Source: Litchfieldia alkalitelluris (GTDB lineage Bacteria; Bacillota; Bacilli; Bacillales; Salisediminibacteriaceae). Taken from it: 64,000 nucleotides of DNA. Of the stretch, positions 1-64,000 are shown one piece after another; the first letter of the stretch is position 1, and every line of letters starts with the position of its first letter. Position numbers and translations under genes: made by a program. The notes beneath the pieces are model-generated. The model did not search any database and was not told the DNA's origin. It saw only the letters and a list, made by a program, of their open reading frames with translations. Location of the stretch: NCBI RefSeq assembly GCF_002153425.1, contig NZ_KZ119600.1, positions 1 through 64,000 of the forward strand, in the 5' to 3' direction.

Positions 1-31
1 CGGAAGGTGGGGATGGATCACCTCCTTTCTA
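1..31 (+). rRNA. rrs: 16S rRNA, 3' end only
   Basis: The window opens inside the last nucleotides of 16S rRNA. The conserved tail GGATCACCTCCTTTCTA is at 15-31, with the anti-Shine-Dalgarno CCTCC at 21-25, matching the many AGGAGG sites in the window. The 3' arm of helix 45 reads GGTGGGGATGG rather than the GGTGCGGCTGG that I recall for B. subtilis, so the missing 5' arm should carry matching changes. The rest of the gene lies upstream of the window. Confidence 0.95.
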
Positions 32-149
32 AGGAGCTTAAAAGGCTCATACCTTTTTAAAAAACTTCGTTTTGGTACTTTTTGTTTAGTTTTGAAGGGT
101 TATACCTTCAAAATAATTCTCGCTTTTACTATGACAACAAACAAGGCGG

Positions 150-226
<77 letters not shown>

Positions 227-329
227 TGAATTTTCATATCAAGAACTTTTATAATTCTTGAGAATTAATATAGTAAAAGTGATTACGAATGAAAATTTAT
301 TACTCTTTGACATTCTTAGAAATTAACCT

Positions 330-405
330 GGGGCCTTAGCTCAGCTGGGAGAGCGCCTGCCTTGCACGCAGGAGGTCAGCGGTTCGATCCCGCTAGGCTC
401 CACCA
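330..405 (+). tRNA. tRNA-Ala (TGC)
   Basis: 76-nt tRNA, anticodon TGC at 363-365, encoded CCA end. The acceptor stem GGGGCCT pairs with AGGCTCC and includes the G3:U70 pair, the main identity element for alanyl-tRNA synthetase. It is the second spacer tRNA of the rRNA operon, transcribed with tRNA-Ile. Confidence 0.98.
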
Positions 406-444
406 TATTTGATTTCACCAAAGACCTCATAGAGGTTCTTTATA

Positions 445-480
445 TTGTCCTTTGAAAACTAGATAACACAAGATTGATAA
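445..480 (+). other. 23S processing stem, left arm
   Basis: The segment is complementary to 3541-3578 on the far side of the 23S gene. The outer 23 nt (445-467) match the reverse complement of 3556-3578 at all but two positions, and 472-480 pairs perfectly with 3541-3549. Such a stem brings the 23S ends together and is the known type of substrate for Mini-RNase III, whose gene mrnC is also in this window. Confidence 0.85.
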
Positions 481-584
481 GAAACACACTGGTTAACTTT
501 TTTTGAAAAGCCTATGCTTTTTGAAGAGTTCAACTAAGTGTCTTAGAGAAGGCTAATTAATGATGACGCCACAACTTTTTTAGT

Positions 585-3518
<2,934 letters not shown>

Positions 3519-3540
3519 ATTTTTAAAACTTCTTTAAGTA

Positions 3541-3578
3541 TTATCAATCCAATATGTTATCTAGTTTTGAGAGGACAA
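3541..3578 (+). other. 23S processing stem, right arm
   Basis: Right arm of the long stem that pairs with 445-480 and encloses the 23S rRNA. See the left arm for pairing details. It lies between 23S and 5S, so cleavage here also frees the 5S precursor. Confidence 0.85.
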
Positions 3579-3602
3579 TTTATTTTGTTTTATCTCAATC
3601 AA

Positions 3603-3718
3603 GTCCAGTGACGATAGCGGAGAGGTCACACCCGTTCCCATGCCGAACACGGTAGTTAAGCTCTCCAGCGCCGATGATAGTTGGGGTTCACCCCTGTGAA
3701 AGTAGGACGTTGCTGGGC
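3603..3718 (+). rRNA. rrf: 5S rRNA
   Basis: About 116 nt with typical Bacillus 5S sequence, including CCGAACACGG in loop A/helix III and terminal arms CCAGTGAC / GTTGCTGG that pair (two G.U). It is the last gene of the rRNA operon and is followed immediately by a strong terminator. A 3' portion of this gene is duplicated 289 bp downstream. Confidence 0.96.
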
Positions 3719-3722
3719 AGAT

Positions 3723-3754
3723 AAAGACATTCTCAATAGAGGGTGTCTTTTTTT
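3723..3754 (+). terminator. rRNA operon terminator
   Basis: 12-bp stem (AAAGACATTCTC / GAGGGTGTCTTT, two G.U pairs) with an AATA loop, followed by a run of T. It begins four bases after the 5S end and closes the rRNA operon. An identical copy follows at 4012-4043. Confidence 0.92.
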
Positions 3755-3922
3755 GTGTTTTAATACACCGAAAGGTGTTTATGGTTTATATGAGATGTAA
3801 ATTTGTAAACGAGGGAATTGAGGAGCAAGAAGGTCAAGGAAACAAGGGAGAGAGAATCGGAATGGGCTATGCCCATGAGAATCGAACGAGTGCAGTTGAC
3901 GCAGAGATTCGTAGGTAATCGA

Positions 3923-4008
3923 TTCCCGCAGTCCGAACACGGTAGATAAGCTCGAGCGCCGATGATAGTTGGGGTTCACCCCTGTGAAAGTAGGACGTTG
4001 CTGGGCAG
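3923..4008 (+). pseudogene. truncated second 5S rRNA copy
   Basis: The 3' two thirds of the 5S gene are repeated here. Positions 3956-4052 are identical to 3667-3763 (offset 289), covering the 5S 3' part, the terminator and a few bases beyond. The more 5' part (CCGAACACGGTAGATAAGCTC) has diverged by a substitution and a two-base loss, and the 5' third of 5S, including the 5' strand of the terminal helix, is missing. It cannot fold into a normal 5S. It is probably a remnant of a duplication or of recombination between rRNA operons. Confidence 0.85.
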
Positions 4009-4011
4009 ATA

Positions 4012-4043
4012 AAGACATTCTCAATAGAGGGTGTCTTTTTTTG
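4012..4043 (+). terminator. duplicated rRNA operon terminator
   Basis: Exact copy of the 3723-3754 terminator hairpin and T-run, carried along with the 5S remnant. It would act as a second, fail-safe terminator before the 51-bp repeat array. Confidence 0.85.
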
Positions 4044-4052
4044 TGTTTTAAA

Positions 4053-4314
4053 TGATGTGATGATTTTTTGTGTAAGGTACTCGCTTTCACTTAAGGTATT
4101 TGTGCGATATCTGCTCATTCTTCGCAGTGTTTTCTTTGCAGTGGGCAATGCTTCAGGTCTTAGGTTATTTCAGCGTTACTTCGTCGACTATGTGGCGAGT
4201 TGTCTCGACGGATAAGGTTCTTAGCTTATACTCGTAGAGGAAGAGACAGGTTTACCTTACGCAAAAATTACTGCTATAAGTAAAATTACAAATAGTCTTA
4301 AATAGAGCTAATTA
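4053..4314. other. non-coding gap, no gene recognised
   Basis: No credible reading frame with a ribosome-binding site is visible on either strand. One modest inverted repeat is present (CGTCGA near 4182 with TCGACG near 4206). The segment connects the duplicated terminator with the hairpin-repeat array and is otherwise unassigned. Confidence 0.5.
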
Positions 4315-5040
4315 AATGAAGACTGAAACAAATGATAACTCATATTTGAGTCCTCATTTTCAAAGAATGAGGACTGAAACTTATTAGAAATTAAATTTGA
4401 GTCCACATTTTCAAAGAATGAGGACTGAAACTCATTAGAAATTAAATTTGAGTCCACATTTTCAAAGAATGAGGACTGAAACCTATGATAAATCAAATTT
4501 GAGTCCTCATTTTCAAAGAATGAGGACTGAAACCTATGATAAATCAAACTTGATTCCTCATTTTCAAAGAATGGGGACTGAAACCCATGAGAAATCAGAT
4601 TTGAGTCTTCATTTTCCCAGAATGGAGACTGAAACCCATGAGAAATTAGATTTGAGTCTTCATATTCCCAGAATGGAGACTGAAACCCATGAGAAATTAG
4701 ATTTGAGTCTTCACTTTCCCAGAATGGAGACTGAACTGCACTAAAAATTAGATTTGAGTCTTCATTTTCCCAGAATGGAGACTGAAACCCATGAGAAATT
4801 AGATTTGAGTCTTCACTTTCCCAGAATGGAGACTGAACTGCACTAAAAATTAGATTTGAGTCTTCATTTTCCCAGAATGGAGACTGAACTGTACTAAAAA
4901 CTAGATTTGGGTCTTCATTTCCCAAAATGAAGACGATCTCCAGAAAAAACTAGATTTGGGTCTTCATTTCATCAAAATGAAGACTAGCTCGCATGAGAAA
5001 TCAGCTTTGTATCTTAATCCTCCCAAAGTGAAGACAGCAC
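4315..5040 (+). repeat. 51-bp hairpin repeat array 1 (14 units)
   Basis: Tandem units start (GAGTCC/GAGTCT) at 4348, 4399, 4450, 4501, 4552, 4603, 4654, 4705, 4756, 4807, 4858, 4909, 4958 and 5009, i.e. every 51 bp except one 49-bp step, preceded by a half unit. Each unit holds an inverted repeat such as AGTCCTCATT / AATGAGGACT with a 7-nt loop, then a spacer like GAAACCCATGAGAAAT. Early units use a CCTC/GAGG stem and late ones CTTC/GAAG, a paired change that keeps the stem. The last unit is degenerate. Because 51 is divisible by three, frames stay open on both strands (4448-4744 plus strand, 4308-4925 minus strand), but no ribosome-binding site or recognisable protein supports translation. 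The same family recurs at 61936-62714. Confidence 0.93.
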
Positions 5041-5256
5041 CCTCCTCTGACTAGAAGATAAATATCTTTGCTAGATATATTAACCAAACTTTTTTTTGAA
5101 AGTAGATAATAGATAGATGAATTGCTAACAAGTAGATATGAAGAACCGATAGTAGAATAAGTTAAAAGAGCACATTTCAAATAAGGAAACTAAATATAAT
5201 ATTGGGGAATATATTTTTAACAGGACGATAAATCTTTTTAAAGGGGTGAATGTGAG

Positions 5257-5973
5257 ATGGAATGGGAAGTAATAACAAATAGTGAAACATTTATTATGAC
5301 AATCCGTTTAATCATTGCAGCTGCTTTAGGAGGCTTAGTTGGAGTAGAGAGGGAATTTCATCAACACCCCGCTGGATTTCGAACACATTTATTAGTGAGT
5401 GTGGGTTCATGTTTGATTATGTTGCTAGCTTTTTACGGTTTTCAAAATTATATTAGTGGTCATAATCCTGAAACAATTAATTTTGACCCTTCTCGTCTTG
5501 CTGCATATGTTGTAAGTGGAATAGGGTTTCTAGGAGCAGGAACGATTCTTGTCCAAGGATATACAGTGAGGGGACTTACTACAGCTGCGTCAATTTGGGT
5601 CGTTGCGGGAATTGGGTTAACTGTAGGTGCTGGTATGTATCTACCTGCAATTATAACAACTATTATCGTGATTCTAAGTTTATTTTTATTAGGAAAAATC
5701 GACTTTGGTTTTTTAATGAAGCGTAAAAAAAGGTTTATCTATTTAGTCGTGGAAGAGGGAAAGAGTCCATTAAGTAACTTAATTAAAGTGGTGGAATCAT
5801 ACTCGATCGAAGTAAAAGGGATCAAAACGGAAAAACAAAAATTATTTAATGATAAATCCATGATTGAATACAGGCTATATGTGGAATATGAAGATAAGGA
5901 GGCAATTATTTACTTAGCAGATCATCTAAATAAAGATGAATTTGTGCATCAAGTATACTTAGATGGAAAATAG
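5257..5973 (+). CDS. MgtC/SapB family membrane protein
   Basis: 238 aa. The N-terminal half has four or so membrane helices with the MgtC signatures VGVERE (28-33) and AGFRTH (39-44), and a Gly-rich helix following GFLGAGTI. The C-terminal ~80 residues form a soluble, probably ACT-like domain. Family members have been linked to Mg2+ limitation and membrane energetics, but the reaction is unknown. The ATG is preceded by AAAGGGGTGA. The gene is monocistronic, between the repeat array and ctsR. It is not part of the classical Bacillus order at this position and looks like a local insertion. The 216 bp before it contain nothing else I can name, apart from a possible TATAAT at 5195-5200 without a good -35. 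Confidence 0.9.
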   Translation: MEWEVITNSETFIMTIRLIIAAALGGLVGVEREFHQHPAGFRTHLLVSVGSCLIMLLAFYGFQNYISGHNPETINFDPSRLAAYVVSGIGFLGAGTILVQGYTVRGLTTAASIWVVAGIGLTVGAGMYLPAIITTIIVILSLFLLGKIDFGFLMKRKKRFIYLVVEEGKSPLSNLIKVVESYSIEVKGIKTEKQKLFNDKSMIEYRLYVEYEDKEAIIYLADHLNKDEFVHQVYLDGK

Positions 5974-6037
5974 GATTAATGTTTGATTATCTGGCTATAC
6001 TGATAAAGGATTCTGTGAAACCTTTAGTGTATATTAT

Positions 6038-6097
6038 TTGCGGAATAATTTTTTTTAGTGCATAATATCCTTATAGTCAAAGATAGTCAAAGTCAAA
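6038..6097 (+). promoter_or_regulatory. ctsR operon promoter with CtsR operator
   Basis: Sigma-A-type promoter TTGCGG (6038-6043), 17-bp spacer, CATAAT (6061-6066). The CtsR heptad direct repeat AGTCAAA-GAT-AGTCAAA occupies 6075-6091, spanning the expected start of transcription, and a third AGTCAAA overlaps at 6091-6097. The known CtsR consensus is (A/G)GTCAAA-N3-(A/G)GTCAAA, so the operon should be self-repressed and released by heat or protein stress. The transcript would have a leader of about 190 nt before ctsR. Confidence 0.9.
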
Positions 6098-6265
6098 TAA
6101 CCTAACTTAATATCATAAAAAATATCAGAACATAAAATCTTTAAGAAGGTGCTTTGTTAATAGAGCTAACATAGCCAAAAACGATTAGATGTTCTATTTA
6201 CAACATGGCTTTCATGATAAGTAGGGATATAGGACCTTTTCATCCATGCAGGGGAGGGTTGTTAT

Positions 6266-6739
6266 ATGCGAAATATTTCTGATGTAATTGAAAACTACTT
6301 AAAGCAAATTATTAACCAAAGTAATAATGAAATTGTGGAAATTAAAAGAAGTGAACTGGCAGAAAGATTTGAATGTGTCCCGTCCCAGATTAATTATGTC
6401 ATCAGTACTCGATTTACAGTAGAAAAAGGGTATATGGTTGAAAGCAAACGGGGTGGTGGGGGCTACATTCGAATTATTAAGGTGAAACCTAACGATAAGC
6501 TAGAATTATTTGATCAACTGATCGAATTATCAGGTAGCAGGATTACACAGCAATCTGCCGAAAGTATTATCCTAAGATTATTTGAGGAAGAGGCGATAAC
6601 AAAACGGGAGGCTAATCTAATGGCTAGTGTCATTGATAGGTCTGCTATCCATGTGAATTTGCCACTTCGAGATGAAATTAGAGCTCGGCTTCTTCGGGCA
6701 ATGATTTCAACGCTTAAATATAAGGAATGGAACGATTAA
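6266..6739 (+). CDS. ctsR: CtsR, class III heat-shock repressor
   Basis: 157 aa, usual length. The N-terminal winged helix-turn-helix includes VPSQINYVISTRF (38-50) and the glycine-rich wing RGGGGYIRI (62-70), the known thermosensing loop. The C-terminal helical domain (about 75-155) is where the McsB/ClpC system acts. Binds the heptad repeats seen at 6075-6097 upstream and represses its own operon and other clp genes. First gene of ctsR-mcsA-mcsB-clpC. The ATG follows GGGGAGGG. Confidence 0.98.
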   Translation: MRNISDVIENYLKQIINQSNNEIVEIKRSELAERFECVPSQINYVISTRFTVEKGYMVESKRGGGGYIRIIKVKPNDKLELFDQLIELSGSRITQQSAESIILRLFEEEAITKREANLMASVIDRSAIHVNLPLRDEIRARLLRAMISTLKYKEWND

Positions 6740-6757
6740 ATAAAGGAGGGAGAAGGG

Positions 6758-7294
6758 ATGCTCTGTCAGGAATGTCAAGAGAGGCAGGCTACGTTACATT
6801 TTACAAAAATTATTAATGGTGAGAAAACGGAGTTCCATATCTGTGATGTTTGTGCCAAGGATAAAGGAGAGTATTTCCCAGGTTCCAATAGTTTCTCCAT
6901 TCATCAGCTTTTATCAGGATTATTAGATGTGGATCATCCAGTCTCAAAGGCAAATGAAGGATTTGCTCAGCAAAAAGCACAATTAAGATGTTCAAGCTGC
7001 GGAATGACATATCAACAATTTGCAGATATAGGACGATTTGGATGCTCTAATTGCTACAAAAGATTTAATGAAAAATTAGATCCAATCTTTAAAAGAATTC
7101 ATAGTGGTAATGCAAAGCACGCAGGTAAAATACCAAAACGTAAAGGGAAAGACTTGCACATTCATAAGGAAATAAGAAGACTGAAAGAACAAATGCAGCA
7201 ATATATTTCAAAGGAAGAGTTTGAACAAGCTGCAGAAATTAGAGATGAAATAAGATCTCTAGAAAAGAAGCTAAATGAGAAAAGGGAGGGGTGA
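6758..7294 (+). CDS. mcsA: McsA, zinc-binding activator of McsB
   Basis: 178 aa. Four CxxC zinc motifs (Cys3/6, 29/32, 78/81, 96/99) followed by a basic linker and a C-terminal UVR domain (about 138-172, EQAAEIRDEI core) that mediates contact with partner proteins. In Bacillus McsA activates the arginine kinase McsB and helps hand CtsR to ClpC. It starts 18 bp after ctsR with AAAGGAGGGAG, and its stop codon abuts the mcsB start. Confidence 0.97.
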   Translation: MLCQECQERQATLHFTKIINGEKTEFHICDVCAKDKGEYFPGSNSFSIHQLLSGLLDVDHPVSKANEGFAQQKAQLRCSSCGMTYQQFADIGRFGCSNCYKRFNEKLDPIFKRIHSGNAKHAGKIPKRKGKDLHIHKEIRRLKEQMQQYISKEEFEQAAEIRDEIRSLEKKLNEKREG

Positions 7295-8368
7295 ATGATG
7301 TCTCTTCAAAATTTCATAAGTGAAGCAATCAGTCCTTGGATGAAAAATGAAGGTCCTGATGCGGATATTGTTTTAAGCAGCAGGATTAGATTAGCTAGAA
7401 ACATCGATAATACACCATTTCCAATTACTGCTTCTAAGGAGAAGCATGAAGAAATAATTGAAATTGCAAGATCAAAGTTTTCAAAGCACTCTCATAAAAG
7501 ATTTGGAACGCTTGAACTTCTTAAAATGGATGATATGAAGAAGAATGAAAAAAGAGTTTTAGTAGAAAAACATTTAATTAGTCCTAATCTTTCTGATGAA
7601 TCTAAAGCTGGAGCTGTTTTATTAAGTGAAGATGAATCTTTAAGTATTATGGTGAATGAAGAGGACCATTTTAGAATACAAGTCTTATTATCTGGGTTTC
7701 AACTTGACCATGGATTAAGGTATGCAAATGAAATTGATGACTGGATGGAGGATAGGCTCGATTTTGCTTTTGAGGAAAAACGAGGTTATTTAACTAGCTG
7801 TCCAACAAATGTGGGAACGGGCTTGAGGGCATCCGTCATGATGCACTTACCAGCCTTAGTTATCACGCGACAAATGAACCGAATACTCCCTGCTATCAAT
7901 CAACTAGGATTAGTTGTAAGGGGAATATACGGTGAAGGAAGCGAAGCATTAGGAAATTTATTTCAAATATCTAATCAAATGACCTTAGGGAAATCTGAAG
8001 ATGATATCGTAGATGATTTAAGAAGCGTTGTTGTACAGTTAATCCAACAGGAGAGGGCTGCAAGGGAAACTTTATTGCAACAGTCTAAACTCCAAATGGA
8101 AGACCGTGTCTATCGTTCCTATGGAATATTATCTTATAGTCGAACGATGGAATCAAAAGAGGCAACGCAGCGACTGTCTGATGTAAGACTCGGAATAGAT
8201 ATGGGACTTATCACTGATATAAGTGGCAGTATCTTAAATGAATTAATGATATTAACGCAACCTGGTTTTTTACAACAGTACGCAGGGGAAATTCTCTCAT
8301 CAGAGCAGAGAGACCAGCGCAGGGCAACATTAATCCGTGAACGGTTAAAACTTGAAGAAAATAATTAA
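7295..8368 (+). CDS. mcsB: McsB, protein arginine kinase
   Basis: 357 aa, member of the phosphagen kinase fold. Seen: SSRIRLARN (28-36), the catalytic-cysteine loop TSCPTNVGT (167-175, Cys169), NEEDHFR (121-127) and the C-terminal RDQRRA (339-344), which matches the RDxxRA allosteric phospho-arginine pocket. It phosphorylates arginines on misfolded proteins and CtsR, marking them for ClpC-ClpP. Two adjacent ATGs (7295 and 7298) sit after GGGAGGGG; the second has the better spacing. Confidence 0.97.
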
Positions 8369-8394
8369 GGTATTTATTTCGGAGGTGGATACTT

Positions 8395-10824
8395 ATGATG
8401 TTTGGACGATTTACAGAACGAGCACAAAAAGTATTAGCATTGGCACAAGAAGAGGCAGTACGATTAGGCCATAATAATATTGGGACAGAGCACATCCTTC
8501 TAGGCTTAGTACGCGAAGGGGAAGGAATCGCAGCTAAAGCTCTTGTTGCTTTAGGGCTTAATCCGGAGAAAATACAAACAGAAGTAGAAAATTTAATTGG
8601 ACGTGGTGGAGAAAATTCGAAGCAGGTCCACTATACTCCACGAGCTAAGAAAGTAATTGAGCTATCTATGGACGAAGCGCGTAAACTAGGACACTCTTAT
8701 GTAGGTACGGAGCATATCTTATTAGGACTTATACGTGAGGGAGAAGGAGTCGCGGCAAGAGTTTTAAATAATTTAGGAGTGAGCTTAAATAAAGCTCGAC
8801 AACAAGTACTACAACTCCTTGGAAGTAGTGAGTCTTCCAACAGTCAGCAGCAAGCTGCAGGGGCAGGAAATAATGTAAACACTCCTACACTAGATGGCTT
8901 AGCGAGGGATTTAACAGCTATAGCCAAAGAGGAACAAATAGACCCTGTCATTGGACGTTCTAAAGAAATCGAGCGAGTTATTCAAGTACTTAGTCGAAGA
9001 ACAAAAAACAACCCTGTATTAATTGGTGAGCCAGGGGTAGGTAAGACAGCTATTGCAGAAGGTCTTGCACAGCAAATAGTAAACAATGAGGTTCCTGAAA
9101 CTTTGAGAAACAAACGTGTCATGACCCTTGATATGGGAACGGTTGTAGCAGGAACAAAATACCGCGGGGAATTTGAGGATCGTCTAAAGAAGGTAATGGA
9201 GGAAATTCGTCAAGCTGGTAATGTCATTCTATTTATAGATGAACTTCACACACTGATTGGTGCTGGTGGGGCAGAAGGCGCTATTGATGCATCGAATATT
9301 TTGAAACCATCGTTGGCTCGTGGTGAGCTACAATGTATTGGTGCGACTACGTTAGATGAGTATCGCAAATATATTGAGAAGGATGCGGCGCTAGAGCGAA
9401 GATTCCAGCCAATACAGGTAGATGAACCTACTGCTGACGAGTCCATTCAAATTTTAAAAGGGTTACGTGACAGATACGAAGCACATCATCGTGTTGAAAT
9501 TACTGATGACGCAATTGATGCTGCGGTTAAGTTATCTGATCGTTATATATCTGATAGATTTTTACCAGATAAAGCGATTGACTTAATAGATGAAGCAGCT
9601 TCAAAGGTTAGACTACGATCTTATACGGCTCCTCCGAACTTAAAGGAAATGGAGCAAAAGCTTGAAGAGACAAGGAAGGAAAAGGATGCAGCGGTACAGA
9701 GCCAGGAATTTGAAAAGGCAGCATCTTTACGAGATAGTGAGCAGCGCATTCGAGAAGAACTTGATACGTTAAAGAAAGAATGGAAAGAAAAACAAGGTCA
9801 AGAAAACTCAGAGGTTACTACGGAAGATATAGCCCAAGTTGTTGCAAGTTGGACTGGAATTCCAGTTAGTAAACTAGAAGAGGAAGAAACAGAGCGTCTT
9901 TTACGCATGGAAGAGATTTTACACAATCGGGTTATTGGGCAAGAAGAGGCAGTCAAGGCTGTTTCTAAAGCAGTACGTCGTGCACGAGCTGGCCTAAAGG
10001 ATCCTAAGCGACCAATAGGCTCATTCATCTTCCTTGGACCTACTGGTGTCGGTAAGACGGAATTAGCACGAGCTGTTGCCGAATCATTGTTTGGTGATGA
10101 AGATGCGATCATTCGTATAGACATGTCTGAATATATGGAAAAACATAATACTTCCCGTTTAGTAGGTTCGCCTCCTGGATATGTTGGTCATGAAGAAGGT
10201 GGGCAATTAACAGAGAAGGTTCGCCGTAAACCATATTCTGTTATTCTATTAGATGAAATTGAGAAAGCACACCCTGAAGTATTTAATATACTACTGCAAG
10301 TACTAGAGGATGGGTTCCTTACAGACTCGAAAGGAAGAAGAGTGGACTTCCGTAATACGGCAATTATTATGACATCAAACGTTGGGGCAAGTACGCTACG
10401 CCAAAACAAAAGTCTTGGTTTTACAGCACAGCTAGATGGTGAACAGTATAAAGACATGAAAGGGAAAGTCATGTCTGAATTAAAGAAAGCGTTCCGACCT
10501 GAGTTTTTAAATAGAATTGATGAAATTATTGTGTTCCATTCCCTTGAGAAAGACCACATTAAGAAGATCGTTTCATTAATGTCTGAGCAATTAAAGAAGC
10601 GATTAACAGAACAGGGAATAGAGTTTGACTTAACGGCAGATGCATTAAATAAAATTGCAGATGAAGGCTTCGATCCAGAATATGGTGCAAGACCACTTCG
10701 TAGGGCACTACAAAAGCAGGTGGAAGACCGACTCTCAGAAGAACTCCTTAAGGGCACAATAACAAAAGGTCAATCTGTAATAATGGATGTAAAAGACGGA
10801 GAATTTCATGTAACAACAAAGTAG
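8395..10824 (+). CDS. clpC: ClpC, AAA+ unfoldase of the ClpCP protease
   Basis: 809 aa, full length. Two N-domain repeats (about 1-150, each with the GTEHILLGL motif), first ATPase domain with Walker A GEPGVGKT, a coiled M-domain with a UVR-like stretch (about 415-470), second ATPase domain with Walker [10 protein letters not shown], and a KSLGFT loop where ClpP-interacting unfoldases carry the (V/L)GF tripeptide. It degrades phospho-arginine-marked proteins together with ClpP and adaptors such as MecA and McsB. Start preceded by GGAGGTGG; ATG 8395 or 8398. Confidence 0.98.
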
Positions 10825-10842
10825 TTTATAGTTAAAGGTTTC

Positions 10843-10871
10843 AGGGGAAGTCCTATAAGAGGGCTTCTCCT
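10843..10871 (+). terminator. clpC-radA intergenic hairpin
   Basis: An 11-bp stem (AGGGGAAGTCC / GGGCTTCTCCT, two G.U pairs) with loop TATAAGA sits 18 nt after clpC. It is followed by TGGTTTATGTTT, which is a weak U-tract, so it probably gives partial termination or 3'-end protection rather than a full stop before radA. Confidence 0.4.
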
Positions 10872-10947
10872 GGTTTATGTTTGTATTCATGATAAAATAT
10901 GTGGTGTTGAATATACTGGTATTGTGAGGGCCAGGAAGGGGAAACTT

Positions 10948-12354
10948 ATGGCAAAGAGAAAAACCAAATTTGTTTGTCAAGAATGCGGATATGAATCTAC
11001 AAAATGGATGGGGAAATGTCCAGGATGCCAAAACTGGAATTCCATGGTGGAGGAGATAGAAGCAGCTACGAATGCTCCGAAGCGAGGTTTTGTAACATCT
11101 GAATCGACCTCATCTAAACCCCAGCCTATTACGAAAATAGAAAATCAGGTTGAACAACGATATGATACGCATATAAATGAATTAAATCGTGTGCTTGGAG
11201 GAGGCGTTGTTCCAGGTTCCCTCGTGTTAGTTGGGGGTGACCCTGGTATTGGGAAGTCCACTTTACTTTTGCAAGTATCAGGCGAAATAGCTAAACATAA
11301 AAAGCGAGTGTTATATATATCTGGGGAAGAATCCTTAAAACAAACGAAACTCCGAGCGGATCGCCTCAACATAACCTATGATGAACTTTTTGTTTTAGCA
11401 GAGACAGATGTGGAACACATTGATAAGATGATCCAACAAATTCAACCAATATTAGTTGTAATCGACTCTATCCAGACTGTCTATTTAGACCATGTGACAA
11501 GTGCGCCAGGAAGCGTCTCTCAAGTCAGGGAGTGTACAGCAGCTTTCATGCGGATAGCTAAAACAACAGGAATAGCTATTTTTATTGTAGGTCATGTTAC
11601 AAAACAAGGAGCGATTGCTGGACCAAGGTTGCTAGAGCATATGGTAGATTCAGTCTTATACTTTGAAGGTGAGCGGCATCATACATACCGTATCTTACGT
11701 GCCGTAAAAAACAGGTTTGGGTCAACCAATGAAATAGGTATATTTGAAATGAAGGAAGTTGGACTGGAAGAGGTATTAAATCCATCAGAAATATTTCTTG
11801 AAGAAAGATCATCTGGTGCTGCAGGTTCAGCGGTCGTAGCATCACTAGAAGGGACGAGAACCGTATTAGTGGAGATTCAGGCATTGATTTCACCTACTAG
11901 CTTTGGGAATCCTAGGCGTATGGCCACGGGTATTGACCATAACCGGATATCACTGCTGATGGCAGTTTTAGAAAAGCGAGTAGGGATGTTACTTCAAAAT
12001 CAAGATGCCTATATCAAGGTTGCAGGTGGCGTTAAATTAGATGAACCTTCCATTGATCTAGCAATCGTAGTAGCCATTGCTTCAAGTTTTAGGGATGCCC
12101 CAACGCCCCCAACGGACGTCATTATTGGTGAAGTGGGACTTACTGGAGAAGTGAGAAGAGTTTCAAGGATTGAGCAGCGTGTGATAGAAGCTGCTAAATT
12201 AGGCTTTAAGCGTGTCATCGTTCCTGAAAAAAGCGTAGGAGGCTGGACACCACCTGCTGGGATTGATGTGGTTGGTGTGAATACAGTGAACGAAGCATTG
12301 GAAGTTACTTTAGGAGGAATGTCGAGTGGATCATCACCAAGATTCGAATTATGA
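10948..12354 (+). CDS. radA: RadA (Sms), DNA repair/branch migration ATPase
   Basis: 468 aa. N-terminal zinc finger with Cys10, 13, 24, 27; RecA-like core with Walker [11 protein letters not shown] (96-105); RadA signature KNRFG (254-258); C-terminal Lon-protease-like domain from about 290. Helps process recombination intermediates as a hexameric motor. I chose ATG 10948 (after AGGAAGGGG) over the GTG at 10924, because the protein then begins MAKRK as in relatives. Overlaps disA by 29 bp; in Bacillus RadA and DisA also interact functionally. Confidence 0.97.
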
Positions 12355-13411
12355 TACAGGTTTTATGAACGACGTTTTACAGCTAGTATCCCCAGGTACA
12401 CCACTCCGTGAAGGCATTGATAATGTACTTCGTGCTAAAACTGGTGGACTTATTGTACTGGGGTATACGAATGAAATGATGGAAATTGTTGATGGTGGAT
12501 TCTTTATTAACTGCGAGTTTTCACCTGCATACTTGTATGAACTGGCGAAGATGGATGGGGCAATTATATTAAGTGAAAATGCGGATAAAATTTTATATGC
12601 GAATACACAGCTAGTACCGAATAATGCAATTGAATCAACAGAAACGGGTATTCGTCACAGGACTGCGCAACGTGTCGCAAGGCAGACGGGTAACCTAGTT
12701 ATCTCTATCTCACAGCGTAGAAATGTTATCACTCTTTATCAAGGTGAATATCGTTACGCATTAAAAGACATCGGCGTTATTTTAACAAAGGCCAATCAAG
12801 CGATTCAAACGTTAGAGAAGTATAAATCTGTTTTAGATCAGGGAATTACAAACCTAGGGGCATTGGAGTTTGAAGAGCTTGTTACGTTCCATGAGGTATC
12901 TCAGGTGATGCATCGGGTGGAAATGGTTCTTAGAATTAAAAGTGAGATCCTTAACTATGTGAATGAATTAGGGAATGAAGGGCGACTTATTTCGATGCAG
13001 TTAGAAGAACTTGTTTCAAATGTTGAAAAAGAAGCAGTATTACTTATTAGTGATTATATGAAAGATAAATCGAGTGATCCAGTGCAACTTTTAAAGAGGT
13101 TAATACGTCTGTCTAGTGAAGAACTTTTAGACGACCAAGTGATTGTTAAGCTTCTTGGCTATAATAAAAATACGAATTTATCAGAATTTGCTATCTGTCC
13201 AAGAGGATATCGCATCCTGCATAAAATCCCGAGAATCCCAGCCCATGTAGTGGAGAATCTTATTGAGAAATACGAGGATCTACCTCATATTATGAGAGCT
13301 TCCATTGAAGACTTGGATGAAGTAGACGGGATTGGGGAAGCTAGAGCGAGAAAGATAAAAGAAGGACTTACAAGAATTCAAGAACAGTTATTTATCGATC
13401 GTCATATATAA
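12326..13411 (+). CDS. disA: DisA, DNA-integrity scanning diadenylate cyclase
   Basis: 361 aa. N-terminal DAC domain with the DGA (77-79) and RHRTA (110-114) motifs that bind ATP and make c-di-AMP; a helical linker; and a C-terminal helix-hairpin-helix domain (about 318-345, [11 protein letters not shown]) that binds branched DNA. It links genome integrity to c-di-AMP levels before sporulation. GTG start at 12326 with AGGAGG eight bases upstream, inside the end of radA, implying translational coupling. Confidence 0.97.
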
Positions 13412-13431
13412 ATGTCAAAAAAAATCGCCCC

Positions 13432-13460
13432 TTGACGAAAAATATATTTAATTATATAAT
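13432..13460 (+). promoter_or_regulatory. promoter for yacL
   Basis: TTGACG (13432-13437), 17-bp spacer, TATAAT (13455-13460), very near the sigma-A consensus. It lies 20 bp after disA and would start transcription near 13467, giving yacL and the isoprenoid genes a promoter independent of the CtsR operon. Confidence 0.8.
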
Positions 13461-13608
13461 AAAGAATTTTACGAAATTGACAACTTTTAGTCCGTTTGGT
13501 AAGGTGAGATTATTCAAAATCCAATAAGTTTGTAATTTTTTGTGATTTTGCTAGATCTACGTTTGATTTAAAAATAATTGTCTATAATGGTAAAAGGAGG
13601 TGAAGTGG

Positions 13609-14715
13609 ATGCTTCGAAGAATTGTACAACTATTTATATTGCTCATCGGTGGTACAGTAGGTTTTATATTTTTACCTGATTTAATTGAACTATTAAATAT
13701 AGGAGACAGCCCTCAGTGGTTAACTAACTCTTATATTGGCGCGGTTTTAGGTGCACTTATTTTATTTTTCTCTACTTTTTGGCTTGTGGATGATATTGTA
13801 GGGTTGATCCGCTTGGTCGAGGAGACATTAGTGAAAGCCCCAGTTACAGATCTGCTTTTTGGAACGATGGGTCTTGGAATGGGTCTTTTAATTGCATATT
13901 TATTGAGCCTGCCTGTTGCTGAAATGCAAATTCAGGTAATTAGTACAATCCTACCACTTTTTATAACGATATTATTAGGGTATTTAGGTTTCCAAGTTGG
14001 TTTTAAGAAAAGAGATGAATTGGTTAACTTATTCCCAATAGGAAATAAAGTAACTCTAAAAGAAAAGAAGAAAATGTACATGGAAAATGACGGAAGTGAA
14101 GTCTCCGGTACGTTAAAAATATTAGATACGAGTGTTATTATAGATGGACGAATTGCAGATATTTGCCAAACTGGTTTTCTTGAAGGGACATTAATGATTC
14201 CAGAGTTTGTACTGGAGGAGTTACAGCATATTGCAGATTCTTCAGATGTACTAAAAAGGAACCGTGGTCGACGTGGTCTAGATATCTTAAATAAAATTCA
14301 GAAGGAACTCCCAGTAAATGTAGAAATATATGAGGGAGACTTTGAGGATATTCAGGAAGTTGATAGTAAGCTTGTAAAACTAGCCAAGTTATTAGATGGA
14401 TATGTCGTTACAAATGATTTTAACTTGAATAAAGTTTGTGATTTACAAGGTGTTTCCGTCTTAAATATTAATGACTTAGCAAATGCCGTTAAACCTGTCG
14501 TTTTGCCTGGTGAAGAAATGGACGTTCAGGTCATTAAAGATGGAAAAGAGCAAAATCAAGGTATTGCCTATTTGGACGACGGAACAATGATTGTTGTTGA
14601 AGAAGGTCGTAACTATATTGGAAAACAAATTGAAGTTGTCGTTACGAGTGTTTTACAAACATCAGCTGGAAGAATGATTTTCGCTAAACCTAAGTTACTA
14701 GAAAAAGCGCTCTAA
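13609..14715 (+). CDS. yacL: YacL, membrane-anchored PIN-TRAM protein
   Basis: 368 aa. About four N-terminal membrane helices (residues 1-130), then a PIN nuclease-type domain beginning at [10 protein letters not shown] (about 172) with several acidic residues for metal binding (for example VTNDFNLN), and a C-terminal TRAM RNA-binding domain. Likely a membrane-tethered ribonuclease; the substrate is not established. ATG 13609 is chosen because AAAGGAGG at 13593-13600 is well spaced for it; the upstream GTG overlaps the ribosome-binding site. Confidence 0.9.
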
Positions 14716-14801
14716 TTTTTGTATTATATAAAAAGATTCTATTTAGTTTAGCACGATGGAAGTAGATATAAAAATAGGCTTTAATACGAAGGAAGATACG
14801 C

Positions 14802-15497
14802 ATGGAGAAGTATAAGGTTGTCATTCCAGCTGCAGGCCAAGGGAAACGTATGAAGGCCGGCAAAAATAAACAGTTCTTACTATTGGATCAAGTTCCCCTC
14901 CTCATTCACACAATCCTTGTGTTTGAGGAGGATATTCTATGTGACGGAATAATATTGGTAATCAATAAAGATGAATTTGATGATGTGAAACAGCTACTAT
15001 TAGAGTTTGGAATAAAAAAGGTCGAAAAGCTTGTAGTAGGTGGAAAAGAAAGACAACAGAGTGTTTATGAAGGATTAAAAAGTATTGAAGGAGATCCTAT
15101 TGTGCTCGTTCATGATGGGGCGAGACCATTTATCCAGATAGATAAAATACATAAACTAGTAAGTGCGTTTATTAAAAATGGATCTGCAACTATTGGTACA
15201 CCAGTCAAGGATACCATCAAAGAAGTGGTAGATGGAAAAGCAACGAAAACAGTGGATCGCTCTCGCTTGTGGGCTATACAAACACCACAAGCTTTTCGTC
15301 ATTCACAAATATACAGAGCTCACCAAACGGCAGAAAGTAATAATTATTTTGGTACGGACGATGCTTCTATTATGGAGTATATTGGGGAGTCAGTATATAT
15401 TGTTGAAGGAGATTATGAAAACATAAAAATTACGACGCCAGAAGATTTATTGTTTGGTGAAGCGATCATAGGGAAACGAAAGGGTGAATTTAAATGA
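14802..15497 (+). CDS. ispD: IspD, 2-C-methylerythritol-4-P cytidylyltransferase
   Basis: 231 aa. N-terminal nucleotide-binding loop [17 protein letters not shown] (9-25) and conserved VHDGARPF near 102. Third step of the MEP pathway to isoprenoid precursors, making CDP-ME from MEP and CTP. Its stop overlaps the ispF start, so the two consecutive-pathway enzymes are translationally coupled. Confidence 0.97.
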
Positions 15498-15970
15498 TGC
15501 GGATTGGACAAGGATTTGATGTTCATGCATTAGTGGAAGGAAGACCTCTGATCATTGGTGGAATAACGATTCCTCATGAAAAAGGATTATTAGGACACTC
15601 CGATGCTGATGTATTATTACATACGATTGCAGATGCCTGTTTGGGTGCAATAGGAGAAGGGGACATAGGTAAGCATTTTCCTGATACGGACCCTGAATTC
15701 AAAGATGCAGATTCTGCAAAACTATTATCACATGTCTGGGGTATAGTAAAAGAAAAAGGATATAAGCTTGGAAATGTGGATTGTACAATCATGGCCCAAA
15801 GACCAAAGATGGCACCGCATATTGAAAAGATGAAGCAGCGTATTGCAGAACTACTGGAAGGACAAGCTTCTCAAGTGAATGTGAAAGCTACTACCACAGA
15901 AAAGTTAGGTTTTACAGGAAGAGAAGAAGGAATTGCCTCCATGGCCGTAGTATTGTTGATTGCAGAGTAG
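15494..15970 (+). CDS. ispF: IspF, MECDP synthase
   Basis: 158 aa (ATG 15494) or 157 aa from ATG 15497, which aligns better with relatives. Metal-binding GQGFDVH at the N-terminus, [10 protein letters not shown] (about 34-43), and the C-terminal [12 protein letters not shown] motif. Cyclises CDP-ME 2-phosphate to MEcPP in the MEP pathway. Overlaps ispD by four bases. Confidence 0.97.
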
Positions 15971-16081
15971 CATTATTTTAAAATTAACGATATGTAGATT
16001 CCTTGCCTAAGTAAAAATCAATTATTTGAAGCGAAAAATCAATGAAACAAAATAGAACAAATGAATGGAAGGTGTCATACT

Positions 16082-17536
16082 ATGACTCAACAAGTACGTG
16101 TAAGATTTGCTCCGAGTCCAACTGGTCACTTGCATATAGGTGGAGCAAGATCAGCCCTATTTAATTATTTATTTGCGAAAAACCAAGGTGGAAAATTTGT
16201 CCTACGGATTGAAGATACAGACCAAGCTCGAAATGTTGACACTGCAACGGAAAAATTGATGGATAGTCTACGTTGGTTAGGTCTTGATTGGGATGAGAGT
16301 GTAGATATTGGTGGTCCCCACGCTCCCTATAAAAGCATGGATCGCCTAGATATATATAATAAATTTATCCAACAATTAATAGATTCAGGAAAAGCATACC
16401 ATTGCTATATGACTGAAGAAGAGCTTGAAGCGGAACGTGAGGAACAAAGAGCTAAAGGCGAAACACCTAAATATAGTGGACGTGATCGCGACTTAACACC
16501 AGAACAAAAGGCTACCTACGAAAATGAAGGAAGAAAGCCTGTAGTTCGTTTTCGAGTACCAGAAAATCAAACTGTTTTGGTTAATGACATAGTCAGGGGA
16601 GAAGTTACTTTTGAAACGGAGGGCATAGGTGATTTTGTTATTGCCCGAAAAGATGGCATCCCGACTTATAACTTTGCAGTAGTAGTTGATGATCACTTGA
16701 TGGAAATTTCCCATGTTATCCGTGGGGAAGAGCATTTATCAAATGCGCCAAGACAGGTGCTACTTTTTGAAGCGTTAGGTTGGAAAGCTCCGATCTTTGC
16801 CCATGCTTCCTTAATTTTAAATGAAGATCGTCAAAAGATGAGTAAGCGGGATGAATCCATCATTCAATTTGTGGAGCAATATAAAGAATTAGGTTATATG
16901 CCTGAAGCTATCGTCAATTTCATAGCTTTACTAGGGTGGTCACCAGGTGGAGAAGAAGAGATTCTAAGCCTGGACGAATTAGTAAAGCAATTTAGTCTAG
17001 AGCGTGTCATTAAGGCGCCTGCAGTTTTTGATACGAAAAAGCTAGCTTGGATGAATAACCAATATATGAAGGAAGCTGATGTTGATCGGGTCGTTGATCT
17101 CGCCCTGCCCCATTTAATTAAGGCTGGTAAGTTACCAGAAGATATGGATGGAGAAGAGCGCCAGTGGGCCCACGAGTTAATTGCCCTTCATCAAGAAAAG
17201 TTGAGTTATGGCGCAGAGATTGTTGAGTTAACAGAGTTGTTCTTCAAAGCAGATATCGATTATAATGAGGAAGCAAACGAAGTACTTGGAGAAGAGCAAG
17301 TCCCTGAAGTAATAAAAGTTTTCAAAGAAAAGGTTGATGCACTTGAAACCTTCTCTGCAGCGGAAGTGAAACAATCGATTAAAGCTGTTCAGAAAGAAAC
17401 TGGCCATAAAGGAAAGAAACTCTTTATGCCAATTCGTGTAGCGACTACAGGACAGACACAAGGTCCTGACTTGCCACAGGCAATTTCACTACTAGGAAAA
17501 GAAGTCGTGTCAAGTCGCTTAGGAAAACTTATATAA
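16082..17536 (+). CDS. gltX: Glutamyl-tRNA synthetase
   Basis: 484 aa class I synthetase with the HIGH-type motif HLHIG (16-20) and KMSKR (252-256). Charges tRNA-Glu; in Bacillus the enzyme also mischarges tRNA-Gln, corrected by GatCAB. ATG 16082 has GGAAGGTG upstream and gives the usual [13 protein letters not shown] beginning; the ATG at 16061 is rejected. It stands before the cysteine T-box, so it is not under that control. Confidence 0.97.
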
Positions 17537-17543
17537 GTGTAAG

Positions 17544-17572
17544 TGTAACATCTTTCTCTAGTGTGCTATAAT
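17544..17572 (+). promoter_or_regulatory. promoter of the cysE T-box transcript
   Basis: A perfect TATAAT is at 17567-17572. The candidate -35 at 17544-17549 (TGTAAC, 17-bp spacer) is weak. Transcription would begin near 17579, directly before the T-box leader. Confidence 0.55.
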
Positions 17573-17578
17573 GTGACC

Positions 17579-17907
17579 ACAAGTAAGCGGGCAGAAGCGG
17601 TTAGGCTAACTGTCCAATATAGATGAACGTTGAAGAGGAAAAGTAGATTAAGTTTTTATTCCTTACCAGAGAGAGCTGTCATCGGCTGAAAACAGCTTAA
17701 GGTATCCTTAGTCGAAATGCACCTCAGAGTCCTATGCAGAAACACTGAGTATGTATAGGCGGTGGGAACCGTTAAGATCCTTGAAGTGGAACGATATTTC
17801 CTAGGCACGTAATAACTTTTTTAAGCTATGGCAAATCGTTCAAACAGAGTGGAACCACGTATTAACAAGCGTCTCTGTGTCAAATGACACAGTGGCGCTT
17901 TTTTCTT
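17579..17907 (+). promoter_or_regulatory. T-box riboswitch, tRNA-Cys
   Basis: Complete T-box leader. Stem I carries AGAGAGCTG and a specifier loop GAAA-TGC-ACC with codon TGC (Cys) at 17718-17720. The T-box AGAGTGGAACCACG is at 17847-17860; its TGGA pairs with the UCCA end of tRNA-Cys, which fits the U discriminator. A terminator stem (about 17868-17899, core CTGTGTCA / TGACACAG) ends in a T-run. Uncharged tRNA-Cys should favour the antiterminator and turn on cysE and cysS. Confidence 0.92.
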
Positions 17908-17986
17908 TGGCGGGCACGCCCGCGGCAAGGATTGCCTATTCTTATATATCTCCATATTTGCATTTAAGGGGAGGAGGGGTTGGAAC

Positions 17987-18637
17987 ATGTTTAAAACATT
18001 AAAAAATGATATTGATGTCGTGTTGGAGCAAGATCCTGCGGCTCGTACTAGAATAGAAGTGGTGATGAACTACTCGGGGCTTCACGCCATTTGGTTTCAT
18101 CGTTTTTCCCATTGGTTATGGAAAAAGAAACTTTATTTTATTGCACGCTTCTTTTCACAAATTGGAAGGTTTTTAACTGGGATAGAGATACACCCAGGTG
18201 CTAGAATCGGTCAAAGACTTTTTATCGACCATGGTATGGGTGTTGTGATTGGGGAAACCTGTGAAATAGGTGATAATGTTACTATCTATCAAGGGGTTAC
18301 CCTTGGTGGAACGGGTAAAGAAAAGGGGAAAAGACACCCTACTGTGGAAGATAATGTGCTCATTGCATCTGGTGCAAAGGTGTTAGGGTCCATGACTATT
18401 GGTAAGAACTCTCGGATTGGTGCGGGATCAGTTGTTTTAAAGGAGGTCCCCCCTAATTCAACAGTTGTGGGAATTCCTGGTCGAGTAGTGGTTCAGGACG
18501 GTGTGAAAGTAGAGCATCAGTTAGACCATAGTAATTTACCAGATCCAATTTCAGATAAATTCCGTGAGTTAGAAGAAGAATTATTCCGTTTGAAGGAAGA
18601 AATAAAAGAACTTAGAAGCGATAAAGTGAATAAGTAA
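17987..18637 (+). CDS. cysE: CysE, serine O-acetyltransferase
   Basis: 216 aa with an N-terminal helical region and a left-handed beta-helix of hexapeptide repeats (about 65-170, e.g. IGARIG-like turns and [14 protein letters not shown]). Acetylates serine from acetyl-CoA, the first step to cysteine. ATG preceded by GGGGAGGAGGGG. First gene after the cysteine T-box, followed by cysS. Confidence 0.97.
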
Positions 18638-18670
18638 TTATTGGTTAGACGAAAAAGGGAGGATGTATTG

Positions 18671-20071
18671 ATGAGCATTAAAATGTACAATACACTGACG
18701 CGAAAAATAGAACAATTTAAACCCCTAGAAGAGGGTAAAGTAAAGATGTATGTATGCGGACCAACCGTTTACAATTATATTCATATTGGAAATGCAAGGC
18801 CAGCGGTCGTTTTTGATATGGTTAGACGATATTTAGAATATCGTGGCTATGATGTAGAGTATATCTCAAACTTTACAGATGTAGATGATAAAATTATTAA
18901 AGCGGCTAATGAAATGGGTGAGGATGTTAAAACCATTTCTGAAAAGTTTATTAAGGCGTATCATGAAGACACTGGGGCATTAGGTGTAAAGACGGCAGAT
19001 AAACATCCTACAGTGACGGAAACAATGCCAGAAATCATTAGTTTTATTGAGAGATTAGTCGATAAGGGCTATGCCTATGAGTCGCAAGGAGATGTATACT
19101 TCCGTACGAGGAAGTTTGATGACTACGGTAAGCTTTCTCATCAATCCATTGACGACTTACAGCTAGGAACAAGAATTGAAGTAGGTGAGAAAAAGGAAGA
19201 TCCACTAGACTTTGTTCTATGGAAAAGCGCTAAGCCAGGTGAAATATATTGGAATAGTCCTTGGGGAAATGGACGCCCAGGGTGGCATATTGAATGCTCA
19301 GCAATGGTAAAAAAGTATTTAGGAGATACTATTGACATTCATGCAGGGGGTCAAGACCTCTCCTTTCCCCATCATGAAAATGAAATTGCACAATCTGAAG
19401 CATTAAATGAAAAACAAATGGCAAACTATTGGCTCCATAATGGTTATATTAATATAGATAATGAAAAAATGTCTAAGTCACTAGGAAATTTTATTCTAGT
19501 TCATGATATCATCAAAAAATTTGATCCGAATGTAGTGAGGTTTTTTATCGTTAATGCCCATTACCGTAGTCCAATTAATTTTAGTGATGAACTTCTTAAT
19601 AGTTCAGAAAATGGATTAGAAAGAATAAAAACAACTTACGCTAATTTGCAGCACCGCTTAGATGAAACGGCAAATTTAGGCGAAGAAAAAGATAAGTGGA
19701 TTGATGAAATAGATTCGCATCATGATGCATTCATCAAAGAGATGGATAATGATTTTAATAGTGCTAACGCCGTAGCAGCGTTGTTTGAATTAGTTAAAAC
19801 TGCAAACCTTTATTTACGTGAAAAGCATACGCAAAAATCTGTTTTAGAATACTTTTTAAAGCGTATGGATGACATGGCTTACGTGCTAGGCATTAAGCTA
19901 ATAGAAGAAAAAGAACTTTTAGATGACGAAATAGATGGATTAATCCAAGAAAGAATAGAAGCAAGGAAAAACAGAGATTTTGCAAGAGCGGACGAAATAA
20001 GGGATTTATTGAAGGATAGAAATATTATCCTTGAAGATACACCACAAGGCACCCGTTGGAAGAGGGGTTAG
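18671..20071 (+). CDS. cysS: Cysteinyl-tRNA synthetase
   Basis: 466 aa class I synthetase: zinc ligand Cys29, HIGN motif (38-41), ECS and HHENE zinc-site residues in the middle, and KMSKS (266-270). ATG 18671 is spaced eight bases from GGGAGG; the upstream TTG extension is rejected. Shares the T-box leader with cysE, so cysteine synthesis and tRNA charging rise together. Confidence 0.97.
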
Positions 20072-20073
20072 TT

Positions 20074-20505
20074 ATGAAACTTAATCAGACGATGAAAGAA
20101 CCTGAGCAGTTAAACGCCCTTGCTTTAGCGTATATGGGAGATGCGGTATTGGAAACTTACGTCCGATACCGTCTCATAGCAAGTGGACAAGTCCGCCCTA
20201 ATAAACTCCATAAAATTGCAACGAACTATGTATCTGCTAAGGCACAAGCAAAGGTGTTGCATCTATTTTTTGATCGCGGTGTATTATCTGAAGAGGAAAA
20301 AGCTGTAGCCCTAAGGGGAAGGAATGCCAAATCTGGTACAATTCCAAAAAATACAGATCATTCAACTTATCGATACAGCACTGCGTTTGAAGCATTAATA
20401 GGTTACTTGTATTTGGTGGAAAATAATGAACGTCTAGATGAACTTGTTGAACAAGCATTCAAAATTATTGAGGGGAAGGAGGGAGAAAATGGGTCAACAA
20501 CTTGA
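20074..20505 (+). CDS. mrnC: Mini-ribonuclease III
   Basis: 143 aa, consisting of only the RNase III catalytic domain ([12 protein letters not shown], catalytic Asp23) without a double-stranded RNA-binding domain, as expected for Mini-III. Matures both ends of 23S rRNA. The long stem flanking the 23S gene at 445-480 / 3541-3578 is its expected type of substrate. ATG 20074 follows GAGGGG two bases after the cysS stop. Overlaps rlmB by 17 bp. Confidence 0.95.
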
Positions 20506-21241
20506 TTATATCATTGGTAAAAATCCTGTAATTGAGGTTTTGAAAGGGAAGCGTCCAATTAACAAGATCTGGATCTCTGAAGGTTCTCAACGGGGACAAA
20601 TGTCTACAGTTATGGAAATGGCAAAAAATGCACAAGTAAATGTCCAGTTCGTTCCAAAGGCAAAACTTGATCAGATGGTTGATGGTCAGCACCAAGGAGT
20701 GGTGGCACAGATCGCTGCGTATGAATATCAAGATATGTCTGTTCTTTTTAAAAAAGCAGAAGAGCGTAATGAAGCTCCCTTCTTTTTATTACTTGATGAA
20801 CTGGAAGACCCTCATAATTTAGGGTCAATCATCAGGACTGCTGATGCAGTAGGCGCTCACGGTGTAATTGTACCAAAGAGAAGGTCGGTTGGATTAACAT
20901 CCACTGTTGCGAAAGCTTCAGCAGGTGCAATTGAACACGTGCCAGTAGCAAGGGTAACAAACCTTGCTAGAACGATGGAAGATCTAAAGAAACAAGGCTT
21001 GTGGTTTGTCGGAACAGATGCTAAAGGTAAGGAAGATTACCGCGAAGTGGATCTGGACATGCCAGTCGCTTTAGTAATAGGTAGTGAAGGGAAGGGCATG
21101 AGCCGTTTAGTGAAGGAAAAGTGTGATTTCCTTGTAAGTATTCCTTTGGCTGGAAATGTTACTTCTTTAAATGCATCGGTTGCAGCTAGTCTTTTAATGT
21201 ATGAAGTTTATCGTCGTCGTCATCCCGTAGGAATGAAATAG
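20489..21241 (+). CDS. rlmB: RlmB-type 23S rRNA 2'-O-methyltransferase
   Basis: 250 aa. N-terminal substrate-binding domain (about 1-75), then a SPOUT methyltransferase fold with a trefoil knot: [27 protein letters not shown] and [16 protein letters not shown] motifs. Probably methylates G2251 of 23S rRNA. ATG 20489 follows GGAGGGAG; the upstream in-frame ATG lies inside mrnC. Ends directly before rae1. Confidence 0.93.
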
Positions 21242-21754
21242 ATGAGACGCGTTTTACTTGTAGATGGATACAATATTATAGGGGACTGGCCAGAATTAAG
21301 AGAGCTACAAAAGAATGACTTGGAGAGTGCGAGGGACCTTCTCATTGAGGAAATGGCAGAGTACCAAGCGTATATGGGCATGGAGGTAATGATTATTTTT
21401 GATGCGCACATGGTACCTGGTTTAGGGAAAAAGTATCAAAACTATCGAATAAAGATCATTTATACAAGGGAAAAAGAAACTGCAGATGAAAAAATCGAAA
21501 AGCTATGCAGGGAGCTGAAAAGGGTCGATACTCAAATATACGTGGCCACGTCCGATTTTGTGGAGCAGCGTGTTATTTTTGCAAGTGGCGCTTATCGGAA
21601 ATCAGCTCGAGAGCTTCGTAATGAAGTGAAAGAAATGGAAAAAGATATTAAGAAAGATGTTATCAAAACAAAGAAGAAAAAGATAAAAACAAAATTACCA
21701 ATTACAGATGAGATGGCGGAAATTTTTGAAAAATGGCGTCGGGGTCAACATTGA
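21242..21754 (+). CDS. rae1: Rae1 (YacP), ribosome-associated endoribonuclease
   Basis: 170 aa NYN/PIN-like domain protein: LVDGYNIIGDWPEL at the start, FDAH and TADEKIEKL in the middle, ATSDFVEQ motif and a basic C-terminal tail ending EKWRRG. The B. subtilis homologue cleaves mRNAs in the ribosomal A site. No gap to rlmB (ATG directly after TAG). A terminator overlaps its 3' end. Confidence 0.93.
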   Translation: MRRVLLVDGYNIIGDWPELRELQKNDLESARDLLIEEMAEYQAYMGMEVMIIFDAHMVPGLGKKYQNYRIKIIYTREKETADEKIEKLCRELKRVDTQIYVATSDFVEQRVIFASGAYRKSARELRNEVKEMEKDIKKDVIKTKKKKIKTKLPITDEMAEIFEKWRRGQH

Positions 21755-21778
21755 TTACCTTGACGCCTTTGTTTTTTT
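21735..21778 (+). terminator. terminator after rae1
   Basis: Stem GGCGTC (21735-21740) / GACGCC (21762-21767) followed by TTTGTTTTTTTT. The 5' arm lies within the last codons of rae1. It ends the cysE-to-rae1 transcription unit before sigH. Confidence 0.75.
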
Positions 21779-21863
21779 TCTTGTATACTATTTCTATATT
21801 TAGACAATTCTATCATTGCTTATGTTATGCGCTTTCAAAAAGGTAGGGGTCGGAGGGATCGCG

Positions 21864-22517
21864 GTGTCCTTAAACATCATTGAGAATGGACTGCAAGCTA
21901 AATATGATGAGATGGAAGATGAAAGCCTCGTAGAATACGTGCGAGAAGGGGATAGTTCTGCGCTAGAATACTTGATAAATAAGTATAAGAACTTTGTCCG
22001 AGCGAAGGCAAGATCGTATTTTTTAATTGGTGCGGATCATGAAGATATTGTGCAGGAAGGGATGATTGGTTTATATAAGGCCATTCGAGACTTTAAAGGG
22101 GACAAGCTTTCTTCTTTTAAAGCATTTGCTGAACTGTGCATTACTAGACAAATTATTACGGCCATTAAAACGGCAACGAGACAAAAGCATATTCCTCTAA
22201 ATTCCTATGTTTCTTTAGACAAGCCTATTTATGATGAAGAATCGGATCGTACGTTGTTGGATGTCATTGTTGGTTCAAGGGTTAGTGATCCAGAGGAACT
22301 CTTGATTAATCAAGAGGAGTTTGATGATATTGAACTGAAAATGGGAGAAATATTAAGTGAGCTGGAACGGAAAGTGTTGATGCTTTATTTAGATGGAAGA
22401 AGCTATCAAGAAATTTCAGCTGATTTAAACCGCCATGTTAAGTCAATAGACAATGCTTTACAGCGGGTAAAACGAAAGCTGGAAAGGTATGTAGAATTAA
22501 AAGGGGTTAAACTATAA
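21864..22517 (+). CDS. sigH: Sigma-H, sporulation/transition-state sigma factor
   Basis: 217 aa sigma-70 family. Region 2 includes NFVRAKARSYFLIGADHEDIVQEGMIGL and region 4 the helix-turn-helix LDGRSYQEISADLNRHVKSI. Directs early sporulation and competence genes. GTG 21864 with CGGAGGGAT seven bases upstream is chosen over the ATG at 21816, which has no ribosome-binding site. Its presence suggests a spore former. Confidence 0.96.
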   Translation: MSLNIIENGLQAKYDEMEDESLVEYVREGDSSALEYLINKYKNFVRAKARSYFLIGADHEDIVQEGMIGLYKAIRDFKGDKLSSFKAFAELCITRQIITAIKTATRQKHIPLNSYVSLDKPIYDEESDRTLLDVIVGSRVSDPEELLINQEEFDDIELKMGEILSELERKVLMLYLDGRSYQEISADLNRHVKSIDNALQRVKRKLERYVELKGVKL

Positions 22518-22528
22518 CCAATGTACAA

Positions 22529-22554
22529 TGCTCCCAGTTGGGAGTATTTTACTT
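22529..22554 (+). terminator. putative sigH terminator
   Basis: Hairpin TGCTCCC-AGTT-GGGAGTA followed by TTTTACTTTTT, 12 nt after sigH. The stem is short (7 bp), so termination may be partial. Confidence 0.55.
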
Positions 22555-22636
22555 TTTAAATACACTAATATACATATTTTTAGACTACACTTATGAAAAC
22601 GGTAAAAATCGTCAACAATGAAGATTGCAGGAGTCA

Positions 22637-22664
22637 TTGACATAGAAGGAATCACTATGATAAG
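22637..22664 (+). promoter_or_regulatory. putative promoter for rpmG-secE-nusG
   Basis: Perfect -35 TTGACA at 22637-22642. The -10 is uncertain: GATAAG at 22659-22664 has a 16-bp spacer, while the better-looking TATGAT at 22656 is too close (13 bp). Confidence 0.4.
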
Positions 22665-22713
22665 TTTTAGGAGTATGTATGATTTCATCGTAAAGTAAAA
22701 AGGAGTATGGACG

Positions 22714-22863
22714 ATGTCTCAAAAAGTGGTCCTTGCATGTCACTATTGCAAATCACGTAATTATACAACGAATAAAACAGAACAAAATCGGACAACCCGT
22801 CTTGAGATAAAGAAATATTGTAATACTTGCGGAAAGCATACAGCACATGTTGAAACAAAATGA
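22714..22863 (+). CDS. rpmG: Ribosomal protein L33
   Basis: 49 aa small gene: [12 protein letters not shown] start, two CxxC pairs (Cys9/12 and Cys36/39) forming a zinc ribbon, and an HTAHVETK end. It is the zinc-binding form of L33. ATG spaced after AAAAAGGAG. As in Bacillus it precedes secE and nusG; the rpmG stop is 49 bp before the secE start. Confidence 0.95.
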
Positions 22864-22912
22864 CTCAATGTTCAATTCACACATATTGTTTATAAAACTG
22901 GAGGTGGCATTA

Positions 22913-23107
22913 GTGGCCAACGTAGTGAAAGGTTCAACTAAGTTTTTAAAAGATGTTTCTACAGAAATGAAGCGTGTATCCTGGCCTAAGCGTAAAGAGC
23001 TAGTAAGATATACAGCTGTTGTTATTGCAACTGTAACATTTATTGCAATTTTCTTTGCGATTACCGATTTAGGAATTTCTACTTTAATTCGTACAATATT
23101 GAACTAA
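22913..23107 (+). CDS. secE: SecE, preprotein translocase subunit
   Basis: 64 aa with a short basic amphipathic region (EMKRVSWPKRKEL, the conserved SecE motif) and one membrane helix (about 32-52). Partner of SecY (encoded at 51573-52865) in the export channel. GTG 22913 lies five bases after GGAGGTGG; the longer ATG frame overlaps rpmG and is rejected. Confidence 0.95.
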   Translation: MANVVKGSTKFLKDVSTEMKRVSWPKRKELVRYTAVVIATVTFIAIFFAITDLGISTLIRTILN

Positions 23108-23149
23108 TTTAATAGATATATTACGGCGAATGAAAATGAGTAACTTGAT

Positions 23150-23279
23150 AATTGAATGAACGGAAGGCTACGAGACTCCTGCGGGATCAAAGGCAGGGGT
23201 GAGACCCCGCAGATGCGAAGCATCGAGGAGGCTCACCAGCCGCCCGCGGAAAGCTAGTAGCCTGTAGTGAGTTCAATTA
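23150..23279 (+). repeat. dispersed GC-rich intergenic repeat, copy 1
   Basis: About 130 bp with terminal complementarity: AATTGAATGAAC with GTTCAATT, and AGGCTAC (23165-23171) with GTAGCCT (23257-23263). The core has GACTCCTGCGGGA, GAGGAGGCTCACC and GCCCGCGGAAAGC blocks. These blocks recur after rpoC (34826-34957) and in decayed form after rplL. It sits inside the secE-nusG gap of an essential operon without ending it (no T-run). Confidence 0.85.
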
Positions 23280-23325
23280 ACATTAGACTATTTTCACTGA
23301 AGCCTATAAAAAATGGTTTTTTAAT

Positions 23326-23360
23326 GAGGAGGGAAGGACACTCTTGTCCTGATCGTAATG
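23326..23360 (+). promoter_or_regulatory. nusG ribosome-binding site with intervening hairpin
   Basis: The only good Shine-Dalgarno (GAGGAGGG, 23326-23333) is 25 nt from the nusG ATG (23358), too far for normal initiation. Between them lies a 6-bp hairpin AGGACA-CTCT-TGTCCT (23335-23350). If it folds, the effective spacing falls to about 8-9 nt. Confidence 0.65.
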
Positions 23361-23891
23361 GAAAAGAATTGGTACGTCGTTCATACTTATTCTGGTTATG
23401 AGAATAAGGTGAAGACTAATCTGGAAAAACGAGTGGAATCCATGGACATGACAGATAAGATTTTTCGTGTTCTCGTCCCTGTGGAGGAAGAAACGGAAAT
23501 AAAGAATGGGAAAAGTAAGCAAGTAACAAAAAAAGTTTTCCCAGGTTATGTTATTGTGGAAATGGTAATGACTGATGATTCTTGGTATGTAGTCCGTAAC
23601 ACACCTGGAGTAACTGGGTTTGTAGGGTCTGCAGGAGCAGGGTCTAAGCCTACAGCGTTATTGCCAGAAGAAGCAGAAAACATTTTGAAACAAATGGGTG
23701 TAGTAGAACCACGTGCTGAAGTTGACTTTGAACTAAAAGAATCTGTAAAAGTAAAAGAGGGTCCATTTGCAAACTTTATTGGATCTGTTGAAGAAATTTA
23801 CACAGATAAACAGAAGTTAAAAGTACACGTAAACATGTTTGGTAGGGAGACTCCGGTCGAACTAGAATTCACTCAAGTTGAAAAAATTTAA
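23358..23891 (+). CDS. nusG: NusG, transcription elongation factor
   Basis: 177 aa. N-terminal NGN domain (MEKNWYVVHTYSGYENKV to about 110) that binds RNA polymerase and a C-terminal KOW domain (VKVKEGPFANFIGSVEEI, about 125-177). Promotes pausing or elongation and couples polymerase to other factors. ATG 23358 matches relatives; no nearer ribosome-binding site exists, see the hairpin spacer entry. Confidence 0.97.
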   Translation: MEKNWYVVHTYSGYENKVKTNLEKRVESMDMTDKIFRVLVPVEEETEIKNGKSKQVTKKVFPGYVIVEMVMTDDSWYVVRNTPGVTGFVGSAGAGSKPTALLPEEAENILKQMGVVEPRAEVDFELKESVKVKEGPFANFIGSVEEIYTDKQKLKVHVNMFGRETPVELEFTQVEKI

Positions 23892-23908
23892 CTTGATTTC
23901 AAAAAAAC

Positions 23909-23937
23909 TTGCTATCTATTGTTCAAAGTGATAAAAT
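23909..23937 (+). promoter_or_regulatory. promoter for rplK-rplA
   Basis: TTGCTA (23909-23914), 17-bp spacer, TAAAAT (23932-23937). Transcription should begin near 23944, ten bases before a terminator-like hairpin. Confidence 0.7.
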
Positions 23938-23953
23938 CTTAATGTTGTTATTG

Positions 23954-23980
23954 AACGTGGACACTTCGTTCACGTTTTTT
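23954..23980 (+). terminator. terminator-like hairpin before rplK
   Basis: 9-bp stem AACGTGGAC / GTTCACGTT (one G.U), five-base loop, followed by six T. It is the only terminator candidate after nusG, yet it lies just downstream of the predicted rplK start, so it may stop nusG readthrough, attenuate rplK, or both. Confidence 0.7.
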
Positions 23981-24056
23981 CCTGCAAAAAGCAGATAATG
24001 AGTGGGAGAGCATGATGCTCGGTTTACCACATCACGGACTTAAGGAGGTGTGTCGC

Positions 24057-24482
24057 GTGGCTAAAAAGGTCATTAAAGTTGTAAAACTACAAATTCCAGC
24101 TGGTAAAGCGAACCCAGCACCACCTGTTGGACCTGCATTAGGTCAAGCTGGTGTTAACATTATGGGATTCTGTAAAGAATTTAACGCTCGTACACAAGAA
24201 CAAGCGGGCTTAATTATTCCAGTAGAGATTACGGTATTTGAAGACCGTTCATTTACATTTATCACTAAAACTCCACCTGCAGCAGTTCTTTTAAAGAAAG
24301 CAGCTGGAATTGAAACAGCATCAGGTGAACCTAACACGAAAAAGGTTGCTACACTGAAGCGTGATAAAGTTAAAGAAATCGCGGAAACAAAAATGCCAGA
24401 CCTAAACGCAGCTGATGTAGAAGCAGCGATGCGTATGGTTGAAGGTACTGCCCGTAGCATGGGTATCGTTATTGAAGACTAA
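24057..24482 (+). CDS. rplK: Ribosomal protein L11
   Basis: 141 aa, standard length. N-terminal domain [24 protein letters not shown] and C-terminal RNA-binding domain (about 75-141) that binds the 23S GTPase centre and supports stringent response through RelA. GTG 24057 is six bases from AAGGAGGTG; the upstream ATG at 24012 would add unrelated residues and is rejected. Confidence 0.97.
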
Positions 24483-24503
24483 TTAACCCATGGACGTACA
24501 AGG

Positions 24504-24553
24504 AGGTTGCGAGTAAAGGACTGGTTCCTGCCTACATTGTAGGTTCGCAACCT
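24504..24553 (+). promoter_or_regulatory. structured RNA element upstream of rplA
   Basis: A 9-bp outer stem AGGTTGCGA (24504-24512) / TCGCAACCT (24545-24553) encloses two small hairpins, AGGA/TCCT (24517-24529) and CCTAC/GTAGG (24531-24543): a three-way junction. It is a plausible site for translational feedback by L1 or L11; the protein that binds is inferred, not shown. Confidence 0.5.
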
Positions 24554-24603
24554 TTATTAGTGGGAGGTATAACCGCTAAAACCACATTCGAGGAGGAAAG
24601 AAC

Positions 24604-25299
24604 ATGGCTAAAAAAGGTAAAAAATATACAGATGCACTTAAGCTTGTTGATCGCGAGAAAGTGTATGAAATTTCAGAAGCAGTAGAATTAGTTAAGAAAA
24701 CTGCAACGGCTAAGTTTGATGAAACAGTTGAACTTGCAGCTCGTCTTGGGGTTGACCCTAAGAAAGCAGACCAACAAATCCGTGGAGCAGTAGTTCTTCC
24801 AAACGGTACTGGTAAAACACAACGTGTACTAGTGTTCGCTAAGGGAGAAAAAGCAAAAGAAGCGGAAGCGGCTGGAGCTGACTTCGTAGGTGAAGAAGAC
24901 TTAATCAACAAAGTTAACCAAGGTTGGTTTGACTTTGATGTAGTAGTTGCAACTCCTGATATGATGGCTCAGGTAGGTAAATTAGGTCGAGTTTTAGGAC
25001 CAAAAGGCTTAATGCCAAACCCTAAAACTGGAACTGTTACTTTTGATGTTACAAAAGCTGTTAATGAAATTAAAGCTGGTAAAGTAGAATACCGTGTTGA
25101 TAAATCAGGTAACATCCACGTACCAGTTGGTAAAGTCTCTTTCGAAGATGATAAGTTAGTTGAAAACATTAACACAATCATTGACACTTTACTAAAAGCA
25201 AAGCCTGCAGCATCTAAAGGGACTTACATGCGTAATGTTGCTATTGCATCTACAATGGGTCCTGGACTAAAGGTAAATGTTGCTAACGTAAAATTATAA
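24604..25299 (+). CDS. rplA: Ribosomal protein L1
   Basis: 231 aa. Forms the L1 stalk at the ribosomal E site; the conserved [19 protein letters not shown] and GKVSF segments are visible. Often a feedback repressor of its own operon. ATG preceded by GAGGAGGAAAG. Follows rplK after a 121-bp gap that holds the structured element. Confidence 0.97.
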
Positions 25300-25307
25300 T
25301 TAACTTG

Positions 25308-25336
25308 TTGACTTGTTAAGGTCAACTCGATATACT
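25308..25336 (+). promoter_or_regulatory. promoter for rplJ-rplL
   Basis: TTGACT (25308-25313), 17-bp spacer, TATACT (25331-25336). Near-consensus sigma-A promoter immediately after rplA, starting transcription near 25343 ahead of the L10 leader. Confidence 0.8.
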
Positions 25337-25342
25337 ATATTT

Positions 25343-25492
25343 TGTGAATTAAAACATTTAAATCATACCGTAGACAGTAGGCGCGTATTAACGCTTAATC
25401 TCCTACCGAGGTTCGTAAACATCTAAACCCTATTATATGATTATAATTGGTTAAGATACGACTGCCTCCATGTCTACATGGAGGCGTTTTTT
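25343..25492 (+). promoter_or_regulatory. L10 leader with attenuator
   Basis: Contains the conserved L10-leader core ACCGTAGACAGTAGGCGC (25367-25384) and its partner CCTACCGAGG (25402-25411), followed by a strong terminator hairpin GCCTCCATG-TCTA-CATGGAGGC (25464-25485) with a T-run. Known mechanism: binding of excess L10-L12 complex to the leader reduces readthrough into rplJ-rplL. Confidence 0.9.
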
Positions 25493-25529
25493 ATACGTGC
25501 GGTATGACATTTCAACGGGAGGTGTCAGG

Positions 25530-26030
25530 ATGAGAGCAGTGATTGAAAAGAAAAGTCAGGTTGTTGATGAAATTGCATCAAAATTACAAGATAGTCAGTC
25601 TACTATTGTTGTTGACTATCGTGGGCTTGATGTATCAGAAGTAACTGAATTACGTAAACAGCTTCGTGAAGCAGGCGTGGATTTCAAAGTGTATAAAAAC
25701 ACTATGGCCCGTCGTGCTACTGAAAAGCTTGGACTTACTGAGCTTGATGAGCAATTAGTTGGACCTACAGCAATTGCATTCAGTAACGAAGATGTTGTTG
25801 CACCAGCAAAAATCCTTAACAAATTTGCTAAGGATCATGAAGCTTTAGAAATTAAAGCTGGTGTTATCGAAGGTCGTATTGCATCACTTGAAGAGATTAA
25901 AGCTCTTGCAGAACTACCATCACGCGAAGGTTTACTTTCTATGGTACTCAGCGTGTTACAAGCACCAATTCGAAACTTTGCATTGGCAACAAAAGCTGTT
26001 GCGGATCAAAAGGAAGAACAAGGCGCTTAA
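25530..26030 (+). CDS. rplJ: Ribosomal protein L10
   Basis: 166 aa. The globular N-terminal domain binds 23S rRNA, and the C-terminal helix anchors L12 dimers, together forming the stalk. ATG 25530 follows GGGAGGTG and gives [15 protein letters not shown]; the longer frame starts within the leader terminator and is rejected. Confidence 0.97.
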
Positions 26031-26090
26031 TATTTACGAAAAAAATTGCCTAGCGGTATAAAACTATAAGAATAATAGGAGGAAATAAAA

Positions 26091-26456
26091 ATGACTAAAG
26101 AACAAATTATTGATGCGGTTAAAGAAATGTCCGTTTTAGAATTAAATGACTTAGTAAAAGCAATTGAGGAAGAGTTTGGTGTAACAGCTGCTGCTCCTGT
26201 TGCTGTAGCTGGTGGAGCTGCTGCTGGTGAGGCTGCAGAAGAAAAAACTGAGTTTGACGTAGTACTTGAATCTGCTGGTTCATCTAAAATCGGTGTTATC
26301 AAAGTGGTTCGTGAAATCACTGGTCTTGGCTTAAAAGACGCTAAAGCTCTAGTTGATGGCGCTCCAGCACCAGTTAAAGAAGGCGTAGCTAAAGAAGAAG
26401 CTGAAGAAATGAAAGCGAAACTTGAAGAAGCTGGCGCATCTGTAGAACTTAAGTAA
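26091..26456 (+). CDS. rplL: Ribosomal protein L7/L12
   Basis: 121 aa acidic stalk protein: N-terminal dimerisation domain, Ala/Gly-rich hinge (about 34-50) and C-terminal factor-binding domain with [15 protein letters not shown]. Recruits translation GTPases. 60 bp after rplJ, followed by a strong terminator. Confidence 0.98.
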
Positions 26457-26472
26457 TTTTATCACTGCTTTA

Positions 26473-26508
26473 AAACTCGCTTTGAAACAATTCAAAGCGA
26501 GTTTTTTT
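26473..26508 (+). terminator. terminator after rplL
   Basis: Perfect 14-bp stem AAACTCGCTTTGAA / TTCAAAGCGAGTTT with an ACAA loop and T-run. Ends the L10-L12 unit and separates it from ybxB and rpoB. Confidence 0.93.
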
Positions 26509-26567
26509 AACGATATAACTGATTGGTGTAATATGGAATAGTCTTGAATATACATGTCTAAGCTGTT

Positions 26568-26612
26568 AAGGAGCCTACCAGCCGCCCACAGTATTGGGGG
26601 GTGTAGTGAATA
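26568..26612 (+). repeat. decayed copy of the GC-rich dispersed repeat
   Basis: The segment GAGCCTACCAGCCGCCCAC ... TGTAGTGAA matches the 3' half of the 23150-23279 element with several changes; the 5' half is missing. Interpreted as a remnant. Confidence 0.5.
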
Positions 26613-26683
26613 CGACAAAGACTGTTATGTTAAGAATCTATTTTATTTTTTGATGAAATATATCATTTGGAGGTAAGTTGGAA

Positions 26684-27283
26684 TTGGCAGATCATTATTA
26701 TACTGATAAACCGAATGTTGAGAGCAAACGGGAAAGAATTTCTGAAACCCTTCGCGGTGAAACGCTTCACTTCCTAGTGGATCGCGGTGTTTTTTCAAAA
26801 AGTGGAATAGATTATGGATCAAAGCTGCTAATTGAATCTTTCATGCCACCTTCTATTCCTGGACCAGTAGTAGATGTGGGCTGTGGTTGGGGACCTATAG
26901 GAATCACTGCGGCAAGAATGATGCCCGATAGATTAATTGAAATGGTGGATATTAATGAAAGGGCGATTGAGCTCTCAACGTTAAATGGCGATCTAAATAA
27001 CGTAAAAAATATTAAAGTATTTCAAAATGATCTATTAAGTGATTTTAAGGGACAATATGCAGCAATTATTACAAATCCCCCAATAAGAGCAGGGAAACAT
27101 GTTGTATTTAACTTATATGAACAAGCTTACTCCCTGTTATTAGGTGATGGGGAACTGTGGATTGTCATTCAGAAAAAGCAAGGAGCCCCTTCAACAATGA
27201 AAAAGCTGGAAGAACTAGGGTTCGAGGTAGAGATCGTTGAGAAATCAAAGGGCTATTTTATAATTAAAGGAAAAAAATGTTGA
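26684..27283 (+). CDS. ybxB: RsmC-like class I methyltransferase (YbxB)
   Basis: 199 aa. SAM-binding motif VDVGCGWGPIG and the catalytic TNPPIRAG motif (NPPxR), typical of guanine-N2 methyltransferases of rRNA such as RsmC. The exact Bacillus target is inferred. TTG 26684 is nine bases from GGAGGT and aligns with relatives; TTG 26678 is too close. Single gene between the rplL terminator and the rpoB promoter. Confidence 0.88.
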   Translation: MADHYYTDKPNVESKRERISETLRGETLHFLVDRGVFSKSGIDYGSKLLIESFMPPSIPGPVVDVGCGWGPIGITAARMMPDRLIEMVDINERAIELSTLNGDLNNVKNIKVFQNDLLSDFKGQYAAIITNPPIRAGKHVVFNLYEQAYSLLLGDGELWIVIQKKQGAPSTMKKLEELGFEVEIVEKSKGYFIIKGKKC

Positions 27284-27308
27284 CTCGGAGTTCGCTTTTT
27301 GTTAATAT
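27280..27308 (+). promoter_or_regulatory. promoter for rpoB-rpoC
   Basis: TTGACT (27280-27285), 17-bp spacer, TAATAT (27303-27308). It overlaps the ybxB stop codon. The start near 27315 gives an rpoB leader of roughly 280 nt. Confidence 0.75.
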
Positions 27309-27375
27309 TATTTAATGCGTATGAATATATAGTTCGAAACTGGGAAATAATGCTTAAAATATAGGTGATGTGTAT

Positions 27376-27451
27376 AAAAAGGGTGATTTTGGACAAACTA
27401 GTAAAGTCTTTTGTGCCTTACTTGGTAAGAGGGCTATCACACCTTTTTTTT
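27376..27451 (+). promoter_or_regulatory. putative attenuator in the rpoB leader
   Basis: A 12-bp stem AAAAAGGGTGAT (27376-27387) with ATCACACCTTTTT (27436-27448, one bulged A) encloses two smaller hairpins (one is CTTAC-TTG-GTAAG, 27417-27429) and ends in eight T. It resembles an intrinsic terminator within a 280-nt leader. The signal that would switch it is unknown. Confidence 0.6.
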
Positions 27452-27592
27452 GTTTTCAAGAAAAGTATTGTTTAAAGAATTGCGAAGGTTTTTGTTTTTT
27501 AGTATTTAAGTCAGTCAAAGGGATGTACATGTTACATAGAAATGAATGCATTCCTTTTGATATAAAAACGCTAGTTTTGAGGGGTGAATCAG

Positions 27593-30500
27593 TTGACAGG
27601 TCAACTAGTTCAGTATGGACGCCACCGCCAGAGAAGAAGTTATGCTCGTATCAGTGAAGTGTTGGATCTTCCAAACTTGATTGAAATACAAACGGCTTCT
27701 TATGAATGGTTTCTAGAAGAAGGTATACGTGAGATGTTTCAAGACATCTCTCCAATTGAAGATTTTACTGGTAATCTGGTACTTGAGTTTATTGATTACA
27801 ACTTAGGTGAACCGAAGTATTCAGTAGAAGAATCGAAGGAGCGAGACGTTACATATTCTGCGCCGCTTCGTGTAAAGGTTCGTCTCATTAATAAAGAGAC
27901 GGGAGAAGTAAAAGAGCAGGAAGTTTTCATGGGAGACTTCCCGTTAATGACTGATACTGGTACCTTTGTTATTAATGGTGCAGAGCGTGTCATTGTTTCT
28001 CAGTTAGTGCGGTCTCCGAGCGTTTATTTCAGTAAAAAGATTGATAAGAACGGAAAGCCTGGTTTTACGGCAACTGTAATACCGAACCGGGGTGCATGGC
28101 TTGAATTAGAAACAGACGCTAAGGATATTGTGTATGTACGTATCGATCGTACGAGAAAGATCCCTGTAACAGTATTGTTGCGTGCAATTGGGTTTGGTTC
28201 AGATCAAGAGATTATTGATCTATTAGGAGAAGATGAATATCTACGTAATACGCTTGAAAAGGACAACACAGACAGTAGTGAAAAGGCGTTGTTAGAAATC
28301 TATGAGCGTTTACGTCCTGGAGAACCTCCAACTGTAGATAATGCAAAAAGCCTATTGGAGTCTAGATTCTTTGATCCTAAACGTTATGATTTAGCAAACG
28401 TTGGGCGTTATAAGATGAATAAAAAGCTTCATATTAAGGATCGTTTGTTTAATCAGCGACTTGCAGAGACATTAGTTGATCCAGAAACAGGTGAAGTTTT
28501 AGCAGAAGAAGGGGCTCTAATTGATAGAAGATTGTTAGACAGGTTAATCCCTTATCTTGAGAATAATGTAGGCTTCCGTCATATCACCCTTAATGGTGGG
28601 GTAGTAGATGACGAAGAAGTTGAAATGCAATCAATACTCATTCACAATCCTGATGGAACTAGTGAACAGCCAATTAAAGTAATTGGTAACGGTGTTGTGG
28701 AAAAAGGCGTTAAAAATATTACACCTGCAGATATATTATCTTCTATTAACTATTTCTTTAATCTATTACATGGAGTAGGAAATACAGATGATATTGACCA
28801 CCTAGGTAACCGACGTTTACGTTCTGTAGGTGAGCTATTGCAGAACCAGTTCCGTATTGGTTTATCTCGTATGGAGAGAGTTGTGCGTGAAAGAATGTCT
28901 ATTCAGGATGCTAATGTTATTACGCCACAAGCGTTAATTAATATTCGTCCAGTGATTGCATCTATTAAAGAGTTTTTCGGTAGCTCTCAGTTATCTCAAT
29001 TTATGGATCAAACGAATCCATTGGCGGAGTTAACGCATAAGCGTCGTTTATCAGCTCTAGGGCCTGGTGGTTTGACGCGTGAACGTGCTGGATTTGAAGT
29101 ACGTGACGTTCACTACTCTCACTATGGTCGTATGTGTCCGATTGAAACGCCAGAGGGTCCAAACATTGGTTTAATTAACTCCCTATCAAGTTATGCGAAA
29201 GTAAACGAGTTCGGCTTTATGGAAACGCCTTATCGTAAGGTAGACCATGAAACTGGCCGAGTAAGTTCGCAATTTGATTACTTGACTGCGGATGAAGAAG
29301 ATAATTATGTAGTTGCACAGGCGAACGCAAAGCTTGACGAAAACGGAGCTTTTATTGATGACAACATCATATGCCGTTTCCGTGGAGAAAATATTATCGT
29401 GGCACGGGACAGAGTTGACTATATGGATGTATCGCCTAAGCAGGTTGTTTCTGCTGCGACAGCGTGTATTCCTTTCTTAGAAAACGATGACTCAAACCGT
29501 GCATTGATGGGTGCGAACATGCAACGTCAAGCAGTTCCTTTACTTCAACCTGAAGCACCTTTAGTTGGTACAGGTATGGAGTATGTTTCTGCAAAAGACT
29601 CCGGTGCAGCTGTAGTTTCTAAAGTAAGTGGCCGAGTTGAACGTGTTACTGCTAAATACGTGCAAATTCGTCAAATAGAAGAAGTAGATGGTAAAGAAGT
29701 TGAAGGTGATGTAGTAAGGTATAACCTTCAGAAGTTCGAACGTTCCAACCAAGGTACTTGTTATAACCAAAAACCTATTGTAAGTGAAGGTAATATCGTT
29801 ACAAAAGGTGAGACTTTAGCTGATGGTCCTTCTATGGAGCTTGGTGAAATGGCCTTAGGACGAAATGTAATGGTCGGCTTTATGACATGGGAAGGTTATA
29901 ACTACGAGGATGCGATCATTTTAAGTGAGCGTCTTGTAAAAGATGATGTCTACACTTCTGTTCATATTGAAGAATATGAATCGGAAGCACGAGATACGAA
30001 ATTAGGGCCTGAGGAAATCACTCGTGATATTCCTAACGTTGGGGAAGATGCGTTGAAAAACTTAGATGAGCGTGGAATTATCCGCGTTGGTGCTGAAGTG
30101 AAAGACGGAGACATCTTAGTTGGTAAAGTTACGCCAAAGGGTGTAACAGAGCTAACAGCTGAAGAACGATTACTCCACGCCATTTTTGGTGAAAAAGCAA
30201 GAGAGGTTCGTGATACTTCATTACGTGCTCCTCACGGTGGAGATGGAATCGTTCTAGATGTGAAAGTGTTTAACCGAGAAGATGGAGATGAACTACCTCC
30301 AGGGGTAAACCAGCTTGTTCGTGTATATATTGTTCAGAAAAGAAAGATTCATGAAGGGGATAAAATGGCAGGTCGTCACGGGAACAAAGGTGTAATTTCC
30401 CGAATTCTACCAGAAGAAGATATGCCATATTTACCAGATGGTACTCCAATTGATATCATGTTAAACCCATTAGGGGTTCCTTCCCGTATGAACATCGGGC

Positions 30501-31132
30501 AGGTATTAGAGCTTCATCTTGGAATGGCAGCACGTTATTTAGGTATCCATGTAGCGAGTCCAGTATTTGATGGGGCAAGTGAAGAAGATGTGTGGAGTAC
30601 TCTTGAAGAAGCAGGCATGGCCCGTGATGGTAAGACTGTTTTATATGATGGTCGTACTGGAGAGCCATACGATAACCGTGTGTCAGTAGGTATCATGTAT
30701 ATGATCAAGCTTGCTCACATGGTTGACGATAAATTGCATGCTCGGTCAACTGGACCTTATTCTCTTGTTACACAACAACCATTGGGTGGTAAAGCTCAAT
30801 TTGGTGGTCAACGTTTCGGAGAGATGGAGGTATGGGCACTAGAAGCATATGGTGCTGCTTACACACTTCAAGAAATCTTGACTGTAAAATCTGATGATGT
30901 TGTTGGACGTGTGAAAACATATGAGGCCATTGTCAAAGGTGAAAACGTACCAGAGCCAGGTGTTCCTGAGTCATTCAAGGTACTTATCAAAGAACTTCAA
31001 AGCTTGGGTATGGATGTAAAAATGCTATCAAGTAATGAAGAAGAGATTGAGATGTTAGAGCTTGATGATGATGAAGAGCAAGGCAATGACAAGTTGAACT
31101 TGAACCTTGAAACGAATGAATCTAACGGATAA
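27593..31132 (+). CDS. rpoB: RNA polymerase beta subunit
   Basis: 1179 aa. The rifampicin-binding cluster (about 465-495: [20 protein letters not shown]) is wild type, so no rifampicin resistance is expected from it. Conserved [10 protein letters not shown] and the C-terminal clamp motif ([20 protein letters not shown]) are present. TTG 27593 is chosen because GAGGGG at 27579-27584 is correctly spaced and [15 protein letters not shown] matches relatives; GTG 27584 overlaps the ribosome-binding site. The C-terminus is acidic. 36 bp before rpoC. Confidence 0.98.
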
Positions 31133-31168
31133 TGCGAGAACTTGAATGCTGAAAGGGAGGTTAGCCCC

Positions 31169-34100
31169 TTGATAGATGTAAATAATTTTGAGTATATGAA
31201 AATTGGCCTTGCATCACCAGATAAGATAAGATCTTGGTCTAGAGGTGAAGTAAAGAAGCCAGAAACGATAAACTATCGTACTTTAAAACCTGAAAAAGAT
31301 GGTCTTTTCTGCGAAAGAATTTTCGGGCCTACTAAGGACTGGGAATGTCATTGTGGAAAATACAAACGAGTTCGTTACAAGGGTGTTGTTTGTGACCGTT
31401 GTGGAGTAGAAGTAACTCGCGCTAAAGTTCGTCGTGAGCGTATGGGGCACATTGAATTAGCTGCCCCAGTCTCCCACATTTGGTATTTTAAAGGAATCCC
31501 AAGTCGTATGGGGCTTGTCCTAGACATGTCCCCACGTTCTTTGGAAGAAGTTATTTATTTTGCTTCTTATGTTGTGACGGAGACAGGAGATACACCTTTA
31601 GAATTGAAGCAGCTTTTATCTGAGAAGGAATACCGCACATATCGTGAGAAGTACGGACGTTCTTTCACTGCGCAGATGGGAGCAGAAGCAATTCGCAAAC
31701 TCTTACAGGATATCGACACAGAGAAAGAAGTTGGTATGCTGAAAGAGGAGCTTGTCACTGCTCAAGGTCAAAGACGAACTAGAGCGATCAAACGTCTTGA
31801 GGTACTGGAAGCATTCCGTCACTCTGGTAACAACCCAGCTTGGATGATTCTTGATGTACTGCCAGTTATTCCACCAGAGTTGCGCCCAATGGTTCAACTT
31901 GATGGAGGTAGATTTGCAACTTCAGACTTAAACGATCTATATCGTCGAGTAATTAATAGAAACAATCGTTTGAAGCGACTATTAGATTTAGGTGCTCCAA
32001 ATATTATTGTTCAAAACGAAAAACGTATGCTACAAGAAGCGGTTGATGCATTGATTGATAATGGAAGAAGAGGCCGACCAGTTACTGGTCCTGGTAATCG
32101 ACCGTTAAAATCCTTGTCTCATATGCTAAAAGGTAAACAAGGACGTTTCCGTCAAAACCTACTAGGTAAACGTGTTGACTACTCTGGTCGTTCCGTTATC
32201 GTTGTAGGACCACATTTAAAAATGTATCAGTGTGGTTTACCGAAGGAAATGGCATTAGAATTGTTTAAACCATTTGTTATGAAGGAATTAGTAAGCCAAG
32301 GGCTTGCTCATAATATTAAGAGTGCAAAAAGGAAAGTAGAACGGGTTCAACCTGAAGTGTGGGATGTCCTTGAGGAAGTTATTAGGGAACATCCAGTTCT
32401 ATTAAACCGTGCACCTACATTACACAGACTTGGTATTCAAGCATTTGAGCCAACATTAGTAGAAGGTCGCGCAATTAAGCTACACCCATTAGTATGTACA
32501 GCCTATAATGCCGACTTTGATGGGGACCAAATGGCGGTCCACGTACCACTTTCTGCGGAAGCGCAAGCAGAATCTAGACTACTAATGCTTGCTGCACAAA
32601 ACATCTTGAATCCTAAAGATGGAAAACCAGTTGTAACACCGTCTCAAGATATGGTATTAGGTAACTACTACCTAACTCTAGAACGTGAGAATGCAGTTGG
32701 TGAAGGTAACATTTACAAAGATCCAAATGAAGCAATTACTGCATACCGTAATGGCTATGTCCATCTTCACACGCGTATTGCTTTACCAGTTTCTTCTGTA
32801 GGAAAAACGAATTTCAAAGAAGAGCATAATGATAAACTTCTGCTAACGTCTGTTGGTAAAGTTATCTTTAACGAGATTTTACCGGAGTCATTCCCATACG
32901 TGAATGAACCAACCGCTTTTAACCTAGAAGTGGAAACTCCTGATAAATATATGGTCCCTATGACAACTGATGTTAAAAAGCTATTTAAAGAAACGGATGT
33001 AGTAAATCCTTTCAAGAAAGGCTTTTTAGGGGATATAATCGCAGAAGTATTTAAGAAGTTCAAAGTGTCAGAAACATCTGTCATGCTTGATAAGATGAAA
33101 GACTTAGGATTCCACTATTCCACAAAAGCTGGAATTACGGTTGGTGTTTCCGATATCGTTGTTTTAGAAGAGAAGAAAGAAATTCTCGCTGAAGCAGAAA
33201 CAAAGGTAGAACGAATCTTAAAGCAATATAGAAGAGGTTTAATTACGGAAGAAGAACGCTACGATAAGGTTATTGAAGTTTGGAGTTCAGCGAAAGATCT
33301 TATTCAAGAAAAGCTGATGGGCACACTTGACAAGACGAACCCAATCTTTATGATGAGTGACTCTGGTGCCCGTGGTAACGCATCTAACTTTACGCAACTT
33401 GCGGGTATGCGTGGTCTGATGGCTAACCCGTCAGGTCGTATTATTGAGCTTCCAATCAAATCTAGTTTCCGAGAGGGTCTAACTGTATTAGAGTACTTTA
33501 TCTCTACTCACGGTGCTCGTAAAGGTCTTGCCGATACAGCCCTAAAAACAGCTGACTCAGGATACTTAACACGTCGACTTGTTGATGTTGCTCAGGACGT
33601 TATTGTCCGTGAAGACGATTGTGGAACTGATAGAGGCTTAACTGTAGCGGCTATAAAAGAAGGTACAGAAGTAATTGAAAGTCTTTACGATCGATTAGTT
33701 GGGCGTGTAGTACACCAAACTGTATTTCACCCAGAGACCAATGATGTACTCATTGGGCGTAACGAAGAGATTAGTGAAGATATGGCAAAAACAATTGAAG
33801 ATTCCGGAGTTGAAGAAGTTGTCATCCGTTCAGCCTTTACATGTGATACGAAGCATGGTGTATGTAAAAACTGTTATGGACGCAACTTAGCAACTGGAGC
33901 TGAAGTTGAAGTTGGTGAAGCAGTAGGTATTATTGCAGCACAATCTATCGGTGAGCCAGGAACGCAGTTAACGATGCGTACATTCCATACAGGTGGGGTA
34001 GCTGGAGACGATATTACACAAGGTTTACCGCGTATCCAAGAGGTGTTTGAGGCCCGTAATCCAAAAGGTCAGGCAGTCATCTCAGAAATACAAGGTACCG

Positions 34101-34783
34101 TTTCTGATATAAAAGATGTAAATGAAAGAAAAGAAATTGTAGTTCAAGGTGCAATAGAAACTCGTAGCTACACTGCGCCATACGGTTCAAGGCTAAAAGT
34201 AGAAGTAGGTCAAGAGGTAGAACCAGGTGAAGTACTAACGGAAGGGTCTATCGATCCGAAAGAATTACTTGTTGTATCTGGTGTTCAAGGTGTTCAAGAG
34301 TATCTACTTAAAGAAGTACAGAAGGTTTACCGTATGCAAGGGGTTGAAATTGGTGATAAGCACGTGGAGGTAATGGTAAGACAAATGCTTCGTAAAATCC
34401 GTGTAATCGATGCTGGAGACACTGAAGTTTTACCAGGTTCTCTTGTAGAAATTCACCAATTTAATGAAGCTAACCGTGATATCCTTCTACGTGGTGGTAC
34501 ACCAGCTACTGGTAGACCAGTACTACTTGGTATTACAAAAGCATCTCTAGAGACTGATTCCTTCTTATCTGCCGCATCCTTCCAGGAGACTACTCGTGTC
34601 CTAACTGATGCTGCTATTAAAGGTAAGAAAGATGAACTTGTCGGCTTGAAAGAGAATGTAATTATTGGTAAACTCGTTCCAGCTGGTACTGGAATGCAGC
34701 GTTACCGTAAGATATCAGCTGCTAAAGTTGATGAAGAAAACGTGGAACAGGATCATTTGGAAGGTGCAATACTTCAAGATTAA
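31169..34783 (+). CDS. rpoC: RNA polymerase beta' subunit
   Basis: 1204 aa. N-terminal zinc site Cys60, 62, 75, 78; catalytic loop NADFDGDQ with Asp449, 451, 453; second zinc site around [11 protein letters not shown]; trigger-loop region with [18 protein letters not shown] 31169 is eight bases after AAAGGGAGG and gives [17 protein letters not shown], as in relatives. No split or intein is seen. Followed by a GC-rich dispersed repeat. Confidence 0.98.
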
Positions 34784-34825
34784 TAAATGTGTTATGACTG
34801 TTTTTCTTACAAAATTATGATATAA

Positions 34826-34957
34826 AACTCGAGTAGCGCAGGTGGCGACTCCAGCGGGAAAAGCAATAGCTGAAGCCCCCACAGACGTGGTTTTGGTGTC
34901 GAGGAGGCTGAAGCATTGCCCGCGGAAAGCGTCCACCTGTAGCGTATCGAGTGCAAC
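34826..34957 (+). repeat. dispersed GC-rich intergenic repeat, copy 2
   Basis: About 130 bp sharing GACTCCAGCGGGA, GAGGAGGCTGA and GCCCGCGGAAAGC blocks with 23150-23279. The ends pair (ACTCGA / TCGAGT; AGGTGG / CCACCT), and the right end runs into seven T, so this copy may also terminate rpoC transcription. Confidence 0.85.
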
Positions 34958-34997
34958 ATTTTTTTAGAAATCAGTCTAATTTATTTTAAATTGAATG

Positions 34998-35026
34998 TTG
35001 ACACTGAAACACCACGGTGGTAATAT
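34998..35026 (+). promoter_or_regulatory. strong promoter for ybxF-rpsL-rpsG-fusA-tuf
   Basis: TTGACA (34998-35003), 17-bp spacer, TAATAT (35021-35026), one of the best sigma-A matches in the window. Start near 35033 ahead of ybxF. Confidence 0.85.
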
Positions 35027-35067
35027 ACTTAAGTGTGCCAAATACCTGATACTTTGGAGGATGAAAG

Positions 35068-35316
35068 ATGTCTTATGAAAAAGTAGTGCAGGCTATGGAA
35101 AAAGTCGTTGGCACGAAGCAAACGCTAAAAGCACTGGAAGATGAGCAGGTTAAAGAAATCATCGTCGCAGAAGATGCGGATCCTAGAGTTTTGCAACGGG
35201 TAATCACCCAGGCAGAAAAAACAAGCGTTCCATGGTCAAAAGTTGATTCAAAGAAGAAACTTGGGAAAGCTTGTGGGATTGAAGTAAGTGCAGCAACTGT
35301 AGCGATTAAAAAGTAA
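35068..35316 (+). CDS. ybxF: L7Ae-family K-turn RNA-binding protein
   Basis: 82 aa single-domain L7Ae/L30e/S12e protein (KALEDEQVKEIIVAEDAD, C-terminal ACGIEVSAATVAI). The B. subtilis homologue binds K-turn RNA; its cellular role is unsettled. ATG follows TTTGGAGGATG. First gene of the str operon; a hairpin lies between it and rpsL. Confidence 0.93.
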   Translation: MSYEKVVQAMEKVVGTKQTLKALEDEQVKEIIVAEDADPRVLQRVITQAEKTSVPWSKVDSKKKLGKACGIEVSAATVAIKK

Positions 35317-35322
35317 AATATT

Positions 35323-35356
35323 AGTTTTTGTCATAGGCTTCCTACGGGCAAAAACT
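35323..35356 (+). promoter_or_regulatory. hairpin between ybxF and rpsL
   Basis: Outer stem AGTTTTTG / CAAAAACT (35323-35330 with 35349-35356) with inner TAGG-CTT-CCTA, followed by TTCCTTTTAC. It could lower readthrough from ybxF or protect the transcript. Confidence 0.45.
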
Positions 35357-35430
35357 TTCCTTTTACACATTTATGAACCACCTGGACCAGTGGACTTACA
35401 AATCGTTGAATAGGAAGGAGGATACAATAA

Positions 35431-35844
<414 letters not shown>

Positions 35845-35908
35845 TAAGTTTCAAAGAAAAGCATCTTAATAAATTCCAGTTTTTTATTTTTTGAAAGGAG
35901 GGAAACTG

Positions 35909-36379
35909 ATGCCTCGTAAAGGACCTGTACCACGCAGAGATGTTCTGCCTGATCCAGTATATAACTCGAAGTTAGTAACGCGTTTGATCAACCGCATCAT
36001 GATTGATGGGAAAAGAGGTATTGCTCAAACGATTCTTTATAAATCATTTGAATTAGTTCAAGAACGTACTGGTAATGATCCACAAGAAGTTTTCGAACAA
36101 GCTTTAAAAAATATCATGCCAGTTCTTGAAGTTAAAGCACGCCGTGTTGGTGGTGCCAACTATCAAGTACCTATCGAAGTAAAACCTGAACGTCGTACGA
36201 CTCTAGGTCTTCGTTGGTTAGTAAACTACGCTCGTCTTCGTGGTGAAAAAACGATGGAAGAGCGCTTAGCTAATGAAATTATGGATGCAGCAAATAACAC
36301 TGGCGCAGCTGTTAAGAAGCGTGAAGACACGCACAAAATGGCTGAAGCTAACAAAGCATTTGCTCATTACCGCTGGTAA
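35909..36379 (+). CDS. rpsG: Ribosomal protein S7
   Basis: 156 aa; begins [21 protein letters not shown] and ends AHYRW, as usual for the primary assembly protein of the 30S head. ATG 35909 has GAAAGGAGGG upstream; the longer frame starting at 35891 includes the ribosome-binding site and is rejected. Confidence 0.98.
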
Positions 36380-36468
36380 AAACAACATGGGACACAGTCT
36401 TAGGGTAATCCTTTGGCTGTTTTCTCCCATAACCATTAACATCTTCACAAAGGAAGGAGAAAAAACCA

Positions 36469-38547
36469 ATGGCAAGAGAATTCTCCTTAGAGAAAACTCG
36501 TAATATCGGTATCATGGCACACATTGATGCTGGTAAAACAACTACAACTGAACGAGTTCTTTTCTACACAGGGCGTATTCATAAAATTGGTGAAACTCAC
36601 GAAGGTGCTTCTCAGATGGACTGGATGGAGCAAGAGCAAGAACGTGGGATCACTATTACATCAGCAGCAACAACTGCACAATGGAAAGGCCACCGTGTAA
36701 ATATCATTGATACACCGGGACACGTAGACTTTACTGTAGAGGTAGAACGTTCCCTCCGTGTATTAGATGGTGCTGTAGCAGTACTAGACGCTCAATCTGG
36801 TGTTGAGCCTCAAACTGAAACAGTATGGCGCCAAGCAACAACATATGGAGTACCACGTGTTGTGTTCGTTAACAAAATGGATAAACTAGGTGCTGACTTT
36901 ATTTACTCTCTAGGTACTTTGCACGATCGTCTTGGTGCGAATGCACATGCAATTCAGTTACCAATCGGTGCAGAGGATGACTTTGATGGAATCATCGACC
37001 TTGTGGAAATGAAAGCATTTTTCTATGAGGACGATTTAGGAACACGTACAGATGCACGTGAAATTCCTGAAGAATATAAAGCACAAGCTGAAGAATACCA
37101 CGAAAAACTAAAAGAAGCTGTTTCTGAATTAGACGAAGATCTAATGATGAAATACCTTGAAGGTGAAGAGATTTCAGTAGATGAACTGAAAGCTGCGATC
37201 CGTAAAGGGACAATCAATGTTGAGTTCTACCCAGTTATTTGTGGATCAGCATTCAAAAATAAAGGTGTTCAGTTAATGCTGGATGCAGTTATTGATTACT
37301 TACCAGCTCCTACAGATGTAGAAGCTATTAAAGGAATTCTACCTGATTCCGAAGAAGAAGTAGTTCGTCATTCTAGTGACGAAGAGCCGTTCTCAGCTTT
37401 AGCATTTAAAGTTATGACGGATCCTTTCGTAGGAAAGCTTACATTCTTCCGTGTGTATTCTGGTACTGTTGATTCTGGATCATATGTTCGTAACTCCTCA
37501 AAAGGGAAACGTGAGCGTATGGGACGAATTCTTCAGATGCACGCCAATCACCGTGAAGAAATTTCAACTGTATATGCAGGGGATATTGCTGCCGGTGTAG
37601 GTTTGAAAGAGACTAGTACTGGAGATACTCTATGTGATGAAAAGAATCTTGTTATTCTTGAATCTATGGAATTCCCAGAACCAGTTATCTCACTTTCAGT
37701 TGAACCAAAATCAAAAGCTGACCAAGATAAAATGGGTATGGCACTTGCTAAGCTTGCGGAAGAAGATCCAACTTTCCGTACGCATACTGATGAAGAAACA
37801 GGACAAACGATTATCGCTGGTATGGGTGAGCTTCACTTAGATATCATCGTTGACCGTATGAAGCGTGAATTCAAAGTAGAAGCAAATGTTGGTGCTCCTC
37901 AAGTATCTTACCGTGAAACAATCAGACAAGCGGCAAGTTGTGTAGGTAAATTTGTACGTCAATCTGGTGGTCGTGGTCAGTATGGTCACGTTGTGATAGA
38001 ATTTACTCCAAACGAAGAGGGCGCAGGTTTTGAATTCGAAGATGCAGTAGTAGGTGGAGTAGTACCTCGTGAATATATCGGTTCTGTTAAAGCTGGTTTA
38101 GAAGATTCATTAGATAATGGACTTCTTGCTGGATTCCCATTAATCGATGTTAAGGCGAAGTTATATGACGGTTCTTATCACGATGTTGACTCCAATGAAA
38201 TGGCGTTTAAGATCGCAGCTTCTATGGCTTTAAAAGAAGCAAAAAACAAATGTAAACCTGTACTACTTGAGCCAATCATGAAAGTAGAAGTTGTTATCCC
38301 AGAAGAATACATGGGTGACATCATGGGTGACATCACTTCCCGTCGTGGACGTGTAGAAGGTATGGACACTCGTGCAAATGCACAAATCGTTAAGGCGATG
38401 GTGCCACTTGCTGAAATGTTTGGTTATGCAACATCACTTCGTTCTAATACTCAAGGTCGTGGTCAATATACAATGCACTTTGATCACTATGAAGAAGTTC
38501 CAAAGAGTATTGGAGAAGAAATTATTAAGAAAAATTCTGGTCAATAA
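36469..38547 (+). CDS. fusA: Elongation factor G
   Basis: 692 aa translational GTPase: P-loop AHIDAGKTT, switch [15 protein letters not shown] specificity motif, then domains II-V (domain IV about 480-600). Drives translocation and, with RRF, recycling. Upstream AAGGAAGGAG. No duplication or truncation seen. Confidence 0.98.
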
Positions 38548-38585
38548 ACACTAATATTGTCTAGTGAAACAATTTATTGTAAGCT

Positions 38586-38624
38586 AAGAAAGGTGAAAAG
38601 GAGTAAGATCTATACACCTTTCTT
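38586..38624 (+). promoter_or_regulatory. perfect hairpin in the fusA-tuf gap
   Basis: A perfect 10-bp stem AAGAAAGGTG (38586-38595) / CACCTTTCTT (38615-38624) lies 45 nt before tuf. No clear T-run follows. Candidate processing, stability or regulatory element for high tuf expression. Confidence 0.5.
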
Positions 38625-38669
38625 CCAAAATAAAAAAATCTTTTTCTCAATACAAGGAGGAATTTCAAA

Positions 38670-39860
38670 ATGGGTAAAGAAAAATTTGATCGTTCCAAGA
38701 CACATGCCAACATTGGTACTATTGGACACGTTGACCATGGAAAAACTACTTTAACTGCAGCAATCTCTACAGTACTACACAACAAATCTGGTAAAGGTAC
38801 TGCAATGGCTTATGACCAAATCGACGGTGCTCCTGAAGAGCGTGAGCGTGGAATTACAATCTCTACTGCACACGTTGAGTACGAAACTGATTCTCGTCAC
38901 TATGCACACGTAGACTGCCCAGGACACGCTGACTACGTTAAAAACATGATCACTGGTGCTGCACAAATGGACGGAGCTATCTTAGTAGTATCTGCTGCTG
39001 ATGGCCCAATGCCACAAACTCGTGAGCACATCTTACTTTCTCGTCAAGTAGGTGTACCATACATCGTTGTATTCTTAAACAAAGTTGATATGGTAGACGA
39101 CGAAGAATTACTTGAGTTAGTAGAAATGGAAGTACGTGACCTTCTTTCTGAGTACGACTTCCCTGGTGATGACATTCCTGTAATCGCTGGTTCTGCTCTT
39201 AAAGCTCTTGAAGGTGAAGAGCAGTACGTTAACAAAATCTATGAACTAATGGACGCTGTTGATAGCTACATCCCAACTCCAGAGCGTGACAAAGATAAGC
39301 CATTCATGATGCCAGTTGAGGACGTATTCTCAATCACTGGTCGTGGTACTGTTGCAACTGGACGTGTTGAGCGTGGACAATTAAACGTTGGTGATGAGCT
39401 TGAAATCATCGGTCTTGCTGAAGAGTCTAAGAAAACAACTTGTACTGGAGTAGAAATGTTCCGTAAGCTTCTTGACTATGCTGAAGCTGGAGACAACATT
39501 GGTGCATTACTACGTGGTGTATCTCGAGATGAGATCAACCGTGGTCAAGTACTTGCTAAGCCAGGTACAATCACTCCACACACAAAGTTCAAAGCTGAAG
39601 TATACGTTCTTTCAAAAGAAGAGGGTGGACGTCACACTCCATTCTTCACTAACTACCGTCCTCAGTTCTACTTCCGTACAACTGACGTAACTGGAATTTG
39701 TAACCTTCCAGAAGGCGTTGAGATGGTAATGCCTGGTGACAACGTAGAGATGACTGTTGAGTTAATCTCTCCAATCGCTATCGAAGAAGGTACTAAGTTC
39801 TCTATCCGTGAGGGTGGACGTACTGTTGGTGCTGGCGTTGTTGCTACAATCCAAGAGTAA
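38670..39860 (+). CDS. tuf: Elongation factor Tu
   Basis: 396 aa GTPase with [18 protein letters not shown] and NKVD motifs and domains II/III. Delivers aminoacyl-tRNA. Codon use is strongly biased, as expected for a very highly expressed gene. ATG preceded by AAGGAGGAA. Last gene of the str operon, closed by the terminator at 39954. Confidence 0.99.
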
Positions 39861-39898
39861 TTCTTAATTCTTGGACTGATATGGCTAGAACTGAACTA

Positions 39899-39921
39899 AA
39901 CTAGTTTGTATAAAACTAGTT
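39899..39921 (+). other. palindromic hairpin after tuf
   Basis: AACTAGTTT / AAACTAGTT, perfect 9-bp stem separated by about five bases, 38 nt past the tuf stop and before the real terminator. It may protect the mRNA 3' end. Confidence 0.5.
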
Positions 39922-39953
39922 GGCTTGGTTTGAACGCTTATTAAATACTTATG

Positions 39954-39990
39954 ACACCTTGGGGCTAGTTATGTCCCAAGGTGTTTTTTT
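39954..39990 (+). terminator. terminator of the str operon
   Basis: 10-bp stem ACACCTTGGG / CCCAAGGTGT (39954-39963 with 39975-39984) followed by seven T. Ends ybxF-to-tuf transcription before the accessory island. Confidence 0.93.
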
Positions 39991-40012
39991 GCGTTCTGTG
40001 GGTGAGGGAGCT

Positions 40013-40206
40013 GGTGCGGTATGGTGAGGTGGAGTGTGGTACGTTGAGGATGGTGAGGTGAGGTGCGTTGAAGTGAGGCGAGTTACGGTACGGTGAAGTG
40101 CGGCGAGTTGAAGTGAGGTGATGTAAAGTGAGGTGATGTAAAGTGAGGCGTGGTATGGTACGGTACTGTTTGGTTAAGTTAATTTAAGTTAATTTAAGTT
40201 AAGTTA
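40013..40206 (+). repeat. degenerate 5-bp-phased G/T-rich array
   Basis: About 39 consecutive pentamers of the form (G/A)(G/T)T(G/A)N, e.g. GGTGA, GGTAC, GTTGA, AGTGA, TGTAA and at the end AGTTA/ATTTA. They keep phase throughout except for one four-base unit at 40048-40051. T (rarely C) occupies the third position nearly always. The top strand is almost free of C at first, then drifts to A/T. No gene. Close GG tracts could allow two-layer G-quadruplexes. Confidence 0.85.
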
Positions 40207-40230
40207 TCGTTAGACGAGGCGAGGTGCCAT

Positions 40231-40269
40231 GGTAGCGCAGGTAAAAATATATAATGCTACCTTTTATTT
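40231..40269 (+). terminator. terminator-like hairpin
   Basis: GGTAGC (40231-40236) / GCTACC (40256-40261) followed by TTTTATTT. It could act as a second stop behind tuf; no gene directly precedes it. Confidence 0.4.
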
Positions 40270-40328
40270 GTGGGAAGAGGGGGGATTGTGACTGAAATGT
40301 GTCAGGAATGTGTACATGGCGTGAACAA

Positions 40329-40433
40329 CCTCCAAATCGGCGCGTAGCAGCCTGAATCTGGCGCGTAAGAGGCCAAAACCCGCGCGTAAACCTCCAAATC
40401 TGGCGCGTAACCCATCAAAACCCGCGCGTGAAC
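40329..40433. repeat. 21-bp tandem repeat, five copies
   Basis: Five units with GCGCGT at 40340, 40361, 40382, 40403 and 40424, exactly 21 bp apart, preceded by a degenerate GGCGTGAAC. Units alternate between CCAAATCTGGCGCGTAA-like and CAAAACCCGCGCGTAA-like versions. The minus-strand frame 40264-40464 spells an LRARFGG-like 7-residue repeat but has no credible ribosome-binding site. Confidence 0.88.
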
Positions 40434-40589
40434 TTAACTCCTCATTAAAACAACCAACTTCCAATTGCTGCTACCCGCACAAATGACAAGATAATACAAA
40501 ATTCTTAGTGACAATTAGCTTTTTTTAAGTTATATATAATGTATAGAAGTGTAGAGCCTCAGTTTTACCCCCTATTAGCTCTTTGAAGC

Positions 40590-40790
40590 CATCAAAACCC
40601 TACTCTTTTTAAAAATCAACTCATTTTCAACGCAATATCAACGCATTTTCAGCCCAATTTCCACTCACCAGCCAATACCAAGCCAATACCAATTCAAAAT
40701 CGGTATCAATTCAACGCATTTCCAACTCAAAATCGAACTCCAATCAACTCAATAACACCCTAAGTATCACTTAAATCACTTATTTTCCAA
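40590..40790. repeat. A/C-rich low-complexity block
   Basis: Plus strand is strongly A/C/T with few G. It has repeated words CAACGCA and TCAACTCA, and a tandem 11-mer AGCCAATACCA (two copies near 40670-40692). It leads up to the NERD gene. No promoter could be confidently placed. Confidence 0.5.
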
Positions 40791-40814
40791 AATTCTTTTT
40801 GAGGAGTGTGAAAC

Positions 40815-41786
40815 GTGATCATAAAAGAAGCGCAAAAACCAAGGAAGATTAAAAAGCTAGAAGTTTTACTATTACGTACTCCAGAAAGCTTACCGCAGCG
40901 AGACATCCTAAATAGTATGTTAAATCGAGAACTTGCTGGATATGAGGGCGAACTTCAATTACAGTACTATTTGAATTTTTTAACGGAAAAAGACTATCAT
41001 TTACTCCATCATATTAGGTTAAAGGACGATAATGGATATTTTCAGATGGATGCCATACTAGTTACCAAGTTTTATATACTAATCATGGATTCAAAGTATT
41101 GGACAGGGCATATTACAATTGATAATCACTTTAAACAATATATCCAGTTGAACAAAGGCGTAACGCAAGTTTATTCAGATCCAGTGCTGCAAATTTCCCT
41201 GCAAGAAAAGAGATTGAAACGCTGGTTGAAAAAAATGAAATATCCAACTCTACCAGTAAAATCACTTGTAGTTTTTACAAATAGAAACGTACACCTGGAA
41301 ACTCAAACTCCTCCAAATAATTATCCATTTCTAAATAGAGTCATTAAGACTCCGGAATTAATAATGAAAATCGATAACTTCCATCACATGTACCAAATGG
41401 AAATACTAACAAACAAAGAATTAAATAAACTAACGAAAACCTTATGTATTAAAAATGTACCAGAGGACCCAGATTACTTATCTATACTAGATATCTCACC
41501 GAATATTATTATTAAGGGTATAAGGTGTGAACATTGTCATATGTACGCTATGAAAAGATATAAAGGAAAGTGGTACTGCCCTCATTGCAAGAATCGTTCA
41601 TCGACAGCTCATCATACTACGTTACAGGAGTATTCTTTTCTATACGGAAATAAAATAACAAACAAGCAACTACGAAATTTCCTATTGATTGGATCCACCT
41701 CAGTAGCACATAAACTTCTTTCCTCTATGGACCTCCCGCAAACTGGACCTAAACAAAGAACAATATATCATTTACCTATCAACTAA
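40815..41786 (+). CDS. NERD-domain protein with zinc ribbon
   Basis: 323 aa. Nuclease-related domain: GYEGE (42-46), FQMD (76-79) and DSK (92-94) correspond to the E...D...(D/E)xK catalytic pattern; here the last element is D-S-K. A C-terminal zinc ribbon CEHC ... CPHC (about 237-260) follows. The function of NERD proteins is uncertain, but a nuclease fold is established. GTG start eight bases after GAGGAG. Stands alone between tuf and rpsJ in an AT-rich, repeat-filled island, which suggests insertion. Could be inactive if the Glu-to-Asp change matters. Confidence 0.88.
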   Translation: MIIKEAQKPRKIKKLEVLLLRTPESLPQRDILNSMLNRELAGYEGELQLQYYLNFLTEKDYHLLHHIRLKDDNGYFQMDAILVTKFYILIMDSKYWTGHITIDNHFKQYIQLNKGVTQVYSDPVLQISLQEKRLKRWLKKMKYPTLPVKSLVVFTNRNVHLETQTPPNNYPFLNRVIKTPELIMKIDNFHHMYQMEILTNKELNKLTKTLCIKNVPEDPDYLSILDISPNIIIKGIRCEHCHMYAMKRYKGKWYCPHCKNRSSTAHHTTLQEYSFLYGNKITNKQLRNFLLIGSTSVAHKLLSSMDLPQTGPKQRTIYHLPIN

Positions 41787-42126
41787 ACTTCAATCACTCC
41801 AACTCAACTTTCCTTAACTTTTAATAGGCCATGGTGACTTTCCCGTATAGAGTTAATTAACTTCAAGTCACATCAATCAATCCACCTGCATAAGATGATA
41901 AGGTTTGGTATTACTATACAAATTAACATCACCGAAGTTTTTCCTAATATAACTCTATGCACGATACTCTCAAACGGAAACTTAAGGATAGTATAGTGGA
42001 CAACTATGGTAAAAACGCTAGATGTGTTTAATCTCCATCAATCCCGTCTATATATAGAAGGAACTAGTAATTCCAAAACTGGATATAATCCCCGACACGA
42101 TTCTTTGGAATTGGCTAAAATCCTTG

Positions 42127-42155
42127 TTGAAAACTAGAACACCGCCATGTATAAT
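42127..42155 (+). promoter_or_regulatory. S10 operon promoter P1
   Basis: TTGAAA (42127-42132), 17-bp spacer, TATAAT (42150-42155). Upstream member of a tandem promoter pair before rpsJ. The 340 bp between the NERD gene and here hold only a weak inverted repeat (GTGACTT / AAGTCAC, 41834-41871). Confidence 0.65.
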
Positions 42156-42195
42156 AGAAAAAGTGCGCTAAAGAAAAAAATATGCATAAAAAACC

Positions 42196-42224
42196 TTGCA
42201 TTCAGCTCTACAATTTTGTATAAT
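42196..42224 (+). promoter_or_regulatory. S10 operon promoter P2
   Basis: TTGCAT (42196-42201), 17-bp spacer, TATAAT (42219-42224). Start near 42231, giving a leader of about 128 nt before rpsJ. Confidence 0.8.
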
Positions 42225-42230
42225 GTTGAA

Positions 42231-42667
<437 letters not shown>

Positions 42668-42704
42668 TAAATGAAATTAAATGATAAAACAGGAGGTGTG
42701 ACTC

Positions 42705-43340
42705 ATGGCCAAAGGAATCTTAGGTAGAAAATTAGGTATGACTCAAGTTTTTGCTGAAAACGGTGAAGTTATTCCAGTAACAGTTATCGAAGCTGAGCCT
42801 AACGTTGTTCTTCAAAAGAAGACAGTTGAAGGTGAAGGATATGAATCTATTCAATTAGGTTTCGCTGACAAAAAAGCTGTTCAATTCAGAAAACCAGCTA
42901 AAGGTCATGCAGACAAAGCGAATACAAACCCTAAGCGCTTCGTCAAAGAATTCCGTGATGTTAATGTTACGGATTATGAAATTGGTCAAGAAGTCAAGGT
43001 AGATACATTTGCAGTAGGAGATATCGTTGATGTAACTGGTACATCAAAAGGGAAAGGTTTCGCTGGTTCAATCAAGCGTCATAACCAATCTCGCGGACCA
43101 ATGTCCCACGGTTCTCGCTACCACCGTCGACCTGGTTCTATGGGACCTGTTGACCCTAACCACGTACTTAAAGGTAAAGCATTACCTGGGCGTATGGGTG
43201 GAGAGCAAGTGACTATTCAAAACTTAGAAATCGTTCGTGTTGATACAGAGCGCAACTTACTTTTAGTAAAAGGAAACGTACCAGGAGCTAAGAAAAGCTT
43301 TGTTTCTGTAAAATCTGGAGTAAAAGCGACTGCTGAATAA
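42705..43340 (+). CDS. rplC: Ribosomal protein L3
   Basis: 211 aa; typical start [15 protein letters not shown] and the extension [20 protein letters not shown] reaching the peptidyl-transferase centre. Early 50S assembly protein. Strong AGGAGGTG site, 37 bp after rpsJ. Confidence 0.98.
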
Positions 43341-43366
43341 GATCTAGAAGGAAAGGAGGAGCCCAG

Positions 43367-43990
43367 ATGCCTAAAGTTACATTATATAACCAAACTGGCT
43401 CACAAGTAGGCGATATTGAACTATCAGACAGCGTGTTCGGTATTGAACCTAATGAAAGTGTTCTATTTGACGCTGTTGTGATGCAACAAGCATCTTTACG
43501 ACAAGGTACACATGCTGTAAAAGGTCGTTCAGATGTACGTGGAGGCGGTAAGAAGCCTTGGCGACAAAAGGGAACAGGACGTGCTCGTCACGGTACAATT
43601 CGTTCACCTATCTGGGTTGGTGGTGGTGTAGCATTCGGACCACAACCACGCAGCTATAGCTATAAATTACCAAAGAAACAACGTCGTTTGGCGTTAAAAT
43701 CTGCTCTTTCTTCCAAAGTTAACGCAGAAGAAGTACGCGTTTTGGAAGGATTGAACTTTGAAGCTCCAAAAACGAAAGAAATGTTATCTGTACTTAACGG
43801 TCTTTCTGTTGAGAGAAAAGCATTAGTTGTTACTGCAGATTACAACCAAGCGGTTGCATTATCTGTTAATAACATTCCTGGTGTAAAATTCGTCACTGCA
43901 GACGGTGTTAACGTACTAGATGTGTTAAACCATGACCATTTAGTGATAACACAAGATGCTGTGAAAAAGGTAGAGGAGGTGCTTGCATAA
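43367..43990 (+). CDS. rplD: Ribosomal protein L4
   Basis: 207 aa. The long exit-tunnel loop is recognisable by [23 protein letters not shown]. In E. coli L4 represses the S10 operon; here the leader differs, so that role is only possible. AAGGAGGAG upstream; its stop overlaps the rplW ATG by one base. Confidence 0.98.
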
Positions 43991-44280
43991 TGGCAAACGC
44001 TCGTGATATTATTAAGCGCCCCGTGATTACAGAACGTTCTACTGATCTTATGGCTGAGAAGAAATACACATTCGAAGTAGATCCTCGTGCTAATAAGACT
44101 CAAATCAAAGATGCTATTGAAGAAATCTTTGGCGTTTCTGTAACGAAAGTAAACACAATGAACTACAAAGGTAAATTCCGTCGTTTTGGACGTTATACTG
44201 GCTACACTGCTAAGCGCAAAAAAGCCATTGTACAACTAACACCTGATAGTAAAGACTTAGAATTCTTCGAAGGTGTTTAA
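43990..44280 (+). CDS. rplW: Ribosomal protein L23
   Basis: 96 aa, with the [13 protein letters not shown] start and the [19 protein letters not shown] loop. Lies at the tunnel exit and docks trigger factor and SRP. TAATG overlap with rplD indicates translational coupling. Confidence 0.97.
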
Positions 44281-44309
44281 GAATTTTTTAGAGAAGGAGG
44301 GAAATGTTG

Positions 44310-45140
44310 ATGCCTATTAAAAAGTATAAACCAACCACAAACGGTAGACGTGGAATGACTACTTTAGATTACTCTGAAATTACTACAGATACGCCTGAAA
44401 AGTCACTTCTTGAGCCATTAAACAAAAAGGCTGGCCGTAATAACCAAGGTCGTCTTACTGTACGTCACCAAGGTGGTGGGCATAAGCGTCAATATCGTGT
44501 AATTGACTTTAAGCGTGACAAAGATGGAATTCCAGGACGCGTTGCTACGATCGAATACGATCCGAACCGTTCTGCTAACATCGCTCTAATCAACTATGTT
44601 GATGGGGAAAAGAGATATATTATTGCACCAAAAGGTCTAAAAGTAGGCCAAGAAATTATGTCAGGTAAAGATGCGGATATCAAAGTTGGTAACGCACTTC
44701 AATTAAGAGATATTCCAGTGGGTACTGTACTTCACAATATCGAATTAAGACCTGGTAAAGGTGCACAGCTAGTAAGATCTGCTGGAGCTGAAGCTCAACT
44801 TCTTGGTAAAGAAGGAGATTATGTACTAGTAAGATTACGTTCAGGTGAAACTCGTTTAATCTTATCAACTTGCCGTGCTACTGTAGGTCAAGTAGGTAAT
44901 GTTGAGCATGAGTTAGTGAACATCGGTAAAGCCGGTCGTTCTCGCTGGATGGGAAAACGTCCAACAGTTCGTGGTTCTGTTATGAACCCTGTTGATCACC
45001 CACACGGTGGTGGTGAAGGACGCGCACCTATCGGTCGTAAATCACCAATGTCTCCATGGGGCAAACCAACCCTTGGATTCAAAACTCGTAAGAAAAACAA
45101 AGACACGGATAAGTATATTGTGCGTCGTCGTAAAAAATAA
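44310..45140 (+). CDS. rplB: Ribosomal protein L2
   Basis: 276 aa. Conserved [13 protein letters not shown] and the [13 protein letters not shown] loop with the histidine region near the peptidyl-transferase centre. ATG 44310 has the best spacing from AAGGAGGG and fits [12 protein letters not shown] 44304 is too near. Confidence 0.98.
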
Positions 45141-45203
45141 CGTGATTTTACTACGGTTCTCAAGAAGTAGAGCCGTAGAACAATCGCGAAGGGAGGTACA
45201 GTC

Positions 45204-45482
45204 ATGGGTCGTAGCTTAAAAAAGGGACCTTTTGTCGATGATCATTTGATGAAGAAAGTTGAAGCAATGAGCGGTGATGATAGCAAACGCGTTATCAAAA
45301 CTTGGTCTCGTCGTTCTACAATTTTCCCTGAATTCATTGGTCACACAATTGCCGTATACGATGGTCGTAAACACGTACCGGTTTATATTTCAGAAGATAT
45401 GGTTGGACATAAACTAGGTGAGTTTGCACCTACAAGAACGTATAAAGGGCACGCAGCAGACGACAAGAAAACACGACGTTAA
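45204..45482 (+). CDS. rpsS: Ribosomal protein S19
   Basis: 92 aa, begins [15 protein letters not shown], contains [17 protein letters not shown]. Binds 16S in the 30S head with S13. GGGAGGTA upstream; 63-bp gap after rplB. Confidence 0.98.
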
Positions 45483-45503
45483 TAAAGAGGGGAGGTACTT
45501 TCC

Positions 45504-45845
45504 ATGGAAGCAAAAGCAGTTGCAAAACAAGTGCGTATTGCTCCTCGTAAAGTTCGCCTAGTGGTTGACTTAATTCGCGGAAAGAGTGTAGGAGAAGCTA
45601 TCTCAATTCTACGCCTTACGCCGAAGAAAGCTTCACCAGTAGTTGAAAAGCTTTTAAATTCAGCTATCGCGAACGCTGAGCATAACTATGAAATGGAACC
45701 TGACAATTTAGTAGTCAGTAAAGTATATGTTGATGAAGGCATTACATTAAAACGATTCCGTCCACGTGCGATGGGCCGTGCAAGCCGAATCAATAAACGA
45801 ACTAGCCACATTACGGTTGTTCTTACAGAAAAGAAGGAGGGATAA
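45504..45845 (+). CDS. rplV: Ribosomal protein L22
   Basis: 113 aa; [17 protein letters not shown] start and the tunnel-lining hairpin [14 protein letters not shown]. Macrolide-relevant loop looks ordinary. 2 bp before rpsC. Confidence 0.98.
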
Positions 45846-45847
45846 GT

Positions 45848-47137
<1,290 letters not shown>

Positions 47138-47158
47138 TTCTGAGAGGAGGCCTGCACT

Positions 47159-47422
47159 GTGACAGAACGTAACAATCGCAAGAGCTATACTGGTCGTGTC
47201 GTATCTGACAAGATGGATAAGACGATTACGGTTCTTGTAGAAACGTATAAAATGCACCCGCTCTACGGAAAGCGTGTTAAGTACTCTAAAAAGTTAAAAG
47301 CTCATGATGAGGAAAACACAGCAAAAGCTGGCGATATCGTACGTATCATGGAGACTCGTCCATTATCTAAAGACAAACGATTCCGCCTTGTGGAAGTTGT
47401 AGAAGAAGCGGTTATTATTTAA
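47159..47422 (+). CDS. rpsQ: Ribosomal protein S17
   Basis: 87 aa, GTG start after GAGAGGAGG; OB-fold with [16 protein letters not shown] and [20 protein letters not shown]. Early 30S assembly protein. Confidence 0.97.
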
Positions 47423-47470
47423 AAAGTAGTAGAGATAGAAGTTTGCTTACCTGAAGGGAGGTAAAGAACT

Positions 47471-47839
47471 ATGATTCAACAAGAGAGTCGATTAAAAGTT
47501 GCTGATAACTCAGGAGCACGTGAAGTACTATGTATTAAAGTTCTTGGCGGTACAGGACGTAAAACTGCTAACATTGGTGATATTATTGTCTGTTCTGTAA
47601 AGCAAGCAACACCTGGTGGCGTTGTCAAGAAGGGTGAAGTTGTGCGTGCTGTAATCGTACGTTCTAAGAGCGGAGTTCGCCGCGCTGATGGCTCATACAT
47701 CAAATTTGATGAAAATGCAGCTGTTATTGTGCGTGACGATAAGAGCCCACGTGGGACTCGTATCTTCGGACCTGTTGCACGTGAATTGCGTGATAATCAG
47801 TTCATGAAGATCGTATCTTTAGCTCCTGAAGTACTTTAA
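47471..47839 (+). CDS. rplN: Ribosomal protein L14
   Basis: 122 aa with the signature [17 protein letters not shown] and [13 protein letters not shown]. Forms an intersubunit bridge and is the RsfS target. AAGGGAGGT upstream. Confidence 0.98.
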
Positions 47840-47883
47840 TAATAGAATTAGTTCGGAAATTTAGGTGTTAAGGAGGTGCCCTT

Positions 47884-48210
47884 ATGTCTCAACCAAAATT
47901 GCACGTCAAAAAAGGAGATACAGTTAAAGTTATCTCTGGGAAAGACAAAGGCAAAGAAGGTAAAGTCCTTGAAGCATACCCAAGTCAATATCGCGTGTTA
48001 GTGGAAGGTGTGAACATGGTTAAGAAACACTCTAAACCATCACAAGCTAATCCACAGGGTGGTATTTTAAATCAAGAAGCTCCAATACATGTATCTAATG
48101 TAATGCCAATTGATCCAAAAACGAGTGAGCCAACTCGCGTTGGGTATAAAGTAGAGAACGGGAAAAAAGTAAGAGTTGCAAAGAAATCTGGCGTAGTATT
48201 AGATAAGTAA
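47884..48210 (+). CDS. rplX: Ribosomal protein L24
   Basis: 108 aa with an N-terminal KOW motif ([20 protein letters not shown]). Initiator of 50S assembly. TAAGGAGGTG upstream. Confidence 0.97.
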
Positions 48211-48239
48211 TCGCCAGTTGCTGAAGGGAGGTCTACGCA

Positions 48240-48779
48240 ATGAATCGATTGCAAGAAAGATATAGGAAAGAAATCGTTCCTGCATTAACGGAAAAGTTTA
48301 ATTACTCTTCTGTAATGGAAGTACCAAAAGTTGAGAAAATTGTTATTAACATGGGTATCGGTGATGCTGTTCAGAATTCAAAAGTTTTGGATAAAGCAGT
48401 TGAAGAATTAACAGCAATCTCTGGTCAAAAACCATTGATTACAAAAGCAAAAAAATCTATTGCAGGATTCAAGCTTCGTGAAGGTATGCCAATCGGTGCG
48501 AAAGTAACTCTTCGCGGAGAAAGAATGTATGCATTTTTAGATAAACTTGTGAGTGTATCTTTACCACGTGTACGTGACTTCCGTGGCGTATCAAAAAAAG
48601 CATTTGATGGCCGTGGTAACTACACATTAGGTGTAAAAGAACAATTAATTTTCCCAGAAATTGATTATGATAAAGTTGACAAAGTCCGAGGTATGGATAT
48701 CGTTGTTGTAACGACTGCTAAATCAGATGAGGAAGCACGTGAACTACTCACTCAAATGGGCATGCCGTTTCAAAAATAA
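48240..48779 (+). CDS. rplE: Ribosomal protein L5
   Basis: 179 aa; binds 5S rRNA. Motifs [15 protein letters not shown] and [18 protein letters not shown] present. GAAGGGAGGT upstream, 29 bp after rplX. Confidence 0.98.
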
Positions 48780-48808
48780 GCTCGTGCTAAAAGAGAGGAG
48801 TGAAGATC

Positions 48809-48994
48809 TTGGCAAAAAAGTCGATGATCGCAAAGAACAAGAGACCTAAAAAGTTTCAAGTGCAAGATTATACTCGATGCGAACGCTGCGGAAGACCGCA
48901 CAGTGTGCTTCGCAAATTTAAGCTATGCCGTATCTGCTTCCGAGAACTTGCATATAAAGGTCAAATTCCGGGTGTCAAAAAAGCTAGCTGGTAA
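48809..48994 (+). CDS. rpsZ: Ribosomal protein S14, zinc (type Z) form
   Basis: 61 aa, short zinc-containing form with CERCG and CRICF (four Cys, 24/27/40/43). TTG 48809 follows GAGAGGAG by eight bases and gives [18 protein letters not shown] 48800 overlaps the ribosome-binding site. Zinc-starved Bacillus use a Cys-less paralogue, not seen in this window. Confidence 0.96.
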
Positions 48995-49021
48995 TTCCGT
49001 TTAGGGAAGGAGGTAAATACG

Positions 49022-49420
49022 ATGGTCATGACAGATCCTATTGCAGATATGCTTACTCGTATTCGTAATGCGAATACAGTTAAACATAATAGTTTGGAGC
49101 TTCCAGCTTCAAAAATTAAGCGTGAAGTAGCTGACATTTTAAAGCGCGAAGGTTTCATTCGTGATTTTGAATATATTGAGGATAGCAAACAAGGTATCCT
49201 TCGTATTTTCCTTAAGTACGGTGCAAACAACGAACGTGTTATCACTGGACTTAAGAGAATAAGTAAGCCGGGACTTCGTGTGTACGCAAAGGCAGATCAA
49301 CTACCACGCGTACTTGGCGGATTAGGTATTGCAATCATTTCATCATCTAATGGAATGATTACGGATAAAGAAGCTCGCCAACAGCAAGTTGGAGGAGAAG
49401 TAATAGCTTACGTTTGGTAA
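49022..49420 (+). CDS. rpsH: Ribosomal protein S8
   Basis: 132 aa; [17 protein letters not shown] start and C-terminal [13 protein letters not shown]. Primary 16S binder in the platform and the known feedback regulator of the spc operon in E. coli. AAGGAGGT upstream. Confidence 0.98.
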
Positions 49421-49451
49421 TTCGATGATTGGAAGAATGGAGGTGTAAGGC

Positions 49452-49988
49452 ATGTCTCGTATTGGTTTAAAACCAGTAGAGATTCCTTCAGGAGTTGACG
49501 TGAAAGTTGAAGGAAATCAAATTACGGTTAAAGGACCTAAAGGTGAATTAACTCGTACTCTACATGAAGATATGATCGTAAAGCATGAAGACAATCAAGT
49601 AGTTGTGGAACGACCAACTGATAATAAAGAGCACCGCTCTCTTCACGGAACAACTCGTAGTGTCATCAACAATATGGTTGAAGGTGTTACGAAAGGTTAC
49701 GAGAAGTCATTAGAATTAGTAGGTGTTGGTTACAGAGCTACTAAAACTGGAAATAAATTAGTATTAAGCGTAGGTTTATCCCATCAGGTAGAATTCACAC
49801 CTGAAGATGGAATAGAAATTGACGTTCCTGCAAATACAAAAATTACTGTAAAAGGAATCGATAAAGAAAAGGTTGGAGCACTTGCTTCAAACATCCGCGC
49901 TGTAAGAAAACCTGAACCTTACAAAGGAAAAGGTATCCGCTATGAAGGCGAAAGAGTTCGTCGTAAAGAAGGTAAAACAGGTAAATAG
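49452..49988 (+). CDS. rplF: Ribosomal protein L6
   Basis: 178 aa, two similar RNA-binding domains, conserved [14 protein letters not shown] near the C-terminus. Lies by the factor-binding site. AATGGAGGTG upstream. Confidence 0.98.
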
Positions 49989-50018
49989 TAAATAACGGAA
50001 AGAAAGGACTGACGTTCA

Positions 50019-50381
50019 ATGATCACTAAGACTAACAAGAACGCGGTACGTAAGAAAAGACACGCACATGTTCGTCGCTCGATCACTGGCACTGCTGAAC
50101 GTCCTCGTTTGAATGTTTTCCGTTCTAATAAGCAAATTTACGCACAATTAATCGATGACGTCGCTGGCGTTACGGTTGCTAGTGCGTCTAGCTTAGATAA
50201 AGAACTAAAACTTGAAAACGGCGGAGATAAAGAAGCAGCTCGCCAAGTAGGCGAACTTGTTGCTAAGCGTGCCCTTGAAAAGGGTCATGAAACTGTAGTA
50301 TTTGACCGTGGAGGATATTTATATCATGGTCGCGTACAAGAACTTGCAGATGCAGCCCGAGAAGCTGGTCTGAAGTTCTAA
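50019..50381 (+). CDS. rplR: Ribosomal protein L18
   Basis: 120 aa, basic N-terminus ([20 protein letters not shown]) and [12 protein letters not shown] near the end; binds 5S rRNA with L5. Upstream AAAGAAAGGA is one of the weaker ribosome-binding sites of the operon. Confidence 0.97.
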
Positions 50382-50405
50382 TCAAGGCTAGAAGGAGGGA
50401 AATTC

Positions 50406-50903
50406 ATGCGTATCGATCCAAATAAATTGGAACTTGAAGAAAGAGTCGTTACTGTCAACCGTGTTGCAAAAGTAGTAAAAGGTGGACGTCGTTTCCGCTT
50501 TGCTGCATTGGTTGTAGTTGGAGATAAAAACGGACACGTTGGTTTCGGAATGGGTAAAGCCCTAGAAGTACCGGAAGCAATCCGTAAAGCAATTGAGGAC
50601 GCTAAGAAAAACTTAATTCTTGTACCTATTCAAGGAACTACTATTCCACACCAAATTACTGGACAGTTCGGAGCAGGTAGCGTATTTTTAAAGCCAGCTT
50701 CTGAAGGTACTGGAGTTATCGCAGGTGGTCCTGTACGTGCGGTATTGGAATTAGCAGGTGTTGGTGACATCTTATCTAAATCCTTAGGTTCAAATAACCC
50801 TATTAATATGGTGCGTGCAACCATTGAAGGACTTAGAGCAGTAAAAAGTCCTGAAGAGGTAGCTAAACTACGAGGCAAATCTGTAGAAGAGTTGTTAGGT
50901 TAA
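50406..50903 (+). CDS. rpsE: Ribosomal protein S5
   Basis: 165 aa; double-stranded RNA-binding-like N domain with [21 protein letters not shown] and ribosomal-fold C domain. The spectinomycin loop segment ([11 protein letters not shown]) looks wild type. GAAGGAGGG upstream. Confidence 0.98.
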
Positions 50904-50916
50904 GGAGGGATTTGGC

Positions 50917-51105
50917 ATGGCAAAGAAATTAGAGATCACCCTCACACGTAGCTTGATCGGACGCCCAGAAGATCAACGCGTCACAGTGAAGACTCTAGGT
51001 CTTCGTAAAGTGAATCACACTGTCGTTCAAGAGGACAATGCAGCAATTCGCGGTATGGTAAACAAAGTTTCTCATCTCGTCAGTGTTAAAGAAGTAGAAG
51101 CGTAA
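50917..51105 (+). CDS. rpmD: Ribosomal protein L30
   Basis: 62 aa bacterial-type L30 ([20 protein letters not shown]). 13 bp after rpsE with AAGGAGGGA. Confidence 0.96.
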
Positions 51106-51132
51106 AAGATAAACAGTTGAGGAGGTGCAACA

Positions 51133-51573
51133 ATGAAACTTCATGAACTACAACCTGCTGAAGGTTCACGTAAAGAACGTAAGCGTAAAGGTCGTGGTAT
51201 CGCTACTGGTAATGGTAAGACAGCTGGTCGTGGACATAAAGGACAAAACTCCCGTTCTGGAGGTGGTGTTCGTCCAGGATTCGAGGGTGGACAAATGCCT
51301 ATCTTCCGTCGTTTACCAAAGCGAGGATTCACGAACCCAACACGTGTTGAGTACGCTGTTGTGAATTTAGATACTTTAAATCGTTTTGAAGACGGTACTG
51401 AAGTAACACCAGAACTTTTAGTTGAAACTGGTGTTGTTAAAAACGAGAGAGACGGAATTAAAATTCTTGGAAATGGAACTCTTGAGCGCAAGCTAACTGT
51501 TAAGGCTCATAAGTTCTCTGGTACTGCAAAAGAAGCAATCGAGGCTGCCGGCGGAACGACTGAGGTGGTTTAA
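51133..51573 (+). CDS. rplO: Ribosomal protein L15
   Basis: 146 aa; basic Gly-rich N-terminus ([19 protein letters not shown]) that threads 23S rRNA and a globular C-terminus. Its TAA overlaps the secY ATG by one base. Confidence 0.98.
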
Positions 51574-52865
51574 TGTTTCGAACTATTTCCAATATCATGC
51601 GTATAGGTGATTTAAGAACGAAGATTCTTTTCACTTTAGCGATGCTCATCGTCTTTCGCATTGGTGCTCACATCCCTGCTCCAGGTGTGGATGCTGACCT
51701 TTTGGATTTTCAGGGAGAAATGAACGCCTTTGGTTTCCTTAATACCTTTGGCGGTGGGGCTTTGGAAAACTTCTCGATCTTTGCAACTGGTATAATGCCA
51801 TATATCACTGCTTCCATTATCGTTCAGCTTTTAAGAATGGACGTAGTACCTAAATTCGCTGAGTGGTCAAAACAAGGTGAAGCAGGTAGAAGGAAGTTAG
51901 CACAAGTAACGCGGTATGGTACAGTTGTCATTGCATTTTTTCAAGCGTTGGCTATGTCGATTGGGTTTAACAATATCTTCCCAGGTCTTGTTCCTAACGC
52001 GACCATACCAACTTACTTATTGATAGCTTTAACACTAACTGCGGGAACTTCTTTCCTGATGTGGTTAGGGGAACAAATTACTGCTAAGGGTGTAGGTAAC
52101 GGGATTTCAATATTGATTTTTGGTGGTATAGCAGCTGCAATCCCAAATGGTGTAAATCAAATTTATGCCACAAAGATAGTAGATGCTGGTGATCAACTAT
52201 TTATCAATATCGTTATCATTTTGTTACTACTGCTCGCAGTGTTAGCAATTACAGTCGGGGTAATATACGTACAGCAAGCCTTACGTAAAATTCCCGTGCA
52301 ATATGCAAAACGTTTGGTTGCTGGGAAACCGCAAGGGGGGCAATCGACCCACTTGCCATTAAAAGTGAACTCAGCCGGGGTAATTCCAGTTATATTCGCA
52401 ATGGCACTCTTTATTTTTCCGCCAACTGTCGCTGGATTAATAGGTGATGATAATACGATTGCCACTTGGGTAACACAAAACTTTGATTATACACAGCCAT
52501 TTGGCTTAGTCGTTTACGCGGCATTAATCATTGGGTTTACGTATTTCTATACATTTATCCAAGTTAATCCTGAACAAATGGCCGATAACTTGAAGAAACA
52601 AGGCGGTTATATACCAGGTATACGTCCCGGACAAACGACACAAGTATATATCACTCGAATCCTTTATCGTTTGACGTTCGTAGGAGCTTTATTCCTAGCA
52701 ACAGTATCAGTAATTCCTGTGTTTTTCACGGAACTGGCAGGTTTACCACCAGCTGTTCAAATTGGTGGTACTGGATTATTGATTGTCGTAGGAGTAGCTT
52801 TAGATACGATGAAACAGATTGAAAGTCAATTGATCCAACGTTCCTATAAAGGATTTATTAAATAG
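51573..52865 (+). CDS. secY: SecY, protein translocase channel
   Basis: 430 aa with ten membrane helices; plug region FGGGALENFSIF, lateral gate helices and cytosolic loops with VPKFAEWSKQGEAGRRK. Forms SecYEG with SecE (22913-23107). Translationally coupled to rplO. In Bacillus its level is set by the spc operon. Confidence 0.98.
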   Translation: MFRTISNIMRIGDLRTKILFTLAMLIVFRIGAHIPAPGVDADLLDFQGEMNAFGFLNTFGGGALENFSIFATGIMPYITASIIVQLLRMDVVPKFAEWSKQGEAGRRKLAQVTRYGTVVIAFFQALAMSIGFNNIFPGLVPNATIPTYLLIALTLTAGTSFLMWLGEQITAKGVGNGISILIFGGIAAAIPNGVNQIYATKIVDAGDQLFINIVIILLLLLAVLAITVGVIYVQQALRKIPVQYAKRLVAGKPQGGQSTHLPLKVNSAGVIPVIFAMALFIFPPTVAGLIGDDNTIATWVTQNFDYTQPFGLVVYAALIIGFTYFYTFIQVNPEQMADNLKKQGGYIPGIRPGQTTQVYITRILYRLTFVGALFLATVSVIPVFFTELAGLPPAVQIGGTGLLIVVGVALDTMKQIESQLIQRSYKGFIK

Positions 52866-52910
52866 AACGAAAGGGAGGATGACTCCCTTTGCTTTCGATC
52901 TTGAATTTAA

Positions 52911-54328
<1,418 letters not shown>

Positions 54329-54341
54329 GGGTGGTCACTAA

Positions 54342-54644
54342 ATGAAAGATCCTGATTCGATTCCACAAGTGGGAGAGCTTGTGAGAATATTGAGTGGAAG
54401 AGACAAAGAGCAGTTTGCCTGTGTGATTGAAGTTATTGATTCTCGTTTTGTCCGAATTGCTGACGGTGATAAACGGAAAGTAGATCGGGCAAAAAAGAAA
54501 AATATTCAGCACATTGAGCAGACAGGTATCGTTGCCTTGGAAGTGAAAAATAGCATTGTGGAAACAGGTCGTGTTACCAATGCCAAATTGCGATTTGCAA
54601 TTTCAACATATATCGATGATAATTTCCTGAAGGAAGGGGAGTAA
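54342..54644 (+). CDS. ybzG: KOW-domain RNA-binding protein
   Basis: 100 aa. N-terminal KOW-like segment ([26 protein letters not shown]) similar to L14e-type proteins; basic middle, no catalytic motifs. Between map and infA as in other Bacillus. Role unknown, probably ribosome- or RNA-associated. Gene name by position and similarity. Confidence 0.82.
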
Positions 54645-54648
54645 ATTC

Positions 54649-54867
54649 ATGGCCAAAGAAGATGTAATCGAAGTAGAAGGAACGGTGATTGAGCCGTTAC
54701 CAAATGCAATGTTCCGAGTAGAATTAGAAAACGGACATAAGATCTTGGCTCATGTCTCTGGAAAAATTCGAATGCACTTTATTCGTATTCTACCGGGTGA
54801 TAAAGTTACAGTAGAATTGTCTCCGTATGATTTAACTCGTGGTCGAATTACGTATCGCTATAAATAA
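54649..54867 (+). CDS. infA: Translation initiation factor IF-1
   Basis: 72 aa OB-fold protein ([30 protein letters not shown] end). Occupies the A site during initiation. AAGGAAGGGGAG upstream, 4 bp from the previous stop. Confidence 0.98.
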
Positions 54868-54906
54868 CAAAAAAATGTTACTCCGCAGCAACATAAGGAG
54901 GTATAA

Positions 54907-55023
<117 letters not shown>

Positions 55024-55043
55024 CTCACAGGAGGTGTAAACCA

Positions 55044-55409
55044 ATGGCACGTATATCAGGTGTCGACATTCCTCGTGATAAGCGAGTTGTCGTTTCATTA
55101 ACGTACGTTTATGGAATTGGACGTTCAAGAGCAATTGAGATTCTTAAAACTGCAGGTGTATCTGAGGATACTCGTGTAAGAGATCTTACTGAAGATGAAC
55201 TTTCAAAGATCCGTGAAGTAATTGATTCATTGAAAGTAGAAGGGGATCTCCGTCGTGAAATCTCATTAAATATTAAACGTCTAATTGAAATTGGATCATA
55301 TCGTGGTATTCGTCATCGTCGCGGATTACCGGTACGAGGACAAAAAACGAAAAACAATGCACGTACACGTAAAGGTCCACGTCGTACAGTTGCAAACAAG
55401 AAGAAGTAA
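55044..55409 (+). CDS. rpsM: Ribosomal protein S13
   Basis: 121 aa; helix-two-turn-helix N-terminus ([18 protein letters not shown]) and basic tail [11 protein letters not shown]. Contacts P-site tRNA and the B1 bridge. CAGGAGGTG upstream. Confidence 0.98.
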
Positions 55410-55427
55410 AGGAGGTATTTGTCGATT

Positions 55428-55820
55428 ATGGCTAAACCGAAAACGACTCGTTCAAAGCGTCGTCAACGTAAAAATATTGAATCCGGCATTGCGCACATTC
55501 GTTCAACTTTCAATAATACGATTGTTACAATTACGGATACTCGCGGTAACGCAATTTCGTGGGCAAGCGCTGGTGCTTTAGGCTTTAAAGGTTCTCGTAA
55601 GTCAACACCTTTTGCTGCGCAAACTGCAGCTGAAACTGCTGCAAAGGCTGCTATGGAACACGGAATGAAAATAGTTGAAGTTTCAGTTAAAGGCCCAGGT
55701 GCTGGACGAGAAGCTGCAATTCGTTCACTTCAAGCTACTGGTTTAGAAGTGAATATGATTAAAGATGTTACTCCAGTTCCACATAACGGATGCCGTCCGC
55801 CAAAACGTCGTAGAGTATAG
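55428..55820 (+). CDS. rpsK: Ribosomal protein S11
   Basis: 130 aa, [17 protein letters not shown] core and the conserved C-terminus [17 protein letters not shown] 55428 (12 bases from GGAGG) fits relatives better than TTG 55419, which is only 3 bases away. A 183-bp structured gap follows before rpoA. Confidence 0.96.
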
Positions 55821-55830
55821 TCGCATCAGA

Positions 55831-55971
55831 GGTATGGAAGGTCATACCCTTGTCAATAATGGATTAAGAGTCTATAGCCGGAAACGGTTCTTTACAAAGG
55901 TATTGACGGTATCGTGACAGGTCGGGATGTGCCCAATGAGGGATTCCGGTTGAACGACTTGATTCAACCGG
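55831..55971 (+). promoter_or_regulatory. structured rpsK-rpoA intergenic RNA
   Basis: Three conserved-looking pairings: GGTATG / CATACC (55831-55848), GTCAATA (55852-55858) with TATTGAC (55901-55907), and a perfect 9-bp hairpin CCGGTTGAA / TTCAACCGG (55946-55971). No T-run, so not a terminator; a candidate feedback or processing element setting rpoA levels. Confidence 0.5.
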
Positions 55972-56003
55972 GGTTTCGACGTTTTGAAGGAGGGTTTGTT
56001 TAA

Positions 56004-56948
56004 ATGATCGAAATAGAAAAGCCAAAGATTGAAGCGGTTGAAATTAAAGAAGATGCATCATATGGGAAATTTGTTGTTGAACCATTGGAGCGAGGATACG
56101 GGACAACCTTAGGGAATTCTCTACGCAGGATCCTATTGAATTCACTTCCTGGTGCAGCAGTAACAAGTGTCCAGTTTGATGGAGTACTTCATGAGTTTTC
56201 AACCATTGAAGGAGTAGTTGAGGATGTAACATCCATCATTCTTAACTTAAAAAAACTCGCTCTGAAAATCTACTCAGATGAAGAAAAAACGCTTGAAATT
56301 GAAGCGCAAGGCGAAGGAATTGTCACTGCTGCAGACTTTATGCATGACAGTGATGTGGAGGTATTAAACCCTGACCTTCATATTGCAACACTCTCTAAGG
56401 GTGCTCAATTTCATATGAAAGTAACAGCAAGCCGAGGTCGAGGATATGTTCAAGCTGAAGGAAACAATTCAGAAGAACTTCCAATAGGTGTTATTCCAGT
56501 TGATTCTATTTACACACCAGTTTCACGTGTAAACTATCAAGTGGAAAATACGCGTGTTGGGCAGATAACAAACTTTGACAAATTAACGTTAGATGTTTGG
56601 ACTGATGGAAGTATTCGCCCAGAAGAAGCTGTATCACTTGGCGCAAAAATCTTAACTGAGCATTTAAATATTTTTGTTGGCTTGACGGACCAAGCACAGC
56701 ATGCAGAGATCATGGTAGAAAAAGAAGAAGATCAAAAAGAGAAAGTGCTTGAAATGACGATCGAAGAGTTAGACTTGTCCGTACGCTCCTACAACTGTTT
56801 GAAACGAGCAGGAATTAATACTGTTCAAGAATTAACTCAAAAAACGGAAGAAGATATGATGAAAGTACGAAATCTAGGAAGAAAATCACTAGAGGAAGTA
56901 CAAGAGAAGCTAGGCGAACTAGGCTTAGGACTTCGCAAAGAGGAATAG
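56004..56948 (+). CDS. rpoA: RNA polymerase alpha subunit
   Basis: 314 aa. N-terminal assembly domain ([19 protein letters not shown]) and C-terminal DNA- and activator-binding domain (about 245-314, [13 protein letters not shown]). ATG with GAAGGAGGG. The other core subunits are encoded at 27593-34783. Confidence 0.98.
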
Positions 56949-57004
56949 TTCCCTTTCATCATAATTTAGAACATAGTAATTTGACTTGAGAAGGAGGGAC
57001 TCCC

Positions 57005-57367
57005 ATGGCATACAGAAAATTAGGTCGAGACAGCAGTGCGCGAAAAGCACTTTTCCGTGACTTAGCGACAGACTTAATCATCAATGAACGTATTGAAACT
57101 ACTGTACCTAAAGCAAAAGAGCTTCGTTCTGTTGTAGACCAAATGATTACACTAGGTAAACGTGGTGATTTGCATGCTCGTCGTCAAGCAGCTGCTTTCA
57201 TTCGTAATGAAGTTGCAGACGAAGAGACTGGCGTAAATGCGGTTCAGAAATTATTTGATGATATCGCACCACGCTATGAAGAGCGCCAAGGTGGTTATAC
57301 ACGTGTGTTAAAGCTAGGACCTCGCCGTGGAGACGGTGCAGAAATGGCGATCATTGAGCTCGTGTAA
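57005..57367 (+). CDS. rplQ: Ribosomal protein L17
   Basis: 120 aa, [19 protein letters not shown] start; surrounds the exit tunnel. GAAGGAGGG upstream. Last gene of the alpha operon, followed by a terminator. Confidence 0.97.
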
Positions 57368-57391
57368 TAGATGCATAAGAATTGATTCTTC

Positions 57392-57443
57392 AAAGGGCGA
57401 GAAACCAGATCTATTTTTAGATTCTGTTTCTGTGCCCTTTTTT
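57392..57443 (+). terminator. terminator after rplQ
   Basis: Long imperfect stem AAGGGC-GAGAAAC-AGA ... TCT-GTTTC-GCCCTT (57393-57440) followed by a T-run. Ends the S10-spc-alpha transcript before the ECF genes. Confidence 0.8.
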
Positions 57444-57476
57444 GCTTTCAGCATAATGCAATGGGGAGATGAGGGA

Positions 57477-58337
57477 ATGCAAGAAACACTGCAAGGAACA
57501 ATTCATGTTGATAGTCTGACATTCCAGTTTCAAGGTAATGGGGAAAATGTTTTGACAGACATCTCACTGTCATTACGCGCAGGAGAGTGGGTTTCTATCG
57601 TTGGTCATAATGGATCAGGGAAATCTACACTGGCAAAGTTCTTGAATGGGCTGTTAATTCCAGTGACTGGTGATGTAACAATCCTAGGTATGAACACGAA
57701 AGATTTCAATAATCAGCCCCTCATTAGAAAAAAAGTAAGCATGGTTTTTCAGAATCCTGACAATCAACTCGTAGCACCTACTGTAGCAGATGACGTTGCC
57801 TTTGGACTTGAAAACGCTGGAGTACCCTTTAAAGAAATGCAGGCAAGGGTAAGAAATACTATCCATACACTAGGTTTAAGTGGCTTGGAAAATAGTGAAC
57901 CGAGTAGGTTATCTGGAGGACAGAAGCAAAGAGTGGCACTAGCTGGTGCCCTCGTCCTACAACCCGAAATTTTAATATTAGATGAAGCGACTTCAATGCT
58001 AGATCCAATCGGGAAAAAAGAAGTGATGGATCAAGTCCAAAGGTTGCGCAGGGAAACAGAATTAACGATTGTTATGATAACCCATGACTTAAATGAAGCA
58101 CTTATGTCAGATAGGGTTATTGTATTAAAGGAAGGGCGAATAGTAGGTGATGGCCCACCATTAGAAGTCCTTAGCCACTCAGAAATGTTAGCAGACACCA
58201 ATTTAATTCATCCGTTTATTATAGAAATAATGGAAGGGCTAAAAGGAAAAGGGTATGACTTAAGAGAAGTTAATAATACAATTATAACAGAACAAGAACT
58301 GGTGGATGCTATATGGAAATTAAAGCAAATGATGTAA
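57477..58337 (+). CDS. ecfA1: ECF transporter ATPase EcfA1
   Basis: 286 aa ABC ATPase. Walker A GHNGSGKST, Q-loop VFQNPDNQ, signature LSGGQKQR, Walker B ILILDEATSMLDP. Pairs with EcfA2 and EcfT to energise vitamin-binding S components encoded elsewhere. ATG 57477 with GGGGAG nine bases upstream; the longer frame from 57327 lies within rplQ and its terminator. Confidence 0.95.
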   Translation: MQETLQGTIHVDSLTFQFQGNGENVLTDISLSLRAGEWVSIVGHNGSGKSTLAKFLNGLLIPVTGDVTILGMNTKDFNNQPLIRKKVSMVFQNPDNQLVAPTVADDVAFGLENAGVPFKEMQARVRNTIHTLGLSGLENSEPSRLSGGQKQRVALAGALVLQPEILILDEATSMLDPIGKKEVMDQVQRLRRETELTIVMITHDLNEALMSDRVIVLKEGRIVGDGPPLEVLSHSEMLADTNLIHPFIIEIMEGLKGKGYDLREVNNTIITEQELVDAIWKLKQMM

Positions 58338-59191
58338 CTGTAAAGTATATGGTTGGCACTCCTTTTGAAAAAGTCGCGTTACATAAGATAAACTTCACAT
58401 TAAGGCCGAGTACATACCATGTTTTTATAGGAAAAACAGGGTCGGGAAAGTCTACCTTCATTCAACTATTAAATGGCTTATTGAAACCTACAGAAGGTAG
58501 CATGCTAATTGGTGAAAAGGTAGTTAATAGAAAAACAAAAATGAAGCAACTTTATCATTTGAGGAAAGAGATAGGGATGGTATTTCAATTTCCTGAGCAT
58601 CAGCTTTTCCATGATACAGTACTAGAGGATGTGGCTTTTGGCCCTATGAATCTGGGCGTAGGAAAGGTGGAAGCAGAAAAGCGAGCAGAAGAAAGTCTCT
58701 CTCTCGTTGGAATCTCTCCTTCCTTATATATGCGATCTCCATACGAACTCAGTGGCGGTCAGATGAGGCGTGTCGCTATAGCAGGTGTATTAGCTATGGA
58801 ACCTAAAGTATTGGTCCTAGACGAGCCAACTGCAGGATTAGACCCTGTTGGACATATTGGGATGATGGAGCTCTTTAATCATTGGTTTAAGGCTAAGGAA
58901 GGACGTTCTGTTATTTTAGTAACGCACAACATGGAAGATGCAGCACGATATGGTGAGGAAATCCATGTGATGTATGATGGTGAGCGGAAATTAGTAGGTA
59001 CACCTTCTGAATTGTTCACAAAGGAAACAAAGCTAAACGAATATGGAATAAGTCTCCCTAACACTTTAAGTTTGCTAATGGAGCTACAAAGGGCTTCTGG
59101 ACAAGCTTTAATCACGGATCATTTTGAGATTGATGATACAGTCGATGAGATTGTCTCTTTTTTAAGAAAGGACATTGAAAACAATGCTTGA
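58313..59191 (+). CDS. ecfA2: ECF transporter ATPase EcfA2
   Basis: 292 aa. Walker A GKTGSGKST, VFQFPEHQLF Q-loop, signature LSGGQMRRVA, Walker B VLVLDEPTAGLDP. Forms the asymmetric ATPase pair with EcfA1. Overlaps ecfA1 by 25 bp and ecfT by 8 bp: tight coupling. Confidence 0.96.
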   Translation: MEIKANDVTVKYMVGTPFEKVALHKINFTLRPSTYHVFIGKTGSGKSTFIQLLNGLLKPTEGSMLIGEKVVNRKTKMKQLYHLRKEIGMVFQFPEHQLFHDTVLEDVAFGPMNLGVGKVEAEKRAEESLSLVGISPSLYMRSPYELSGGQMRRVAIAGVLAMEPKVLVLDEPTAGLDPVGHIGMMELFNHWFKAKEGRSVILVTHNMEDAARYGEEIHVMYDGERKLVGTPSELFTKETKLNEYGISLPNTLSLLMELQRASGQALITDHFEIDDTVDEIVSFLRKDIENNA

Positions 59192-59984
59192 GCACATCGC
59201 GTTAGGACAGTATTTGCCTGGTTCATCTGTGCTTCATCGTCTAGACCCCCGATCAAAATTAGTAGGCTTGTTAATATTTATGTTATTTCTATTTATTAGT
59301 AGACACCCTTTATTTCTTGTTGTGGCCATTGGCATTTTTATATGGACCTTTTCAGTATCTAAAGTTCCACTTATATATTTTTTCAAGAGTATGCGATTGA
59401 TTGGAATTATTATTTTCATTACATTGTTACTGCAGTTATTCATGAACAATGATGGAGAAGTACTCTTTCAGTTTTTTAGTGTTACCGTTTATTCTGGCGG
59501 TCTTACTGAGGGGCTCCTTATTGGGGGAAGGCTTTTTATTCTGGTGGGAATGGCGTCATTATTAACCTTAACTACGACACCAGTTGACTTAACTGATGGT
59601 TTAGAGACTTTGTTTTCACCCCTAAAAAAATGGCGTTTTCCTGTCCATGAAATGGCCTTTATGATTTCCATTGCACTTCGTTTTTTTCCGACACTCATAG
59701 AGGAAACGGCAAGGATCACGAAAGCACAAATGGCAAGGGGAGCAAGCTTCAGTCATGGATCTCCTTGGAAAAGAGTGAAGACCATTATACCTATCTTTGT
59801 TCCCTTAATTGTTCAATCGTTAAAGCGAGCGGAGGAGCTGGCAGTTGCAATGGAAGCGAGGGGCTATGTTGGTGGCGAGGGAAGAACTAAATATAGGCAG
59901 CTATATTGGAAGGGTCTTGATACGTTAGTAATTAGTATTATAACTGCCTATGCTGTATTGGGTGTTTTGACTAGGTTGCTTTAA
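59184..59984 (+). CDS. ecfT: ECF transporter transmembrane subunit EcfT
   Basis: 266 aa, about five or six membrane helices and the two coupling-helix Ala-Arg-Gly motifs (AQMARGASF and AMEARGYVGGEGRTKYR) that contact the ATPases. ATG 59184 gives MLEHIALGQYLPGSSVLHRLDPR, matching relatives; TTG 59175 rejected. Confidence 0.95.
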   Translation: MLEHIALGQYLPGSSVLHRLDPRSKLVGLLIFMLFLFISRHPLFLVVAIGIFIWTFSVSKVPLIYFFKSMRLIGIIIFITLLLQLFMNNDGEVLFQFFSVTVYSGGLTEGLLIGGRLFILVGMASLLTLTTTPVDLTDGLETLFSPLKKWRFPVHEMAFMISIALRFFPTLIEETARITKAQMARGASFSHGSPWKRVKTIIPIFVPLIVQSLKRAEELAVAMEARGYVGGEGRTKYRQLYWKGLDTLVISIITAYAVLGVLTRLL

Positions 59985-59993
59985 GGAGAGAGT

Positions 59994-60767
59994 ATGATGA
60001 AGCGAGTAAAAATAATTGCCTCCTATGATGGAAGTCACTTTTCTGGATATCAAGTACAACCAGATGCAAGAACGGTTCAAGGTGAGTTGCAAAAAGCTTT
60101 GGCTAGAATGCATAAGGCGGATAGTTGGAATGCGACTGGATCTGGAAGGACGGACACAGGCGTACATAGCCTAGGTCAGACCATTCATTTTGATACATCT
60201 TTAAATCTTCCTGAAAATCGGTGGCCAATGGCGCTGAACGCCTTGCTTCCAGATGACATTATTATTCTAGAGGCTAGTTATGTTGGGGACGATTTTCATG
60301 CTCGATACGATACGGTCGGTAAGGAATATATTTATCGGGTAGAGACATCAAAAGTGAAGAATGTGTTCAAACGTAATTATTGTTTTCATGTCCGTGAAGA
60401 GCTAGATTTGGAGAAGATGCAGAAGGCTGCCAGTCATTATCTCGGTACTCATGATTTTACGAGTTTTTCCTCACCTCGTACGGCAGTTGTTGATAAGGTC
60501 AGAACCATTTATGATGTTTCGATTGATCGTAGTGGGGAGGAGCTGACTTTTCGCTATGTAGGCAGTGGCTTTCTATATCAAATGGTCCGTGTGTTAACAG
60601 GTACCTTAATTGAGATCGGGAAGGATAGAATGAATGCAGAAGAGATTCCTGAGATATTGGAAGCGAAGGATAGGGCATTAGCTGGTCCTACAATTCCTGG
60701 AAATGGGCTATATCTCTCGAAGGTAGTTTATTCTGAGGAAGAATTGTCTAAGTTGTTAAGGAGATAA
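59994..60767 (+). CDS. truA: TruA, tRNA pseudouridine(38-40) synthase
   Basis: 257 aa with the catalytic loop GSGRTDTGVHSLGQ (Asp of RTD) and conserved FTSFSSPRT, GSGFLYQMVR. Modifies anticodon-arm uridines. AAGGAGAG upstream; ATG 59994 or 59997. 9 bp after ecfT, likely one transcript. Confidence 0.96.
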   Translation: MMKRVKIIASYDGSHFSGYQVQPDARTVQGELQKALARMHKADSWNATGSGRTDTGVHSLGQTIHFDTSLNLPENRWPMALNALLPDDIIILEASYVGDDFHARYDTVGKEYIYRVETSKVKNVFKRNYCFHVREELDLEKMQKAASHYLGTHDFTSFSSPRTAVVDKVRTIYDVSIDRSGEELTFRYVGSGFLYQMVRVLTGTLIEIGKDRMNAEEIPEILEAKDRALAGPTIPGNGLYLSKVVYSEEELSKLLRR

Positions 60768-60865
60768 TTGGGTGATTTTAGTACGATTTCTGTTCAATAA
60801 TCTATATGTTCTAGAAATGGAAAAAATTTTTTTCATATGACAACGAAACCTGGTGTAACATCTTA

Positions 60866-60894
60866 TTGACATCGCATTTCATATGTTATATGAT
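60866..60894 (+). promoter_or_regulatory. promoter for rplM-rpsI
   Basis: TTGACA (60866-60871), 17-bp spacer, TATGAT (60889-60894). Start near 60901, immediately before the L13 leader. Confidence 0.85.
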
Positions 60895-60900
60895 GATATA

Positions 60901-60960
60901 CGGTATTCTTATGCCCACTAGCCCCGGGTAACGGAATCTAATGTTTGAATTGTAGAATTT
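60901..60960 (+). promoter_or_regulatory. L13 ribosomal leader
   Basis: Contains GCCCACTAGCCCCGGG (60914-60929), which I recall as the conserved core of the L13 leader RNA, flanked by ATTC (60906) and GAAT (60935) that can pair. Known role: L13 feedback on rplM-rpsI. Identification is from motif memory. Confidence 0.65.
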
Positions 60961-61001
60961 GACGCGATAGTTTTTGTGAAAGTTTATTAGGAGGGAAACA
61001 A

Positions 61002-61439
61002 ATGCGTACGACATATATGGCAAAGCCAAGTGAAATTGAGCGTAAATGGTTCGTTGTTGATGCAGAAGGCCAAACTCTTGGTCGTCTTGCTACTGAAGTA
61101 GCTAGCATCCTACGTGGAAAGCATAAACCAACATTTACACCACACATTGATACAGGGGATCACGTGATCTTAATCAATGCAGAAAAAATTCATTTAACAG
61201 GTAACAAACTGGACGATAAGAAATATTACCGTCACAGTCAACACCCAGGTGGTCTTAAGACTACTACTGCAAGAGAAATGCTTAACAAAAAGCCTGAAAG
61301 AATGCTTGAACTAGCAATCAAAGGAATGCTACCAAAGAACTCTTTAGGCCGTAAGCAAGGAATGAAGCTTCACGTTTACACTGGAAGCGAGCATCCACAC
61401 CAAGCACAACAACCGGTAGCATACGAATTACGCGGTTAA
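61002..61439 (+). CDS. rplM: Ribosomal protein L13
   Basis: 145 aa, [21 protein letters not shown] start; conserved [17 protein letters not shown] and [19 protein letters not shown] upstream. Early 50S assembly protein. Confidence 0.98.
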
Positions 61440-61460
61440 TTATAGAAGGAGGTAATTTTT

Positions 61461-61853
61461 TTGGCACAGGTTCAATATTATGGAACAGGTCGTCGTAAAA
61501 ACTCTGTTGCACGTGTACGTTTAGTACCTGGTGACGGAAATATCGTGATCAACAAACGCGACATTAACGACTACTTTGACCTTGAAACTTTAAAATTAAT
61601 TGTTAAACAACCACTTGTAGAAACACAAACTGAAGGAACTTACGATGTACTTGTAACAGTACATGGTGGAGGATACACAGGACAAGCGGGCGCAATCCGT
61701 CATGGTGTTGCTCGTGCACTTCTTGGTGCAGACCCTGAGTACCGTCCAGCACTTAAAAAAGCTGGCTTCTTGACTCGTGACGCTCGTATGAAAGAGCGTA
61801 AGAAATACGGTCTTAAAGCTGCTCGTCGTGCACCTCAGTTCTCAAAGCGTTAA
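61461..61853 (+). CDS. rpsI: Ribosomal protein S9
   Basis: 130 aa, TTG start after GAAGGAGGT (no ATG available); [14 protein letters not shown] start and C-terminal SKR tail reaching the P-site tRNA. 21 bp after rplM; strong terminator follows. Confidence 0.97.
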
Positions 61854-61866
61854 TATATTGCGCTTC

Positions 61867-61904
61867 AAAGGCTCTCATCCTATCTTGGATGGGGGCTTTT
61901 TATT
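61867..61904 (+). terminator. terminator after rpsI
   Basis: 14-bp stem AAAGGCTCTCATCC / GGATGGGGGCTTTT (three G.U pairs), loop TATCTT, T-run. It ends the rplM-rpsI unit 14 nt after the stop and stands just before array 2. Confidence 0.92.
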
Positions 61905-61935
61905 AGGAATTTATGAGATTGGTCAGTTTTTTTAA

Positions 61936-62714
61936 TGGCTTCTTATTCACAGAATGGAGACTGAACTCGAGGTACGAGGCGATTTGAGTCTTCATTTTCC
62001 GAGAATGGAGACTGAACACGAGGTGAGAAGCGATTTGTGTCTTCATTTTCCCAGAATGGAGACTGAACTCGAGGTACGAGGCGATTTGAGTCTTCATTTT
62101 CCGAGAATGGAGACTGAACACGAGGTGAGAAGCGATTTGAGTCTTCATTTCTTCAAAATGGAGACTGAACTTAGGTACGAGGCGATTTGAGTCTTCATTT
62201 CTTCAAAATGGAGACTGAACTGGAGGTGCGAGGCGATTTGAGTCTTCATTTTCCGAGAATGGAGACTGAACACGAGGTGAGAAGCGATTTGAGTCTTCAT
62301 TTTCCCAGAATGGAGACTGAACTCGAGGAGCGAAGCGATTTGAGTCTTCATTTTCCCAGAATGAAGACTGAACTGAGGAAGTGAAGCAATTTGAGTCTGC
62401 ATTTTCCCAGAATGAAGACTGAACTGAGGAAGTGAAGCAATTTGAGTCTGCATTTTCCCAGAATGAAGACTGAACTGAGGAAGTGAAGCAATTTGAGTCT
62501 GCATTTTCCCAGAATGAAGACTGAACTGAGGAAGTGAAGCAATTTGAGTCTGCATTTTCCCAGAATGAAGACTGAACTGAGGAAGTGAAGCAATTTGAGT
62601 CTTCATTTTCCCAGAATGAAGACTGAACTGAGGAAGTGAAGCAATTTGAGTCTTCATTTTCCCAGAATGGAGACTGAACTCGAGGTGAGAAGCAATTTGA
62701 GACTTCATTTTCCT
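61936..62714 (+). repeat. 51-bp hairpin repeat array 2 (14 units plus halves)
   Basis: Units (GAGTCT/GTGTCT/GAGACT) start at 61986, 62037, 62088, 62139, 62189, 62240, 62291, 62342, 62393, 62444, 62495, 62546, 62597, 62648 and 62699, 51 bp apart with a single 50-bp step. Each carries AGTCTTCATT-(TTCCCAG)-AATG(G/A)AGACT. A half unit begins the array and a half unit ends it. Two spacer types occur: GAACTCGAGGTGAGAAGCGA-like on the left and GAACTGAGGAAGTGAAGCAA-like on the right, with a block of nearly identical units (62393-62596). Open frames on both strands (plus strand 61954-62384, minus strand 61903-62786) result from the period being 17 codons; I do not call them genes. Confidence 0.93.
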
Positions 62715-62730
62715 AATTGACTCCCCCACA

Positions 62731-63324
62731 CTAGATTGAAAACATAGGGGGCGTATCTGAAAAGGAAGAAAGGCCTCGTTTTGCAAGCTTCGTAATTAAT
62801 TCTGCAATTTCTTTAGGGGATTCTTTCATTCCACTTTTTAACCAATGCTGAACCACATGAATACTGCCGTTAGCTATATAAAGGCTTAAGTATTCTGAGT
62901 TATATGGGACATTGGTGTTTTCCACTTCCAGAGTCTTTAATAAATGCGTATGGGCTAACATCATTACCTTTTTCTGAAAACGAGGGTCTCCATGCTCACT
63001 GAATAAGGTTTGGCAGCTGTCGCGATTTTCAGCTATGTATTCTAGTAGTTTTTCTGTCATTTGTAGGGCTTCTTCGTTTTTAGAGTAGTTATAGGCAGAA
63101 AGAGTCGCACTAATATCTTCAATAATATTATCTTCAATTTGGAATGCTAAATCATAGATATCTTTATAATGAGAGTAAAAGGTAGAGCGGTTAATATCCG
63201 CACTTTCACAAACTTCCTTTATTGTAATAGCTGAAAGAGGTTTTTCCTGCATTCGTTTTATAAAGCTTTCCTTTAAAACTTTACGTGTATATTTCTGACG
63301 TCTATCCAGTTTTTCAATCACCAA
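62731..63324 (-). CDS. TetR-family transcriptional regulator
   Basis: 197 aa. N-terminal helix-turn-helix SAITIKEVCESADINRSTFYSHYKD (about 30-54) typical of TetR; C-terminal ligand domain (about 75-190) with no specific ligand predicted. Start is TTG 63324 or GTG 63321; GGAAGGGG upstream favours the GTG. Divergent from an MMPL exporter with palindromic sites between, so it probably represses that exporter and itself. Confidence 0.9.
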   Translation of the reverse strand: MVIEKLDRRQKYTRKVLKESFIKRMQEKPLSAITIKEVCESADINRSTFYSHYKDIYDLAFQIEDNIIEDISATLSAYNYSKNEEALQMTEKLLEYIAENRDSCQTLFSEHGDPRFQKKVMMLAHTHLLKTLEVENTNVPYNSEYLSLYIANGSIHVVQHWLKSGMKESPKEIAELITKLAKRGLSSFSDTPPMFSI

Positions 63325-63364
63325 TATTTCCCCTTCCGTTATTTATCCAACACATTTTCCTGTT

Positions 63365-63445
63365 ATGTTGTTTAACGAACATATTATAATAAACTGTGTG
63401 TTGATTAATTAACATGGTGTTATTATAATTAATGATTAGTTAATC
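63365..63445. promoter_or_regulatory. divergent promoters and TetR operators
   Basis: Rightward promoter TTGATT (63401-63406), 17-bp spacer, TATAAT (63424-63429). A leftward TATAAT (63383-63388, minus strand) with TTAATT about 18 bp away could serve the regulator. Palindromes: ATGTT-N8-AACAT (63365-63382), GTTGATTAATTAAC (63400-63413, covering the rightward -35) and GATTAGTTAATC (63434-63445). They are candidate TetR sites. Confidence 0.65.
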
Positions 63446-63463
63446 TGCAAGGAGTGGTCACCA

Positions 63464-64000
63464 TTGTCAGGCATTGCTTCTAAAATCATCAAGCATAACA
63501 AATTAATCGTTATTGTTTTTACAATATTAACTCTGATCAGTGCAGTGGCACTGTTTTTTGTTGATATTAACTATAATATGAATGACTACATACCAGAGGA
63601 TGCGCCATCAACAAAAGCCATCGAGGTAATGGAAGAAGAGTTTGAAAGTACGCTTTCCAATGCACAAGTGATGATTAAGGACGTGTCTGTCCAAGAGGCG
63701 TTACTATATCAAGAGTGGTTGGAGAATATTGATGGCGTATCAGACGTCACGTGGCTTGATCAAGCTATTGATTTAAAGGTCCCTTTAGAAATGGCAGATC
63801 AAGATGTGGTGGAGTCCTATTATAAGGATAACCACGCTATTTTTTCCATGACCGTACGAGAAGGTGACGAAGTAGAGATTACTGAGGCTATTTATGAGCT
63901 GATTGGTGAAGAAAATGCATTAATTGGGGAAGCGGCTAATACTTCCGTTTCGCAAAAAATGGCCTTTACTGAAACGATGTATGCTGCTTTACTACTTGTT
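63464..64000 (+). CDS. MMPL/RND-family exporter, N-terminal part
   Basis: 179 codons before the window ends, frame open. TTG 63464 is nine bases after AAGGAG. One N-terminal membrane helix (about 13-34), then an extracytoplasmic domain beginning INYNMNDYIPEDAPSTKAIEVMEEEF, typical of the first loop of MMPL proteins such as YdgH/YdfJ-type exporters; a second membrane helix begins at the window end. Substrate unknown, possibly a drug or lipid. Probably regulated by the adjacent TetR protein. Confidence 0.85.
   Translation, partial: MSGIASKIIKHNKLIVIVFTILTLISAVALFFVDINYNMNDYIPEDAPSTKAIEVMEEEFESTLSNAQVMIKDVSVQEALLYQEWLENIDGVSDVTWLDQAIDLKVPLEMADQDVVESYYKDNHAIFSMTVREGDEVEITEAIYELIGEENALIGEAANTSVSQKMAFTETMYAALLLV

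Follow-up and report, generated by a model that had tools for sequence, protein, structure and literature searches.

A 51-bp hairpin array behind an rRNA operon of Litchfieldia alkalitelluris, read as a possible DNA satellite with a fixed step

The first 64,000 nucleotides of contig NZ_KZ119600.1 of Litchfieldia alkalitelluris, which are the window analysed here, carry behind an rRNA operon an array of 51-bp units each of which contains an inverted repeat, and the question that this locus raises is whether the array is a structured RNA whose fold is under selection or a repeat that is maintained as DNA, an earlier note having proposed selection on the fold, as RNA or as cruciform DNA. Array 1 (Table 1) lies downstream of the 23S gene (585-3519) and the 5S gene (3604-3718) and is followed by a gene of the MgtC family (5257-5973). 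Its unit consists of a 34-nt core, most commonly of the form TTTGAGTCTTCATTTTCCCAGAATGGAGACTGAA, and a 17-nt linker, and TRF gave 89% matches and 0% indels over 4315-4969. The earlier count of fourteen tandem units with inverted repeats is a fair one if the degenerate ends are included, since the array holds about 13 to 14 units, and the stems quoted for the units at 4348 and 4501 and at about 4910 and 4958 are indeed present in its sequence. Upstream of the array, at 3932-4047, there is a second copy of the 5S gene end with a terminator-like site and without a full 5S gene, this copy being 118 bp long and 96.6% identical to 3643-3760. Our answer to the question, to which we give a probability of about one half, is that array 1 is a DNA satellite and not primarily a structured RNA, and that its growth is coupled to replication with a length ruler.

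Table 1. Positions of the array features in the window and of the loci elsewhere in the genome to which the text refers
Feature	Position	Strand	Basis
Terminator-like site 3' of the rRNA operon, about 270 bp before array 1	4011..4038	+	consensus match only
Array 1, family F1, 12.9 tandem copies, 51-bp unit	4315..4969	+	TRF and units printed
Lone 3' half-hairpin opening array 1 (right arm without left arm)	4315..4327	+	3' arm 9/10, 5' arm 1/10
First complete 34-nt inverted-repeat core, C-G type	4345..4378	+	core alignment
First T-A-type core; exchange and loop change at this step	4600..4633	+	units printed
Degenerate end units of array 1, about 1.5 units	4970..5035	+	sequence
Array 2, family F1, 15.2 copies, between rpsI and a convergent TetR-type gene	61939..62713	+	TRF
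Lone 5' half-hairpin closing array 2 (left arm without right arm)	62696..62713	+	5' arm 9/10, 3' arm 1/10
Y1 transposase genes	G000:C1 310186, 3714046, 3980816, 4187216, 4426070		
F1 loci between convergent genes, fork versus gene direction	L002, L006, L008, L022, L024, L035, L040		
F1 loci with genes against the fork	L013, L018		

Neither Rfam nor Pfam gave a family that explains the array, and in this respect the earlier note holds. When the window was scanned with Rfam there were six matches, none of them within the arrays, and no family reached its gathering score over array 1; a permissive scan of six loci of family F1, to which array 1 belongs, gave over the arrays sub-threshold matches only. 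Near one F1 array there is a c-di-GMP-I riboswitch aptamer (L009, 507-590, minus strand, 74.3 bits), and beyond another there is a sub-threshold match to the Bacillaceae-1 RNA (L015, 1184-1248, minus strand, 26.2 bits with a gathering score of 35). The antisense open frames over the arrays, of 205 and 213 aa, match no Pfam family above cut-off, the first giving no family at all and the second one sub-cut-off match to a plant domain, and a 17-residue repeat protein read from these frames was dismissed, with nothing above cut-off. Array 1 had no match in the plasmid collection, and pattern scans of the genome-contig and viral-contig collections, which may omit the own genome, gave 2 and 1 lone matches in unrelated records that were taken as chance.

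In its own genome, array 1 matched 48 places by BLAST at E up to 0.01, and a search with the core allowing up to nine mismatches found 185 F1 units in 31 groups, these calls resting on the nine-mismatch threshold and three of the BLAST places (L036, L041, and L042) containing no unit. Six F1 loci sit behind rRNA operons, array 2 sits behind rpsI, and many F1 arrays follow the 3' end of a gene in sense orientation, gene contexts being taken here and below from open reading frames rather than from annotation. Scoring every candidate from eight congeners, one of them 76% complete (G005), gave no F1 match at E up to 0.001, and a 34-nt match to the F1 3' module in congener G007 was judged by eye to be coding sequence and was set aside; among 51 further relatives, with at most nine candidates scored in each, one had a 25-nt match. 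Downstream of rpsI there was no 51-52 bp array in seven congeners, G005 having given no rpsI match. Some F1 arrays are flanked by end modules: the 5' module scored above the 99% level of random sequence at 9 of the 31 loci, the 3' module at 10, and both at 6, the consensuses having been written from the same loci that they score, and array 1 carries neither of them. The 3' module runs on into a GC-rich hairpin at several loci. The idea that an intrinsic terminator of an array transcript stands at the end of this module found no support, as the terminator-like matches are on the strand opposite the array at L026 and L008 and there is none at L015.

What the F1 units have in common is the arms and the step. 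The arms are far better conserved than the loop and the linker; between the rRNA-linked loci and the other F1 loci arm identity was 0.87-0.90, whereas linker identity was 0.31 compared to 0.27 when shuffled, and within loci linker identity was 0.75. The spacing of same-strand neighbours less than 100 bp apart was 51 in 146 of 148 cases, the other two being 50 and 69. Of the 31 arrays, 20 open with a right arm that lacks its left arm (at one of these the left-arm site has unreadable bases), and 23 close with a left arm without an in-register right arm, a shifted right arm being present by eye at four of the 23 (L005, L008, L022, and L037). Thus, the repeated module is right arm, 17-nt linker, and left arm, bounded by inverted repeats, and the loop is the joint. 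Array ends fell within 5.5 bp of the dyad centre in 25 of 38 cases in F1 (p 4e-8) and in 21 of 52 in other families (p 0.004), where about 23% is expected, the ends are not independent, and the count omits two arrays truncated at the edge of their locus and nine that lack a dyad; the loop rule fits the ends of other families less well than those of F1.

The same step is found in arrays of other sequence. In 864 of the 4882 kb of the own genome there were 30 tandem arrays of at least 140 bp, with periods of 51 in 8, 52 in 19, and 18, 82, and 152 in the remainder, which makes 27 of 30 at 51-52 bp and none at 45-50 or 53-60. Among relatives, surveyed for arrays of at least 140 bp with periods of 30-250, arrays of 51-52 bp were 5 of 9 in G007 and 5 of 8 in G003 (400 kb sampled in each) and 1 of 2 in G017 (200 kb). 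Not every member of the family shares the step, as it was seen in 0 of 4 long arrays of congener G002 (100 kb) and in 0 of 4 in G009, which belongs to another genus and has periods of 54, 56, 57, and 110 (200 kb), and the samples of G013, G040, and G043 (140, 140, and 120 kb) held no long arrays. At a blastn E of 1e-4 the 51-52 bp arrays group into 14 clusters, of which 7 belong to the own genome, for which targeted F1 loci were added, 3 each to G007 and G003, and 1 to G017. Because some of these clusters have words of 11-12 nt in common (F2 with 833035, F3 with F4, and F1 with F4) or adjoin one another (12810/13308 in G007 and 12796/13019 in G003), a careful count is lower, at probably about four or five families in the own genome and five in the relatives. 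F2 and F3 had no match in the eight congeners. A clear dyad is missing from nine of the 51-52 bp arrays, among them all five found in G007, which shows that the step occurs more widely than the hairpin and that a hairpin is not always needed. That the step stays the same as the sequence varies is indicative of a spacing constraint on the DNA itself rather than of a folded RNA. In open-licence papers we found no description of 51-52 bp tandem families in Bacillaceae.

Several other repeats were seen in addition to these arrays. Further 51-52 bp families of the own genome are at L099 (G000:C1:820000-839999), L115, L206, L110, L112, and L111, reach up to 33 copies (4677542-4679244), and in several cases have clear inverted repeats. 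In the window at 40373-40433 and in congeners at L134 and L140 there are arrays that repeat every 21 bp or so (and 42), which is two helical turns, and that have a short constant core and a variable rest, and between two genes at 40052-40148 there are short G+T-rich repeats spaced by 5 bp and its multiples. Near some arrays there is also a longer dispersed repeat that contains the words GTAGACGAGGTG and GGGCCGATAGGCG, separated by 152 bp at one place (G000:C1:2554827 in L206, downstream of L007, and upstream of L009).

The orientation of the arrays follows the replication fork. The best DnaA match is at 4.768 Mb and, in the stretches sampled, the GC skew changes sign between 2.26 and 2.50 Mb. 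All six rRNA-linked F1 arrays point away from the origin, and at 25 of 29 merged loci F1 orientation agrees with the fork. In three families orientation is associated with the chromosome arm, with Fisher p values of 1.5e-4 for F1, 0.0017 for F2, and 0.009 for F3, the last using the located dnaA position; the counts for F2 and F3 are of the stronger match rows, leaving out opposite-strand and short matches of the same arrays and one place with equal matches on both strands. At most loci orientation is confounded with gene direction. At nine F1 loci gene direction is uninformative or opposed, and 8 of these 9 follow the fork (p 0.02, one-sided), L035 being the sole exception; these nine were picked after seeing the data and rest on open reading frames, the count omits L009, L015, L025, L030, and L039, where the neighbour is unclear, and L002 takes the rRNA operon as its left neighbour. 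One locus, L011, runs against both its genes and the fork.

Taken together, the fixed step, the free linker, the conserved arms, the loop joints, and the fork orientation fit growth at the fork by strand switching. According to this explanation replication would both give rise to the arrays and lengthen them, through the folding of an arm in single-stranded DNA and a switch of the copying strand at the tip of the hairpin, and the joining of two modules would create the hairpin with the loop as its joint. The arms would be retained since copying would require the hairpin or a protein that recognises it, and the step would be set by a ruler in the DNA, which could be the length of about five helical turns (51-52 bp at 10.2-10.4 bp a turn) or the stretch of strand that one protein unit covers. 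It remains likely that the hairpin plays a role in DNA, and this reading requires no benefit to the host. It draws on one genome of the species, and the copying is deduced from the arrays themselves. Some of the spread of F1, moreover, is copying of whole elements by another route, as the six loci that share both end modules indicate. A broader and more tentative proposal, which we think may well prove wrong, is that some machinery or physical constraint in the genus generates or preserves short tandem DNA with a step of 51-52 bp whatever its sequence, and that satellites, often with inverted-repeat ends and oriented by the fork, are born repeatedly in each species, the step being inherited and the sequence not. 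If it is the length rather than the sequence that is kept, these arrays would reveal a ruler at work in the replication, repair, or packaging of bacterial DNA, and the birth of a bacterial minisatellite would become testable.

The main rival, which we regard as unlikely without being far-fetched, is that the arrays are phased protein-binding sites with a function for the host. Each core would bind a dimer and the step of about five turns would align the sites on one face of the DNA, for instance in a nucleoprotein block behind gene ends or in the organisation of the chromosome. Both F1 arms fit the half-site AGTC-Y-N-CATT with two free positions and appear to be conserved as sequence rather than as pairs, the step is fixed despite the free linker, and 13 of 41 arrays lie between convergent open reading frames compared to 6 between divergent ones, three of these six being behind rRNA operons. 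Binding sites of this kind would, however, need their own set of proteins in each species, given that F1, F2, and F3 are without a match in the eight congeners. In addition, the distance between arm centres, read from consensus units, varies by family (about 17, 20, 24, and 25 bp) so that the phasing within the unit differs, and neither the loop joints nor the orientation by the fork is predicted.

A transcribed structured RNA, be it a 3' leader, a trailer, or a small RNA, whose hairpins are under selection is a reading that the earlier note put forward, together with cruciform DNA, and it is possible but less likely than protein sites; we consider it improbable. The hairpins do fold better than shuffled sequence: three plus-strand units of array 1 had z values of -4.4, -2.8, and -2.4, and for the entire array z was -13 (plus strand) and -6 (minus strand), against 20 shuffles in each case. 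The minus strand of the same three units had -2.1, 0.2, and -2.4, and where it folds worse, in one of the three, this is because of wobble pairs. The exchange of C-G for T-A in both arms, on which the earlier proposal was built, is real and corresponds to core pair 9/27. In array 1, however, it occurs only once, between the units at 4549 and 4600, and it coincides with a change of the loop from AAAG to CCAG, and such a single exchange together with a loop change resembles the junction of two subfamilies. Over the 185 F1 units, 11 of 15 scanned core positions were at least 96% Watson-Crick and nearly invariant. Pair 9/27 was TA in 95, CG in 52, TG in 27, CA in 8, and other in 3; pair 10/26 was Watson-Crick in 28%, wobble in 52%, and mismatched in 21%; and at position 4/32 there were 149 units with a G-G mismatch and 20 with C-C. 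At L013 (981252-981694) the loops of the units read inverted relative to the arms and flanks, as from a flipped hairpin loop. Inversion of the hairpin as the source of the change from G-G to C-C was considered and given little weight, since the inverted loop is found in L013 only.

Excess pairing is there when one unit per locus is taken, with 94% paired compared to 82% expected at 9/27 and 83% compared to 65% at 10/26, while 15/21 is at 95% as expected (95%) and 4/32 is below chance, at 11% compared to 23%. The excess thus concerns two pairs, and unpaired neighbours are associated just as strongly: with 181 units used, 123 of them distinct, four minority-strand units of L013 having been dropped, the association G was 54.6 for the paired columns 9/27, 62.9 for the unpaired neighbours 9/10, and 56.8 for 26/27. 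The top corrected associations were 9-10, which is not a pair, 9-27, which is, 26-27 and 18-19, which are not, and 4-32, which face each other and are not complementary. The half-site in both arms would alone exclude most mismatches at pair 9. Some of the excess pairing is real, and linked subfamilies account for the double change as well as selection on the fold does. What stands of the earlier claim is thus the hairpin and the excess pairing at 9/27 and 10/26, and what is not supported is selection on pairing itself, against which speak the equal association of unpaired neighbours, the conserved G-G mismatch, and the weak pair 10/26. Also in favour of RNA, G-U wobble in plus polarity is commoner than A-C mismatch (pair 9, TG at 13 loci compared to CA at 5; pair 10, TG and GT at 22 and 2 loci compared to AC at 2), and, as noted, many F1 arrays are in sense orientation 3' of genes. 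Against it, over all families the gene-sense strand gives the better RNA fold in only 14 of 21 tandem contexts, the orientation goes with the fork where genes do not decide it, the terminator-like matches of the 3' module are on the wrong strand or missing at the loci named above, and promoter-like matches are near the shuffled number. Double changes in the arms of a hairpin need not, then, prove a selected RNA fold when the units form linked subfamilies.

We are just as sceptical, if not slightly more so, of REP-like or terminal-inverted-repeat elements mobilised by a cellular Y1 (HUH) transposase. The genome has five Y1 genes, four of them with open frames of 218-281 aa, fragments of two match the NCBIfam REP-associated tyrosine transposase below cut-off, and six of the 31 F1 loci have both end modules; REP tandem arrays of P. 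fluorescens are reported to be oppositely oriented on the two sides of the chromosome (PMC3116915). Against this, there is no array within 1.5 kb on either side of the five Y1 genes, where the best core matches are of 20-22 nt (E 0.009), and neither an empty site nor a target duplication was found. GTAG is present in the linkers of 7 of 185 units and never at the hairpin foot (0 of 185 in the last six linker bases), and CGTC is in no linker. An ordinary neutral minisatellite, with arms and step unconstrained, is very improbable and already disfavoured: variable-copy tandem arrays are common in bacteria and F1 units are alike within loci, but the arms are conserved against free linkers, the step is fixed, and the joints are at the loop.

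Compared to known systems, the satellite reading finds partial parallels. Mycobacterial interspersed repetitive units are dispersed intergenic tandem units of about 50-100 bp, a general likeness to F1. CRISPR arrays also have palindromic repeats at a regular step, a resemblance only, as F1 linkers are alike within an array and are not unique spacers, and F1 is at 31 loci. REP, BIME, and REPIN elements with their RAYT genes are closer, being extragenic palindromes in arrays that, as reported for P. fluorescens (PMC3116915), are oriented by chromosome side, and Y1 genes are present here as well; F1 differs in being without the GTAG tag and without repeats beside the Y1 genes, and Firmicutes are not among the phyla named in the excerpted portion of a GTAG survey (PMC3733652). 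BOX elements of Streptococcus pneumoniae, described (PMC3049150) as intergenic, dispersed, and stem-loop forming, with boxA and boxC as end modules around a repeated boxB, resemble F1 in the first three respects, and some F1 loci likewise have candidate end modules around a variable tandem middle. F1 differs from BOX in host, probably in sequence, and in having both end modules at 6 of 31 loci only, and the step seen here is common to unrelated families.
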